A DNA stretch of 52,095 bases from Loktanella atrilutea (GTDB lineage: Bacteria; Pseudomonadota; Alphaproteobacteria; Rhodobacterales; Rhodobacteraceae), in assembly GCF_900128995.1 (NCBI RefSeq), contig NZ_FQUE01000014.1, positions 1 through 52,095 on the forward strand, in the 5' to 3' direction. Positions 1-52,095 of the stretch are shown here, in pieces; position 1 is the first letter of the stretch, and each line of letters begins with the position of its first letter. Made by a program: the position numbers and the translations under genes. The notes below the pieces were generated by a model. The model was given only the letters and a program-made list of their open reading frames with translations, did not search any database and was not told the DNA's origin.

Positions 1-43
1 GAACCTCCGGTGAATAGCGGTTGGCCATCTTGCTCTTTTCCAT
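1..43 (-). CDS. IS3-family transposase OrfA, N-terminal fragment
   Basis: Partial gene running off the window start. The visible residues, MEKSKMANRYSPEV, match the beginning of OrfA proteins of the IS3 family, which carry a helix-turn-helix and bind the ends of the element. The ATG at 43 is preferred over the one at 52 because GAGAAGG then sits 9 bases upstream instead of touching the start codon. Nothing can be said about whether the gene is intact. Confidence 0.6.
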   Translation of the reverse strand, partial: MEKSKMANRYSPEV

Positions 44-94
44 GACTCTCATCCTTCTCAGGTTTCAAGTCTCTGGCAAACCCGGCGCGGTTCA
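1..94 (-). mobile_element. IS3-family insertion sequence, terminal fragment
   Basis: This is one end of an IS3-family element, probably of the IS51 group; the rest lies outside the window. Read on the minus strand, the fragment starts with the terminal inverted repeat TGAACCGCGCCGGGTTTGCC, then a short leader with a GAGAAGG ribosome site, then the start of a transposase OrfA. The outer boundary is set at 94, where the repeat ends. The other end and the target duplication cannot be seen. Both the repeat and the protein start match the family as I know it. Confidence 0.75.
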
Positions 95-396
95 GCAGCG
101 CAAGCTGGCACGCAAGAAGGCGGAGCGCGAAGGCCTCCTTTAAGCGCAAAAATAGACCGCGCAATGCGCAGAATGATTTGCACAACATAGCGCTCATTAT
201 ATGCGACGTAGGGGCTCTATCGTGAGCAAAATCTACCCCGTACGTCAGTAATGCTGACTTATCGCATAAGGGAAATTATGTAATATATGTTCAAGTCTAT
301 CGGTCAGCTAGTTTCGCAACCGCAGCATTGTACGGGTTAACTTATCTATAATAGACTGCCGCCTACGAGTTGACGAAATGGTGGTTCCACGGTCAG
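95..396. other. Non-coding stretch beside the IS3 end
   Basis: About 300 bases between the IS3 end and the ATPase stop codon. Bases 95-142 on the plus strand can be read as QRKLARKKAEREGLL then TAA, which could be the last residues of a gene cut by the insertion, but this is too short to name. The rest (143-396) is more AT-rich than its surroundings, and I see no gene, terminator or clear repeat in it. Confidence 0.35.
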
Positions 397-3300
397 CTAG
401 AAAAGAGTGCCGAGAACTTTCCAAGTTTGTTCGACGATTGGTATCCTTGGACTGAGCGGCTGGCCGCGTACCGGAAACTGTATAAACTCTCCTTCGCCAG
501 CCTGACCAACGTTTTCAAGATAGTAGATGGTTTCAGACCCTGGCATCGGTTTTCCTAGTCGCTTGAGATAGGCGAAATACTCCCCAGAAAACTCGTCGGC
601 CTTGGTGACAATCGCTAGGATACGCCCATCGAGTAGCGCAAGGTTGGGCGCGGGACCCAAGAGGATATGCCCCGCGTCCAGCGCCACAGGGAAAGCACTG
701 TCGCCCACGACGCGAGCCGCAGCGACGACCTGTCTGAGGATCGGCGAACAATCAGTCTCAATTGCCTCGTCCTGCGATTTCGTGGCCTTGCTTTCATCGA
801 ATAGCACGCCAATCACCTTGCTAAGGTTTGCGCTGCTACGCTGAATAAAGTGGGTCTGCGGGACGCGGGGGTTTGTCGATGGCATCGACTCCAGGGCGAT
901 CCGCGAGCGATCTGACTTATCAAGTCCAATTCTCCTTGCATAGGTTTTGCTATGAGTGCGAACAATCGCTAGATCGCCATTTTTCACCTCCGCTGTCGCT
1001 GACACTATTAGTGTTTGACCAGGAAAAGCTATCATTCCCAGTGTAGGTGCCCTCAAAGCGAACAGTGAAATGTCACCAAGCGATAACAGGTCTAGATGGT
1101 CCTCTGCTTGATCGATGTTGGTAAGCGGAGCTCCGGCAGCACGTGCGGCCAGTCTGCCAACGACTGGTATCGTGTCAGTTCGCAGCGGCACGAGAGTAAG
1201 AGCGGGGACAGCCATCTGAGCTTCAGCGACAGCTTCCTCTGGCGGCAACCTTCCCATGAATCTTGCGTAAGCGAGCCAACAGGCATCAATCGCAGAGAAT
1301 ACATCATTATAGCCTAGATTGACAATTTCGGCCTCGGCTGGCGTAATCTGATCAGCGCGCCCGTGGTGTGCTTTGTTGATGACATCTCGATAGGGAGCCC
1401 CAGGCTTCAGCGGCTGCAGTTCTAACAGCCGTCGAAATGGCTCTTCGTTAAACGGTTTTTCACCACGATTGCAGGCGTTCGCAATTTTACCAAGCAGATC
1501 ACCCATCGTCGGGTCATGGAGGACTGCTGGATCAGAAGCGAGCAAGTCCCATAGCTTAATCTCTGTGCGCACCCGCACTGGATGGACAAACTCTCGGGCA
1601 AGACCCGTGTCGTTTGGGTCGGTGTTCTGCCATTTTTCGCACCGACCTCGCACCTCGTCCGCAACCGGAGCAAGACTTACTGTGCATTTTGATGTCGAGA
1701 TGGCAGAGAATTCCCACGTTTCAGTCCGTGCCAAACCAGCCGCTCGCTTGTCTGCAGCTACAAACGCCTCGACGGTCGGAATGAAACCAAAATCGTTGCT
1801 GACGATCAATGGATTAATGCCTTCGGCCATCAACGATGGCACTGTGGCAGCTAAGTTCGCGACATTACCGGGATCTAGTAGGTCCTGGGGGTCATCCATC
1901 AAAAAGGTCGAAATGCCGCCAGATCTGGACCAGACTTGTTGCCAAAGAGCCAGTACAAATGCAGAGAGGAAGGCGCGAAGTGCCGAGGCATTCATAACGT
2001 GATGTGCCTCCACCAAATGCTTTCCTTGAGCTGCCAAGAACGTGAAACCGTCACTCTTGGCGGAGTCCAGCCCGGCATATTCCGGTGCTTGGACAAAATG
2101 TGCCCGATACATGCGCTGCGACCACAACGTCGCCTTCTCTTGGAGGTTCGAAATCAGCCCGGCGACTTGGTTGTGAACAAGATCTGGAAAGTCCTTAAAT
2201 GGTTCGACGGCTTCGGCCGCCCGCGCTAACTTCTCAAGTCGTGTCCGGGCCTTGGCCCACCGCTCACAGGTTTCTTGGATTTGACTCAGTTGCCGGCGAA
2301 TACCAGCAAAGACAGTGGCTGCATCGAGGTAAGCCTTAAGGACACTCAATTGTCCTTGGATACTCCTGTCGTTGGCCGGAACTGCGATTTCATTCAATTC
2401 GGCGCGCAGAACTTTTACAACAGCGCTTCTCACAAAATCGGCATTGGTGGCGCGATATCTTGAAAGCGAGATCGCTCGTCGAATGCGTCGTATCGCAGCG
2501 CGCAGCTTCTCTTCGTCAGGAATCTCAACAGGCAGATTGACTCCAGGTAATGGTTCGCGATCGGGAGCATCTCTCCAAGCCGAGGTGCAAAGGGCAGCGA
2601 CCCCCTTGGCCATTGGCTTCAGTAGCTCCGGAAACTCGGCAAGCTGGAAGACTTCCTTCGACAAGGCTGCCCCGTAAACCGAGGCCAGATCGTCAGGGAC
2701 GTCGTCATCAACGAACCGGCGGAGCATCTCGGGCAATTGATCACGCAGGCCCTTCTTCATGTCGCGCTCCCACTCCGCCGCCGTTTTCAGCATCGTGGTA
2801 TCGGCTTTGCGGGCTTCTTCCAGCGCCTGAGCCACCGATTTGTCTAGCATGGCGTCAATGGGGATTGCCCCGGGTTTAAGGAGGTCGCGCTCGCAAACTG
2901 GGCAGGCCGTGAAAGCATGGCCCGGATGAGCTGTATCGTGCCACTTCGCCACCAAGCCATACAGACGAACGCGATCAGCACGTTCTGCATGCGAAAGATG
3001 CTCGACGAGAGTCGCGGCCTCCTGCTCGATGTCCCGCATCACAGTCTCAGCGTTGCTTAGGTCGTCATCGCTCATCTCGCCAAGCCTATGCGCGAGCTGC
3101 ATTGACGGCAGTCCCTTCAACGCGGCGTTGCCAAAGCAACTCTCCGCAGCCTTAATAGCCCCGTCGAAGCGTCTGATCTCGCTATCGTTTGTGAGCTGCG
3201 GCAGTTTACCTAGAACTAGTCGGGCATCAGCAGCAGCTTGATCTTCGGCCGCCCGTAGAAGATCCTCGGCTTGCTTTAGACCGTCCTTCCAATTATCGGG

Positions 3301-4395
3301 GGCGGTCTCTTTGGGGGCGGAGACGCAAGACAGATCCGGCAGTCCTTCGCCTTCCTTTAAAAGATCCCATAACGTAGTCACCTGCTTGGCGGCATCGCCC
3401 TCGCATCGCTCTTTCTCCTCGGTTGCAAGCTTAGGATACTTTCCAGTCAGGCGATCGTGGAGGCGGATGCTGCGGCTCCCGAAGTGGGCTAATGGCCGCA
3501 AGCCAGTCAAAGTCGATATTGCCTGCGATAAAGTCGTCTTGTCATCAAACCGGGTCGCCGCAGCAACCCCCGGCATCAGGGTACCAACCTGCAGCGCCAG
3601 TTCCGGCAGTCCAAGTTTGGCGAGTCCAACAGCTGTGGTCTTGAAGTTCTTTTTGCCGTCTCGCTCAAGACGGCGCTCGACCTCGACTTCGCTGTTGTTG
3701 ACTAGGGACCGAAACTTTAATCGCACCCAAGTATCGACCCGGGGCAGCCCATCGACGGCGAGTAGTTCTTTTTCTGTGGGGATCGGCACGATTGGCGGTA
3801 GCTCAAATGTTGCGTTGGGCTCAGCGCTCGAATTTCCGTTTTTGATCTGGACAGTGATTGGGACATGCAATGGCGAGGGGAGTCCCTGTGAACGATGGCC
3901 ATATCCCGTCAAACACCAGCAAATAGCGCTGATCATTGAGGTCTTACCCGCGCCGTTGAAACCCCGAAACAAATTGGCCTGCTGAGACAATTCAAGCGTA
4001 AAGGGCTTTGGGTCGCCGCCCCTGTCATCGCAATGGCGATGTAGTCCGCGGAAACGGTGTGCTGTAATCCCGACTAACTTCCAGCGTTGTTGTTGGCCCG
4101 TCGGTCGCGTCGCCGGAGCGATTGCGTGGGCGGGTCTATCAAGCGCTTCTAGTAAGCGATCAATTTCTCCATCTAGGATACTGGTATCCTTTTCGGGGTT
4201 CCAATAGGCCTTCCGATTCTGATCGTAGAACACAAGCAAGTTACGGCTGTCTTGCATGGGAAGGGAAAAATCGACACCATCAGAAACCTGCAGAGCATTA
4301 CCGGCTGCTAAATGTTGAACGACCTCGTCCAGGGTTAGATCTACAATCTCTATCGACACGGGCAAAGTCTCCGAAAATTGATGAGCTACGCTCAC
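397..4395 (-). CDS. Large AAA/SMC-like ATPase with tandem S24-like C-terminal modules
   Basis: Predicted 1332-residue ATPase, last gene of a five-gene defence operon. A Walker A motif (GFNGAGKT, residues 145-152) lies in an SMC/RecF-type N-terminal domain. A zinc-hook-like CPVC pair follows at about 498-501, and a Walker B-like LMDDPQDLLD lies in the second ATPase half. The last 300 residues do not look like ATPase. They resemble two LexA/CI-type S24 peptidase folds in tandem: the first has lost the Ser and Lys of the active site, and the second keeps a YLKRLG segment and ends WKVLGTLF. That reading is inference from sequence pattern. The start codon is GTG at 4395, as no in-frame ATG fits. 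The likely role is sensing or powering the nuclease action of its neighbours, but this has not been shown. Confidence 0.7.
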   Translation of the reverse strand: MSVAHQFSETLPVSIEIVDLTLDEVVQHLAAGNALQVSDGVDFSLPMQDSRNLLVFYDQNRKAYWNPEKDTSILDGEIDRLLEALDRPAHAIAPATRPTGQQQRWKLVGITAHRFRGLHRHCDDRGGDPKPFTLELSQQANLFRGFNGAGKTSMISAICWCLTGYGHRSQGLPSPLHVPITVQIKNGNSSAEPNATFELPPIVPIPTEKELLAVDGLPRVDTWVRLKFRSLVNNSEVEVERRLERDGKKNFKTTAVGLAKLGLPELALQVGTLMPGVAAATRFDDKTTLSQAISTLTGLRPLAHFGSRSIRLHDRLTGKYPKLATEEKERCEGDAAKQVTTLWDLLKEGEGLPDLSCVSAPKETAPDNWKDGLKQAEDLLRAAEDQAAADARLVLGKLPQLTNDSEIRRFDGAIKAAESCFGNAALKGLPSMQLAHRLGEMSDDDLSNAETVMRDIEQEAATLVEHLSHAERADRVRLYGLVAKWHDTAHPGHAFTACPVCERDLLKPGAIPIDAMLDKSVAQALEEARKADTTMLKTAAEWERDMKKGLRDQLPEMLRRFVDDDVPDDLASVYGAALSKEVFQLAEFPELLKPMAKGVAALCTSAWRDAPDREPLPGVNLPVEIPDEEKLRAAIRRIRRAISLSRYRATNADFVRSAVVKVLRAELNEIAVPANDRSIQGQLSVLKAYLDAATVFAGIRRQLSQIQETCERWAKARTRLEKLARAAEAVEPFKDFPDLVHNQVAGLISNLQEKATLWSQRMYRAHFVQAPEYAGLDSAKSDGFTFLAAQGKHLVEAHHVMNASALRAFLSAFVLALWQQVWSRSGGISTFLMDDPQDLLDPGNVANLAATVPSLMAEGINPLIVSNDFGFIPTVEAFVAADKRAAGLARTETWEFSAISTSKCTVSLAPVADEVRGRCEKWQNTDPNDTGLAREFVHPVRVRTEIKLWDLLASDPAVLHDPTMGDLLGKIANACNRGEKPFNEEPFRRLLELQPLKPGAPYRDVINKAHHGRADQITPAEAEIVNLGYNDVFSAIDACWLAYARFMGRLPPEEAVAEAQMAVPALTLVPLRTDTIPVVGRLAARAAGAPLTNIDQAEDHLDLLSLGDISLFALRAPTLGMIAFPGQTLIVSATAEVKNGDLAIVRTHSKTYARRIGLDKSDRSRIALESMPSTNPRVPQTHFIQRSSANLSKVIGVLFDESKATKSQDEAIETDCSPILRQVVAAARVVGDSAFPVALDAGHILLGPAPNLALLDGRILAIVTKADEFSGEYFAYLKRLGKPMPGSETIYYLENVGQAGEGEFIQFPVRGQPLSPRIPIVEQTWKVLGTLF

Positions 4396-4501
4396 ATTTC
4401 ATATAGCTTTTACGACACGACCGTGTGGGTCGTGGTGCTGGAATTACCGCTTTGGCGAGTGCGGCCAAACTGATCGAAAGTTTGCAAAGGCCTAAATTTG
4501 A

Positions 4502-5692
4502 CTACCTTATGTGAATTAATTTGGCTTGTTGCGGATCGTAGGTGTAATTTGAAATTGTCCCGTCTTTGATCTTCTCAACAGCGTCGTTGATCACTAATAA
4601 GGGTACCAAAAACCATTCTCGCGGCATCACAGGTCGCCCAAAACGATCCATGATTTCAACATCGAGCCGCGCAGGTTCAAAGATTCGGTGGATCAGATTT
4701 TCGAGTTTGGTCCGATTGATGTTGTACAGCTCATAGGTCGCGATGATCTCTACATTTGCCATGAGAAATGTCGGCTGAAGCTGTGCGCCGGCGATCCGTT
4801 TCTCCACGCTCATGTTAGTCACGCCGATCTTGTGAACCAGGTTGCGGTTCTCTGCTACCAGCGGGTGATCGGATTTACTCCGCAGGACGTAGATTGTACC
4901 ACTTGCCTCATCGCCGTCGATGGTCTGGTCTGAAAACAATGGTCCCGCCGTGGGATCGGTGATCCTCCGTCCGGCTTCGTCCTTATTCAGCGCGCGCTGA
5001 AGTGAGCGCATGAGCATGCTGCTCTCTGTGCCGTTGTCGAAGATCACACGCAGCCGGGCGTCTGTGCGGCCTTGATCGGTGATGATCGTCTCACCTTTAT
5101 CGGCGACATAGGCTTTCTGGCCACTCACGATGAAGAACCGTCCTTTTTCGATTTCAGCCTTCATCTCGAACGGACGTGTCTCCCTCAATCCGGAAGCCAG
5201 CTCCTTTTGGACCTGCTCAAAGAGCGGCTTAAAGGTCGCAAAATCTTCACATCTGTCTCGGTTTGCGATTTCATCGGCAGCTTTCTTTTCGGCCGTCGAG
5301 CGCACGTGTTTCAGTTCGGTGATCGGTAGTGCAGCGACTTCGATCCCCAGCGCGTTGAGCAGGGCGTCGTCGTCAAGATCATCTGTTTCCATGGCCTTAG
5401 TTTTTGGGACGTTGGCCAGGAGGCCCTGATTGTCCAGCGGCGCAACCAGTTCGCGGCAATTCTGTATGTCGCGGATCCGATCCAGCCGCACAGCATAAAG
5501 CCTTTCGAAGATATCGCGGTCTTCACCATGCTGCGGTGCCCGGCCATGTTCTTCGGTGAAACTCAATATCTCTTCAAACCCAGCAATGATGCGTTCTTCG
5601 CGTGGTGTACGGCTGACGTTCTTCTTGACCTCGACCTCAACACCAAGCTCTGCAAGTAGGGCGTCGTCGTCGTCTGTGAATCCCTTAGACAT
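4502..5692 (-). CDS. GIY-YIG-like (T5orf172/MUG113) protein
   Basis: 396-residue protein with a C-terminal GIY-YIG-type nuclease-like domain: TIYVLRS (266-272), HKIGVT (287-292) and EKRI just after, then a long helical region with RTKLENLIHRIF. This matches the T5orf172/MUG113 branch, in which the GIY and YIG motifs are diverged. The N-terminal third carries two copies of a short motif, DDDALLAELGVEV (8-20) and DDDALLNALGIEV (107-119), possibly protein-docking peptides. The start overlaps the helicase stop by 8 bases, so the two are translationally linked. It is the counterpart of Bacillus YeeC by position and domain. Cleavage activity is inferred from the fold only. Confidence 0.7.
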   Translation of the reverse strand: MSKGFTDDDDALLAELGVEVEVKKNVSRTPREERIIAGFEEILSFTEEHGRAPQHGEDRDIFERLYAVRLDRIRDIQNCRELVAPLDNQGLLANVPKTKAMETDDLDDDALLNALGIEVAALPITELKHVRSTAEKKAADEIANRDRCEDFATFKPLFEQVQKELASGLRETRPFEMKAEIEKGRFFIVSGQKAYVADKGETIITDQGRTDARLRVIFDNGTESSMLMRSLQRALNKDEAGRRITDPTAGPLFSDQTIDGDEASGTIYVLRSKSDHPLVAENRNLVHKIGVTNMSVEKRIAGAQLQPTFLMANVEIIATYELYNINRTKLENLIHRIFEPARLDVEIMDRFGRPVMPREWFLVPLLVINDAVEKIKDGTISNYTYDPQQAKLIHIR

Positions 5693-7760
5693 TGGCGGCC
5701 TCCTGCTTCATGCGGACGAGATATGCCACGCCTTCAGCCATTTTCTTTTCCCATGGGTCCGGTGACAAGATCGAAGGCAACCTGCCCCGCTCTTGCTGAA
5801 ACTTGACGGCGCGACGGGCAAGGTCGCGCGCCTCTTCGGGGGAGAGCTGGACCTTCTTGGCAGAGATGATGACAGCGACCTGCTTCAGGCTTTCTTCGCT
5901 CATGCTCTTGGCCAGGATCGCGTAGGCTTCGCCGAAAGGGTTGATCCGATCAATCAGATCAATATCGAGCTCGCGCACGTCCATCGCAAATTTTCGCACC
6001 CCGTCGATCAGGGCGGTGTTCCCGCTCGCTTGGGAATCATCCTTGCTGGTAACTGCAATCTCTTTCGCTTTTTGGGTAAGGTTCAAAGCGGCCACCGCAT
6101 GCTGGCGTATCGCCTCTTGATCCTCGGCCGCAAGTTCGGGGAACTTTGCGGCGACGATCTTTCCCATCCGCACTTGCGTCAGCTCTTCCGGCACAAGCTC
6201 TTCATCGAACAGGCCGCGTTCGATGGTGGTCTTATCCTGGACGAAGGCGGTAATCACCTCATTCAGATCCTCTTGGCAAATGCGCTTGGCTTCTTTGCTT
6301 TTCGGTTCCACCAGTCCTTTGATCTCGATCTGGAACTGGCCGCTTGTCTCGTTGAACCCAACATTTGTTTTGGTGGGGTCATAGCCATCTTCGCCGTAGT
6401 CAAACCCTTCGACCGGCCCGCTCTTTGGGCTTTTGGGTGTGAAATTGAACCGCGGGGCCAGTACCTGCTCCATGAGCAAGCTAGCCGCAATCGCTTTGAG
6501 CGTGTCGTTGACTGCCTCGGTGACATTTTCCGCAGACGCATCGGGTTCGGCAATCAGATTGGTAAACCGCGCAGTGGTCTTGCCTACCGCGTCGCGGGTC
6601 GCCCGGCCGATAATCTGCACAATCTCGGTCAGGCTGGCACGGTAACCAACCGTCAAGGCATGTTCACACCAGATCCAGTCAAATCCCTCTTTTGCCATGC
6701 CAAGTGCGATGATGATGTCCACATGGTTGCGGTTATTCTTCTGCGCCGGATCCTTCAACGCAGCAGATACTCTGTCTCGTTTAGCAGCTTCATCGTCGAC
6801 CAGATCGGCAATCCTTAACACCCGCCCTTCTGGCGTTTTGACAAGCTGAAAGCCCGTCACCGGGTCTGCCCCCTGCCAGTCGCCTAAGGCGTCAATGATA
6901 TGTTCGACCTCGCGATGCTTGTCCTTGGTGCTTTCACGGGAGTTCACATTGGGTATGTGGAGGATCGTCTTTTCGTTCGGATCGAGGACTTTCAGGATGT
7001 CGTCCGCGTAGGAGCCAGAGTAGAAGAAATATCCGATGTCGAGGGTCTTCAGATATTTGTAGCCGTTCAGCTGTTCGTAGTAGGTGTAGGTGACAGTGTC
7101 GAACTTCGCCTCATCCTCTGGCGACAGGACCGCAGCGGCATCGCCGCGGAAATACGATCCGGTCATGGCGACCACATGTACTTTGTCGCGGGCGACCAGT
7201 GCGCCCAGGTGTGCCCCCAGCTTATTTTCGGGGTTAGCGCTGACGTGGTGAAACTCGTCAACCGCAATCAGCCGGCCGTCGAAGGCTTCAATCCCGAACT
7301 TGTCTACGGCGAAGCGAAAGCTGGCATGGGTACAGACCAGAACCTTGTCAGCACTAGAAAGAAATTTGCCAACTGCTCCAACCTTGCCATCATCACCGCC
7401 GGGCGCATTACACAGGTTCCAGTGTGGCTGGACCACCCAATCGGCCCAGAATCCGAACTTGCTCAAGGGCTCATCGTTAAAGCTCGATCCAATAGATTTT
7501 TCCGGCACCACCACGATCGCCTGCTCCACGCCCTGATTTTGGAGCTTGTCCAACGCTATGAACATAAGCGCCCGAGACTTTCCCGAAGCCGGAGGCGATT
7601 TGATCAGCAAATACTGTTCACCACGCTTCTCGTAAGCGCGCTCCTGCATCGCTCGCATGCCCATCTCATTGGGCGCTTGGTCTCTGCCAGTCGTGGCGTA
7701 AGTGACGGAGACGGATGGGATTGCCTGTCTCGGTTGGCTGCTTTCTGATTGAGTTTCCAT
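5685..7760 (-). CDS. DEAD/DEAH-box (superfamily 2) helicase
   Basis: 691-residue SF2 helicase. Motif I is SPPASGKS (55-62), motif II is VDEFHH (DEFHH at 168-172), motif III is MTGSY, and motif VI is QIIGRATRD in the second RecA domain. These are the features of restriction-type helicases such as type III Res subunits and Bacillus YeeB. The ATG at 7760 overlaps the stop of the upstream PLD gene as TGATG and follows a GGGGGGT ribosome site. A longer frame to 7832 exists but would overlap the PLD gene by 73 bases. It probably moves along or remodels DNA for the partner nucleases. Confidence 0.8.
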   Translation of the reverse strand: METQSESSQPRQAIPSVSVTYATTGRDQAPNEMGMRAMQERAYEKRGEQYLLIKSPPASGKSRALMFIALDKLQNQGVEQAIVVVPEKSIGSSFNDEPLSKFGFWADWVVQPHWNLCNAPGGDDGKVGAVGKFLSSADKVLVCTHASFRFAVDKFGIEAFDGRLIAVDEFHHVSANPENKLGAHLGALVARDKVHVVAMTGSYFRGDAAAVLSPEDEAKFDTVTYTYYEQLNGYKYLKTLDIGYFFYSGSYADDILKVLDPNEKTILHIPNVNSRESTKDKHREVEHIIDALGDWQGADPVTGFQLVKTPEGRVLRIADLVDDEAAKRDRVSAALKDPAQKNNRNHVDIIIALGMAKEGFDWIWCEHALTVGYRASLTEIVQIIGRATRDAVGKTTARFTNLIAEPDASAENVTEAVNDTLKAIAASLLMEQVLAPRFNFTPKSPKSGPVEGFDYGEDGYDPTKTNVGFNETSGQFQIEIKGLVEPKSKEAKRICQEDLNEVITAFVQDKTTIERGLFDEELVPEELTQVRMGKIVAAKFPELAAEDQEAIRQHAVAALNLTQKAKEIAVTSKDDSQASGNTALIDGVRKFAMDVRELDIDLIDRINPFGEAYAILAKSMSEESLKQVAVIISAKKVQLSPEEARDLARRAVKFQQERGRLPSILSPDPWEKKMAEGVAYLVRMKQEAANV

Positions 7761-8854
7761 CAGAATACCCCCCATTCTCGACCACTCGTCATTTTGAAAT
7801 TTGCACCGATAGCTTTGCTTTTCTTCAGCCACTTTAACTGATCTGTTTTAGTGCCAATTGTAAGATCAAACATATGAGCGCTGACCTCTTTAAATAGTAA
7901 AAACTGTGTGTCATATGCGGCGGGGCCGATAGTGCCCGGCATGGGAAGGTTTAATTTATCCATTTTGTTATCACTGTATGATAGTGTATATGAGGCGAAT
8001 GGACCTCCGCTGTAGGATATATCTACGCTTCCTATTACAGTATTTTCTTGTAAGGCAGTCGGATCGTACCCAAAGAACACACGAGAAAGACGTTTCATCA
8101 TAAGTTGATTGCCAGGCAAGTGGAGGCCGCGGTTCCTAGTGATGTTTCCCGCTTCAACCCAGAAATGAGTGCAAACTCTAAGCTTTTGCAGATCTTTACT
8201 GGTGAGAGCACCTTTAGTAATTTCGCCTCTAGCAAGGTCATCTTCAGTCGCGGAAGGCTGTGCGAGGTTCGGCACACTTTCAAAAAGCTTAACGTATTTT
8301 TTCAATAGTGCTGCATCCAATGGCACAGCATCATCCCAGGTGGCTTTGAACCATTGGTTTAAAGCATTTATAGAAGTCGCAGAAGTCTTCTCCACTGGTT
8401 TATCACGGCTGACTGCAAGTGTAAGACCCACCTCCACCCCTTTGGACAATCCAGATCGAGACAAATTACCGGAGCCAGCAAGGGCATAATCTATGTCTGC
8501 ACCCCTAAAGAGGAAAGTTTTAGGATGGAAAGGTACCTGCGGCATTCCATCGTGCGCGAGGCAGAAATGCGCATCATATACTCGTACTAACGATGCAGGT
8601 AATGACAATAATGTTTCTAGAGCGACTGGCTGCGTACGGCAATAATCAAATGACGTAATCCATCGTTTCTTTACTTTACTCCAATCCTTCCCGAGCGTCG
8701 CATCAAGACATTTCAAAAGATCCCGGGTCCCACTGGATGTTATATAGGCAGCTGCTACATCAAGTTTAGTTGGCGAACTTATTCTTGAAATTTCCTCAAT
8801 GGCGTCAAGCGTAGTTCGCGCGGCGGGCTGTGCGATAAAATTAATTTTGCTCAT
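7760..8854 (-). CDS. Phospholipase D-fold nuclease-like protein
   Basis: 364-residue protein with one PLD-type HKD signature: H110 and K112 in FHPKTFLF, followed by GSGNLSRSG with N130. This is the form found in PLD restriction endonucleases (BfiI, NgoFVII) and in DISARM DrmC. One motif per chain implies an active dimer, as in BfiI. It overlaps the methyltransferase stop by four bases and the helicase start as TGATG, so it belongs to the same transcript. DNA cleavage is the likely role. The AT-rich sequence of its first half (about 8500-8850) is unlike the rest of the window and may mark a separate origin. Confidence 0.72.
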   Translation of the reverse strand: MSKINFIAQPAARTTLDAIEEISRISSPTKLDVAAAYITSSGTRDLLKCLDATLGKDWSKVKKRWITSFDYCRTQPVALETLLSLPASLVRVYDAHFCLAHDGMPQVPFHPKTFLFRGADIDYALAGSGNLSRSGLSKGVEVGLTLAVSRDKPVEKTSATSINALNQWFKATWDDAVPLDAALLKKYVKLFESVPNLAQPSATEDDLARGEITKGALTSKDLQKLRVCTHFWVEAGNITRNRGLHLPGNQLMMKRLSRVFFGYDPTALQENTVIGSVDISYSGGPFASYTLSYSDNKMDKLNLPMPGTIGPAAYDTQFLLFKEVSAHMFDLTIGTKTDQLKWLKKSKAIGANFKMTSGREWGVF

Positions 8855-11646
8855 GTTTTTGCCTTTCCACCCGAAGAGGCATTATTAAAAAGATGGTTGC
8901 CTCTATTTACGTCAGCGTATAGACTAAATAATATTTCGAGACGTTCGGTATCATTTTTAAATTTCCTTCCGATATAAATACGTTCGAGGATTTCATCATT
9001 TTGGCTGTGTGCTTTCTGAACCAGGGGAAACTTTGTTTCGAAGTTGGATGGATCATATATTTCTCCGATTGTAGCCGGATAATAATGCTCCCTAGTCAAT
9101 ATAATTCGATTTGCCGCTTCGCTTAAGTCAGCTTTATTTTTCTCAGTGAGTATCGGTAGAGGAAATGTGTTCCAGCCTAAGGTGTTTGAGTAACGGTAAT
9201 CAGTTTTCAACTTTCCGCAAACGGCTGCAATCCAGACTAAGTGAAGGCGTGAAGCGATCAGCGCCATATTCCAAAGTGGTGCATCATAAATAGCAAAAGC
9301 GCTATCGGCTATAACGGAACTTTTATTTAGCAAGCCAACAGGCAAGTAATAACGACGTTCGGAACTAACCCGAGGAATAATAAATGTGTATTTGTTAGCA
9401 CTTCCCTGTATTTGTACAAACCGATATGGAGTTTTTGCAAAGTCGCGAGTAGAGCTGGCTTTACTCTCTGAGCGCATATGGGTCACCTCTTTCAAGCGCC
9501 GCGCGATCAGGGGAGATTCTAATGATGTTGAATATTGGTCTTTTTCTATCCATAAACAGTAACGTATTTTTCCCTGAATAAAGTCTTCGGACCCAACGAA
9601 CGGCCTCAAATATGACTGAAAGATTGGATCCGTTTTGCCATCTTCTGTTCTCTGCTCGTGTGACACAATCAGATTGCCACCATCGCGCGGCATATTGCCA
9701 AATAACATATTAGCGGCGTCTTTGGGTGGTTCACGTCGACTTTGCACTACCAAATTTGGCCCATCGACAAGGTAAGGGTTGATATTGGTGCAAGTTTTTT
9801 CAAGTACCGCGCCTTTGGAGTCGGGCGAATATAGACGTTTCAGCCCTGAGCTTGTGTTTGAAATGCCGACAACAATCACGATTACGCCCGCATTGTAGCT
9901 GGCAAGATTTGCCCACTTGAATGAAGTATAAGCAAATATGATTTGTTGTCCGGCACTAAAGATTGCGGGCCAAAGTATCGGAACCTGCTGACCCTGGCAG
10001 AGGGAGTTGGTTGTTACAAAAGCGGAAACTGCTTTCGTTCGGGTACCGTAATCAGCAGCCTTCATGAACCACGCAGCTACATAATCAAGCGATTTCCATC
10101 CATCTATCCGACCTTCAAAAACTGCTTTAAGATCTTCCTTTTGTTCCGATGATTGCAGTTTGTTACCAAGATACGGTGGGTTTCCGCAGATATATGTTTC
10201 ACCGCCCTCGTTCGCGAAGTCAATCTGAGCTTGATCCAGTGGCGACATGAAGAGGTCATCTGCCTGAAACTTCACGCCTGTCCCCGTAGGGGGGCAAACC
10301 GACAGCCAGTCAAGCCGCAGAGCGTTGCCACACGTGATCCAGTTATGCGCATCTAACGGCAGGAATTCGGCCAGAGCCTCCTTCTGGCCGCGGTAGGTGA
10401 CGTCGCATTGGTATTCCGCGATGATCAGCGCCAAGCGTGCGATCTCTGCTGAGAAACTCCGAAGTTCGATCCCCCGGTAATTCGTTAACGGTATGTCGGT
10501 GCGACGGTCGGCCTCACCTCGGCGGCGGTTCACCTCTGCCTCTATCGCGCGCATTTCTTTGTAGGCGATGACAAGGAAGTTGCCCGATCCACAGGCGGGA
10601 TCAAAGACGCGAACCTTGGCCATACGTGCTCGCAGATTGGCCAATTTCCGCGAGTTGTCTCCTGCCGCCGCAAGTTCAGTTGTCAATTCGTCGAGGAATA
10701 GCGGGTTCAGCACCTTTAGGATGTTTGGCACCGACGTGTAGTGCATGCCTAAGGCGGAACGTTCTTCATCATCAGCGACGGCCTGGATCATTGAGCCGAA
10801 AATGTCTGGGTTAATCTGAGTCCAGTCGAGGCCCCCGATATGCGACAAGTAGCGCTGTGCAATTTTGGAGAACTGCGGTGCATCAGTGTTTCCGGAGAAG
10901 AGACCGCCGTTCACATAGGGGAAAGCATCAGCCCAACGAGGCAACGTAGTCTCACCTCTTTTTGCGAGGGGTGTGTTCATTGCGCGGAAGATTTCGCCAA
11001 TGACTTCGTGCGTGTTGGACCCGTCACGGTTCGACATCTTGTCGACCGTCGCGGTAAAGAGGTGATCGCTGGCAAAAATATCGGTGTCTTCTGCAAAGAA
11101 GCAGAAAATCAGCCGCGCCATGAAGTGGTTCATGTCCTGGCTTTTGTCCGCCTTTCCCCAAACGGGATTGTCCTTGATCAGCTCGACATAGAGCCGGTTG
11201 AGACGGCTCGTCGCGCGGATATCGAAGGCGCTTTCACGGATCTGCTTGACGGTCGAAATGCCCGCGAGCGGCAGGAAAAAGCCGAAGTGATCGGGGAAAT
11301 CCGTATAGTTGCAGGCAATGGTTTCGCCGGTGGTAATGTCCTCGGCCTCCAAGTCGATGCCATCGGTGGCGAGGATGAATTTCGCCTTGGCCCGGGTGGT
11401 GGTGGGACTGGACTTGAGAGCGTCCAGCGTCGCGGCAACTTTTCCTACGGTGCAGGTCGCAAGGTGAATGTTGTTGGTTTGAAGAACGCCGCCCATGTCT
11501 GACTTATTCGACGCGCCGGTGCGCAGGCGCTTGATGGTCGTGTCCTTGTTTCCGAACGCCAATAGGAAGGCATAAGGAAACTCTTCAGCGTCGAAGGGCT
11601 GGTCCGCAAGTTCAGAAATAGCTTGCTCGATTTCGACAGCGTTCAT
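8851..11646 (-). CDS. Class I SAM-dependent DNA methyltransferase (YeeA/MmeI-like)
   Basis: 931-residue DNA adenine methyltransferase of the large YeeA/MmeI-like type. Motif I is DPACGSGNF (349-357), motif IV is NPPY (489-492), and MHYTS (301-305) precedes the catalytic domain. The N-terminal 300 residues are helical and would link to cleavage or partner proteins. The last 300 would be the target-recognition part and are AT-rich. AAGGAA lies a few bases before the ATG. As first gene of the operon it would mark host DNA so that the PLD, helicase, GIY-YIG and ATPase products attack unmodified DNA. MmeI-like enzymes can carry their own nuclease, but I do not see a PD-(D/E)XK motif clear enough to claim. 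Confidence 0.85.
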   Translation of the reverse strand: MNAVEIEQAISELADQPFDAEEFPYAFLLAFGNKDTTIKRLRTGASNKSDMGGVLQTNNIHLATCTVGKVAATLDALKSSPTTTRAKAKFILATDGIDLEAEDITTGETIACNYTDFPDHFGFFLPLAGISTVKQIRESAFDIRATSRLNRLYVELIKDNPVWGKADKSQDMNHFMARLIFCFFAEDTDIFASDHLFTATVDKMSNRDGSNTHEVIGEIFRAMNTPLAKRGETTLPRWADAFPYVNGGLFSGNTDAPQFSKIAQRYLSHIGGLDWTQINPDIFGSMIQAVADDEERSALGMHYTSVPNILKVLNPLFLDELTTELAAAGDNSRKLANLRARMAKVRVFDPACGSGNFLVIAYKEMRAIEAEVNRRRGEADRRTDIPLTNYRGIELRSFSAEIARLALIIAEYQCDVTYRGQKEALAEFLPLDAHNWITCGNALRLDWLSVCPPTGTGVKFQADDLFMSPLDQAQIDFANEGGETYICGNPPYLGNKLQSSEQKEDLKAVFEGRIDGWKSLDYVAAWFMKAADYGTRTKAVSAFVTTNSLCQGQQVPILWPAIFSAGQQIIFAYTSFKWANLASYNAGVIVIVVGISNTSSGLKRLYSPDSKGAVLEKTCTNINPYLVDGPNLVVQSRREPPKDAANMLFGNMPRDGGNLIVSHEQRTEDGKTDPIFQSYLRPFVGSEDFIQGKIRYCLWIEKDQYSTSLESPLIARRLKEVTHMRSESKASSTRDFAKTPYRFVQIQGSANKYTFIIPRVSSERRYYLPVGLLNKSSVIADSAFAIYDAPLWNMALIASRLHLVWIAAVCGKLKTDYRYSNTLGWNTFPLPILTEKNKADLSEAANRIILTREHYYPATIGEIYDPSNFETKFPLVQKAHSQNDEILERIYIGRKFKNDTERLEILFSLYADVNRGNHLFNNASSGGKAKT

Positions 11647-11777
11647 GACTGTTGTTCCTTGGTTTGCCGGAAGTCATAACTGTCGCAGCAGTGTCGGCCT
11701 TGCGGGTTTTCTACCTGCGCAGGCCACGAGATTGTTGAATAGTTAGATGCTATTAAGGCGATATTTTGCAATGCTGA

Positions 11778-12107
11778 TCAGGCGTGAAAACCGCTTCCTT
11801 GGGTTACTGTAAACGTTACGCCCTCACGTTGCTTGAGACGCGCCACCATTGCCAGCAGATTGTCCGCCCGAGGATTGCCCTTGGTGCTCAGCATGCGCAT
11901 CAGGCTCTTCGGATCCATCTGCATGTCTTGAGCCAGGGCGTTGAAGCCAACGGTCGCGTTTACGTAGTCCCGCAGCAGCAGCTTGCCGGTTTCCAGATCA
12001 TTACTCAGCAGCGCTTCGATAGCTTCCTTAAACAACCCCACGCGAAACACAGGGTCCCGATCGGCGCGGGCCCTGATCGTCTCTTTGAAACTTCTGGTGA
12101 GTGCCAT
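11778..12107 (-). CDS. HigA-like antitoxin, DNA-binding
   Basis: 109-residue antitoxin of the HigA2/addiction-module antidote family. The core (FNALAQDMQMDPKSLMRMLS, about residues 62-81) is the helix-turn-helix of this family, which typically sits after an RDYVNAT-type helix as it does here. AAAAGGAG ends 7 bases before the ATG at 12107, which supports a separate start. Because of a frameshift in the toxin gene, the upstream frame runs on into this one without a stop. It should repress its own promoter through the dyad at 12449-12472. Confidence 0.75.
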   Translation of the reverse strand: MALTRSFKETIRARADRDPVFRVGLFKEAIEALLSNDLETGKLLLRDYVNATVGFNALAQDMQMDPKSLMRMLSTKGNPRADNLLAMVARLKQREGVTFTVTQGSGFHA

Positions 12108-12108
12108 G

Positions 12109-12436
12109 TCAGTCTCCTTTTGATTTTCGGGATTTGTAGTCGTCCCAATGGCCTTCGCCTGCTTAATGTCTTGTGGTTGGCGCCGCTTGGTGCCGCCGCA
12201 CTGCAGGATTACAAGCTTATCTCCATCCTGTCCAAAGTAGACCCGATACCCTCGGCCAAAGGTGATGCGCCGCTCCGATACACCTTCTCCGACAGGCTTC
12301 ACGTCTCCGAGGTTTCCAGTCTCGATCCGTGCCAAGGCTATTTTAACCTTCAAGGCGGCGGCCGTGTCCAGTCGGTCGACCAATCGGCGAACGGCGCCTT
12401 ACCCGCTTCGGTGACGTAGATAACGAGTTCGTTCAT
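12109..12436 (-). pseudogene. HigB/RelE-type toxin gene with two frameshifts
   Basis: The reading starts MNELVIYVTEAGKAPFADW from the ATG at 12436, the usual start of this RelE/HigB-like killer family. It then shifts frame at about 12383-12387 and continues VDRLDTAAALKVKIAL up to QDIKQAKA. A second shift at about 12147-12150 would restore WDDYKSRKSKGD and a TGA at 12109-12111, one base before the antitoxin ATG. The span is 328 bases, two short of 110 codons, which fits two single-base losses. As it stands no full toxin is made. Sequencing error is the main alternative. Confidence 0.7.
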
Positions 12437-12448
12437 AAGAAGTACTGG

Positions 12449-12472
12449 TGACATATGTGTTACTATATGTCA
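12449..12472. promoter_or_regulatory. Toxin-antitoxin operator (perfect inverted repeat)
   Basis: Arms TGACATAT and ATATGTCA, perfect over 8 bases and separated by 8, lie 12 bases upstream of the toxin start. A TTGACA (minus strand, 12468-12473) overlaps one arm. Placement and symmetry are those of an autoregulation operator for the HigA-like antitoxin. This is inferred, with no footprint behind it. Confidence 0.55.
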
Positions 12473-12553
12473 ATTTGTACCACGTCTCACTTTAACGCAT
12501 TGCGTTTGGTTGTGACCCTCCCCTGCCCCGCCCATTGTGTGGCTGTAGACAAT

Positions 12554-13114
12554 TTACATCGCGTCTTTTTTCAAGGCTGCATAGAGTGCGGACTTACTGA
12601 TCTTTATGCGTGCGGCCGCCTCGCGCACGTTTAGACCTGACGCCATGAGCTCGCGGGCGCGAAGAATTTTGTCGGTTGTGACTGCGATAGGCCTACCACC
12701 TTTGCGCCCTCTCGCAGCTGCGGCAGCTAGCCCAGCATTCGTTCTTTCGCGGATCAGATCGCGCTCAAACTGGCCAAGCGCCCCGAAGATGTGAAAAACG
12801 AGACGTCCAGTCGGCGTGGTGGTGTCAATATTTTCCGTTAGCGACTTGAAGCCAACACCGCGACCTTCAAGTTCTGCAACGGTTTGCAGCAGATGTGTCA
12901 TCGACCGACCTAGACGATCAAGTTTCCAGACAACCATTGTGTCGCCTTCTCGCAGAAACGAAAGTGCGGCGGTAAGCCCCGGTCGCTCAGTCTTGGCACC
13001 GGAGATACCGCGGTCCTCGAAGATGCGGGAAGCCCCGGCGGCATTCAAAGCGTCGAGCTGAAGGGCAAGATCTTGTTCAGCGGTCGAGACCCGGGCGTAT
13101 CCAATGAGCGACAT
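12554..13114 (-). CDS. Serine recombinase (resolvase/invertase)
   Basis: 186-residue small serine recombinase. The catalytic domain begins IGYARVSTAEQD with the nucleophilic Ser10. It continues with the VVWKLDRLGR arginine motif, FHIFGALGQFERDLIRERT and the linker RGRKGGRP, and ends with a Hin-type helix-turn-helix (REAAARIKISKSALYAAL). Length and order fit Tn3-family resolvases or plasmid invertases. No transposase lies beside it, so it may be a plasmid or island resolution enzyme or a leftover of a transposon. It probably acts on DNA just upstream of its own start, where I could not define a res site. Confidence 0.85.
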   Translation of the reverse strand: MSLIGYARVSTAEQDLALQLDALNAAGASRIFEDRGISGAKTERPGLTAALSFLREGDTMVVWKLDRLGRSMTHLLQTVAELEGRGVGFKSLTENIDTTTPTGRLVFHIFGALGQFERDLIRERTNAGLAAAAARGRKGGRPIAVTTDKILRARELMASGLNVREAAARIKISKSALYAALKKDAM

Positions 13115-13313
13115 GACAATCCGTTGGGCTTGAGGGCGCTATAATCAGCCCCTCCAGATCCATCTGTCCGCAAACTCATCCAAAAATCAAGTTGTCCAGT
13201 TACCCGTTGTAGGGACGTTGTCGGACTGGCCTAGTATTTGTCCATTAAACGCAAATTTTACGGAACTAACACCTTTGTGAGTAGCCCGAATTGACGGTCC
13301 CGGCAGCGATAAG
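13115..13313. other. Intergenic region, possible recombinase site
   Basis: 200 bases between the resolvase start and the stop of the dioxygenase gene. TTGTCC recurs in it, near 13193 and 13236, with a TTGTCG near 13217. Resolvase sites usually lie in this position, but I see no set of three spaced dyads, so the site is not established. No gene is visible. Confidence 0.25.
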
Positions 13314-13961
13314 TCAATATGCGGCCCACATCCGCAACAGATTGGACCTGGTTTTCAGCAGGGTCTCGCGCAGCTCGCCCGCGTCGAGCGCGACTATGCT
13401 GCGGTCCAGATCGAACAGAATCTCGCGCTGTTCTGCCGATCTGACCCAGCTTTGCGCCCAGCCGACCACCGCAAGGCGCGTGCCGCGTGTGACCGGGGCA
13501 ACCCGGTGCAGCGAGCTCGAGGGATAAATCACAAGGCCGCCCGGTGTCAGGCGGATCGCCCGATCCTCCAAAGTGTCTTGAACAACCAGTTCGCCGCCAT
13601 CGTAGGTGTCGGGGTCCGACAAGAACAAGGTAAAGGACACGTCGGTCCGCAGGCCCTGCATCAGCGCATCGTCGACATGACTGCCGTAGGTCTGGCCTTG
13701 GCCATAGCGCGACAGGATCAGCCGGGTCATGACCCGGGGCCGTACAGCGCTGGCAAAGACTGAATGCCTAGTTAGCGCACCGCTGACCTTTTCGTTCAAG
13801 GCATCCAAGGCGGGTGAAGGGCTCGCTTGGTCGTTGGCTTTGACCGCTTGCGCATAGCGCCCCGCGGTGGCCCGCCCGTCGCCAAAGGGCATTGAGCGGG
13901 CCGCTTGCTGGATCGCCGCAACCTCTGCCGCCGTCAGAAGATCAGGGATGGTCAGGAACAT
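13314..13961 (-). CDS. piuC: Fe(II)/2-oxoglutarate dioxygenase, PKHD-type hydroxylase
   Basis: 215-residue PiuC-family hydroxylase. Iron ligands are H95 and D97 (SHVDD) and H152 (SSLHRV), with R162 (TRGTRLAV) for 2-oxoglutarate. Length is close to the usual 225. PiuC proteins accompany iron-uptake receptors and are normally Fur-controlled, but no siderophore receptor is present here. It lies three bases downstream of a gene for a secreted protein, 13965-14747, and is probably cotranscribed with it. The substrate is unknown. Confidence 0.85.
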   Translation of the reverse strand: MFLTIPDLLTAAEVAAIQQAARSMPFGDGRATAGRYAQAVKANDQASPSPALDALNEKVSGALTRHSVFASAVRPRVMTRLILSRYGQGQTYGSHVDDALMQGLRTDVSFTLFLSDPDTYDGGELVVQDTLEDRAIRLTPGGLVIYPSSSLHRVAPVTRGTRLAVVGWAQSWVRSAEQREILFDLDRSIVALDAGELRETLLKTRSNLLRMWAAY

Positions 13962-13964
13962 AGC

Positions 13965-14747
13965 TTACTTCACCGTCAGGGCGGCGAATTCGACCTGTGC
14001 GGCGGCGGCGGGCAGAAGCGCAGCGTCCAGCAGTTGCGGTGCGGCGTCGACATAGACGAAAGCGTCAAGCGCGGGCTGGATCGCGGCGAGCGCGGTTTCA
14101 GCCGCCGGGGTCACCCCGCCGTCGGCCAAGCGCCGGGCAATGTCAGCGGCGACAAGGGTGAAGCCATGCGCCTCTTCCCATGCGATCGGGTTGACGATCT
14201 TGCCGTCTGTCACGCTGTCATCGTATTCTTCCGCTGCGGCGGTCAGCAGTTCATAGACAGCGGTCAACTGACCCTTAGCGCTGACGGCATGATGCGCCAT
14301 CGCCTCAGCGATCGCGGTCTGCGCAGTGGCATAAGCGGCTTCGACATCGGCCACAGGTTCCGCGTCAGTGATGGCTTTGGTCAGACCGTCGGTGGGCGTC
14401 ATTACATCGGTATCACTGTCCGCGCCCAAGTCGTCGGAGATCTTTTTGCGGGCCTCTGCTACAAGAGATGCAGCCTTGTCGACATGGCCTTGGCGGTACA
14501 CTTCTACTCCGGCCCGCAAGTAGCCGTCGACCTTTGCCAGCGTGTTCAGGTTGCTCTGCGCGTCGGTCGTGGACTGCGCGGCACCGCTTTCTCCTCCTTC
14601 GCCCCCTTCACCACCTTCGATACCGGGAGTGGTCGTCACAGACGGTACAGCAGTTTGTGCGGGCAGTGCCGTCGCATGGGTCAACGCAACCGTGGTCAGC
14701 ATCAGCGCACCCCATTGGCGCGGCTTGACAGGACGGGGAATAGTCAT
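13965..14747 (-). CDS. Secreted Ala-rich protein of unknown function
   Basis: 260-residue protein with a clear signal peptide (basic start, then LMLTTVALTHATALPAQ) and a short Gly/Glu repeat (GIEGGEGGEGGESG) after it. The remainder is Ala-rich and helical, with regular spacing typical of helical bundles. The ATG at 14747 is chosen over the one at 14801 because GGAGAG lies just upstream and the signal peptide follows directly. Its link with the PiuC-like hydroxylase suggests an iron-related periplasmic role, but I do not recognise the family with certainty. Confidence 0.6.
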   Translation of the reverse strand: MTIPRPVKPRQWGALMLTTVALTHATALPAQTAVPSVTTTPGIEGGEGGEGGESGAAQSTTDAQSNLNTLAKVDGYLRAGVEVYRQGHVDKAASLVAEARKKISDDLGADSDTDVMTPTDGLTKAITDAEPVADVEAAYATAQTAIAEAMAHHAVSAKGQLTAVYELLTAAAEEYDDSVTDGKIVNPIAWEEAHGFTLVAADIARRLADGGVTPAAETALAAIQPALDAFVYVDAAPQLLDAALLPAAAAQVEFAALTVK

Positions 14748-15019
14748 GGAACTCTCCTTCAACGTTTTAACATCGTTAATCTGACAGAAACTGTCGGTCA
14801 ATATCTATGATGAAAACATCAGGTCGGCGCTTGGTGGCCAGCAAGTTATGCGCGGGCGACGTGGTCTCACACTGTCTGCGCTGTGCTCATGGCATCAGTC
14901 ATACCGGGGTTAAAATCTACCCCTTCCTGCCGTAAGGCATGACGGGCAAAAGCGGATCCTGAATATCTACGCATTCAACGCCGACGGCGTTTCTGTCGAT
15001 TCAAATGAGTGAGTTTTAA
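14748..15019. promoter_or_regulatory. Divergent intergenic region with a weak metal-type dyad
   Basis: 270 bases between the minus-strand secreted protein and the first plus-strand copper gene. CCTTCC at 14922-14927 is followed after seven bases by AGG, an imperfect version of the CCTTCC-N6-GGAAGG dyads found in other copper promoters here. It may be a degraded or weak operator for the small membrane protein at 15020. Nothing else is recognisable. Confidence 0.3.
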
Positions 15020-15151
15020 ATGACTGATATGATGAATGGTCCAATGACCGGCTTGATGATGGCAGGGTGCGGCGTCCTTATGCTCGTGGTAGGGGCGGTG
15101 TTGGTCCTGAGCGTAATGGCATTGATCAAATATCTGCGGCGGCCTGCATGA
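15020..15151 (+). CDS. Small Met-rich single-span membrane protein
   Basis: 43-residue protein: a Met-rich start (MTDMMNGPMTGLMM) and one transmembrane helix (CGVLMLVVGAVLVLSVMALI) ending in KYLRRP. Tiny Met-rich membrane proteins of this design are common in copper loci. The frame is closed by TGA at 15149-15151. The Met side chains could bind Cu(I), but that is inference. It is the first gene of the plus-strand copper block, and a decayed cytochrome gene follows. Confidence 0.55.
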   Translation: MTDMMNGPMTGLMMAGCGVLMLVVGAVLVLSVMALIKYLRRPA

Positions 15152-15169
15152 AGCCGGCCCTTTGATCAG

Positions 15170-15432
15170 TGGCGACACGCACGGCCATAGCACTTACGGG
15201 ATCGCAGCTCTGGCACAGACCCAGAACGACGGGGTGACGTCGGATGATGAGATGCAGTCTGCGCAGCCTATCGCAGACTGGATCGTACAGGGAAAAGCCG
15301 TCTAGGAGAAGAACTGCGCCACTTGTCACGACACTAACCTTGAAGGTCAGCTTGACTGGCGTCGTCATCTGGACACCGGCCGCATGCCCGCGCCCCCGCA
15401 CGATGAAAGCGGCCTTGGCACCCCACTGATCC
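15170..15432 (+). pseudogene. Cytochrome c remnant
   Basis: The plus strand reads ADWIVQGKAV, then TAG (15304-15306), then [18 protein letters not shown] and [12 protein letters not shown]. The CATCH haem site at 15316-15330 and its surroundings are those of a small class I cytochrome c in which the TAG would be a Tyr codon. Further upstream, a signal-peptide-like ATRTAIALTG is in a different frame, and after PPHDESG the similarity ends in a second stop. So there is at least one nonsense change and one frameshift. An intact version would be an electron carrier in the periplasm. Confidence 0.55.
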
Positions 15433-15520
15433 AAAACGCCGCCTAGGTCTGGGTGTGCTGCATCTGAGTTCAGCACAACGTGTCTTGTCGCATCGCAGGG
15501 TTTCCCCCATAGGATGCTTC

Positions 15521-15850
15521 ATGTGGCAAAATCTGCGCCTTTTCCTGTTGGTACTGATGATCGGTCTGGGCTTGGCGCAGTCCAATCAGGCGTCGATTTC
15601 AGCTGACAGTTCGTCTCATATGATGGCGATGCAGGAAGACTGCTGCCCTGACGACTGCCCGGACATGCCGGAGTGCAACGCGATCTGCGTCTCCTCGATA
15701 CAGTGTCGTGCCATGCCATACGTTGCGGAGCCGACCCTCGCGCTTTCGCAAAGTTATCTGTTGTCAGAGCCTGCCAGCTTTCGGGCGGTGAGGCAGAACG
15801 ATCGCCAGCAGTATGCCATGGAAGGCTTGCGTAAACCGCCAAAGATTTGA
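15521..15850 (+). CDS. Small secreted Cys-rich protein
   Basis: 109-residue protein with a signal peptide (MWQNLRLFLLVLMIGLGLA) and a cluster rich in Met, Asp and Cys: HMMAMQEDCCPDDCPDMP and then CNAIC and SIQC. Seven cysteines in about 35 residues suggest metal binding or disulphides. The ATG at 15521 is used because the signal peptide starts there; the frame is open further back to 15455. Proteins of this size and pattern sit next to cusAB genes in related bacteria. Function is unproven, with copper binding in the periplasm the natural guess. Confidence 0.55.
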   Translation: MWQNLRLFLLVLMIGLGLAQSNQASISADSSSHMMAMQEDCCPDDCPDMPECNAICVSSIQCRAMPYVAEPTLALSQSYLLSEPASFRAVRQNDRQQYAMEGLRKPPKI

Positions 15851-15959
15851 TGGGACGGGTGCTTCAGGCACCCTGAACCTGCGCTTTTTCGTATCGTCAT
15901 GACCAGTTCCGGTCGCGATGCAAAAGTGTGTCACTGCTGCCCGTCAATACAGGCCTTTC

Positions 15960-16358
15960 ATGCCCCATTTCATCTTGCGCATCCTTGCGGCCCTTGTGGT
16001 TGCAACCCCGTTGTCCGTGCCGATGGCACAGGCTGCCGCATCCGATTACAGCCTCGTTCTTGTCGAGACGACCTACCCGTTCGGCAGCGGTGCGCTCCTC
16101 GATCTGCGCCTGACCGACAGACGCACCGATATGCCCATCGAAGGTGCCGTCATCTTTGCCACTCGTCTGGATATGGAGCCGGACGGGATGGAGACGATGA
16201 CAACCCCGGTGGTGGCAGTGCCGACCGAAGAGCCGGGTCACTATCGCTTTTCTGCCGATCTGACGATGGACGGCAACTGGCAGTTTTCGGTTGCGGCCAA
16301 GGTGCAGGGCGAAGCGGAAACAGTGCAGGTGCAGATCGTGATCGAGGTGCAGCCATGA
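15960..16358 (+). CDS. Secreted FixH/YtkA-like domain protein
   Basis: 132-residue protein with a signal peptide (MPHFILRILAALVVATPLSVPMAQA) and one immunoglobulin-like beta domain of the FixH/YtkA type, seen in DLRLTDRRTDMPIEGAVI and PGHYRFSADLTMDGNWQFSV. Such domains often precede CusB-like genes and are thought to handle copper in the periplasm. Its TGA overlaps the ATG of the CusB homologue as ATGA, so the two are coupled. The ATG at 15960 is chosen because the signal peptide begins there. Confidence 0.65.
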   Translation: MPHFILRILAALVVATPLSVPMAQAAASDYSLVLVETTYPFGSGALLDLRLTDRRTDMPIEGAVIFATRLDMEPDGMETMTTPVVAVPTEEPGHYRFSADLTMDGNWQFSVAAKVQGEAETVQVQIVIEVQP

Positions 16359-17791
16359 GCGTCCTTGGAAAAGTCGTGCTGATTGGCGCCGTCGGCGGAG
16401 CCGCGGGGTGGGCCGGTCTTGCGGCCGGCGACAAAGGCTGGACACCGGCGACACTTGCGGACGGAGTAAGGACACAGATCGCAGCCGTGGCGGGAACAAA
16501 AGCCGAAGCGATGACTGCCGCGGCCCCGGAGGCAACAGGTCCTGTCATCTATTACCGACACCCGGATGGTGTGGCGGACTGGTCTGCCACACCTGCAACG
16601 ACGCCCGATGGCCGGTCCTTTATACCGGTTTTCGCCAGCGAGGATGTGTCGTTCGACCCGGCCGCGGCCGAAACGGTTGCGGCGGACGACGGCGAGCGCA
16701 CCGTCCTTTACTATCGGCATCCCATGGGTCTGCCCGACACGTCACCCGTGCCGAAACTGGACTCGATGGGCATGGACTATCTTCCCGTCTTCGCCGATGA
16801 GGCCAGCGACACCGGAACGGTCACCGTCTCACCGGGAAAACTGCAGCGTACCGGTGTGCGCACGACGCTTGCGGTGCTCGCCCCCATGGCTACGACCATC
16901 CGCGCCCCGGGTATCGTAGCGCTGGATGATCGCACAGTCAGTGTCATCGCGTTGCGCGCCGATGCCTTCATCGAAACCGTGGAGGATGTGACGACTGGAT
17001 CGCATGTCGTCGCGGGCGCACCGCTGGCGACGCTCTATTCGCCCGACGTTGCGGCCGCTGCGGCGCTTTACGTATCGGACCTGCGTAACGGAGAGGCACG
17101 CGCCGACGGCAGCCGCCAGCGACTGGCCAACCTGGGGGTGCCAGCTATCGTGATTGACAAGATTGCGGCAGACCGGCGCGCACCGGTGAGCATGCCTCTG
17201 ACGGCTCCGCGATCTGGCGTCGTGTTGGAAAGGATGGCTGTCGAAGGTATGATGTCCGGCGCGGGCGAGACGCTGTTTCGGATTGCCGATACATCCATGG
17301 TCTGGATCATGGCCGATGTTCCTGAACGTGCGGTGATGGGGCTGGTCCGCGGCGATGCGGCAACGATCACCTTTCCGGGCCTGCCGGGCGAGACTTTTGT
17401 CGGCGTCGTCGGCGAGATCTACCCACAGGTGGATATGCAGACCCGGACGGCGCGGGTCCGTATCGATCTGGCCAACCCTGACGGACGGCTGTTGGTGAAC
17501 ATGTTTGCCGATGTGGCGCTGGCGAGCGGTGACGGGACGCCCGTGGTGCAGGTGCCGGAAACGGCGGTGATCGACACCGGTGACAGACAAGTGGTGATAC
17601 GCGATCTTGGCGATGGCAAGTTTGCTCCGCAGGATGTCGTCGTGGGCCGGCAGGACGCCGGGATGATCGAGGTCCAGGACGGCATCGCGGCCGGTGACCG
17701 CGTCGTGACCACCTCGACGTTTCTGATCGACGCGGAAAGCAATCTGAATGCGGCGCTCGCGGCATTGACCGCACCGGAGGCGGACCAATGA
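16355..17791 (+). CDS. cusB: CusB-like periplasmic adaptor of a heavy-metal RND pump
   Basis: 478-residue membrane-fusion protein that links the inner-membrane pump to the outer-membrane channel. After an N-terminal membrane anchor come two copies of the heavy-metal-binding domain: YYRHPDG to FIPVF (66-93) and YYRHPMG to YLPVF (119-146). The lipoyl/barrel part follows (TTIRAPGIVALDDRTV, and VWIMADVPE further on). The first copy has lost the MGMDY-type Met that the second keeps. The frame is open far upstream, but the ATG at 16355 is the one with a membrane anchor and an ATGA overlap. The stop overlaps cusA by four bases. Cu(I)/Ag(I) is the expected substrate. Confidence 0.88.
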   Translation: MSVLGKVVLIGAVGGAAGWAGLAAGDKGWTPATLADGVRTQIAAVAGTKAEAMTAAAPEATGPVIYYRHPDGVADWSATPATTPDGRSFIPVFASEDVSFDPAAAETVAADDGERTVLYYRHPMGLPDTSPVPKLDSMGMDYLPVFADEASDTGTVTVSPGKLQRTGVRTTLAVLAPMATTIRAPGIVALDDRTVSVIALRADAFIETVEDVTTGSHVVAGAPLATLYSPDVAAAAALYVSDLRNGEARADGSRQRLANLGVPAIVIDKIAADRRAPVSMPLTAPRSGVVLERMAVEGMMSGAGETLFRIADTSMVWIMADVPERAVMGLVRGDAATITFPGLPGETFVGVVGEIYPQVDMQTRTARVRIDLANPDGRLLVNMFADVALASGDGTPVVQVPETAVIDTGDRQVVIRDLGDGKFAPQDVVVGRQDAGMIEVQDGIAAGDRVVTTSTFLIDAESNLNAALAALTAPEADQ

Positions 17792-20700
17792 TCGGCCGCA
17801 TCATCGCCTGGTCGGCCCGCAATCTGGTCCTCGTGTTCTTTGCCACGGCACTGATCGTGGCCGCCGGCGTCTGGTCGCTCCGGTCCCTGCCCATCGACGC
17901 CATTCCAGACCTGTCCGATGTACAGGTCATCGTTCTGACGGATTATCCGGGGCAGGCCCCGCAGGTGGTCGAAGATCAGGTCACCTATCCGCTGACGTCG
18001 GCCATGCTCACGGTGCCGCGGTCCCGCGTCGTGCGGGGGTTTTCGTTCTTTGGCATTTCCTTTGTCTACATCATCTTCGAGGATGGTGTGGATCCTTACT
18101 GGGCGCGCAGCAGGGTGTTGGAATACCTCAACGCCGCCGCTGCCCGCCTCCCTGACGGGGTGACACCCGCCCTGGGGCCCGACGCCACCGGGGTAGGATG
18201 GGTTTACCAGTATGCGATCACAGGGAAAGTCCTGTCACTGGCGGAGTTGCGGTCGTTGCAGGACTGGGTCGTCCGCTACGGTGCCAGCCGGGCTGACGGC
18301 GTGTCAGAGGTGGCCAGCGTCGGTGGTTTCGTCAAGCAGTACTCTGTGACGGTCGATCCGGTGCGGATGCGCGCACAGGGTGTGACCCTGTCTGATATCG
18401 GTAGCGCTATCGCCTCCAGCAACATGGACACAGGCGGTCGGACGGTGGAGTTGTCCGAATTCGAGTTCATGGTGCGCGGACGGGGATATTTGGCTGGGAC
18501 AGAGGATATCGGTAATATCACCTTGCGAAGCGTCGCGGGGGTGCCGATCAGCCTGAAGGATGTGGCCCGCGTCGAAATCGTGCCCAACGAACGCCGCGGC
18601 ATCGCCGAACTGAACGGCGACGGAGAGGTCGCAAGCGGCATTGTCTTACAGCGGGTGGGTGCGAATGCGCTCGATGTGATCGACAATGCCAAGGCTGAAC
18701 TGGAAACTGTGGCCCAAAGCCTGCCGGAGGGTGTTGAGATCGTCCCCGTGTACGACCGATCCGAATTGATCCTCTCGGCGATCGAAACGCTCAAGAGTAC
18801 CTTGCTGGAAGAAAGCTTGGTGGTGGCGGGGGTGACGATCCTATTCCTGCTGCACGTCCGCTCCGCGCTGGTTGCCATCATCATGTTGCCTGTTGGGCTG
18901 CTCATGGCCTTCACGGCGATGAAGTTTCTGGGAATCGGGGCGAATATCATGAGCCTTGGCGGTATCGCCATCGCCATTGGAGCCATGATCGACGCCGCCA
19001 TCGTAATGATCGAGAACGCGCACAAACATCTGGAACGTGCAGATCCCGACACGCCACGCATTGAAGTCCTGATCAGGGCCGCGACGGAAGTCGGCCCGGC
19101 GCTGTTCTTCAGCCTGCTGATCATCACCGTATCGTTCCTGCCGATCTTTGCGCTGGAGGGCCAGGAGGGACGCATGTTCGGACCGTTGGCCTATACCAAG
19201 ACATTTTCCATGGCGGCAGCAGCGTTCCTGTCGGTCACGCTGGTGCCTGCACTCATGGTGGTCTTCGTACGGGGGCGGATCATACCAGAACACCAAAACC
19301 CGGTGAACCGGGCGCTGATTGCCGTCTACCGCCCGATCATCTGTGCCGTGCTGAAGGCCAAGACGCTGACGATCATCGTGGCGCTTGCGGCACTGGCCGT
19401 CACGATCTGGCCCGCGCGGCAACTGGGGTCGGAATTCATGCCGGTCCTCAACGAGGGCACCTTGATGTACATGCCGACCACGTTGCCGGGACTGTCGGTG
19501 ACAAAGGCGGCTGAACTGATGCAGACCCAGGACCGCATCATCAAGTCCTTCCCGGAAGTCTTGTCCGTCTTCGGCAAGGCGGGCCGCGCCCTGACGGCCA
19601 CCGATCCCGCACCGACGGAGATGTTCGAGACGATCATCCAGCTCCGCCCTGAGGCGGAATGGCGCCCCGGTGTGACGACCGAAAGCCTGCGGCAGGAGAT
19701 GGATGCCGCACTGCAGTTTCCCGGCGTCTCCAACGCCTGGACCATGCCGATCCGCGCCCGGATCGACATGCTGTCGACAGGCATCCGTACACCTGTCGGT
19801 ATCAAGGTGTTTGGCACCAGCCTGACGGAGATGGAAAAGGTCGCCCGTGAGGTCGAGGCCGTCGTGCGCACAGTCCCGGGTACGACCAGCGCCTACGCCG
19901 AACGCGTGATCGGAGGCTACTATCTCGACATCACGCCGGACCGCGCGGCTCTTGGGCGTTATGGCCTGTCGGTTCAGGACGTCCAGGATGTGATTGGCAT
20001 GGCGCTTGGCGCCAAAGCGATCACGCAGACCGTCGAGGGACGGGAGCGCTATGACGTCGCCGTCCGATATCCGGCGGCACTGCGATCGGATCCGGCCGCC
20101 ATCGGACGCGAAGTGCAGGTCGCATTGCCGGGCGGCGGCACGGTGCCCTTGGGCGATGTGGCAAAGATCGAACGCACACGCGGCGCCACCTCGATCCGCA
20201 CGGAAAACGGCCAGTTGGCGGTCTATATTTTCGTGGACATCGCAGGCCGTGATCTGGGTGGTTACGTGGCCGAGGCGCAGGCGGCGGTTGCGGCGTCCGT
20301 GACGCTTCCACCGGGGTATTCACTGGGCTGGAGCGGTCAGTTCGAGTACCTTGAGCGGGCCAAGGCGCGACTGGCGACGGTCGTACCGCTGACACTGGGG
20401 TTGATCTTCCTGCTCCTCTACCTGAACTTCCGCCGTTTGACCGAAACCCTGATCGTGATGCTGTCACTGCCCTTCGCCCTTGTGGGTGGTATCTGGCTGA
20501 TGTGGTTCATGGGTTTCAACATGTCGGTCGCCGTGGCCGTTGGGTTCATCGCACTGGCGGGTGTCGCGGCGGAAACCGGGGTCATCATGCTGATCTACCT
20601 CGATCATGCACTCAATGAGGCCCGCGTTCGCAAAGGTGGTCGTGATCTGACCCGTGACGAGCTTTACGCCGCGATCATGGTCGGCGCGGTGGACCGTGTT

Positions 20701-21024
20701 CGCCCTAAGATGATGACTGTGGTCGCAATCATGGCGGGCCTGATGCCGATCCTCTGGGCTCATGGCACCGGATCGGAAATCATGCAGCGTATTGCCGTGC
20801 CGATGATTGGGGGAATGGTTTCATCGACGCTACTAACCCTGATCGTCATTCCGGCGGTATATGGCATCGTCAAGGGATGGAGACTCGAGAAAGCGAGCGA
20901 GGTCACGCCTCAGACGACAGAGCAACCGGCAGAATTATACTCGTGGGACAGGGAAAATGCCGCGGATATCGAACGCGATTTAGAGGTCAGCTCCGGACGA
21001 AAGATGGATGGGGGCTGCATCTGA
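17788..21024 (+). CDS. cusA: CusA-like heavy-metal RND efflux permease
   Basis: 1078-residue inner-membrane RND transporter of the HME type. The N-terminus (IPDLSDVQVIV) and the periplasmic porter segments containing LMYMPTTLPG, ATDPAPTEMFE and TMPIRARIDMLSTGI are characteristic of CusA, whose Met residues relay Cu(I)/Ag(I). The transmembrane proton-relay segment IGAMIDAAIVMIENA is present. The last 45 residues form a hydrophilic tail longer than in E. coli CusA. It expels copper or silver, driven by protons, together with the adaptor just upstream and probably the outer-membrane protein encoded at 26931-28394. Confidence 0.93.
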   Translation: MIGRIIAWSARNLVLVFFATALIVAAGVWSLRSLPIDAIPDLSDVQVIVLTDYPGQAPQVVEDQVTYPLTSAMLTVPRSRVVRGFSFFGISFVYIIFEDGVDPYWARSRVLEYLNAAAARLPDGVTPALGPDATGVGWVYQYAITGKVLSLAELRSLQDWVVRYGASRADGVSEVASVGGFVKQYSVTVDPVRMRAQGVTLSDIGSAIASSNMDTGGRTVELSEFEFMVRGRGYLAGTEDIGNITLRSVAGVPISLKDVARVEIVPNERRGIAELNGDGEVASGIVLQRVGANALDVIDNAKAELETVAQSLPEGVEIVPVYDRSELILSAIETLKSTLLEESLVVAGVTILFLLHVRSALVAIIMLPVGLLMAFTAMKFLGIGANIMSLGGIAIAIGAMIDAAIVMIENAHKHLERADPDTPRIEVLIRAATEVGPALFFSLLIITVSFLPIFALEGQEGRMFGPLAYTKTFSMAAAAFLSVTLVPALMVVFVRGRIIPEHQNPVNRALIAVYRPIICAVLKAKTLTIIVALAALAVTIWPARQLGSEFMPVLNEGTLMYMPTTLPGLSVTKAAELMQTQDRIIKSFPEVLSVFGKAGRALTATDPAPTEMFETIIQLRPEAEWRPGVTTESLRQEMDAALQFPGVSNAWTMPIRARIDMLSTGIRTPVGIKVFGTSLTEMEKVAREVEAVVRTVPGTTSAYAERVIGGYYLDITPDRAALGRYGLSVQDVQDVIGMALGAKAITQTVEGRERYDVAVRYPAALRSDPAAIGREVQVALPGGGTVPLGDVAKIERTRGATSIRTENGQLAVYIFVDIAGRDLGGYVAEAQAAVAASVTLPPGYSLGWSGQFEYLERAKARLATVVPLTLGLIFLLLYLNFRRLTETLIVMLSLPFALVGGIWLMWFMGFNMSVAVAVGFIALAGVAAETGVIMLIYLDHALNEARVRKGGRDLTRDELYAAIMVGAVDRVRPKMMTVVAIMAGLMPILWAHGTGSEIMQRIAVPMIGGMVSSTLLTLIVIPAVYGIVKGWRLEKASEVTPQTTEQPAELYSWDRENAADIERDLEVSSGRKMDGGCI

Positions 21025-21103
21025 TCTCGACATCGCCGCAACACGTCCATCCGCGTGGTGGGGTCTGGCTCCTATGAGCCGCATACAAAAGGGAAAACGG
21101 GAC

Positions 21104-21982
21104 ATGAAAGATTGCGTTATCGTTGGTGGCGGTCCGGCGGGTCTGACCGCCGCACTTTACCTCGCGCGATTTCTGCGCAGCGTCACGGTTTTTGATGCGC
21201 GCGAGGGCCGGGCCAGAGTGATCCCGAAGACGCATAACTTTGCACCTTTTCCGGACGGCATTTCCGGGCCCGACCTACTGGACCGGATGCAATCGCATGC
21301 CGAGCGTTACGGTGCTGTCATCGAGACCTGTACCGTTGAAGCCGTCGAAAGGCAGGATGATGGCTTTTGCGTCACGACCGACCGGGGGCGTGAGACCGCA
21401 CGATATGTCATATTTGCAGCGGGCGTTGTGAACCACAGGCCACCCCTGCCCGACACCGTTCATGATCGCGGCGTGGCCAGAGGATTGATCCGTTATTGCC
21501 CGGTCTGCGATGCGTACGAGGTCCGCGATAAACGCGTCGCGGTTCTGGGAAGTGGCACACACGGTCTCGCAGAGGCCCGCTTCATCCGTGATTATTCATC
21601 CACGGTCACACTCATTCGGCCGACTGGAAATCGTCCTCATGCGGCGGACAAAATTCATGTTCCGGATTCACCGATGAGCAGCATGTCGCTGTCGGAATCG
21701 GAGGTCATCGTCACGCTGGAAGACAGCACCATCGCGCATTTTGACACGCTCTACGTCGCTCTTGGCACATCCGCTTGTTCCAAGCTCGCGGAAACACTGG
21801 GCGCGACAATCGCTGAGGATGGGTGCATTGTGACTGATGTCCAACGGAAAACCAGTATCGACGGGTTATATGCGATCGGTGATATAACCGACGGGCTCGA
21901 TCAGATCGCGCATGCGATGGGTCAGGCCGCCATCGCGGCCACGGCAATTCACAATGACATGTCGGGAAAAGATCAATCCTGA
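21104..21982 (+). CDS. Thioredoxin-reductase-like FAD oxidoreductase
   Basis: 292-residue flavoprotein: FAD-binding GGGPAG (8-13), a second nucleotide-binding motif GSGTHG (149-154, the NADPH side, slightly altered from GxGxxG/A), a CPVC redox pair (132-135) and the C-terminal GLYAIGDITDGLDQI. This is the pattern of thioredoxin-reductase-like enzymes, but no thioredoxin is encoded nearby. The start at 21104 fits the family; an ATG at 21074 would add ten residues. It may restore periplasmic or cytosolic thiols oxidised by copper. It follows cusA by 79 bases on the same strand. Confidence 0.75.
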   Translation: MKDCVIVGGGPAGLTAALYLARFLRSVTVFDAREGRARVIPKTHNFAPFPDGISGPDLLDRMQSHAERYGAVIETCTVEAVERQDDGFCVTTDRGRETARYVIFAAGVVNHRPPLPDTVHDRGVARGLIRYCPVCDAYEVRDKRVAVLGSGTHGLAEARFIRDYSSTVTLIRPTGNRPHAADKIHVPDSPMSSMSLSESEVIVTLEDSTIAHFDTLYVALGTSACSKLAETLGATIAEDGCIVTDVQRKTSIDGLYAIGDITDGLDQIAHAMGQAAIAATAIHNDMSGKDQS

Positions 21983-22152
21983 TCGCAATCGCAGTCGGTT
22001 ATTTATCTCTCGACGGCCCTCCTTGCGACCTGAGGGACTGGCCATTGTGCGCGGCAACTGTGCCCAAGCCAGTACGCGAAGCCGCGGGGGATGAGCTGCG
22101 GTGCGCGGCCGGAACTGCACCTGACAACAAAGTCCGGGTATCGGTTCGGTTT
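21983..22152. other. Convergent intergenic region
   Basis: 170 bases between the convergent stops of the FAD oxidoreductase and the ion-channel gene. I see no coding sequence and no strong terminator hairpin. Confidence 0.3.
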
Positions 22153-22596
22153 TCAGGGACGATTTTTGACGCCGACGCGAGGCGGGTTTCCTGACATGAC
22201 CTGAAGCACGTAGCTGCCTGACGCGGTGATCATCAGAAACCCGACGAAAGCTTCAATGCCACCGATGAACCTCAGATGTCCCAAAGGTGTAATATCGCCA
22301 CGTCCCAGCGTGGTGAAGTTTACCAAAGAGAAGTAAAAATAGTCCATCCACGACATCGGCTGATCGGTATCGAAAGAACCGATGTGGCTGATTTTGTCTG
22401 CGAACCAGAACCCGACCGCAAAGGCACCGGCCTCGAATATGTGCGCCACAGTGATGCAAACGACTGCCAGCGTGAGCCCGCGATAGCAGGGGCATCCCCA
22501 CTGGAACAATTTCGCGCTCACCTTCCGAAGGACCACGTAGTGAACCGTCAGCGTTAAAAGTATGAGAGCTGCGCTTATCAACATGGCCGTCAGCAT
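22153..22596 (-). CDS. Two-helix ion-channel protein
   Basis: 147-residue membrane protein of the Ion_trans_2 class: an N-terminal pair of helices, then a pore loop (SLVNFTTLGRGDITP) and a last helix ending VLQVMSGN. The selectivity filter reads TTLGRGD where potassium channels have TVGYGD, so the ion it passes cannot be taken for granted. GGGAGCAG lies upstream of the ATG. It is downstream of an ABC-type membrane protein on the same strand, with 244 bases between them. The role in a metal island is unclear; membrane-potential adjustment is one guess. Confidence 0.7.
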   Translation of the reverse strand: MLTAMLISAALILLTLTVHYVVLRKVSAKLFQWGCPCYRGLTLAVVCITVAHIFEAGAFAVGFWFADKISHIGSFDTDQPMSWMDYFYFSLVNFTTLGRGDITPLGHLRFIGGIEAFVGFLMITASGSYVLQVMSGNPPRVGVKNRP

Positions 22597-22840
22597 TGTT
22601 TTCTGCTCCCGTTATTTCGTGCTGTAACCTCATCAGGGTTTCGCGCTGCACCGATGTTAACCGGAGTATCTGCGACCCTGTGCTGCGGTACAATCGTGAC
22701 AACACTTCGGTTTTGTCGATCATGTGCGCCTTGTGCAGCGTCTGAACTGCGAAGCTGTAACCCCGGGCCGTTCAGGCATTGGCCGATGACGAGAACGCGC
22801 GGAATTCGCCAGACGTATCTTTCGCGTGATCGAACCGACG
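22597..22840. other. Gap between ABC-type membrane protein and channel genes
   Basis: Open minus-strand frames cross this gap, one of them starting GTG at 22844 overlapping the upstream stop, but the translations lack any family feature and are Arg-rich. I do not see the missing ATP-binding domain of the neighbouring ABC protein here, nor a remnant of it. A functional element cannot be excluded. Confidence 0.3.
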
Positions 22841-24082
22841 TCACGCGGCGGACGCATTGGCTTCAATCCGGTATGGTGCTGCTTTGACGTTCTGAAGTGC
22901 CGTGATCGATGATCGGGGCGTGAAGAAATCCATGATTTCTGCGTAGCGAATCCTAGTGTCCTCGAGCGCCTGATAGTACGCAAATAGCTCCTTCAGAGGT
23001 GCAGAAAAGTCTTTGTGTGCCGCGAGTACGGCGACGAGGGCGCCGAGGCTGATACGCCCCTCGATCACGAAGTAGCCGCCAAGGGAATAGAAGAGAAACG
23101 GTGTCAGTGACGTCAGAAAGTTGTTCAGCGCCTTGATGAAAAACTTGAGCCTGAAGATGCGCCGGCGGATGCGTTCCAGATCCCGCAGGCTTGCCGCAAT
23201 GCGTGAGATGTCGCCCTTGCCCTTCATATCGGACAAAAGCTGATCGCCTAGGGTGCGTCCAAGACAGCGCACTTCCTTGATCCTGGTCCGCGACAGAGCG
23301 TTCACGCGCCTTTGGAGTTTCGGCAGAAGGATCAACTGCAGCGGCAGGATCGTCAGTGCGGCGGCTCCGAGAAGCGGATCCTGAACGAACATAAAGAGCA
23401 GGATCGTTGCCATTGTCCCACCCTGGAGAATGGGGAGCGCCAGAACATCGGCTGCAAAGCCACCGATCGGTTCGACTTCCTGCGCCAGGATTGGGATGAT
23501 CTCGCTTTGTCGCGCGGTTGTCGGGTCGCTCCGCCATTGCCGGTAAATCAGAAGTCGCAACCGGCGCAATACGCGTTCGGCCACGAACCCTTTGAAGACG
23601 TTCAGAACGTATTTGTTGGCCCCGTTCAGGACGATGGCAACAAGGTATAGCCCGCAGAGCATCAACAGGAATTCGACCTGATTCAGCGACAGGCCCATGA
23701 AGTTTGCGGGGAAGTTACTGGAGTTGAGGGCGTTGTTGACGATCTTTTTCGGCAACTCCAGCGTGACATAGAGAATGGGCATGGACAGCAAGCTCAGGCC
23801 AATCATCGCAGCCTGCTGGAGTCTCGAGTAGCGCAGCACGGTGGCGACCAAACTTGAATCGAGCCCGCGGACATGTTGGCGTAACGGCCCGGTCGTTCCG
23901 CGACGTCGCCAGATCCGCACGACTGACAGGATCAAGAAATAGATCAGGACGACGCTGAGCAGCGCCGGGGCCAGGACGAGGATCAGGTGGATGAACGGAT
24001 GAATCCAGTCCGGGGCGCTGTCATCATATTGAAATCCGAACACGACGGCCACATCGTGCACGATCTGGTGGTAACTGGTCAC
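22841..24082 (-). CDS. ABC exporter-type membrane domain without ATPase domain
   Basis: 413-residue membrane protein. Residues 80-390 match the type 1 ABC exporter transmembrane domain: hydrophobic helices with long cytoplasmic loops, and a coupling-helix region around QVEPIGGFAADVLALPILQGG. It ends where the ATP-binding domain would begin, and no Walker A or LSGGQ is seen. The N-terminus has an extra membrane segment (LILVLAPALLSVVLIYFLILSVV). Either the ATPase domain has been lost, or this branch works without it or with a partner encoded elsewhere. Substrate unknown. Confidence 0.6.
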   Translation of the reverse strand: MTSYHQIVHDVAVVFGFQYDDSAPDWIHPFIHLILVLAPALLSVVLIYFLILSVVRIWRRRGTTGPLRQHVRGLDSSLVATVLRYSRLQQAAMIGLSLLSMPILYVTLELPKKIVNNALNSSNFPANFMGLSLNQVEFLLMLCGLYLVAIVLNGANKYVLNVFKGFVAERVLRRLRLLIYRQWRSDPTTARQSEIIPILAQEVEPIGGFAADVLALPILQGGTMATILLFMFVQDPLLGAAALTILPLQLILLPKLQRRVNALSRTRIKEVRCLGRTLGDQLLSDMKGKGDISRIAASLRDLERIRRRIFRLKFFIKALNNFLTSLTPFLFYSLGGYFVIEGRISLGALVAVLAAHKDFSAPLKELFAYYQALEDTRIRYAEIMDFFTPRSSITALQNVKAAPYRIEANASAA

Positions 24083-24234
24083 GCCTGCCTCTTTTCTTGT
24101 CGTGCGGCATTATGGTGCTGCCGTTTCGGACAAATGGGTCCCGCCGTGTCTCTTCAGACTGGAGTAGATTTCAACCTCCGGAAGAGAGGGCGCCCACGGT
24201 ACGCAGACGCCCCACACTCTTCCGTCAACGACGT

Positions 24235-24495
24235 TCAGTCGTTGCGACTTGGAGCGTCAACGATGCCGGTTGTGTGGATATTGGTCACTTCAATGACGTC
24301 ATCCGGCGCCAGGTTCTTGCGAACCAGTTCCTTGTGGGGGAACAGATCACCCGCTCTGATCTGATGCGTGTGCTCGGCCACGACGCCTGAGACTGGGATA
24401 TGGGACCCGTCATGGCTGCTTTCGGCGTTGGCGGCACCGGACAGACCGGCGATCAGTGCCGCGGCCGTGAGAGTAGACGTAAAGATCGTTTTCAT
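24235..24495 (-). CDS. Small secreted protein
   Basis: 86-residue protein with a standard signal peptide (MKTIFTSTLTAAALIAGLSGAANA) and a short His-containing mature part (SSHDGSHIPVSGVVAEHTHQI). I do not recognise the family. It is the last gene of a minus-strand copper cluster, downstream of the CusF-like protein and separated from it by a strong hairpin at 24574-24607. The His residues hint at metal binding, which is inference only. Confidence 0.55.
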   Translation of the reverse strand: MKTIFTSTLTAAALIAGLSGAANAESSHDGSHIPVSGVVAEHTHQIRAGDLFPHKELVRKNLAPDDVIEVTNIHTTGIVDAPSRND

Positions 24496-24573
24496 GGTAA
24501 GTCGACTTTCATGTGAGTATTGCCGGAGCCCGATGTGGTGAGACGCTGAGGACTCCGTGCAGGAAAATAGATG

Positions 24574-24610
24574 AATTGAGCCCCGCTCTGCAAAGCGGGG
24601 CTCAATTTTT
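24574..24610. terminator. Rho-independent terminator
   Basis: Strong inverted repeat AATTGAGCCCCGCT / AGCGGGGCTCAATT with a short loop, followed by TTTTT on the plus strand and by an AT-rich stretch on the minus strand. It sits just after the stop of the CusF-like gene (24621) and would end that minus-strand transcript. The stem is symmetric and could act both ways. Confidence 0.75.
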
Positions 24611-24620
24611 ATGCAGTAGT

Positions 24621-24914
24621 TCAGTCTTTCAGCTCGACAACCGTCAGTTTGCCTTCGACGCGGTCGGCGACGAACTCGATGTCCTGACCTTCGGACAACT
24701 TGGCCATCATGTCTTTATCGGCGCGGAACACCATCGTCATGGCGGGCATGCCAAGGTTGACCAGTTCTTCGTGAACGATGGTGACTTTGCCCGCTTCGGC
24801 GTCCAGCGCCTTGACGGACCCTTTGGTAAAGGCCGCGTCCTGCGCGAACAGGGCGGTCGAGGTGCCGATGACAAGTGTTGCTGCGGCAAGGGCCGAGAGA
24901 ATGATCTTTTTCAT
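24621..24914 (-). CDS. cusF: CusF-like periplasmic copper chaperone
   Basis: 97-residue secreted protein: signal peptide (MKKIILSALAAATLVIGTSTALFA) then a small OB-fold domain with the family core VTIVHEELVNLGMPAMTMVF. His and Met at the CusF Cu(I)-binding positions are present, while the Trp of E. coli CusF is not apparent in that segment (Phe ends it). It hands Cu(I)/Ag(I) to the CusB adaptor. It follows the cupredoxin gene by 38 bases and precedes a terminator, so it closes the operon. Confidence 0.82.
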   Translation of the reverse strand: MKKIILSALAAATLVIGTSTALFAQDAAFTKGSVKALDAEAGKVTIVHEELVNLGMPAMTMVFRADKDMMAKLSEGQDIEFVADRVEGKLTVVELKD

Positions 24915-24952
24915 GTTGTTTTCCTTGTGTGAGATTTGGGTGTTGCGAGTGT

Positions 24953-25429
24953 TCAGTTGACGACGACCGGGCTGAACATGCCGGATTCGTAGTGGCCCAG
25001 GATCAGGCAGGCATATTCGAATGTGCCTGCGTTGGCGAAAGTCCAGATGACCTCTCCAGACGCGCCCGGAGCTAGTCGGATCGCGTTCGGATCAGCGTGT
25101 TCCATTTCAGGAAACTCTTCCATCAGGACCTTATGTTCCTGATTTTTTTCGGGCGTATCGAGTACGAATTCATGCTCCTGTTCGCCCGCATTGGTGATGA
25201 CGAATTTGACAGTTTCACCTTTTGTGAACGACACGTCGCGCGGCGCGTACAGCATCTGGCCGTCGTCCGTTTCGGTCATCGTCACTTCGACCGTGCGGTC
25301 GATGTGGCTTGTATCGCCGGGTTTACCGACGGCCATCTCGTCGCCGTGGCCACCTTCGTGGCTGCCGGACGCAAAGGCGGGTGCCGCTAGCAAGAGTGTG
25401 ATTGTCGAAAGAATAGTCAGTCTGCTCAT
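24953..25429 (-). CDS. Periplasmic cupredoxin
   Basis: 158-residue blue-copper protein. After the signal peptide (MSRLTILSTITLLLAAPAFA) comes a His-rich linker (SHEGGHGDEM), then a plastocyanin/azurin-like domain. Type 1 copper ligands are visible: a His in QEHEFVLD, then CLILGHYESGM, giving Cys-x4-His-x4-Met. The ATG at 25429 is chosen because the signal peptide begins there. It lies between the multicopper oxidase and cusF genes on one strand and may carry electrons or copper for the oxidase. Confidence 0.82.
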   Translation of the reverse strand: MSRLTILSTITLLLAAPAFASGSHEGGHGDEMAVGKPGDTSHIDRTVEVTMTETDDGQMLYAPRDVSFTKGETVKFVITNAGEQEHEFVLDTPEKNQEHKVLMEEFPEMEHADPNAIRLAPGASGEVIWTFANAGTFEYACLILGHYESGMFSPVVVN

Positions 25430-25482
25430 GGTTTCTCCAGTGTGTGTCGGGGTCGCGGGGTTTAGCGGTCTTTTAGCCGCCT

Positions 25483-25503
25483 GTCCGGGCCTTTCGGGCC
25501 CGG
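25483..25503. repeat. Intergenic hairpin
   Basis: Inverted repeat TCCGGGCC / GGGCCCGGA with a short loop, in the 112-base gap between the oxidase stop and the cupredoxin start. No T run follows, so it is more likely a stabilising or partly terminating stem inside the operon than a full terminator. Confidence 0.4.
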
Positions 25504-25541
25504 ATCTCTGAATGATCTGCCGTGTGTGATCGCGGGCCCGG

Positions 25542-26900
25542 TCAGCCGCGCGATACCGGCGGATCGGTATATCGGGTCGTGGCATCCGCAACCTGCATGG
25601 GTTCCGGTATCTCGCCGGTCCATTCGGCGGCTTGTGTGCCCGGCGGGTTGTCATACCAACCGGGGTCCGCATAATCGTCTGACGCGATGCCGGGGCGGAC
25701 CTTTACGACGGAAAACATACCCCCCATCTCGATGGGGCCGTACTTGCCCCAACCGGACATCATCGGTGCAGTATTCTTGGGGATCGGCATCTCCATCTCG
25801 CCCATGTCGGCCATGCCGGCGGTCCCCATCGGCATGTATTCCGGCTGCACGCGCCGGATTTTCTGCGTCACGTTGGTCTTGTCGGCCCCGATGAACGTCG
25901 GGACGTCGTGGCCCATGGCGTTCATCGTGTGGTGCGACTTGTGACAATGGATTGCCCAGTCGCCCTCGTGTTCGGCTTTGAAATCGAACGCACGCATGGC
26001 ACCCACGGGGATGTCGATCGACACCTCGGACCACGCCACGTCGGGGTTCACCCAGCCACCGTCAGTGCAGGAGACTTTGAAGTCGTAGCCGTGCATGTGG
26101 ATCGGGTGATTGGTCATTGTCAGGTTCCCAACACGCACGCGCACGTCATCGCCCTTGTTCACGACCAGTGGATCGATGCCCGGAAAAATACGGCTGTTCC
26201 AGGTCCACAGGTTGAAGTCGGTCATCTCCATGATGCGCGGAATGTAGGTGCCCGGATCGATGTCGAAGGCGTTCAGCATGATCAGGAAATCGCGCTCGAC
26301 ACGACGGAACGTGGGATCTTTTGGGTGGACAATAAACATACCCATCATGCCCATGGCCATCTGCACCATTTCGTCGGCGTGCGGATGGTACATGAACGTG
26401 CCCGATTTGATCAGATCGAACTCATAGGCAAAGGTCTTGCCCGGCGGAATTCCCGGGTGGCTCAGTCCCTGTACGCCGTCCATGCCGGACGGCAGGATCA
26501 GCCCGTGCCAGTGGACGGTCGTGTGCTCCGGCAGGCGGTTGGTGACAAAGATCCGGACCCGGTCGCCCTCGACCGCTTCGATTGTCGGGCCGATGGATGT
26601 GCCGTTGTAGCCCCACAGGTAGGCCGTGGTACCTTCGGTCAGTTCCCGTTCGACAGGTTCGGCAACAAGGTGGAATTCCTTGACCCCGTCCTTCATCCGG
26701 TGCGGCAGCGTCCAGCCGTTCAGCGTGACGACCGGGTTGTAGTCGGGACCGGAGGAGGGCGCGACAGGCGGCTGCGTTCCCGCCGCATCTGTCAGGGCCG
26801 CCTCTGGCAGGCTGCGGTTGTCGGTCTGGGACCACGCCTTGGTCGATACCAAGGTTGCCCCTGCCACTCCGGTTCCCAAAAGTTGACGTCTGTTCATCAT
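25542..26900 (-). CDS. Multicopper oxidase, Tat-exported
   Basis: 452-residue oxidase with a twin-arginine leader (MMNRRQLLGTGVAGATLV). All four copper-binding blocks are present: HWHG (130-133), HPH (172-174), HPIHMHG (265-271) and HCHKSHHTMNAMG (318-330). It would oxidise Cu(I) to Cu(II) in the periplasm using oxygen. A Met-rich stretch follows the last copper motif (PEYMPMGTAGMADMGEMEMP). It is shorter than CopA-type oxidases of 550-600 residues and resembles the two-domain-sized nitrite-reductase-like or CumA-type proteins. It sits between tolC-type and cupredoxin genes. Confidence 0.85.
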   Translation of the reverse strand: MMNRRQLLGTGVAGATLVSTKAWSQTDNRSLPEAALTDAAGTQPPVAPSSGPDYNPVVTLNGWTLPHRMKDGVKEFHLVAEPVERELTEGTTAYLWGYNGTSIGPTIEAVEGDRVRIFVTNRLPEHTTVHWHGLILPSGMDGVQGLSHPGIPPGKTFAYEFDLIKSGTFMYHPHADEMVQMAMGMMGMFIVHPKDPTFRRVERDFLIMLNAFDIDPGTYIPRIMEMTDFNLWTWNSRIFPGIDPLVVNKGDDVRVRVGNLTMTNHPIHMHGYDFKVSCTDGGWVNPDVAWSEVSIDIPVGAMRAFDFKAEHEGDWAIHCHKSHHTMNAMGHDVPTFIGADKTNVTQKIRRVQPEYMPMGTAGMADMGEMEMPIPKNTAPMMSGWGKYGPIEMGGMFSVVKVRPGIASDDYADPGWYDNPPGTQAAEWTGEIPEPMQVADATTRYTDPPVSRG

Positions 26901-26930
26901 CTGTCTTTTTCCTTTTGTGAGATTTCAGGG

Positions 26931-28394
26931 TTAGTGTCCGGCCCCGCCACCGGCGGCCAGTTCGACGCCGCCGGCATCGCCGCCCCCTGCCCCGCCACCG
27001 CCACCGTAAATGGCTGCGTCAAGGCCGGCTGCGGCGAGCCAGAACTGGTGTTTGGCCTCGGCCGCATTGAGCTTGCTGGCCAGTCCTTCGCGGACATCGA
27101 CAAGCAGTTCGAATGTGCTGGTGATCATGCCGTTGTTGGCCAGAAGGGATTCCTCATCGATGATCCTGCGCAGCGGCAGGACGACGTCGCGGTACTGCTT
27201 CGCGATGGCGTAGGTGCCGCGATACCTGGTCTCGGCAACCCGCGCCTCCGAGCGCACCGCAACGGCTATTTCTGCCAGACTGTTCGCCGCCTGCAGATAA
27301 GACAGTTCCGCCTTACGCATGCGGGCCTTGCCGCTGTCGTAGATCGGGATCTGAAACTCCAGCTCGGCTTGCGGCAGGATCTTTGTCTCTACATCGCCGT
27401 CTTCGCCCACTTCGCGTTCCAGCTCCGCACCGGCAATCACCTCAAGATCCGTCAGGACGCGGGTCGCGTCCGTCAGCCCGTAAGCCTGTGCCGTCGCCGC
27501 AAGGCTCAGCCGTGCCACTTCCAGATCGACGCGGTTCTGCAAGGCCTGCGCCTCAATGGCGCCGGTACCACGAAGATTCCCCGGAAGTTGTGGCAAGGCA
27601 TCGGGGACAAAATAGTCCACTTCTGTGCCCCACAATCCCATCAGGCGTGTCAGCTGCTCCTTGGCCACGGATGCGTCCAGACGGGCTTCCGCCGTCTGGG
27701 CGGCAATTTCCGCGTCAAAGACCTGCTCACGCGCCTGACCCGCGCGGTTCAAGGCACCGGTCTGACCCAACTGCTGCGCCAGTTCAGACGACGCGTCAGC
27801 CGCCTGCGACGCTTGATTGAGAAACGTCACCGTCTCGAACGCGGCAACGGCATCGATCCAGGCGGTACGCGTTTCCGCCGCCAGTGTTAGCGTGTCAACG
27901 ACGGCCTGCATCTGGGCACGCTGGAAATCGGCCTGCGCCACGGCAACGCGGCGCTTTCGGGTTGGCGCATCGAGGAGATTGACCCTGGCAAGGGATTCCA
28001 GAGCCCTGAACAGTCCAAGTTCCGGTGCGCCGATTCCGAGCAGGCCAACAGAGACAATCGGATTCTCCGGTGTCGACTCCTGCCAGATGTCGGCCGCCGA
28101 CAGGCCCACGGCGGCATAGGACGCCTGCAGGCCGCGATTGTTCAGCAAGGCAACCTGCACCGCCGTATCGGCCGTGATCGTCTTGCGATGCGTCAGAGCG
28201 TGGATCTCCTTCGCAACCTGTTGCGACTGGGCGCTGGTCTGCAACCAGACGGACTTACGACCCGTCGCGGCCCGGGTCTTGTCCGCAACAAGGGAAAATC
28301 CGGCGTCAGGTGCCGTGATCCCGGGTGGGAGTGTCGTGGCACAGGCCCCGAGGGCCAGAGGGAATGCGATGACCGTCATCTTGAGCACCCGCAT
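26931..28394 (-). CDS. cusC: TolC-family outer-membrane factor (CusC-like lipoprotein)
   Basis: 487-residue outer-membrane efflux protein. A lipobox LGAC (lipidated Cys about residue 18) follows a short hydrophobic leader. Two OEP repeats follow, with coiled-coil stretches such as AASSELAQQLGQTGALNRAGQAREQVFDAEI. The last 30 residues form a Gly/Ala-rich tail ending GGGAGH, unusual for the family. The ATG at 28394 overlaps the stop of the upstream small lipoprotein. It probably forms the outer channel for the CusA/CusB pair encoded 10 kb away. Confidence 0.85.
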   Translation of the reverse strand: MRVLKMTVIAFPLALGACATTLPPGITAPDAGFSLVADKTRAATGRKSVWLQTSAQSQQVAKEIHALTHRKTITADTAVQVALLNNRGLQASYAAVGLSAADIWQESTPENPIVSVGLLGIGAPELGLFRALESLARVNLLDAPTRKRRVAVAQADFQRAQMQAVVDTLTLAAETRTAWIDAVAAFETVTFLNQASQAADASSELAQQLGQTGALNRAGQAREQVFDAEIAAQTAEARLDASVAKEQLTRLMGLWGTEVDYFVPDALPQLPGNLRGTGAIEAQALQNRVDLEVARLSLAATAQAYGLTDATRVLTDLEVIAGAELEREVGEDGDVETKILPQAELEFQIPIYDSGKARMRKAELSYLQAANSLAEIAVAVRSEARVAETRYRGTYAIAKQYRDVVLPLRRIIDEESLLANNGMITSTFELLVDVREGLASKLNAAEAKHQFWLAAAGLDAAIYGGGGGAGGGDAGGVELAAGGGAGH

Positions 28395-28618
28395 CACAGA
28401 TCCGCCTGTGATGAGTTGGACTCGCGCCAGTCGGCAGGATCCATAACGGGGCGGACGGTATAATTCTGGATAGGGTTGACGTACCCGGTCTGCCGGGCAG
28501 CCACCGTGGCCGTCGCAGGCGCGGCAATATAGGCCGTGTCTGGCAAGGGTGTCGGCGGCGGCATGCACGCTGCCAGCGTCAGGGGCAAGGCCCCGACGAA
28601 TAGTAATCTGAATGTCAC
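28394..28618 (-). CDS. Small lipoprotein upstream of the TolC-like gene
   Basis: 74-residue lipoprotein: leader MTFRLLFVGALPLTLAAC with the lipobox LAAC, then a proline-rich start and a short C-terminal part (YTVRPVMDPADWRESNSSQADL). I do not know the family by name, but small lipoproteins of this kind recur beside cusC-like genes. Its stop overlaps the start of the TolC-like gene, so the two are coupled and may be co-inserted in the outer membrane. Confidence 0.6.
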   Translation of the reverse strand: MTFRLLFVGALPLTLAACMPPPTPLPDTAYIAAPATATVAARQTGYVNPIQNYTVRPVMDPADWRESNSSQADL

Positions 28619-28646
28619 GAAGTATCCTGCTCTGCTGAATGCGGTC

Positions 28647-28672
28647 CCTCTCGTTCGAGGGACCGATATCTG
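28647..28672. terminator. Hairpin between secreted-protein genes
   Basis: Perfect inverted repeat CGGTCCCTC / GAGGGACCG with an eight-base loop between the Cys/His-rich protein gene (stop at 28699) and the small lipoprotein start (28618). No long T run follows, so termination may be partial. It separates two minus-strand units. Confidence 0.45.
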
Positions 28673-28698
28673 AAGTCAGGCCCGCCTGCGGGCCGCGA

Positions 28699-29085
28699 TC
28701 AGAATGTCAGAGAGGGCGGACGGATGAAGCTGATAGCAGCGTGACGCGGTACCATCGCGAGATAGAACGGATCGATCGAAGTCAAACGACCCGTGGGGCC
28801 ATTGATGCGTGATGGACCGCCCAGAATCGTCGCGCAGGCCTGAACGCAACAATTGCCATCCTCGTTGCCGTGCATATCGGAGCCATGATTGGCAGGGCAT
28901 GCCGCACGGGCTTCGTGCACTTCATGCTCGGCGATCTCATCAGATGACATCGTCGTTTCATGGTCGTGCTGCTGCTGCTGCTGCGCTGACAACGGCCCCG
29001 CCAACGCGCCGAACGCCAGAACCGCGGCCACGGCAATCACCATGGCACAGCGCAGGAGTTTCAGAAGGGTGTCGAGAGTTGTCAT
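28699..29085 (-). CDS. Secreted His/Cys-rich protein, DUF2946-like layout
   Basis: 128-residue protein with an N-terminal hydrophobic signal (MVIAVAAVLAFGALAGPLSA), a Gln/His stretch (QQQQQHDHETTM) and a Cys/His part (ACPANHG, GNCCVQACA). The tail after it is hydrophobic. Composition and position resemble DUF2946-type proteins of copper operons, though the match is loose. A TTGACG-N17-TACGTA promoter-like pair lies only about 8 bases before the ATG, which would make the message nearly leaderless, so one of these calls may be off. Confidence 0.5.
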   Translation of the reverse strand: MTTLDTLLKLLRCAMVIAVAAVLAFGALAGPLSAQQQQQHDHETTMSSDEIAEHEVHEARAACPANHGSDMHGNEDGNCCVQACATILGGPSRINGPTGRLTSIDPFYLAMVPRHAAISFIRPPSLTF

Positions 29086-29424
29086 GAAAGCCTACGTAAA
29101 TTTGGATCTGGCACCCGTCAATTGCTACTTTGACATTTGGCGTCGCACTGCAGCATTTTGCCGATGGTCTGATGCATCGAAACACCTACGCCAGCGGGTC
29201 TCTCCGGCTAAAATCCCGCAATATTCTTTAATCGTTCACGTTTTAGTAGAGATCGGGAAGATCGTCCGACAGGCGAACGACGCTTACCTTATTTGTTCAC
29301 GGCAAGATCAAACCGACTGTCGGTGTCGCAGGCTACGGCCACGTGTGCGGTCGCACCCTCTCCAAGCGGGGCAGAAGGGGCCAGACTTTTGCACATTCGA
29401 CGGCCTCGATCTCATCGGGTCAGG
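29086..29424. other. Intergenic region, no gene seen
   Basis: 340 bases between the start of the His/Cys-rich protein and the stop of the sialidase-like gene. The part nearest the start contains the TTGACG (29116-29121) and TACGTA (29093-29098) pair on the minus strand. No coding frame with family features and no clear hairpin are visible in the rest. Confidence 0.3.
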
Positions 29425-30690
29425 TCATTCAGACAGGTCGACCGTTCCGCGCGCGACATGAATGGCGGTCCCATCATCCGGTCGGCCCGCTGCATCGACG
29501 GACGGTGCGGTCCAGGCGATGTAGACGTCGTCCCCTGCCAGCGTCATGCGGGGAAAACCCATCGCGTTCCCCGTGCGATTGACCGCGATGGCGACCGGGT
29601 CTCCGCAGCCGTCCGCCGCGGTCGCTCGGCAAGTCAGCAGCACTTCTCCGGCCGCCGTCCATTCGACCCAACTGACAAGTGCCGATCCGTCCTCAAGTTG
29701 CAGCAGGTCGACCCGGCCCGCGGGTCCGCCCAGATCAATCTGTATTGCCGGACCAAAGCTGGCCCCCCGATCATCCGAGAAGGCCATCTTGACCGCTGGC
29801 ACGCCGCCGGCGCCGGTGAACCAGACCAAGGCCGCATGATCGCCACGGGCTGCGATGGCGGGGCCGTTCACCGGGCATCCGTCGATTTCCCAGCCATCGC
29901 CGCTGACGGGCTGGGGATCGGTCCATGTCCCGTCCACGCGCCGCACCACCGAAATGTCCCTAACCTCGTCCACGGTCCGGTCACGGTAAGCCAGAAGCAC
30001 TGTGCCATCTGTAGTTATGGCCGCACTCGTCTGGCAACAGGTGCAGGTCCGGTCATCCAGCAGCAGCTCGTCAGAAAGGGTCCGGTCGGCCTCTAAAGTC
30101 GTCGCCCGCAGTTGCATGGCACCGGCATCCGCGCCATCGCTGCCGAACGTATCGCCGGTCTCGTATTCCCGCCCGTCGAGCCACATAGCAAGCAGACCGT
30201 CATTTGCATCGGGCAGCAGCGTGACGAAACCGTGTTGGCGGCTCAGGCCATCCCGGTGGGGCACGATGGGGGAGTCCCACGTCTTGCCGTCATCATCCGA
30301 CATCGCAATGTTGATGTCGTAATCATAGTACGAGTCCCCGTTCATCCGGAGCCAGCTGATGGCGATACGGCCGTCCGGCAGGCCCACCGCAGAGGAAAAG
30401 TCCGCGTAGCTGATAAAGAGGTCATCGCCTTCAGCGACCGTGACAGGGGCCGACCAGGTTGCACCGTCATATATCGCGGTTTCGACTTTGGCGAAGGTGT
30501 CACCGGAGACTTCGGTCCAGGACATCAGAACGCGACCGTCGGCCAGCGTCACAAGAGACGGCTCCTCGACGACACCGGTGCTGGGCACGTCGATTTCGGC
30601 CAGCGAGGAAAAGACCTGCGCGGCACCCGGACTGCCGGTCAGGCCGAGCGAGAGGCCCGCGATGAGAAAAACCAGAGAGCCGCGTGTCAT
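29425..30690 (-). CDS. Secreted sialidase-fold (BNR/Asp-box) beta-propeller protein
   Basis: 421-residue secreted protein with signal peptide (LVFLIAGLSLGLTGSPGAAQ) and Asp-box repeats: SDDDGKTWDSP (131-141) and SDDRGASFGPA later, with further weaker blades. Residues 214-220 hold RTCTCCQ, three cysteines in four positions, and further single cysteines follow. True sialidase catalytic residues (Arg triad, Tyr/Glu pair) are not evident, so glycan cleavage should not be assumed. Proteins of this kind turn up beside copper genes, and the CTCC cluster could bind Cu(I). It is separated from copZ by a terminator and is therefore its own unit. Confidence 0.65.
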   Translation of the reverse strand: MTRGSLVFLIAGLSLGLTGSPGAAQVFSSLAEIDVPSTGVVEEPSLVTLADGRVLMSWTEVSGDTFAKVETAIYDGATWSAPVTVAEGDDLFISYADFSSAVGLPDGRIAISWLRMNGDSYYDYDINIAMSDDDGKTWDSPIVPHRDGLSRQHGFVTLLPDANDGLLAMWLDGREYETGDTFGSDGADAGAMQLRATTLEADRTLSDELLLDDRTCTCCQTSAAITTDGTVLLAYRDRTVDEVRDISVVRRVDGTWTDPQPVSGDGWEIDGCPVNGPAIAARGDHAALVWFTGAGGVPAVKMAFSDDRGASFGPAIQIDLGGPAGRVDLLQLEDGSALVSWVEWTAAGEVLLTCRATAADGCGDPVAIAVNRTGNAMGFPRMTLAGDDVYIAWTAPSVDAAGRPDDGTAIHVARGTVDLSE

Positions 30691-30707
30691 GGCAAAAACC
30701 CTTTACA

Positions 30708-30745
30708 CAAAAAACACGACTGCGCCGGTGCGCGGCGCAGTCGTC
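30708..30745 (-). terminator. Rho-independent terminator after copZ
   Basis: Perfect ten-base arms CGACTGCGCC / GGCGCAGTCG around a short loop, with a run of six T on the minus strand after the stem (A run at 30709-30714 on the plus strand). It ends transcription from the copZ gene, whose stop is at 30779, before the sialidase-like gene. Confidence 0.8.
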
Positions 30746-30778
30746 AAAATGAGACCAACTTCGGCGTGACGGCTTGGG

Positions 30779-30976
30779 TCACACCGTTGACGCCGGATAA
30801 CCGGCGTCTTTCAGGGCCGCACGCAGCAGTGCGTCGTCGCGCCCGCTGTCGATGACGACCGTGCGGGCCGGCATATCGAACGACAGGGTCGCGGCGGGGT
30901 CGAGAGCCAGGACCGTTTTCTCAACGGTTGCCTTGCAGTGGCCGCAGCTCATGGCAGGAATGGAATATGTGGTCAT
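30779..30976 (-). CDS. copZ: CopZ-like heavy-metal chaperone (HMA domain)
   Basis: 65-residue single HMA domain starting MTTYSIPAMSCGHCKATVEK; the CGHC pair binds Cu(I). The beta-alpha-beta-beta-alpha-beta length is standard. GGAG lies ahead of the ATG. It is expressed from a CueR-type promoter at 31001-31031 and closed by a strong terminator, so it forms a one-gene unit. Its normal partner, a CopA ATPase, is present here only as a remnant on the other strand. Confidence 0.88.
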   Translation of the reverse strand: MTTYSIPAMSCGHCKATVEKTVLALDPAATLSFDMPARTVVIDSGRDDALLRAALKDAGYPASTV

Positions 30977-31000
30977 CGCAGTCTCCTATGCTGTTGTAGA

Positions 31001-31031
31001 CATATGGGGCCTTCCTCCGCTGGAAGGTCAA
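31001..31031 (-). promoter_or_regulatory. CueR-type promoter for copZ
   Basis: On the minus strand TTGACC (31026-31031) and CATATG (31001-31006) are separated by exactly 19 bases, the lengthened spacer of MerR-family promoters. The spacer contains the dyad CCTTCC-AGCGGA-GGAAGG. This matches the known CueR operator type (ACCTTCC...GGAAGGT). Copper activation of copZ is therefore expected. Confidence 0.8.
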
Positions 31032-31055
31032 ATGCAATTCTGTGGGAATGCACTC

Positions 31056-31086
31056 TTTACCTTCCCCCGACTGGAACCCTTACGAA
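31056..31086 (+). promoter_or_regulatory. CueR-type promoter facing the copA remnant
   Basis: TTTACC (31056-31061) and TACGAA (31081-31086) with a 19-base spacer holding ACCTTCC, then seven bases, then GGAACCCT. It is a second MerR-type promoter, on the plus strand, back to back with that of copZ. It would have driven the copper ATPase gene of which only a remnant is left, and may now transcribe on into the riboswitch and cbtBA. Confidence 0.65.
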
Positions 31087-31117
31087 AGGCGCTGAACCAG
31101 AGCGTGAGGCACTTGTC

Positions 31118-31464
31118 ATGTCCGATATGTCCCCGATCACATTGTCCGTCACCGGCACGTCTTGTGCGCCCTGGGGCAGGTTCAGCGCGCTCTTGTGGCG
31201 GAACCGGGCGTCACGTCGGCGGTGCACAGCGTCACGGCGGCCGCGGTCGATCTGGCGACGGAAGCGGTGCATGTCATGTCCGTCAATCGTGCGACGATGC
31301 GCAGTATCCGCCAGATCCTGTTCTGGGCCTTTGGCTACAATGTGGCGCTGATCCCGGTGGCGGCACCCGTCATCGCCCCGCCAGCCGCACCGCAATCCCG
31401 GCCCATCCTGACCGGAGCGGTGCCGCTTAACGGATATTGCATTTTCGGTTCAGGCTCGGTCTAG
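31118..31464 (+). pseudogene. copA: Copper P-type ATPase (CopA) remnant 1
   Basis: The start reads MSDMSPITLSVTGTSCAP, the beginning of a CopA HMA domain. At the second Cys of CxxC the frame shifts, and the next frame continues GQVQRALVAEPGVTSAV, then DLATEAVHVMSVNRATMRSI. The text then jumps to IRQILFWAFGYNVALIPVAAPV, which belongs near the C-terminus of CopA. The whole catalytic core, with the CPC ion site and the DKTGT phosphorylation site, is missing. The end is scrambled. The gene is dead by both frameshift and internal deletion of roughly 600 codons. Confidence 0.8.
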
Positions 31465-31472
31465 TGATGCTG

Positions 31473-31670
31473 CTTGGTGTTCCATACGCACAAAGTGCAG
31501 GAACCGAACAGGGAATCTGGTCAGGATCGATCCGGTATGGAGATCCGATGCCAGAGCCGCCCCCGCGACTGTAAGCGGTGAGCGACTGCCGATTTGTCCA
31601 CTCACATCCCATGATGTGGGGAAGGCCTGCAGATCGTCACGACCCGCGAGCCAGGAGACCTGCCAGGCAC
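31473..31670 (+). ncRNA. Cobalamin riboswitch
   Basis: The plus strand carries the conserved blocks in order: GCCAGAGCCGCCCCCGCGACTGTAAGCGG (31550-31578), GGGGAAGGC (31618-31626) and the B12 box GCGAGCCAGGAGACCTGCC (31646-31664). These are the hallmarks of the adenosylcobalamin element. It lies 44 bases ahead of cbtB and would switch off cbtBA when cobalamin is plentiful. The 5' limit is approximate. Confidence 0.9.
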
Positions 31671-31713
31671 AATGCAAACCGACCGTCGGGTGTGACGGCA
31701 AGGAGAATGACCT

Positions 31714-31884
31714 ATGAAAACCCTTGTTCAATCGCAGGTGCGCGATGCAAGCGGCACAAGCGCAATTTTCATGGCCCTGGCGATCGGCCTGGCTTTGATC
31801 GCATCCGTTGGCTTTGCCTCGGCCGGTGCCATTCACGACGCGGCCCACGATGCGCGCCACGCGACCGGCTTTCCCTGCCACTGA
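31714..31884 (+). CDS. cbtB: CbtB, small cobalt-transporter subunit
   Basis: 56-residue protein with one transmembrane helix (FMALAIGLALIASVGFASAG) and the His-rich C-terminus HDAAHDARHATGFPCH that defines CbtB. AAGGAG precedes the ATG. It pairs with CbtA just downstream, two bases away. The cobalamin riboswitch upstream is the usual control of this pair, so the assignment to cobalt uptake for B12 is well supported. Confidence 0.88.
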   Translation: MKTLVQSQVRDASGTSAIFMALAIGLALIASVGFASAGAIHDAAHDARHATGFPCH

Positions 31885-31885
31885 T

Positions 31886-32536
31886 ATGCTGCGTCCCATT
31901 CTGACGACCGCGCTGCTGACCGGCGCTGCCGCTGGCGTGACAGCCGGCGTTCTTCATCTTGTCTTCGTTCAGGACATTCTTCTCTCGGCCGAAGCATTCG
32001 AAACTGGATCCGCACAAGGGCCAGCCGCATTTCTGACGATGCGCAATGCGCTGACAATCATGGTCATGGTTTTGCTTTACTGCGGCTATGGCCTGATCCT
32101 CGTCTCACTGATGGCGTTTCGCGGGCAGGCAGGCGACCGGATCGATGCGCGGTCCGGTCTTCTGTGGGGAATCGCCGGTTTTGCCGTCGTCATCCTCGCT
32201 CCGGCGTTTTCGCTGCCTGCACAATTACCGGGGGCGACGGAGACTGATCTTGCCATGCGTCAGATCTGGTGGGTGATATTGGTGCTGTCAGCCGCGGGGG
32301 CTGTCTGGATCCTGGCGTACGGCAAGACGCCTGGCCAATGGGCCGTTGCTGCCCTGCTGCTGGTGGGTCCTCATCTGGTCAGTCCGCGCTTACCGGATGT
32401 CCTGACGGGCCGCGCCCCAATGGAACTGGCGGCACTCTTCACCGCGCGATCGCTTGGCGTCGGATTGCTGACCTGGATCGTCTTGGGAATGGTCGCGGGT
32501 GCCGTCTGGCGGCGCGAACAAGCTGGACCGGCCTGA
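31886..32536 (+). CDS. cbtA: CbtA, cobalt transporter membrane subunit
   Basis: 216-residue membrane protein with about five to six transmembrane helices. The N-terminal segment (LTGAAAGVTAGVLHLVFVQDILLSAE) and the central LLYCGYGLILVSLMAF region are typical of CbtA. It works with the CbtB subunit encoded just before it to bring cobalt into the cell under cobalamin control. The start at 31886 is two bases after the cbtB stop. Confidence 0.85.
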   Translation: MLRPILTTALLTGAAAGVTAGVLHLVFVQDILLSAEAFETGSAQGPAAFLTMRNALTIMVMVLLYCGYGLILVSLMAFRGQAGDRIDARSGLLWGIAGFAVVILAPAFSLPAQLPGATETDLAMRQIWWVILVLSAAGAVWILAYGKTPGQWAVAALLLVGPHLVSPRLPDVLTGRAPMELAALFTARSLGVGLLTWIVLGMVAGAVWRREQAGPA

Positions 32537-32548
32537 ACGACCGAGGAG

Positions 32549-32899
32549 TCAGCTCTCCTTCGCAGGCATGACGGGGATGCGGGCCCGCAGGCAGGACCGC
32601 AGTCTGCCACACGGCCGCGCGTCCTCGATCCACCCGTCCGGAGCCTCCAGATACGTACGGCACGTCGCGATCAGATCTTCGATATCCGTATCGAAGGACA
32701 CACCCGAGAACAGGTACGTGGCGCGACCCTGACCCTGGAGTGCCACAGACGACGGGGTCTGACACGCGCCGAGGCAGGCGGCCGTCGACACGCTCACGGT
32801 GTCGTTCAGACCTGCAGCACCGATGGCCGCCATCAGCCGCAGCCTGGACCCCGTCACAGATGCAGCCAGCGCGCAGGTGTTGCAGATGCAGATGTTCAT
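32549..32899 (-). CDS. DUF1636 ferredoxin-like metal-binding protein
   Basis: 116-residue protein of the DUF1636 family. It begins MNICICNTCA and continues with VSTAACLGACQTP, a pattern of four to five cysteines like that of thioredoxin-fold 2Fe-2S ferredoxins. The frame is also open from a GTG at 32905; the ATG at 32899 is preferred as a more usual start with GAGGGA upstream. DUF1636 genes often sit beside cobalt/cobalamin genes, in keeping with the convergent cbtBA pair. Biochemical role unknown. Confidence 0.72.
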   Translation of the reverse strand: MNICICNTCALAASVTGSRLRLMAAIGAAGLNDTVSVSTAACLGACQTPSSVALQGQGRATYLFSGVSFDTDIEDLIATCRTYLEAPDGWIEDARPCGRLRSCLRARIPVMPAKES

Positions 32900-33090
32900 C
32901 GTCACGGCATTCCCTCTTAATTCTGCCCGGATGGATTGAGGATGGCCATGGCATCGCCGGATTTCAGGTGCCCACGGTTCGCTGAACTCGCTTTCATCCC
33001 GACCTGATGCCTTTCAGCAAAGGTGACGGTTTGCCCAGGTCCGCCTCGGATCTCGGGGTGCTGCATTAAAAATACTAATATTATGGGAAC

Positions 33091-33106
33091 ATTCCAGCGC
33101 CGGAAC
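33091..33106 (+). promoter_or_regulatory. Metal-type dyad upstream of the DUF305 gene
   Basis: TTCC-AGCGCC-GGAA, a dyad of the same spacing as the CueR operator before copZ. It lies 41 bases ahead of the DUF305 start. With 19 bases between GGAACA and TTGCAC a MerR-like promoter can be drawn, but both hexamers are poor. Confidence 0.45.
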
Positions 33107-33146
33107 TTGGTTGCACCTGCAAAGCCGTACTCAAGAAGGATACCCC

Positions 33147-34007
33147 ATGCATTATGTCCGTTTCTTCGCGATGATCGCCACCTCCACTGTGGTCATGTTC
33201 GGACTGATGTATCTGAACTCCTATTCCCTCGAGCATGTCTATTATTCGCAGACCCGCATGTGGATGGCGCTCTACATGGGTGCGATCATGGCGATCATCA
33301 TGCTCGCGTTCATGCTGGGCATGTACAAGAACCGCACGGTCAATATGGCAATCTTCGGCGGATCGGCGGTCGTGTTTGCGCTGGCGCTCTGGCTGGTGCG
33401 GTCGCAAGAGACGATCGGTGACGTCGCGTGGATGAAGGCGATGATCCCGCACCACTCCATCGCAATCCTGACGTCGTCGCGCGCTAACATTACAGACCCC
33501 CGCGTGCGCAAGCTGGCCGATGAGATCGTCGAGGCTCAGGACCGCGAGATCGCGGAAATGCGCTGGATGATCGCCGATATCGAAGCCAACGGCGAACAGA
33601 CGACGTTTCCGTTGGGCGAAGCCGATGCTCAGGCTGAGGTGGCTCCGCTGACCGATGCGTTGTCGTCCGCCGTCATCGCCTCTGTCGATCTCGCACCGCT
33701 GAGCGAAGACGAGATCACCCGCGCCCTGCCCGCCGGAGCGGTTTGCAACTTCCGCCGTGGCGTCGATGCGGACCCGGTGTTCGCCGTTGCCGCCGACGGC
33801 GCATCGGTGACGAAGGTGTCCGGCCAGCTGGTCATGCTGACGGCTGATGGCGCCCCGGGAGATGCTGGCGTTGCAGCCCAAACGGAGGGTCTGCGGGTGA
33901 CGGTTACGCCCAATGCCGCTGAGGACGAAGCCACCCTGCTGTTCGATCTGACCACCGGGCAACCTTTGACCGTCGGTTACGATGGTTACTGGGCCTGTGC
34001 GTCCTGA
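33147..34007 (+). CDS. DUF305 membrane protein with metal-site motif
   Basis: 286-residue protein: three transmembrane helices (about 5-90), then a DUF305 helix pair starting WMKAMIPHHSIAIL (MIPHH is the family core, likely a metal site), then a beta-rich C-terminal domain with two cysteines. AAGAAGGA precedes the ATG at 33147. DUF305 proteins are common in copper loci. It starts a plus-strand run with the glutaredoxin-MauE and DsbA genes, which suggests a role in thiol or copper homeostasis of the envelope. Confidence 0.75.
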   Translation: MHYVRFFAMIATSTVVMFGLMYLNSYSLEHVYYSQTRMWMALYMGAIMAIIMLAFMLGMYKNRTVNMAIFGGSAVVFALALWLVRSQETIGDVAWMKAMIPHHSIAILTSSRANITDPRVRKLADEIVEAQDREIAEMRWMIADIEANGEQTTFPLGEADAQAEVAPLTDALSSAVIASVDLAPLSEDEITRALPAGAVCNFRRGVDADPVFAVAADGASVTKVSGQLVMLTADGAPGDAGVAAQTEGLRVTVTPNAAEDEATLLFDLTTGQPLTVGYDGYWACAS

Positions 34008-34038
34008 ACGGCATCACACAAGATAAGGAAACTGCCCC

Positions 34039-34800
34039 ATGCCCAAAGACAACAGTGCGGACGCCAAAACGGCCGTCCTTTATCGGATGGTCATGCCAGA
34101 GCATACATGCCCCTACGGCCTGAAGTCCAAGGACCTGCTGGAACGGCAAGGTTACACCGTCGAGGATCATCACCTGAAGACCCAGGAAGAGACCGAGGCC
34201 TTCAAGTCGGAGCACGACGTCAAGACGACGCCGCAGATCTTCATCGACGGTCAGCGGATCGGCGGGCATGACGATCTGCAGGTCCATTTCGGCAAGGTCG
34301 ACCCGGACGACGCCGGATTGTCATATACCCCGGTCATCGCGTTGTTCTCGGTCGCGGCGCTGACGGCGGTGGCCTTCACTTGGTATGCGTTTCAGACGCT
34401 GCTGAACTGGCAGACGCTGGGCTGGTTCGTGTCGCTGTCGATGATCCTGCTGGGCCTGCAAAAGCTGAAGGACATAGAGAGCTTCTCGACCATGTTCCTG
34501 AACTACGACCTGCTGGCCAAGCGCTGGGTGCGGTACGGCTACATCTACCCCTTCATCGAGACCGGGGCTGGCATCCTGATGACGGCGATGGTCGCGACAT
34601 GGCTGTCGGCCCCGCTGGCGCTGTTGATTGGCAGCATAGGCGCGGTGAGCGTCTTCAAAGCAGTCTACATCGATAAGCGCGAACTGAAATGCGCCTGTGT
34701 TGGCGGAGACAGCAATGTGCCTCTGGGCTTCGTGTCGTTGACAGAAAACCTCGGCATGGTGGCGATGTCGATTGTCATGCTCATCCTGTTGCTTGCATGA
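34039..34800 (+). CDS. Glutaredoxin fused to a MauE-like membrane domain
   Basis: 253-residue fusion. Residues 10-80 form a glutaredoxin domain with a CPYG active site (24-27), and PQIFIDGQRIGG completes the glutathione-binding face. Residues 95-253 hold four transmembrane helices of the MauE/DoxX type, with an ELKCACVGGDS loop carrying CxC. The active-site cysteine is preceded by HT as in many GrxC-like proteins. It may pass electrons across the membrane to a periplasmic acceptor such as the DsbA-like protein next to it. Confidence 0.78.
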   Translation: MPKDNSADAKTAVLYRMVMPEHTCPYGLKSKDLLERQGYTVEDHHLKTQEETEAFKSEHDVKTTPQIFIDGQRIGGHDDLQVHFGKVDPDDAGLSYTPVIALFSVAALTAVAFTWYAFQTLLNWQTLGWFVSLSMILLGLQKLKDIESFSTMFLNYDLLAKRWVRYGYIYPFIETGAGILMTAMVATWLSAPLALLIGSIGAVSVFKAVYIDKRELKCACVGGDSNVPLGFVSLTENLGMVAMSIVMLILLLA

Positions 34801-34861
34801 GCATGTCCGAGCCGAGAGCGTTAAAAAACGACGAAGCGGCGGCGCCGGGACGACGTCAGTC

Positions 34862-35635
34862 ATGAGTGTCTGGAAACGACGCGCTCTATTGGCAGGTGGC
34901 GCACTGGCTGTAGGCGCCTGGGTGAAAGGGGCGCCGCACTTGCTGTCCTTGCGCACGCCGTCTCTCGACTTGCGAGACCTCGACGACCTGCCGCCGTTCC
35001 GGGAACTGGCGGCCGCCGGCACCATCACGACAAACCAGCCAATGTTCGCTGGACTTCTCCCGGCAGACGACGTGTCGGCCGCGGCGCGCGTTCTCGCTCA
35101 GGACGTTCGCGACCACCCTTGTGATGCTCTCTACGGCGATCCTGTTCCGGGCCGCGTTCCTGTCGCCGTCTTTTCGGACTTCAGATGTCCCAACTGCCGC
35201 GTCATGGATGCGCGGTTGTCAGAGATCGAACGGGATATGCCCGATCGCTTTTATATCGTCCGTCATGAACTGCCGATCCTCGGCGATGCGTCGATCATTG
35301 CCAGCCGGGCTGTGCTGGCAGCGCAGAGGCAAGGTGCCTATAGCGAGATGTACGCCCGGTTGATCCGCACGCCTGCGGTCACGGATCTGGCCTATGTGTC
35401 TCAGGTCGCGTCCGGCATTGGGCTCGATATCGAAGCGTTCCAATCGGATATGCAATCATCCCGCACCACCGATCAGCTCCTCAAGAGCAAGGCTGTTGCA
35501 AGTCTCTTTCACTTCATCGGCACGCCGGCCTTTGTCGTGGGGCGAACTGCATTTCTGGGAACCGTCACGGTCTCTCTGTTCAAAGCCTTGATCGGAGTAG
35601 AAACGGACCGGCCTTGCGATGCGACCGTCACATGA
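34862..35635 (+). CDS. DsbA-family thioredoxin-fold protein
   Basis: 257-residue periplasmic thiol protein: short basic leader with one hydrophobic segment (RALLAGGALAVGAWVKG), then a DsbA/DSBA-like domain with CPNC (109-112), a helical insert and a cis-Pro loop at TPAFVVG. It is 61 bases after the glutaredoxin-MauE gene. In between is a 22-codon frame that starts inside that gene's stop and ends at this start, probably not a real gene but able to couple translation. It would oxidise or reduce disulphides, perhaps in the Cys-rich copper proteins of the island. Confidence 0.75.
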   Translation: MSVWKRRALLAGGALAVGAWVKGAPHLLSLRTPSLDLRDLDDLPPFRELAAAGTITTNQPMFAGLLPADDVSAAARVLAQDVRDHPCDALYGDPVPGRVPVAVFSDFRCPNCRVMDARLSEIERDMPDRFYIVRHELPILGDASIIASRAVLAAQRQGAYSEMYARLIRTPAVTDLAYVSQVASGIGLDIEAFQSDMQSSRTTDQLLKSKAVASLFHFIGTPAFVVGRTAFLGTVTVSLFKALIGVETDRPCDATVT

Positions 35636-35979
35636 CGATGGACGGTCCAGCAATAGCAAACTGACCGGACGCCCAATATTCGCAAGCATCAAGGAGATCA
35701 GCTGCTCGCAAGTGTGCCAGATGCAGAAGACCTCAGTGAGCAAGGTGCACATTGAGGATCCAGAGTGGTACTTTGGCGGAGGACCGCATCAGAAAGCGTT
35801 TGACCCTCCAGCGCTGGAACCTGTTCCAAGTCGTGGCAATAATAACTGTTCAAACACGGCGTGCAGGCGACTTGACCAGTTTTTACCCAACGCAGACCAC
35901 GACGACGCCGGCGCGCTTCCGCAGCGGCAATGCGTTCGGCTGGCAAAGGGCCTGGGTGACTGACACTTGCAAGCTGCTG
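35636..35979. promoter_or_regulatory. Promoter region with metal-type dyad before the cytochrome cluster
   Basis: 340 bases without a gene. TTGACC at 35800-35805 is followed by a 19-base spacer and the weak hexamer TCCAAG (35825-35830). The spacer region holds CTCC-AGCGCT-GGAACC, a dyad like those before copZ and the copA remnants. It probably controls the genes from 35980 onward. Nothing else in the stretch is recognisable. Confidence 0.5.
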
Positions 35980-36327
35980 ATGAGCGGTCTTTTCTCGCGA
36001 TGTCCGCGTGGACGCCCCTTACGGGTGGCGTCTTGTCTCATGTCACTTCTCATCGCGCTGTTTGTCCTGGACGGTGGACATGTACGATCCGCGTCCGAGA
36101 GCCACGTTCGCCCGCACGCTGTTGTACAGTCCGTGACGGTGGCGACACCCAGCCATTCCGCTGCAACGGGGTGTCATACCCTGATGGCCTGTGGATTGGC
36201 CATCGGAGTCACAACCGCCATTCCGCCCAGACCCACGCCCGCCGCAGCACTGCATGCGAGGCCAGCGATTTCAACTGCGGCCGATCAGCTGGGCCGCGGG
36301 TCCGATGTGCCGCCACCGCGCGTCTGA
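35980..36327 (+). CDS. Small secreted protein before the cytochrome genes
   Basis: 115-residue protein with a basic start and hydrophobic segment (VASCLMSLLIALFVLDGG), then SHSAATGCHTLMACGLAIG and a proline-rich end (IPPRPTPAAA). Two cysteines and several His and Met residues sit in the middle. I do not recognise the family. The frame is open further upstream, but the start at 35980 puts the signal near the N-terminus. It is 59 bases ahead of the cytochrome c' gene. Confidence 0.45.
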   Translation: MSGLFSRCPRGRPLRVASCLMSLLIALFVLDGGHVRSASESHVRPHAVVQSVTVATPSHSAATGCHTLMACGLAIGVTTAIPPRPTPAAALHARPAISTAADQLGRGSDVPPPRV

Positions 36328-36386
36328 AGCCATGTCCCTGACCGGGACCGCTTCGCCACATCGCCACATTCGAGAAGAAGACAGAT

Positions 36387-37043
36387 ATGAAACGATCGAC
36401 AACGATCGGCGCGATCATTGCATCGTCGCTGGGTGCCGCCGCGTTTGCCCATAATGGTGCCACAGGCGTCGTGCTTGAGCGCATGAACGGCATGTCCGCC
36501 ATGAAGAAGGTCATGGGTGAGCTTGCGCCGATGATGCGCGGGGAGGCTCCCTATGATGTCGCCGCGGCTCAGAAGGGTGCCGCGACGATCATGGCACACG
36601 CGGGCGGTAACATGGTCAAGCTATTCCCAGAAGAGGCCATTCCCGCGACATCCTACGCAGTGCCGGCGCTATGGGAGCGGTGGAATGACTTTTCCGATCT
36701 GGCCGATTTGCTCGCGAGTCAGGCCTTCGGATTGGCGATGGCCGTTCCCAATGGGCTGACAGCGCCACGACCGGCAAGCCCGCTTCACGACATGGGGACA
36801 ATGGACGGCATGGCCGACATGTCCGGCATGGCCGATACCGACGCGCTACCATCGCAGGAACTGACAGTGGCGCAACTGATGGGTGTCGAACCGACGGCTG
36901 ACGCGCGCGCAAGCGCAACAGTCCTGCCGGAGGAGCGCGACAATGGCGTCCTCGATTATACCGCTATGGCAGCACCGGCCGCCTTTGAAATGGTCAGCCA
37001 GACATGTGCCGCCTGCCATAGCAAATTTCGGCGGGGCAGCTGA
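36387..37043 (+). CDS. Class II cytochrome c (c'-type) with Met-rich insert
   Basis: 218-residue periplasmic haem protein: signal peptide (MKRSTTIGAIIASSLGAAAFA), helical bundle, and haem site CAACHSKFR at 207-215 at the very C-terminus, as in cytochrome c' and c-556. Between the helix bundle halves is an insert rich in Met and Asp (DMGTMDGMADMSGMADTD) that the family does not usually have and that could bind copper. It leads a tight operon with a dihaem cytochrome, a membrane protein and a PBP2. Confidence 0.78.
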   Translation: MKRSTTIGAIIASSLGAAAFAHNGATGVVLERMNGMSAMKKVMGELAPMMRGEAPYDVAAAQKGAATIMAHAGGNMVKLFPEEAIPATSYAVPALWERWNDFSDLADLLASQAFGLAMAVPNGLTAPRPASPLHDMGTMDGMADMSGMADTDALPSQELTVAQLMGVEPTADARASATVLPEERDNGVLDYTAMAAPAAFEMVSQTCAACHSKFRRGS

Positions 37044-37044
37044 G

Positions 37045-38031
37045 ATGCGATGGCTTGTCGTGCCGCTGGTCCTGGGAGGAGTCCTTGCAAGTGCGGGCAT
37101 CTTTACCGTATCTCGCTGGACCATCGTGGAACCTGTCACCCTTGGCATGATGGAAGGCGACGCACAGCGCGGGGCCTATCTCGCGCGATCCGCTGGCTGC
37201 GTCGCATGTCACACGGACGTTCAGAAAGGCGGAGCCGCGCTGGCCGGCGGGGCACCGCTGGACACGCCGTTCGGTCGCTTCGTCCCGCCGAACCTGACGC
37301 CGGACCCGGTCCATGGCATCGGAAACTGGACGCTCGACCAGTTTGCTGTCGCCGTGCGACAGGGCGTCAGACCCGATGGCAAGGCCTACTATCCTGCGTT
37401 TACTTACGAGTTCTACAACCGCTTTACCGATCAGGACATTGCGGATCTCTGGACGGCGTTCCGCACGGTCCCCCCCGTCCCTGTCGCCGCGGCGCGCCAT
37501 GATCTGAACTTTCCGTTCAACCTCAGATGGGGTCTCCAGCTATGGCGGGCCCGGTACATGACACCGTCCGAAATGACACCGGTCATGGCGCAGTCGGATG
37601 CCTGGAACCGCGGACAACAGCTGGTGAACGGTGCTTCGCATTGTGCAGCCTGCCACACAGCCCGCGGACTGTTCGGTGGACTGGACACCAGTGAGAGCCT
37701 CGCTGGCAATGCCAACTTGCCTGGCGGGAACAAGGCCCCATCCATCAGGACGGAGGCCCTGTTGACGCGGGGCTGGACCGTTGCAAACATGGCCTACGCC
37801 CTGCGGACAGGGATTATGCCAGACGGAGACGTCCTGGGCGGCAGTATGGCCGAAGCGATTGCGCAAGGCACTGGAATGCTGACCGGTCGCGACCGGGAAG
37901 CGATCGCGACTTATCTCCTCACTCCGGCGGGTCAGACGAGCGTTGGACTGCCGACGCCTGTAACCGATCCAACGATGGGCGGCATGGCGGGTATGGAAGG
38001 AATGGCCGGTATGAAAAGCGGAGGAAACTGA
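37045..38031 (+). CDS. Membrane-anchored dihaem cytochrome c
   Basis: 328-residue cytochrome with an N-terminal anchor (LVVPLVLGGVLASAGIFTV) and two class I haem sites, CVACH (52-56) and CAACH (200-204). The arrangement resembles the cytochrome subunit of alcohol and gluconate dehydrogenases and of thiosulphate dehydrogenase-type proteins. The last 30 residues form a Met/Gly tail (MGGMAGMEGMAGMKSG) like that of the Met-rich oxidase encoded at 41154-42704. It starts one base after the c'-type gene. Confidence 0.8.
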   Translation: MRWLVVPLVLGGVLASAGIFTVSRWTIVEPVTLGMMEGDAQRGAYLARSAGCVACHTDVQKGGAALAGGAPLDTPFGRFVPPNLTPDPVHGIGNWTLDQFAVAVRQGVRPDGKAYYPAFTYEFYNRFTDQDIADLWTAFRTVPPVPVAAARHDLNFPFNLRWGLQLWRARYMTPSEMTPVMAQSDAWNRGQQLVNGASHCAACHTARGLFGGLDTSESLAGNANLPGGNKAPSIRTEALLTRGWTVANMAYALRTGIMPDGDVLGGSMAEAIAQGTGMLTGRDREAIATYLLTPAGQTSVGLPTPVTDPTMGGMAGMEGMAGMKSGGN

Positions 38032-38032
38032 C

Positions 38033-38455
38033 GTGGAATATCATTATCGCCCATGGACCGGTTTGGTATGGGGGCTGATCACCTTCGCGAGTGTCGGCAC
38101 GATCACCGCAGTTTGGTCCAACCCCTGGTTCGTCCGGATGACATCCGTTGCTGCCTGGGAATTTCCAGCGGTGCTTCTGTTGGCTGTTCTGACAGGGGTA
38201 TTCTTTGCAGTGCGCTTTACGGCCTGTGGCGCACGCAGGGCCGGGATCGGGGGCGTCCTGTCCTTCATCGGCATCGCCTGCCCTGTCTGCAACAAGATCC
38301 TCATGCTGATCTTCGGCGGTCCCATGTTGCTGGCATATTTCGATCCTGTCCGACCTTACGTCGCTCTGGCCGGGTTGATCCTTCTGGCCGTCGGTATCTG
38401 TCGCAACATCGCAGCCCGGCGCACGGCCCTCGCCACAGGATGGGTCGTGCCATGA
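38033..38455 (+). CDS. Four-helix membrane protein with CPVC motif
   Basis: 140-residue membrane protein with four predicted helices and a conserved-looking FIGIACPVCNKILMLIFGG segment at about 78-96, in which CPVC sits at the start of a helix. I know it only as a conserved membrane protein of copper and cytochrome islands. It starts one base after the cytochrome stop, and its own stop overlaps the start of the PBP2 gene by four bases. A membrane thiol or copper-binding role is possible. Confidence 0.6.
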   Translation: MEYHYRPWTGLVWGLITFASVGTITAVWSNPWFVRMTSVAAWEFPAVLLLAVLTGVFFAVRFTACGARRAGIGGVLSFIGIACPVCNKILMLIFGGPMLLAYFDPVRPYVALAGLILLAVGICRNIAARRTALATGWVVP

Positions 38456-40389
38456 CCAAACCGCAAACAGACCCGAAGGCACATCCCCGGCTGACGCGCC
38501 GCAGTATGATCTTGGGAGGGGCCCAACTGACGGTCGCAGGCGCGCTCGGTTTGCGGATGCACAGGATGCAGATCGATGAGGCAGACACGTATCGCATGAT
38601 GGCCGAGGAAAACCGGATCAGCATGCAACTTGTGGCACCGCCCCGTGGGCGCATTCTGGATCGGTTCGGTGCCGTGCTGGCTGATAACCGGCCGACCTAT
38701 CAGGTAACCATCGTACGCGAGCGGGCCGGCGATCCCCAAAAGGTCCTGGCGGACGTGCAGACGATTTTGGGACTTTCCGACGATGACCTGAAACAGATTC
38801 TGGACGAGATGGCGGATCGCAGCAGTTTCGTACCGATCACGGTTGCCAGGGACATTACCTGGGATGAACTGTCACAGATCTCGCTGAATGCTCCTGCTTT
38901 GCCGGGCATTTCGGCAGACGTTGTGCTTCAGCGGGTGTATCCCTTCGGGACCGATTTTGCCCATCTCATTGGCTATGTTGGTCGTGCCAATGCGCAGGAC
39001 GTCGCAGACAACGACGGCAACAATGCCCTCCTCGCCATGCCCGGGTTTCATATTGGCAAGATCAGTATCGAAAAGGCGCAGGAGGCGTCCCTGCGCGGCA
39101 AAGCGGGTCGCCTGTCGGTCGAGGTCAACGCTGCGGGCCGTGTCATGCAGAGCCTGGACCGGGTGCCACCTGTGCCGGGCGCGGACCTGCAGCTGACGAT
39201 CGATCATCATCTTCAGAACTTCGCGCTTGCACGACTGGCTGGCCAAAGTGCGGCAGCGGTGGTCATCGACGTGCAGAACGGTGACCTGCTGGCCTGTGCT
39301 TCGGCCCCGACATTCGATCCGAATCTCTTCGTCGATGGCATCTCGTCGAAGGATTACAATGCGCTGCGCGACGATCCTTACAGGCCTCTGTCGGACAAGG
39401 TCGTTCAGGGGGCCTATCCGCCAGGTTCCGTGCTGAAGATGTCTTTGGCACTTGCAGCATTGGAGGGTGCCGAGGTCGGTCCCGAAGAGACCGTCTATTG
39501 CCCCGGGTTTGTCGAAATCGGCGGTCGGCGGTTTCACTGCTGGAAGCGCGGCGGGCATGGCCACATTAGTTTGCGCGGTGCCCTGCGCGAGTCCTGCGAT
39601 GTGTTCTTCTACGAGATGGCGAGACGGGTGGGGATCGACAATCTGCACGCCATGAGCGCACGACTGGGTCTCGGTCAGCGGCCCGACCTACCCCTCTCGG
39701 GCATTGCATCGGGTCTGAACCCCTCCCGGGACTGGAAGTTGGAACGCTACGGGACGGAATGGCTGATCGGCGATACAATCAACGCGTCCATCGGTCAGGG
39801 CTTCGTGCTGGCAACACCGATGCAACTTGCCATCATGGCGGCACGGGTTGCGTCGGGAAAGAACGTCGAGCCCCGCTTGTTCAAACCTCAGATGGCAGGC
39901 GACACCCAGAATTTCGAGGACATGGGACTGTCTCCTGCGGCCCTTGCACTTGTCCACGCGGGCATGACGGATGTCGTCAATGCAGCACGTGGCACGGCAA
40001 GATCATCGCGGATTGTGGCCGAAGGGCAGACCATGGCAGGTAAAACCGGGTCCAGTCAGGTGTTCAGCATCACGGCGGCGGAACGGGCCGCAGGCGTGCG
40101 CAGTCAGGCGGACCTTCCATGGAATCGCCGGGACCATGCGCTGTTCACCGCTTTTGCGCCGGCAGCGCAACCCCGCATCGCGGTATCTGTCCTCGTGGAG
40201 CACGGTGGTGGCGGCTCGCTTGCTGCAGCCCCCATCGCGCGTGATCTGGTTCTGTTTTATCTGAATGGTGGGCTGCCGCCCGTTGAGGCCTACCCGGCAG
40301 ACCAACGCGGTCGCATGCAGACCAGCCTCGAGGAGTTGAGCGCAGCGATCCTGCCAACTGACGGCCATACTCAAAAAAGACGGACGTAG
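38452..40389 (+). CDS. mrdA: Penicillin-binding protein 2 (extra copy)
   Basis: 645-residue class B PBP. The dimerisation domain (60-240) is followed by the transpeptidase with GAYPPGSVLK (catalytic Ser326, Lys329), SCD (381-383) and KTG (531-533). All three penicillin-binding motifs are present, so it should be active in cross-linking peptidoglycan. The anchor helix is weak (MILGGAQLTVAGALGL). Normal mrdA genes lie with rodA and mreBCD; this one overlaps a membrane-protein gene in a cytochrome operon, so it is a second, island-borne copy. Its use here may be to keep the wall made when copper inhibits the housekeeping enzyme. Confidence 0.88.
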   Translation: MTKPQTDPKAHPRLTRRSMILGGAQLTVAGALGLRMHRMQIDEADTYRMMAEENRISMQLVAPPRGRILDRFGAVLADNRPTYQVTIVRERAGDPQKVLADVQTILGLSDDDLKQILDEMADRSSFVPITVARDITWDELSQISLNAPALPGISADVVLQRVYPFGTDFAHLIGYVGRANAQDVADNDGNNALLAMPGFHIGKISIEKAQEASLRGKAGRLSVEVNAAGRVMQSLDRVPPVPGADLQLTIDHHLQNFALARLAGQSAAAVVIDVQNGDLLACASAPTFDPNLFVDGISSKDYNALRDDPYRPLSDKVVQGAYPPGSVLKMSLALAALEGAEVGPEETVYCPGFVEIGGRRFHCWKRGGHGHISLRGALRESCDVFFYEMARRVGIDNLHAMSARLGLGQRPDLPLSGIASGLNPSRDWKLERYGTEWLIGDTINASIGQGFVLATPMQLAIMAARVASGKNVEPRLFKPQMAGDTQNFEDMGLSPAALALVHAGMTDVVNAARGTARSSRIVAEGQTMAGKTGSSQVFSITAAERAAGVRSQADLPWNRRDHALFTAFAPAAQPRIAVSVLVEHGGGGSLAAAPIARDLVLFYLNGGLPPVEAYPADQRGRMQTSLEELSAAILPTDGHTQKRRT

Positions 40390-40450
40390 ATCCCTGCATC
40401 GTCTTCGTTCAAGAAAGTGAGCCGCGTTTTGGACAGTTGTCCATACCTAT

Positions 40451-40490
40451 CGTCACCGGAAGAACGACAGATGTGGACGTTCCGGTGACG
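40451..40490. terminator. Bidirectional terminator-like hairpin
   Basis: Perfect 11-base arms CGTCACCGGAA / TTCCGGTGACG with an 18-base loop, located between the convergent stops of the PBP2 gene and a cytochrome c gene. No clear T run. It probably ends both transcripts. Confidence 0.6.
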
Positions 40491-40524
40491 CCCTTCAGAC
40501 TGAACGCAGCGTCTACGTGTGATA

Positions 40525-40983
40525 TCAGAAGATACCATTTTCTTTTTGAAGTTCGCGAATGTAGCGCGCGATCAACATGACATCGGCGTTGGTCAGGCCA
40601 TCGACTGGGGGCATGTTTCCAAACCGCCAATGATGCGCCCGTACGCCATTTTTTGCCGCCAGTACGAATGCCACGTCAGAATGGTGGTTGGGCTCGTAGA
40701 TCTTGTGGACCAGCGGTGGCGCCACGCCAGTCTGCCCTGCAGCATGTGTGCCGTGACACGATGCGCATTTCGCCTCGAACCCACGCTGCCCCATCCGGGC
40801 GTCGGCCGAGAGTTCGGCCGGAACTGCAACGTCGACGATCGGCGCATTGCTGGCCAGCGCGCTCGGCGCAGCAGGTTGCATGGACGCAGGCATATCTTCG
40901 GGTAAAGCCTGTCGGGCGGCCCAGTAGAAGCCGAAACTGCCAAGCACAAAAACCGCGATGATTGCCTTATACGTGTTGTTCAT
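40525..40983 (-). CDS. Class I cytochrome c
   Basis: 152-residue cytochrome with a membrane anchor (AIIAVFVLGSFGFYWAA), a Pro/Ala linker, and one haem site CASCH (73-77). The sixth ligand is probably the Met in WRFGNMPPVDGL. It follows the second multicopper oxidase gene on the same strand by 170 bases and probably passes electrons from or to it. It is a small electron carrier of the type seen in copper and cbb3-oxidase clusters. Confidence 0.82.
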   Translation of the reverse strand: MNNTYKAIIAVFVLGSFGFYWAARQALPEDMPASMQPAAPSALASNAPIVDVAVPAELSADARMGQRGFEAKCASCHGTHAAGQTGVAPPLVHKIYEPNHHSDVAFVLAAKNGVRAHHWRFGNMPPVDGLTNADVMLIARYIRELQKENGIF

Positions 40984-41153
40984 CTTGTGCCTTGTCTCTC
41001 GCGTGGGAGGCAGGTTTCACACGCGCAATGCGATGCAGGACACGGATCAAGCACGACGACCGGAGTCAGGCTCGACCTTCAATGCATCGAGGCCCGGCCT
41101 GCAAGGCGTAGCACATATGGCCTGAGATGGGTGCACCCCCTGCGCTGCGCGTT

Positions 41154-42704
41154 CTAGATGTATTTCACCGTCGTCATCATGCCCGCCGCCATGTGGTAAA
41201 GGTTGTGGCAGTGCAACGGCCATTCACCGGGGTTGTCAGCGTCGAACTGGATCGTGACCATCCCCATCGCCGGGACCAGAACCGTGTCCCGCATCGCGCC
41301 GGATATTTTCTGCCCGTCGATGCCGACGACCTGAAAGTGGTGTCCGTGCAAGTGCATGGGATGCGACATCATGGTCATGTTGTGCATCGTGATCTCGACG
41401 CGGTCGCCCAGAGAGACCTCCAGCGGTTGACGGTTGTCGAAGGTCCGCCCGTCGATTCCCCAGACATAAGTCTGCATGTCACCCGTCAGCATCGCCATGA
41501 TCTGCAGCGTCACAGGTTTGGCCGAAAGCGGCGATGCGGCCACAAGCTGACGTTCCAGTTCCAAAAGGACGGGGGCGGATTTTGTATCGGCGGCCGCGGC
41601 GATCTTCGTGACTGTCGCACCGGACGGTGCCAGCACGATCCCCGTGCGGGCGATGTCCCCTTCGCGCTGCGCCAGCACAGGAACGGCGGCACCGTCGGTC
41701 GGCATCGTGACCTCGATATCGATGCGTTGCGCAATGGCGAGGCCGAACCGGCTGCCGCGCAGGGGTTGGACGGGCATGCCATCGACGGCTTTGACCGTAC
41801 CCTCGATCTGGCCAAGGTCGATCCAGAAGTTTGTCGATGCCGCCCCGTTGATGATCCGCAGCAGGACAGTATCGCCCTTGTCGACACCGACGATTTCAGG
41901 ATCGGTCAGCGTGCGGTCATTGGCGAGATAGGCATCGAAGGTGATATCGTTCAGGTCCATGTCCATGTTGTCCATGGCACCCATCGCCATGCCACCCATG
42001 TTCATCCCCGGCGTTGCCGTGGCACCATCGTTCCCGTTCATGGTCATGCCGGAATGGTCCATCCCCGCCATGCCGCCCATGGCCATCCCCGGCATCGCGC
42101 TCCCGCTGCCGGCGGTACCCATGTCCATCGCTGCCGTACCGGATCCGACGACTGCGGTGCCTTTCCCTTTCAGGGTCGCAAGGATCTCTTCTGGAGGCGT
42201 GAATGAGAAATCGTGCAGCAGGACGACGACCTCCTGCATCTGCGGCTCGCCTTCGCGGACAATAAGGGAGGCGGCCATAAGTTGCGTCTCTTGCAGGCCA
42301 AAGTGCGAATGCATCCAGTTGGTCCCGCCGCGCGGTAGATCGAAGCTGTAAGCCATGGACGCACCGGGTGCGATGGGCTGCTGGGACAGCGGGTTGCCGT
42401 CCATGCCGAACGGGGGCGTCAGCCCGTGCCAGTGCATGATCGTGGCCACGTCGGTCGCGTTGGTCAACGACACGTTGAACCCGCCCGCCGCGTCAAGGAT
42501 CAAACCGGATCGTCCATTGGTATCCGTGATTCCGAAGACGGTCGCAGCCTTGCCGTTCACCTCGATGGTGCGCGTGCCGACCGTCAAGGATTGACGGGGC
42601 GTCGCAGCCCGCGCTGCCGGGCTGAAGCCAAGACCTGCAGCGAGCGTGGTGGACCCGGCGAGAGTCAGAAATTGACGACGGTCAAAGGCGTACTGGTCGC
42701 GCAT
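41154..42704 (-). CDS. Multicopper oxidase with Met-rich insert, Tat-exported
   Basis: 516-residue oxidase with twin-arginine leader (RRQFLTLAGSTTLAAGLG). Copper motifs are HWHG (91-94), HSHFG (132-136), HPMHLHGH and the C-terminal HCHNLYHMAAGM. A Met-rich segment (193-249, for example MPGMAMGGMAGMDHSGMTM) lies between the first and second cupredoxin domains, as in CueO/PcoA-type cuprous oxidases, where it binds Cu(I). It is preceded by a CueR-like dyad at 42764-42783, so copper induction is expected. It differs from the 452-residue oxidase at 25542 in domain plan and is a separate gene family. Confidence 0.88.
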   Translation of the reverse strand: MRDQYAFDRRQFLTLAGSTTLAAGLGFSPAARAATPRQSLTVGTRTIEVNGKAATVFGITDTNGRSGLILDAAGGFNVSLTNATDVATIMHWHGLTPPFGMDGNPLSQQPIAPGASMAYSFDLPRGGTNWMHSHFGLQETQLMAASLIVREGEPQMQEVVVLLHDFSFTPPEEILATLKGKGTAVVGSGTAAMDMGTAGSGSAMPGMAMGGMAGMDHSGMTMNGNDGATATPGMNMGGMAMGAMDNMDMDLNDITFDAYLANDRTLTDPEIVGVDKGDTVLLRIINGAASTNFWIDLGQIEGTVKAVDGMPVQPLRGSRFGLAIAQRIDIEVTMPTDGAAVPVLAQREGDIARTGIVLAPSGATVTKIAAAADTKSAPVLLELERQLVAASPLSAKPVTLQIMAMLTGDMQTYVWGIDGRTFDNRQPLEVSLGDRVEITMHNMTMMSHPMHLHGHHFQVVGIDGQKISGAMRDTVLVPAMGMVTIQFDADNPGEWPLHCHNLYHMAAGMMTTVKYI

Positions 42705-42763
42705 GGGGAGAACTCCGATGTGACTGGTCTGAAAACAGATTTTATCGATGTTTTCCGCTACCT

Positions 42764-42783
42764 ACCTTCCTGCAGGGGAAGGC
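42764..42783 (-). promoter_or_regulatory. CueR-type operator for the Met-rich oxidase
   Basis: On the minus strand, GCCTTCC-CCTGCA-GGAAGGT forms a dyad matching the CueR operator before copZ, 60 bases ahead of the oxidase start. A TTGCC sits where the -35 should be; the -10 is not clear. Confidence 0.65.
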
Positions 42784-42885
42784 AAGTTGCTTTTAAGGCC
42801 GCCGGCCTCAACTCGCGGTTCTGTGATTGCTGTCACATGATTGCAGGGAGCGTGGTGGCAGCACGTCTGTCGGGATTATCATGCG

Positions 42886-43106
42886 CTACAGTTCCACTCG
42901 GCGCAGCCGCAACGCGTCGGCGATGACCGCGACGGAGGAGAGGCTTATCGCCGCTGCTGCAATCATCGCAGATAGAAGCCGTCGCGTAACGGGATAGAGC
43001 AGCCCTGCCGCGCTCGGAACGCCAAGCGCGCTGTGTGCGAGATGACCAAGACGTTCTGCTTGGTATCGTGCAACCTCGCAGGGCTGCTTTGCGAGCCCGC
43101 GTTGCC
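42886..43106 (-). pseudogene. copA: Copper P-type ATPase (CopA) remnant 2, C-terminus
   Basis: Minus-strand reading [10 protein letters not shown] (one frame), then [36 protein letters not shown] and [10 protein letters not shown] (another frame), then a stop. This is the last 60 residues of a CopA-type ATPase, where the family has [20 protein letters not shown] and AAAMSLSSVSVIANALRLR. The rest of the gene, with all ion and phosphorylation sites, is absent. It differs in sequence from remnant 1 at 31118, so two different ATPase genes have decayed in this island. Confidence 0.72.
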
Positions 43107-43242
43107 AAATCGGCTGCATGGAATCGATATCGGTTCGGAAAACCTAGCACTTCTGAAAAACGTCAACGTTATGAGCGCGGCATATGCAGGAAAAACTGCT
43201 TCAACTATGTAGGAAAATTAAAACAATCCTATTAGGACGGAA

Positions 43243-43260
43243 CCCTCCTGCGCGGGAGGT
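43243..43260 (+). promoter_or_regulatory. Metal-type dyad upstream of the membrane-arm operon
   Basis: CCCTCC-TGCGCG-GGAGGT, a perfect dyad with the same half-site spacing as the CueR sites nearby. It lies 80 bases before the nuoA-like start. GGAACC and TTGATT can be drawn at a 19-base spacing (43239-43269), as in MerR-type promoters, though neither hexamer is strong. Confidence 0.5.
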
Positions 43261-43339
43261 CCGTTGATTTAGAAGTTGTGCTAGAACCCACATGGCACAT
43301 CATGTCCGACGACCCCAAGGGAGGGCTCTTCGCATTTCC

Positions 43340-43693
43340 ATGGAAACAATTTTAACTCTTGCCGGAATTTTTGCCTTAACGCTCGTGTTTGTCGTCGGTC
43401 TTCGCGCGGCCGGCTGGTCTGATTTTGCCGGCCCGTCCACGGCACCACAGCAGCGCCCGGTATTGGGCGGTGGCGACCCGCAAACCCATGCATGGCAGCG
43501 TTTCCACGCCCGCTATTACACCATGACCCTGCTTTTCGTCGCCTTCGAGATGGAAATGATGTTCATGTATCCGTGGGCTGTCATCTATGTCGCAGAAGGC
43601 GGCAAGGCCTTGGCCGAGATGGGCATGTTTCTTGCGATCCTGTCCGTGGGTATCCTTTATGGATGGCGTGAAGGCATTTTCAAATGGGAATGA
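43340..43693 (+). CDS. nuoA: NuoA-like membrane subunit
   Basis: 117-residue three-helix subunit of the complex I membrane arm. The conserved LFVAFEMEMMFMYPWAV segment has the acidic residues of the NuoA family, and the preceding loop (GGGDPQTHAWQRFHARYY) is the site of quinone-chamber contact in complete enzymes. The ATG at 43340 is inferred from family length. The stop overlaps the next gene. In this operon it is the first gene, as in ordinary nuo operons. Confidence 0.85.
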   Translation: METILTLAGIFALTLVFVVGLRAAGWSDFAGPSTAPQQRPVLGGGDPQTHAWQRFHARYYTMTLLFVAFEMEMMFMYPWAVIYVAEGGKALAEMGMFLAILSVGILYGWREGIFKWE

Positions 43694-44712
43694 CGTGGAT
43701 CACGCGCCTCGCGGCGGGCGCACGGGTGCCTGTGTTCATCGCGATGGGGGACGGTGCCCCAGCCGCGGCATTGACGCTCTCTCGGCACCCCGGTCTGTCA
43801 GTCGTTGATACGCCACGCGCCGCCAGCATTCTGCTTGTAGCTGGCCAGATGCCTGACGCTCTCATTCCCTATCTGCATCGTCTGCACGACCAGCTGCCGC
43901 ATCCCAGAGCGACGCTTTTGTGGCAGTCCCCTCCCATCCCCTCGTTGCCGGACGCCATTGCAGTCGACGCTGATGATGACATCGGCCGGGCGGTGGCAGA
44001 CGTTTTCGCCGCGGTGCTGGAAGGCAAGCGTGCCTCCGCGCCCGATATCCTGCCTGACGCGCCCCCTTCGGAATGGCGCGGTGTCGGCCCTCACGGGCAA
44101 GGCGGCAAGGGCATGATGGGTGGCACACCTTACGGTCGGCCGATGGCCATGACCGACGACGACATCCGCGACAGGTTGGCGCTGGACAGTTACACAGCTG
44201 CTTTCGGACCGTTCCTGCCGTTCTTTCCGCCCGGTCTGGTCCTGACACTGACGCTGCAGGGCGATGTGATCCAGAAGGTCGTGGTGACGCATCCGCCGTT
44301 CGACCATGACGGGTCACCGCTTGCCACGCTGTTAAACCTGCTCGGTTTGCCAGCACTCGCCACCAGATCATTGGGCGACCGTGCCGACGATCCCGTCCTG
44401 CGGCGGTTGATCCAGCTGTCCGGTGCGCGGTTTGCGATCCCATCCGGGCTGGGTCGATTGCCTGACGGATCGGACGTGCGGACCCGGTTCGATCGCATGA
44501 CCGGGGCAGCGCCGGATGCTGCCTCGCAGGATGCGGGCGACACGACGCTTGAACATTTATTAGTCGGTCTGGAATGGCATGCGGCCATGCTGGTGTTGTG
44601 CAGCCTCGATCCCGCCACATTGCGCGATATCTGCAAAAACAGCGACACGGGTGATCAGGACGAGACGCAGGGCGAATCCGAAAGTGAGATGCACGCGGGG
44701 CATATGTCATGA
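43684..44712 (+). CDS. NuoB/NuoD-like fusion protein without Fe-S cysteines
   Basis: 342-residue protein taking the place of the nuoB, C and D genes. Residues 10-85 align by eye with NuoB or hydrogenase small subunits (VVDTPRAASILLVAGQMP, then LHDQLPHPRATLLW), but the position of the CxxC/CC cluster ligands reads MGDGAPAAAL; no cysteine occurs before about residue 300. Residues 140-310 recall the N-terminal part of NuoD or hydrogenase large subunits (GPFLPFFPPGLVLTLTLQGDVIQKV). The end is acidic with HAGHMS. It could be a structural plug over the membrane arm rather than a redox subunit. A start at 43690 (ATGA overlap) is equally possible. Confidence 0.6.
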   Translation: MGMTWITRLAAGARVPVFIAMGDGAPAAALTLSRHPGLSVVDTPRAASILLVAGQMPDALIPYLHRLHDQLPHPRATLLWQSPPIPSLPDAIAVDADDDIGRAVADVFAAVLEGKRASAPDILPDAPPSEWRGVGPHGQGGKGMMGGTPYGRPMAMTDDDIRDRLALDSYTAAFGPFLPFFPPGLVLTLTLQGDVIQKVVVTHPPFDHDGSPLATLLNLLGLPALATRSLGDRADDPVLRRLIQLSGARFAIPSGLGRLPDGSDVRTRFDRMTGAAPDAASQDAGDTTLEHLLVGLEWHAAMLVLCSLDPATLRDICKNSDTGDQDETQGESESEMHAGHMS

Positions 44713-45617
44713 CGCTGCTGACGGTGCTTGGCATGCTCGTTTTCCTGTGCACCAGCGTTTGGCTGGCGGTTGCTCTTGATACCGCGTGTCGCGGCTGGAT
44801 CTCGGGACAGGGTGCCGATCGCGCGGACGGACCGCTCCGGACGGCAGCCCTGTGGCTGACACAACAGCGGCTGACCACTGAGGCCCCTGACCGGATGAAC
44901 GCGCTATTGTCCATTGCCGGATACATGGCGCTGGCCCTGACCGGGCTCGCGCTGGTGCCGTTGGGACCCGACACGGCGCTGATCGCCCTCCCGACCAGCG
45001 TTGTCCTGTGGGGCGCGTGCGAAGCACTGGTCGTTGTCGTCGTCTTTCTGCATGGCTGGTCCCCGAATGCGCCGCTGGCGATGATCGGGGCCTACCGTTA
45101 TGTCGCGATTGGCCTGCCGATCATGCTGCTCAGCATGTTCGTCCTGATCGCCGCCGCCCTGCCCGCCCAGTCGCTGGACCTGCGCGACATCGTAACGTCG
45201 CAAGCCGATGTCTGGAACCTGATCCGCCAGCCGCTGGGCCTGCCGCTGTTCCTGCTGCTTGGCCTGTCGCTGACCCTGCGCGGCCCGTTCGACTATGCGG
45301 ACAGCGCCGATCTGGCGGGCGGAACCTCTGTCGAGGCGTCTGGACCGGACCGCCTGGGCTGGCAGATCGCGCGGCTGGCGATGCTGACGGAGTTTTCGGC
45401 CATGGCGGCGACCGTCTTTCTGGGCGGCTACCTGGGGCCGGTACTGCCGGGGCCGCTCTGGATCGCTTTGAAGACCCTTCTCGTCATGACCCTCGTGATC
45501 GGCCTGTCGCATCTGGCAGCGCGCATGCCCGTGTCCCGCATGATGAGCCTGATCTGGATGATCCTGTTGCCGCTGTCGTTCGCTGACCTGATCTGGGCAG
45601 GACTGGTGGCGCTATGA
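44709..45617 (+). CDS. nuoH: NuoH/HyfC-like membrane subunit
   Basis: 302-residue membrane protein with about eight helices. GWSPNAPLAMIGAYRYVA and RGPFDYADSADLAGGTSVEASGP correspond to the NuoH segments facing the quinone chamber; in complete enzymes the second reads PFDLPEAESELVAGY, so two acidic residues are changed. Closest in style to HyfC/EchB. It overlaps the fusion protein's stop by four bases. Given the missing cluster subunits, quinone reduction here is doubtful. Confidence 0.78.
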   Translation: MTLLTVLGMLVFLCTSVWLAVALDTACRGWISGQGADRADGPLRTAALWLTQQRLTTEAPDRMNALLSIAGYMALALTGLALVPLGPDTALIALPTSVVLWGACEALVVVVVFLHGWSPNAPLAMIGAYRYVAIGLPIMLLSMFVLIAAALPAQSLDLRDIVTSQADVWNLIRQPLGLPLFLLLGLSLTLRGPFDYADSADLAGGTSVEASGPDRLGWQIARLAMLTEFSAMAATVFLGGYLGPVLPGPLWIALKTLLVMTLVIGLSHLAARMPVSRMMSLIWMILLPLSFADLIWAGLVAL

Positions 45618-46276
45618 CAAAGGATATCTTGTTCTACGCCCTCTCCGCACTCGCGATCTGGAGCGGTTGGCGCGTCTTTCGGGTCGATTCCATGATCCGC
45701 GCGACGTTTGCGCTGATGGTGTCCTTTATCGCTGTGGGTGGCATCGCGCTGCTGATGTCAGCGGATTATATTGGCGTCGCCACCGTCTTCATGATGGCGG
45801 TCGAGATGATGGTCATGGGCCTGTTCATGGTCATGTTCATGATGAACCCCGCCGGCCTGAACCCGATGCAGATGGTCCACCAGTATCGCTTCTCCATCGG
45901 GGCCGGGATCGCCGCCTTCGTGGGCCTGACCGTCGCCATCCTGACGACACCGCTGCCCGATAACCCGTTGCCGCCGGGCGGCGACACGCTGCGCGATCTG
46001 GGGTTCGAACTTCTGGGCAACTCCATGCTGATTTTTGAGACGGCGGGCGTGACCCTTCTGGCAACGATGGTCGGTGCCGTCGTGCTGTCGAGCGCGAGTG
46101 GACGCTTCGGGTCGGCCGGGCAAGGGTCCGTCCCGCCCGGCCTGACCGCAGGCGGTCCCCCGGCGGGTCGCACGGCCGAAGACGGCAAGGGTCATGGTGG
46201 CCACGCCGGCCACGGCATGAGCATGCAGAAAAAGCCCGCGATGCAGGCCCATGACGATCACGGAAAGGGCCACTGA
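45614..46276 (+). CDS. nuoJ: NuoJ-like subunit with His/Met-rich tail
   Basis: 220-residue membrane subunit, five helices, with the NuoJ core IGVATVFMMAVEMMVMGLFM. Helix three is unusually rich in Met (VMGLFMVMFMMNPAG). The last 30 residues (GKGHGGHAGHGMSMQK, then AMQAHDDHGKGH) form a His/Met-rich tail not found in ordinary NuoJ and suited to copper or nickel binding. It overlaps nuoH by four bases. Confidence 0.8.
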   Translation: MTKDILFYALSALAIWSGWRVFRVDSMIRATFALMVSFIAVGGIALLMSADYIGVATVFMMAVEMMVMGLFMVMFMMNPAGLNPMQMVHQYRFSIGAGIAAFVGLTVAILTTPLPDNPLPPGGDTLRDLGFELLGNSMLIFETAGVTLLATMVGAVVLSSASGRFGSAGQGSVPPGLTAGGPPAGRTAEDGKGHGGHAGHGMSMQKKPAMQAHDDHGKGH

Positions 46277-46277
46277 C

Positions 46278-46583
46278 ATGACCCTGACGGCCATTCTGAT
46301 TGTCGCCGCGGCATTGTTCGGCATTGGCCTGTTCGGCGCGCTGTCTCAGAAATCCTTTGTCATGCTGATGATGGGGCTGGAGCTGATGCTGAACGGGACC
46401 CTTCTGGCGACCGTCGGATTCTGGGCCTATAGCCTTGGCGGTTTGCCAAAGGGGCAGTTGCTGGCGATCCTGATCATGGCCGTGATGGCGGTCGAACTGG
46501 CCATTGGCTTTGCGCTGGTCGTGGCGGTCTACCGCAAGCGGCAGGCGGACGTCATCGAATCCATCAAGACGTTGAAGAACTGA
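46278..46583 (+). CDS. nuoK: NuoK-like subunit
   Basis: 101-residue, three-helix subunit. GLELMLNGTLLATVGFW carries the conserved Glu of helix two, and AVMAVELAIGFALVV that of helix three, so the proton-pathway residues are kept. The ATG at 46278 lies one base after the nuoJ stop and its stop overlaps nuoL by one base. Length is normal for NuoK. Confidence 0.88.
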   Translation: MTLTAILIVAAALFGIGLFGALSQKSFVMLMMGLELMLNGTLLATVGFWAYSLGGLPKGQLLAILIMAVMAVELAIGFALVVAVYRKRQADVIESIKTLKN

Positions 46584-48490
46584 TGCTTTGGCTGATCCCC
46601 CTTTTACCGATCGTCACCGGCGCTGTGATCGCAGCGATGGGCGACCGGTCGCGGCGCTGGCTGGGCACGGTTGCTGTCATGGTCTTGGGCGCGACGCTGT
46701 GTCTGACGCTGCTGGCCGCCGCACAGGGCTGGACCGCGACACTGATCTGGAGCGATGCGATCCGTCTGTCCGCCGAACTCACGCCGCTGTCGGCCGCCAT
46801 CGCGCTGATGGTGCCGACGGTGGCGCTCGCGGTGGTGTTTCATGCGACCCAGCACGAGTCGCCGCAGGGTATCGGACGTCTGACCGGACTGATGATCCTG
46901 TTCACCGGCGGGATGCAGCTGGTCGTCGTCGCGGGCGATCTTTTGACGTTGTTGATCGGATGGGAATTGATCGGTGCCTGTTCTTGGGCGCTGATCGCGC
47001 ACAAGTGGCGCGCCATCGAAAACCCTCGGTCTGGTCTTTACGCCTTTGTCGTCACCCGGTTTGGCGATCTGGGCCTTTTCGCCGCCGCCATAGCCCTGTT
47101 CGCAGGGACCGGATCGTTTGATTATGCCGGGATCGCGACGCTGTCAGGGCCATTGTCGTTCATCGTCGCCTACGGGATTTTGCTGTCCGCCGCATCGAAG
47201 GCGGGACAGGTGCCGTTCGCGCCCTGGCTGTTTCGCGCGATGGCCGGGCCAAGCTCTGTATCCGCCCTGCTGCACGCGGCAACGCTGGTGGCGGCCGGGG
47301 CCTACATCATTGCGCTCCTGCATCCGTCCCTGTCGGTTGTCCCGGGGTGGCAGGCAACGACCATCGCGATCGGCCTGACGACGGCTTTGGCAGGCGGCGT
47401 CACCGGCGTCCTGCAAAACCACGCCAAGCGCCTTCTGGCGGCTTCGACCTCTGCCCAGATGGGATTCATGTTTGTCGCTATCGGTGCGGGCTACCCCGGT
47501 GTGGCGGCGCTTCACCTGATCGTTCATGCGACCTTCAAGGCCCCGCTGTTTCTTGTCGCCGGCGCAGCTGGCGATGCGACAGGCAGCTACCGGCTGGACC
47601 GGATGCGGCTGGGGCGGATCATGCCGCTGATTGCGGGGCTTGCGGTCATCGCCGCAGCCGGTCTGGCGGGCCTGCCACTGACCGGCGGCGGCTGGAGCAA
47701 GGAAGAAATCGTCAAGGCCGCAGAACACGCAGACTTCTGGCTCTCGATCGGCGTCATGATCGGCGGTGCCCTTAGTGCCGCCTATGCGACCCGGTTCGTG
47801 CTGCTGGCGTTTGGCCGTCGCAGTGAAGACGACCGCGACATCGCGGCACCGGGTTGGGCGGAAACCGCGGGTATTGCCGGACTTGGCGCCCTGACGCTGG
47901 CGACAGGTCTGCTGTGGGTGTCGCCCCTGTCCGACGCGCTGGCGGCAGCAACCGGGTTCACCCTGCCCGAAGGCAGCACGCTGGGCCTCGTCCTCTCGCT
48001 GATCTGCGTGGCTGTGGGGGTCGCCTCCGGCATCTACGTCGTGCGCCACAACCCCGCCCTTGGCCGCACCGGCGCTGCGGCGGCCGCGTCGGATTGGCTC
48101 GGCCTGCCGACGCTGATCACACGGGGCGTGGTGCTGCCGTTCGATGCGCTGGCGCGCGCTGCGGCACGTTTTGACGACGACATACTGGATGCCGGACCCC
48201 GTAGCGTTGCCGCGCTGGCCCGACGCGGTTCAATGGCGATTGCGGCCATGGACAACCAGGTCGTCGACAAGGGCGTCCGCGCCACCGCCGCCTTTGGCGA
48301 CTGGCTAGCCCGGGTCGCCGACCGTTTCGGAGAAGCGCTGTCGGACGGCATACCCGAGGGCACGGCCGGTATCACCGGCATGCTGGGGCGTGAGGCACGA
48401 CGCCTGCAATCCGGCCTGTCACATCACTACTACGCCTACATCGTCTGCGGCATCTTTGCCGTCGTCGCCATACTCGCTGCAGGAGCCTGA
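46583..48490 (+). CDS. nuoL: NuoL-like antiporter subunit
   Basis: 635-residue antiporter-type subunit. The discontinuous-helix and channel residues are present: GWELIGACSW (Glu of helix five) and ASKAGQVPFAPWLFRAM (Lys of helix seven). Lys/His positions also appear in NHAKRLLAASTSAQMGFM. The C-terminal 130 residues contain an amphipathic stretch like the lateral helix HL (PFDALARAAARFDDDILD) and one final anchor. Proton or cation translocation is probable. Confidence 0.9.
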   Translation: MLWLIPLLPIVTGAVIAAMGDRSRRWLGTVAVMVLGATLCLTLLAAAQGWTATLIWSDAIRLSAELTPLSAAIALMVPTVALAVVFHATQHESPQGIGRLTGLMILFTGGMQLVVVAGDLLTLLIGWELIGACSWALIAHKWRAIENPRSGLYAFVVTRFGDLGLFAAAIALFAGTGSFDYAGIATLSGPLSFIVAYGILLSAASKAGQVPFAPWLFRAMAGPSSVSALLHAATLVAAGAYIIALLHPSLSVVPGWQATTIAIGLTTALAGGVTGVLQNHAKRLLAASTSAQMGFMFVAIGAGYPGVAALHLIVHATFKAPLFLVAGAAGDATGSYRLDRMRLGRIMPLIAGLAVIAAAGLAGLPLTGGGWSKEEIVKAAEHADFWLSIGVMIGGALSAAYATRFVLLAFGRRSEDDRDIAAPGWAETAGIAGLGALTLATGLLWVSPLSDALAAATGFTLPEGSTLGLVLSLICVAVGVASGIYVVRHNPALGRTGAAAAASDWLGLPTLITRGVVLPFDALARAAARFDDDILDAGPRSVAALARRGSMAIAAMDNQVVDKGVRATAAFGDWLARVADRFGEALSDGIPEGTAGITGMLGREARRLQSGLSHHYYAYIVCGIFAVVAILAAGA

Positions 48491-48491
48491 C

Positions 48492-49982
48492 ATGCTGACA
48501 CTCGCCATCCTGATCCCGATGCTGGGGGCACTGGCGCTGGTCCTTTCACCGGGCCTTGGACATGAAAAGGCCCGGTGGCTGTCCATCGGCGCATCGGTCC
48601 TGTCCTTTGCCTGCCTGATCATCGTTTGGGCGCTATTCAGAATCGGAGAAGAGGCACCGGCATTTCAATCCGTGGCCGAGGTGCCGTGGATCCCGTCACT
48701 GGGTGTTGCGTGGCGCGTGGGCGTGGACGGCATGTCACTGGCCCTGTCACTGATGAGCGGCGTGCTGTTCATTGCCTGCATTGCCTGGCCGATGGAACAC
48801 CCGGACCGGCCTATCGCCTATTACGCGTGGTTCCTGTTTCTGGAATCCGTGTCGCTGGGCCTGTTCCTCGTGCTGGACCTTCTGCTGTTCTACGTCTTCT
48901 TCGATCTGAGCCTTGTCGGCATGTTCTTCCTCATCGGGCGATGGGGCCACGACGGCGCAGAGCGGGCAGCGTTGAAGTTCTTCATCTACACACTGGCCGG
49001 ATCGCTCGCGATCCTGCTGGCGATCATCGGGCTGGTCCTGTCGGTCGACCCGATCACGTTCGACATGCGCACGCTGATCGCGGCGCAGCCACTGGCGGGC
49101 ATGGACCTGCGCGGCGGGCTGATCCTGCTGGGCTTCATGGTGGGCTTTGCCGTCAAAACCCCGCTCTTTCCGGTGCACACCTGGTTGCCGCCGGCGCACG
49201 TCATGGCCCCGGGCCCGGTGTCGGCGATCCTTGCCGGCGTGTTACTGAAGATGGGGACCTACGGCATGGTCCGTATCCCATTGCAGATGCTGCGCGAAAG
49301 CTTTGCCGCCTATGCCTTCCCCATCGCGCTGTTCGCGCTGGCCTCAATCCTGTGGGGGGCCGTCGTGGCCCTGGGACAGACCAACCTGAAGCGCCGCATC
49401 GCCTACACCTCGGTCAATCACATGGGCTATACCGTGCTGGGGATCGCCGCCGCCGGGGCCATGCTGGCCGGCGCAGAGAATGCGCGGTCCCTTGCCCTGA
49501 CCGGTGCCGTGGTCGAAATGGTGGCCCATGGCCTGATTACCGGAGCCTTGTTTCTGATCGCAGGCGGGTTCTGGGCGCGCAGCCAGACCTACGATCTTGA
49601 CGCCTTTGGCGGGTTGGCGGGCGTTGCGCCGAAACTGACCGTCGCCGCCGTCATTGCGGCCTTCGCAAGCCTTGGCCTGCCGGGACTGGCGGGTTTCGTG
49701 GCCGAGGTGCAGATCTTCGTCGGCGCCTTTGCCGTGTTCCCCGTGATCGCGGCCATCGGCCTTCTCGGTATTCTGATCACGGCCGCGCTGTTCCTGCGGC
49801 TCTTGCAGCAGGTCTTTTTCGGCGATCTGCCGACCGCGCGGAAAGGCTTTCCCGACCTCAGCCGCCGCGAGGGGGCAATCCTGTCGGTCCTGCTGTTCCT
49901 CGTCGTGCTGATCGGCATCTATCCGCGCTGGCTGCTGGATCTGATCGGCAGTGCAACCCGTGCGATCGTCGGAGGATCGTGA
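48492..49982 (+). CDS. nuoM: NuoM-like antiporter subunit
   Basis: 496-residue antiporter-type subunit. FVFFDLSLVGMFFLIGRWG replaces the usual FFEA: the channel Glu of helix five is Asp here. The Lys of helix seven (VKTPLFPVHTWLPPAHVM) and the Lys of helix eight (LLKMGTYG) are kept. The start at 48492 follows the nuoL stop by one base; the frame is open further back to 48390 inside nuoL. The stop overlaps nuoN as TGATG. Confidence 0.9.
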   Translation: MLTLAILIPMLGALALVLSPGLGHEKARWLSIGASVLSFACLIIVWALFRIGEEAPAFQSVAEVPWIPSLGVAWRVGVDGMSLALSLMSGVLFIACIAWPMEHPDRPIAYYAWFLFLESVSLGLFLVLDLLLFYVFFDLSLVGMFFLIGRWGHDGAERAALKFFIYTLAGSLAILLAIIGLVLSVDPITFDMRTLIAAQPLAGMDLRGGLILLGFMVGFAVKTPLFPVHTWLPPAHVMAPGPVSAILAGVLLKMGTYGMVRIPLQMLRESFAAYAFPIALFALASILWGAVVALGQTNLKRRIAYTSVNHMGYTVLGIAAAGAMLAGAENARSLALTGAVVEMVAHGLITGALFLIAGGFWARSQTYDLDAFGGLAGVAPKLTVAAVIAAFASLGLPGLAGFVAEVQIFVGAFAVFPVIAAIGLLGILITAALFLRLLQQVFFGDLPTARKGFPDLSRREGAILSVLLFLVVLIGIYPRWLLDLIGSATRAIVGGS

Positions 49983-51394
49983 TGCCAATCGGCGACTTGT
50001 CCCCAGAGATTGCGATCATCGTCGCCGCGGTGCTGGCCCTGCTGTTTGCGGCCTTTGCGCCACGCAGGTGGCAGGCGGGTGCGGCCTTGATCGCTCTGGC
50101 AGGTATTCTTGTCGCAGCCACCCTGCTGGTGCTGCAAATTGGTGAGACGCGGTTTACCTTTTCCGGCACCTGGGCCATCGACGGGGCCAGCATCTGGGCG
50201 CGGCTGATGATCCTGTTCGCAACCGCGTTCTGCATCCTGCTGTCGCCCGGCTGGTTTCGCACGGACCCCCGCCACGGCGAGTATTACACCATCCTGCTGC
50301 TGTCCGCTTTGGGTGCCATGGCCATGGCCGGGGCCGGCGATATGCTGCAACTGGTGATCGCGGTGCTGCTGTCGTCGGTCACCGGCTACACACTGGCCGC
50401 GTGGCACCGCGACTGGGCCCTGTCGGTCGAGGCGGGCATGAAATACTTTCTGATGGGGGCCCTGGCGAACGCATTGCTGGTGACGGGCGTCGCGCTGGTG
50501 CTGGGCCTGCTGGGCGACAGCGGCTACACCGCACTCTCGGCGACCTTCGCGGCGGGTGTTGCACCATCGCCCCTCTTGTTCGTGGGCTTCGCGCTGACGC
50601 TCGTCGGCGTGGCTTTCAAATTGGGGGCCGTGCCTGCGCAGGCGTGGTTGCCCGATGTCGCCGAAGGCGCGCCCGTCCCATCTGCCGGTTTTCTGACCGT
50701 CGTGCCAAAGATCGGGGCCGCGATCGCGATGGCCCGGCTGGTGCAACTTGTCCCGCCCGACGCGTTGGGACTGCGGCCTCTGCTCGCCGTCATGGCGGCT
50801 TTGACCATGACGGTCGGCAACCTCGCCGCACTCTGGCAAGACGACGTGCGTCGCATGATCGGCTGGTCCTCGGTCGCACAGGCCGGATACCTGCTGATGG
50901 CAGTCACGGTGCTCGGCCTCAGCCCCGATGCGCTGATGGCGGTGCTGGCCTTCGTCGCCAGCTACGCCATCGGCAATCTGGCGGCCTTCGCCGTCGTGGC
51001 GCACCTGCGTGGGCGCACTGCGATCGCGGACTATGCAGGGTTAGCGCGGCGACAACCCATCGCGGCCGCAGCGCTTGTCCTGGCATTCCTGTCGCTGGTC
51101 GGTATCCCGCCGACCGTCGGATTTCTGGGCAAGCTGACGCTGTTTCTGACAACGATGCAGGGCGGCTACCTGTGGTTGGCCTTGCTTGCCGCGGCGAATA
51201 CCGCGGCGTCATTGTTCTATTATGCGCGCATCATGGGGACCATGTATTTTGGAACGCCGCCTGACACGGTAGAGGTTCTGGACCGTCTCAGCGGGGTTGC
51301 GATGTGGGCGGCTGCCATAGCGGTCCTGGGCGGTGCCGTCGTCGCACAATTCGCGTTCACCGCCTTCCGCTTCAGCACCCTATTGCCAATGTGA
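49982..51394 (+). CDS. nuoN: NuoN-like antiporter subunit
   Basis: 470-residue antiporter-type subunit. Lys residues of helix seven (AFKLGAVPAQAWLPDV) and helix eight (VVPKIGAAIAMARLV) are present. The helix-five Glu, usual in the E-L-S-L-P-L segment, is not apparent: the segment here reads LQLVIAVLLSSVTGYTL. One of the three pump modules may therefore be altered. It is the last gene of the operon; a GTG at 49979 in the same frame is a less likely start. Confidence 0.88.
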   Translation: MPIGDLSPEIAIIVAAVLALLFAAFAPRRWQAGAALIALAGILVAATLLVLQIGETRFTFSGTWAIDGASIWARLMILFATAFCILLSPGWFRTDPRHGEYYTILLLSALGAMAMAGAGDMLQLVIAVLLSSVTGYTLAAWHRDWALSVEAGMKYFLMGALANALLVTGVALVLGLLGDSGYTALSATFAAGVAPSPLLFVGFALTLVGVAFKLGAVPAQAWLPDVAEGAPVPSAGFLTVVPKIGAAIAMARLVQLVPPDALGLRPLLAVMAALTMTVGNLAALWQDDVRRMIGWSSVAQAGYLLMAVTVLGLSPDALMAVLAFVASYAIGNLAAFAVVAHLRGRTAIADYAGLARRQPIAAAALVLAFLSLVGIPPTVGFLGKLTLFLTTMQGGYLWLALLAAANTAASLFYYARIMGTMYFGTPPDTVEVLDRLSGVAMWAAAIAVLGGAVVAQFAFTAFRFSTLLPM

Positions 51395-51579
51395 TACGGT
51401 TGCGGCAACACCGCGGCATGACTGCGACCACGTCGCCTTTTTCGAGTGACTGATTGCGGGGCTGCTGACCGCAATGAGATCATCCGTCATTTCGGACTGC
51501 ACGTCACACCCGAACGTTTGTGAAATCTCGCATCAGTCGTGCCGGAGTTTCGGTCGTTACCGTCATTTCTCGGCATGGC
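51395..51579. other. Gap between the membrane-arm operon and the IS21 element
   Basis: 185 bases with no gene. No hairpin with a T run is visible directly after nuoN. Confidence 0.3.
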
Positions 51580-52095
51580 TGTTGATTTCCACCCAGAAGT
51601 GACCCGGGTAGCGGCATAATTTCCATTGAGAATTGACCCATGTGACCCTTCCTCTAGCGGCATGCGCAGCGGGGGACATTGGAGTGATACACATGGGACT
51701 TTTGAACATCATCCGACGTATGGCTTTGCGCGAGAAGTTGCCCCTGCGCGAGATCGCGCGTCGCACGGGCATGTCGCGTAACACGATCAAGAAGTATCTG
51801 AACGCAGGCACGATCGAGCCGCAGTTCGCGACGCCGGAACGGCATAGCAAGCTCGATCCCTTTGCTGAGAAGTTGGCTGGCTGGCTGAAGACGGAGGCCG
51901 GCAAGTCGCGCAAACAGCGGCGGACGCTGAAGCAGATGCATGCGGATCTGGTGGTTCTCGGATTTGACGGGTCCTACAATCGCGTTGCGGCTTTTGCCCG
52001 TGACCGCGTCGGCCGCGGGAAGGACCGGCAGGTCAACATGCGCTTCCTTGCGATGGCAAACCACTACGTGTTCGATCCGGCGTTCTGCAATCCTG
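51580..52095 (+). mobile_element. IS21-family insertion sequence, left end
   Basis: The element begins TGTTGATTTCCACCCAGAAG and carries repeated TGACCC-type internal motifs (AGAAGTGACCC, GAGAATTGACCC), as found at IS21-family ends, followed by the istA gene from 51693. It runs off the window, so the right end and istB are unseen. Confidence 0.75.
51693..52095 (+). pseudogene. istA: IstA transposase, internally deleted and partial
   Basis: The frame starts MGLLNIIRRMALREKLPLRE with the helix-turn-helix RRTGMSRNTIKKYL, and runs in IstA order to GFDGSYNRVAAFAR. It then continues DRVGRGKDRQVNMRFLAMAN and HYVFDPAFCNP. In full IstA proteins the RVAAFAR segment is followed by about 150 residues of the catalytic DDE core before the KVGRGKER-type segment. 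That stretch, with at least the first catalytic acids, is missing here, yet the frame stays open. The copy is probably inactive and can move only with help from another IS21. It is cut by the window end. Confidence 0.7.

Follow-up and report, generated by a model that had tools for sequence, protein, structure and literature searches.

A complex I-derived operon in the copper island of Loktanella atrilutea probably encodes a proton-coupled copper transporter

Results

Overview

The window analyzed here is an entire contig (C43) of 52,095 bases. At the end of its copper island lies an operon of eight genes, NuoA, protein X, NuoH, NuoJ, NuoK, NuoL, NuoM and NuoN, which probably serves proton-coupled copper transport rather than respiration. 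Sequence analysis somewhat favors a complex I-derived transporter of soft metals. Its most likely form is a Cu(I)/H+ antiporter, which would export cytoplasmic Cu(I) or Ag(I). The evidence we computed comprises the gene content, the lost redox residues, the metal modules, the methionine pattern, the kept proton residues and the copper neighbors.

Operon organization

An earlier note on this DNA described seven membrane subunits in one overlapping operon. Pfam and NCBIfam searches upheld the A, H, J, K, L, M and N identities (Pfam E 4e-18 to 2e-58), and neighboring genes overlap or abut, confirming a single operon. The features are listed in Table 1. The starts of NuoA at 43340 and NuoK at 46278 are the most likely ones judging from aligned relatives. 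Searches with E. coli queries found no NuoB, NuoC, NuoE, NuoF, NuoG or NuoI gene adjoining the operon in 41 loci, the window included, in agreement with the note, which had reported NuoC, E, F, G and I missing. Surroundings of the operon past the contig edge were judged from relatives. The note also suggested looking for the same gene order in other genomes and for a normal nuo operon elsewhere, and both were found. The A-X-H-J-K-L-M-N order is present in 34 of the 41 loci, and six of the seven departing from it are contig ends or truncated copies. A full canonical complex I is encoded in two blocks on contig C26 of the same genome (A-E at about 528-532 kb and F-N at about 964-978 kb).

Table 1. 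Features of the operon and the copper island in the window
Feature	Position	Strand	Basis
Second multicopper oxidase of the copper island	25542..26900	-	Pfam
DUF305/DUF6692 protein, copper island	33147..34007	+	Pfam
Multicopper oxidase adjoining the operon	41154..42704	-	Pfam Cu-oxidase, Cu-oxidase_2 and Cu-oxidase_3
NuoA-like subunit	43340..43693	+	PF00507 E 1.2e-21; Met/His columns
Protein X (342 aa), beginning like NuoB, rich in Met in the middle, then with a short stretch resembling NuoD; no cluster ligands	43684..44712	+	Weak NuoB match; alignment A1
NuoB-like stretch of X, aa 31-76	43774..43911	+	TIGR01957 E 5.4e-4 (weak); best match of the A1 profile to a NuoB chain 7e-7
Candidate metal site of X, aa 143-156: Met-rich, almost invariant motif GMMGGTPYGRPMAM	44110..44151	+	Alignment A1
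NuoD-like remnant in X: GPFLPFFPPGLVLTLTLQGDVIQKV, aa 175-199	44206..44280	+	Visual comparison with the corresponding part of long X
NuoH-like subunit	44709..45617	+	PF00146 E 5.9e-37
NuoJ-like subunit	45614..46276	+	PF00499 E 3.3e-19
Methionine ladder of NuoJ, MMAVEMMVMGLFMVMFMM (aa 60-77), including the new Glu64	45791..45844	+	Conserved Met columns; helix geometry
NuoJ C-terminal tail, His/Met-rich	46193..46273	+	Direct reading, alignment
NuoK-like subunit	46278..46583	+	PF00420 E 4.2e-18
NuoL-like antiporter subunit	46583..48490	+	PF00361 E 6.2e-49
NuoM-like antiporter subunit	48492..49982	+	TIGR01972, 469 bits over cut-off; tree
NuoN-like antiporter subunit	49979..51394	+	PF00361 E 3.2e-50

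Protein X

Over its whole length, X has no Pfam match. Its weak NuoB match and NuoD-like remnant identify it as a NuoB-NuoD derivative, as the earlier note had proposed. The C-terminal part of the long X found in some relatives matches MbhL/NuoD; its alignment to MbhL (6cfw_L, E 3.5e-19) extends over the length of this part. The fusion was described as cysteine-free, which is incorrect. X in the window contains Cys306 and Cys317, though neither is at a cluster-ligand position. Fe-S ligands, which the note named as evidence that would speak against its reading, were not found. None of the 32 X aligned, the window included, has Cys at the N2 ligand positions (E. coli C63, C64, C129 and C158), which are mostly gaps; L129, whose annotated X begins downstream of the NuoB part, was left out.

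Equally lost are NuoD His224 and Tyr273, which we take to be quinone-binding residues. Among 16 longer X, a set that does not include the shorter X of the window and from which L113 and L116 were dropped when the pattern was not found in them, H224 is Pro in all and Y273 is Tyr in none. The lost ligands and quinone residues agree with the note in that quinone would not be reduced as in complex I. The NiFe CxxC pairs are not conserved, and a single Cys is invariant in the alignment of six long X (A2).

X carries several putative metal-binding features. All four long X that were scanned contain the heavy-metal-binding domain HMBD (PF19335), in 2 to 5 copies (E at most 6e-28), and a CPMHP motif occurs in all of a set of seven long X. 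His/Met-rich inserts are found in four of five X from Actinomycetota. In nine short-form X (alignment A1), 12 of the 14 columns of the GMMGGTPYGRPMAM motif are invariant. Metal binding by X is predicted to involve HMBDs, His/Met-rich stretches or the GMMGGxPYGRPMAM motif. An AlphaFold prediction of X (with one relative, L002) was of low quality, with a mean pLDDT of 33.7 and a pTM of 0.20. In the searches for relatives, weak matches were excluded as cross-matches to canonical NuoB, NuoD or hydrogenases by E-value and frame length rather than by individual inspection. A scan of viral contigs with the short-X profile found no relatives.

Methionines in NuoJ, NuoA and NuoK

NuoJ, NuoA and NuoK share 18 methionine positions at which canonical complex I seldom or never has Met. 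These Met-gained columns are 18 of 431 in A/J/K, compared to 2 of 1932 in H/L/M/N (Fisher p 5e-12). The gain is not a composition effect, because the Met content of H/L/M/N is below that of their canonical counterparts. At each of the eight conserved positions of the NuoJ ladder, 34-35 of 35 relatives have Met. None of 32 canonical sequences has Met at seven of these positions; the eighth (E. coli M72) is Met in canonical NuoJ too. Tyr59, present in 32/32 canonical NuoJ, is Met in 35/35 relatives, and the position of Ala62 (32/32 canonical) is occupied by a new invariant Glu (35/35). In the window, NuoA has Met at E. coli positions 80, 82 and 85 and His at 65. NuoK has Met at positions 30, 66 and 69, and at 33, where canonical NuoK has it likewise. 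An alternative role for the methionines could be to make the helices flexible rather than to bind metal.

Proton-path and E-channel residues

Most Lys and Glu residues of the proton path are kept in NuoL, NuoM, NuoN and NuoK. In the window these include E144, K229, H254 and K399 in NuoL, K234, K265 and E407 in NuoM, K217, K247 and K395 in NuoN, and E36 and E72 in NuoK. The earlier statement that the pump residues are mostly kept therefore stands for the majority, but not, in E. coli numbering, for NuoN E133 (Leu), NuoM E144 (Asp) or NuoH E157 (Met) and E218 (missing). NuoN H224 and H305 are both Gln.

Among the relatives, NuoK E36/E72 are kept in 28/28 and the NuoA acids (D79/E81) in 26/26. 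NuoH E157 is lost in 29 of 34, a count without L133, which is annotated short. NuoN E133, presumably the Glu nearest NuoK, is replaced by Leu or Val in 34 of 35, the remaining one having a gap. H305 of NuoN is Gln in 35/35, and K173 of NuoM is kept in only 16/35. Because NuoN E133 and H305 are lost and NuoM K173 is often lost, coupling must differ from that in both Mrp and complex I.

Relatives and copper neighborhood

The operon is found in Alphaproteobacteria, Halomonas and Actinomycetota, and is often plasmid-borne. Its NuoM sequences form one clade spanning two phyla, in a tree where the clade was placed among canonical rows from Pseudomonadota only and long-branched outgroup rows. Copper marker genes adjoin 18 of 37 loci (L026, L039 and L107 omitted) compared to 0 of 20 canonical nuo flanks; they adjoin only 6 of 21 whole-genome loci. 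Plasmid loci, which provide most of the copper signal, may over-represent metal resistance. Weaker ATPase matches were obtained for L032, L038 and L106, and these proteins may handle other metals. DUF305 genes, one of which lies in the copper island of the window, are also found beside operons of relatives. In an operator scan of 33 loci, CueR-like sites (at most 2 mismatches) were found upstream of nuoA in L029 and L104 only, and a palindrome, presumably CsoR-type, in L134. Neither a CueR-like nor a CsoR-type operator was found upstream of nuoA in the window. Beyond the neighbors considered in the earlier note, the sequences point to a copper link inside the proteins, in the HMBD and His/Met features of X and the methionine ladder of J, A and K.

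Discussion

Comparison with known systems

The operon shares with respiratory complex I (NDH-1) seven membrane subunits, most proton-path Lys, Glu and His residues of L, M, N and K and, once the missing genes are removed, the gene order. Unlike complex I, it lacks NuoC/E/F/G/I and carries methionines in its E-channel subunits. A single protein, X, combines NuoB and NuoD and has neither the N2 ligands nor the quinone residues. With the NADH module, Fe-S subunits, N2 ligands and quinone residues missing, we rejected canonical complex I as its identity. The C-terminal part of long X resembles MbhL of the membrane-bound hydrogenases (MBH, Hyf, FHL). However, X has no conserved NiFe cysteine pairs, no Fe-S proteins were found in the operon, and there are three antiporter subunits, as in complex I. 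CusB and Cu ATPases have the same HMBD as long X, there in RND adaptors or P-type ATPases and here in a NuoB-NuoD fusion.

In the proposed mechanism the complex would work much as an Mrp antiporter does: a cation site where canonical NuoJ has Tyr59 would be coupled to the antiporter subunits. In contrast to Mrp, the operon has NuoH, NuoA, NuoM and X, and its site has Met instead of Glu, with a Glu three residues on. A NuoJ profile did not detect the MrpA of the same genome (E 0.96), and the match of the two sites comes from Steiner and Sazanov (2020). That paper matches MrpA E706, which adjoins a bound cation, to NuoJ Y59. It also states that Na+ leaves Mrp by a path coinciding with the E-channel, and that the Na+ entry part of Mrp has no homologue in complex I.

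Partial nuo operons have been reported before. Seven-gene operons of Salinispora and Kocuria have been interpreted as genes for marine adaptation that encode an ion pump, and a nuoADHJKL set, said to lack nuoMN, has been noted inside a Marinobacter atlanticus copper operon (2021). By description, not sequence, these sets are the same as the present one or nearly so. The passages on them mention neither a metal-binding X nor a methionine ladder. A search of titles and abstract openings, most subscription papers being outside it, found no link between copper and a methionine-rich or HMBD-bearing complex I derivative. The earlier note knew of no described system; partial operons were already known as 'marine adaptation' genes, once beside copper genes, and what appears new within this literature is the copper-transporter explanation. 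New here are the metal modules of X without redox ligands, the methionine positions of J/A/K including the Tyr59 site, and the retention of proton residues.

Proposed mechanism and alternatives

From these features we infer the assembly of a complex, its metal, and the path, coupling and direction of transport. X would occupy the former place of NuoB and NuoD. It would hold neither an Fe-S cluster nor quinone, and would bind Cu(I) through the modules described above. The ion may enter through the former quinone cavity and E-channel, pass along the methionine ladder in NuoJ TM3, the Met residues of NuoA and NuoK and the new intramembrane NuoJ Glu, and leave to the periplasm. Its charge would stand in for the Na+ of Mrp antiporters and for the quinone chemistry of complex I, and its passage would be coupled to proton movement via NuoL, NuoM and NuoN. 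The broader proposal, that complex I became a Cu(I)-translocating antiporter in which swappable metal modules replace the redox/quinone machinery and the methionine ladder replaces the E-channel, forming a plasmid-borne class in two phyla, we consider evenly balanced between right and wrong. A stand-alone cation antiporter, one possibility raised in the earlier note, is predicted to be the most likely job of the operon, and the note's interpretation as a whole is partly supported.

The kept antiporter residues would also fit an Mrp-type Na+/H+ or K+/H+ antiporter useful to cells during copper or salt stress, with copper acting only as a regulator via X. Many hosts are marine, and earlier authors took such operons for marine ion pumps. 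We consider this unlikely. Met, a soft ligand, is found at the Mrp Na+ site position in 35/35 NuoJ, soil bacteria and mycobacteria are among the hosts, and MrpB/E/F/G are not annotated in the operons examined. Import of Cu(I), driven by the proton motive force or gated, would use a path and residues identical to those of export and could feed the oxidases of the copper island, where several cuproenzymes are close by. However, the neighboring genes are more of the resistance and efflux type (heavy-metal P-type ATPase, CueR, CsoR-type regulator, CusA) than assembly factors, which makes import improbable.

Similarly improbable is a pump energized by copper redox reactions, as suggested for Marinobacter by Eddie et al. 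(2021), in which Cu(I) would donate electrons to X and H+ would be pumped by the membrane arm. Consistent with it are the metal-binding modules of X, the co-expression with copper genes reported for Marinobacter atlanticus, and the presence of multicopper oxidases and cytochromes c both in the window and near some relatives. On the other hand, X lacks Fe-S ligands and, in the 16 long enough to align, the quinone His and Tyr; no alternative electron acceptor site was seen; and a ladder through NuoJ would be unexpected if the redox site were at X, whereas it suits ion passage. A decaying, functionless remnant of complex I is very hard to reconcile with one clade over two phyla, charged and Met residues invariant in 34-35 sequences, an eight-gene order kept in most loci and the Marinobacter co-expression, even though peripheral subunits are lost and some copies are broken (Martelella, Vreelandella, Xanthobacter).

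Implications

How the redox site of complex I drives its antiporter subunits is an open question. If the Cu(I)/H+ antiporter reading is correct, the operon is a natural experiment on complex I, in which the redox step is apparently replaced by an ion. In a complex without Fe-S clusters or quinone, coupling would be testable by addition of Cu(I) alone. A class of soft-metal transporters would then be carried by mobile loci for copper resistance in bacteria from marine, soil and host-associated settings, with its genes annotated as NADH-quinone oxidoreductase subunits.

An operon additional to canonical complex I

The window takes up all 52,095 bases of contig C43. Seven products of its operon were identified by Pfam as NuoA, H, J, K, L, M and N (E 4e-18 to 2e-58). 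The eighth, X, is a 342-residue protein encoded between nuoA and nuoH, and its Pfam scan returned no match. NCBIfam gave a weak NuoB match at residues 31-76 (E 5.4e-4). A profile built from nine sequences of this short form of X matches NuoB chains from complex I structures, at best with E 7e-7 and over profile positions of about 39-80. The closest named relative of the window's X is in a Roseobacter metagenome-assembled genome.

The earlier note had proposed looking for a normal nuo operon elsewhere. The canonical genes are present on contig C26 of the same genome, divided over two clusters, nuoA-E (about 528-532 kb) and nuoF-N (about 964-978 kb). The window's operon is an extra and does not encode the cell's own complex I. 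Two more antiporter-subunit genes, on contig C15, are read as Mrp.

Features located in the window and in related loci
Feature	Location	Strand	Remarks
Operon A-X-H-J-K-L-M-N	window 43340-51394	+	eight genes, overlapping or abutting
Penicillin-binding transpeptidase gene	window 38452-40389	+	within copper island; PF00905 E 1.6e-50, PF03717 E 1.5e-40
Frame past nuoN	window 51633-52094	+	continues off contig end; weak helix-turn-helix matches only, best E 1.4e-4, below cut-off; may be a piece of a transposase
Additional antiporter-subunit (PF00361) match	G000:C39:7278-7952 (own genome)		covers profile positions 1-230 only; outside canonical clusters found
egtB, egtD (ergothioneine)	L024:20108-22380 (Halomonas sp. 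KO116)	+	downstream of operon
P-II-like protein gene	L116:202-525 (relative of a different class, same phylum)	+	PF00543 E 4.5e-14; shortly 5' of nuoA

Distribution of the operon family

Relatives of X occur on 8 of 72,556 plasmid records and in 14 of 295 genomes of the taxonomic family, six with the short form and eight with a long form. In a phylum set of 398 genomes, short X has strong matches in five and long X (E < 1e-100) in four others; 303 and 295 genomes matched in all, and those beyond these nine were taken as cross-matches to canonical NuoB, NuoD or hydrogenases. The window's NuoJ matched 31 of the 72,556 plasmid records by tblastn. Hosts named there include Sulfitobacter, Paracoccus, Roseivivax, Acuticoccus, Halomonas, Nitratireductor, Rubrobacter, Arthrobacter, Pseudonocardia, Mycobacterium, Rhodococcus, Gordonia and Curtobacterium.

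A survey of gene order, suggested in the earlier note, found A-X-H-J-K-L-M-N in 34 of 41 loci, counting the Vreelandella copy with broken frames (L026). The other seven lie at contig ends (L035, L039, L040, L041), are truncated (L025, L107) or have the annotated nuoA merged by the ORF caller (L023). X's own matches aside, NuoB, C, E, F, G and I genes were looked for next to the operon and found in 0 of the 41 loci. Only nuoA and part of X, followed by an ISL3 transposase, are left in Martelella (L025), and nuoA with an X fragment in Xanthobacter Py2 (L107); the Vreelandella frames are interrupted along the operon.

Penn and Jensen (2012, PMC3314556) reported that Salinispora has a second NDH-1 operon, partial and with seven membrane-part genes, which they read as a marine adaptation. 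Other published descriptions are of nuoA,H,J,K,L,M,N in Kocuria flava S43 (PMC6002675) and, in a 2025 survey of Nuo subunits, of partial sets on plasmids (PMC12361115). Eddie et al. (2021, PMC8233155) found that nuoADHJKL of Marinobacter atlanticus lies within a copper operon and is co-expressed with it; they proposed that it gains energy from copper redox reactions or supplies cofactors. As described, these sets likely belong to the same family.

A tree built from 68 NuoM rows (operon family, 35; canonical, 21; other antiporter subunits, 12) separates the family from all other rows at a branch with support 99/97 and one change. The family forms three subclades: the long type with heavy-metal-binding domains (HMBD) of Pseudomonadota and Rubrobacter, an Actinomycetota type, and the short type including the window. 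Because Rubrobacter groups with the proteobacterial long type and many copies are on plasmids, the family appears to have moved between phyla.

Copper genes beside the operon

The island upstream of the window's operon encodes two multicopper oxidases, a TolC-like protein, CbtA, DUF305, DsbA, glutaredoxin-MauE, an RND pump and cytochromes c. With a fixed query set (P-type Cu ATPase, multicopper oxidase, CueR, CsoR, HMA, DUF305, CopB, CopD), a copper marker was found beside 18 of 37 family loci and in none of 20 flanks upstream of canonical nuo genes (p 7e-5), a comparison in which flank lengths differ, plasmids may be biased and the ATPase matches of L032, L038 and L106 are weak. Loci from whole genomes have a marker in 6/21 (p 0.02), and Pfam adds a multicopper oxidase at L034. 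An RND pump alone occurs in 3/20 canonical flanks. Directly 5' of nuoA in Rubrobacter tropicus, a heavy-metal P-type ATPase, a metal-sensitive regulator and a copper ion binding protein are annotated. The copper regions of the Martelella and Acuticoccus relatives carry annotated L,D-transpeptidase genes, and cell-wall enzymes may be part of these islands.

Redox parts lost and metal-binding parts gained in X

Cysteine is found at the four N2 ligand positions in 0 of 32 aligned X, which mostly have gaps there. The His and Tyr that bind quinone in NuoD are missing from 16/16 alignable longer X; the window's X, whose NuoD part is a short remnant, lies outside that set. The earlier note's description of the window's X as cysteine-free was nearly right, as it has two Cys, at 306 and 317.

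Long X measures 612-884 residues in seven cases. All four scanned by Pfam contain 2 to 5 HMBD (PF19335, E 1.2e-72 to 5.9e-28), preceded by NuoB-like sequence and followed by a NuoD-like end part (PF00346, E 7.4e-12 to 1.1e-15). The end part aligns over its length with the membrane-bound hydrogenase subunit MbhL (E 3.5e-19). His/Met-rich stretches replace the HMBD in 4/5 Actinomycetota X, the fifth (L129) being annotated too short to judge. In short X, the motif GMMGGxPYGRPMAM has 12/14 columns invariant among nine sequences. Repeat number varies strongly among relatives; X of L032 (884 aa, L032:9428-12082) has a run of 32 HEG tripeptides and five HMBD copies. The metal capacity of X may be evolving through repeat change.

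Methionines in the E-channel subunits

A column was counted as Met-gained when Met made up 80% or more of the family and no more than 20% of the canonical sequences (32 for NuoA/J/K, 21-22 for NuoH/L/M/N). Such columns number 3/147 in NuoA, 11/184 in NuoJ and 4/100 in NuoK, and 0/325, 0/613, 1/509 and 1/485 in NuoH, L, M and N. Pooled, this is 18/431 versus 2/1932 (Fisher p 5e-12, descriptive since columns are not independent). Family NuoH, L, M and N are poorer in Met than canonical, so composition does not explain these columns. NuoJ Tyr59 (E. coli numbering) is Tyr in 32/32 canonical and Met in 35/35 family sequences; Ala62 changes from Ala in 32/32 to Glu in 35/35. Met61, 65, 68, 72 and 76 of the window's NuoJ share one face of an ideal helix and span 22.5 Å; TM3 of complex I has a π-bulge.

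Mechanism and alternatives

Most of the proton machinery is retained. NuoL E144, K229, H254 and K399, NuoM K234, K265 and E407, and NuoN K247 and K395 are invariant in 35/35, NuoN K217 is kept in 34/35, and NuoK E36 and E72 in 28/28. Changes include NuoN E133 to Leu/Val (34/35) and H305 to Gln (35/35), NuoM E144 to Asp (18/35), and NuoL H334 to Gln (4/35); NuoM K173 is retained in 16/35. NuoH E157 is lost in 29/34 and E218 in 34/34. Residue conservation argues against the idea that the operon is a remnant of complex I. A pump driven by copper redox chemistry would lack an acceptor site.

The cation site speaks against an Mrp-like Na+/H+ antiporter. Steiner and Sazanov (2020, PMC7419157) placed E706, which is essential in Mrp and lies next to a bound cation, at NuoJ Y59. 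They match the exit route of Na+ to the E-channel and describe the entry region as different. Unlike in Mrp, this position is Met in the operon family, which places a soft metal ligand at the Na+ site. We infer that the metal is Cu(I).

The best-supported reading is a Cu(I)/H+ antiporter. X would bind Cu(I), which would travel via the former quinone cavity and then the methionine-lined E-channel. Its charge would drive, or be driven by, protons in NuoL, NuoM and NuoN. A Cu(I) importer is the rival in direction; the antiporter probably works outward.
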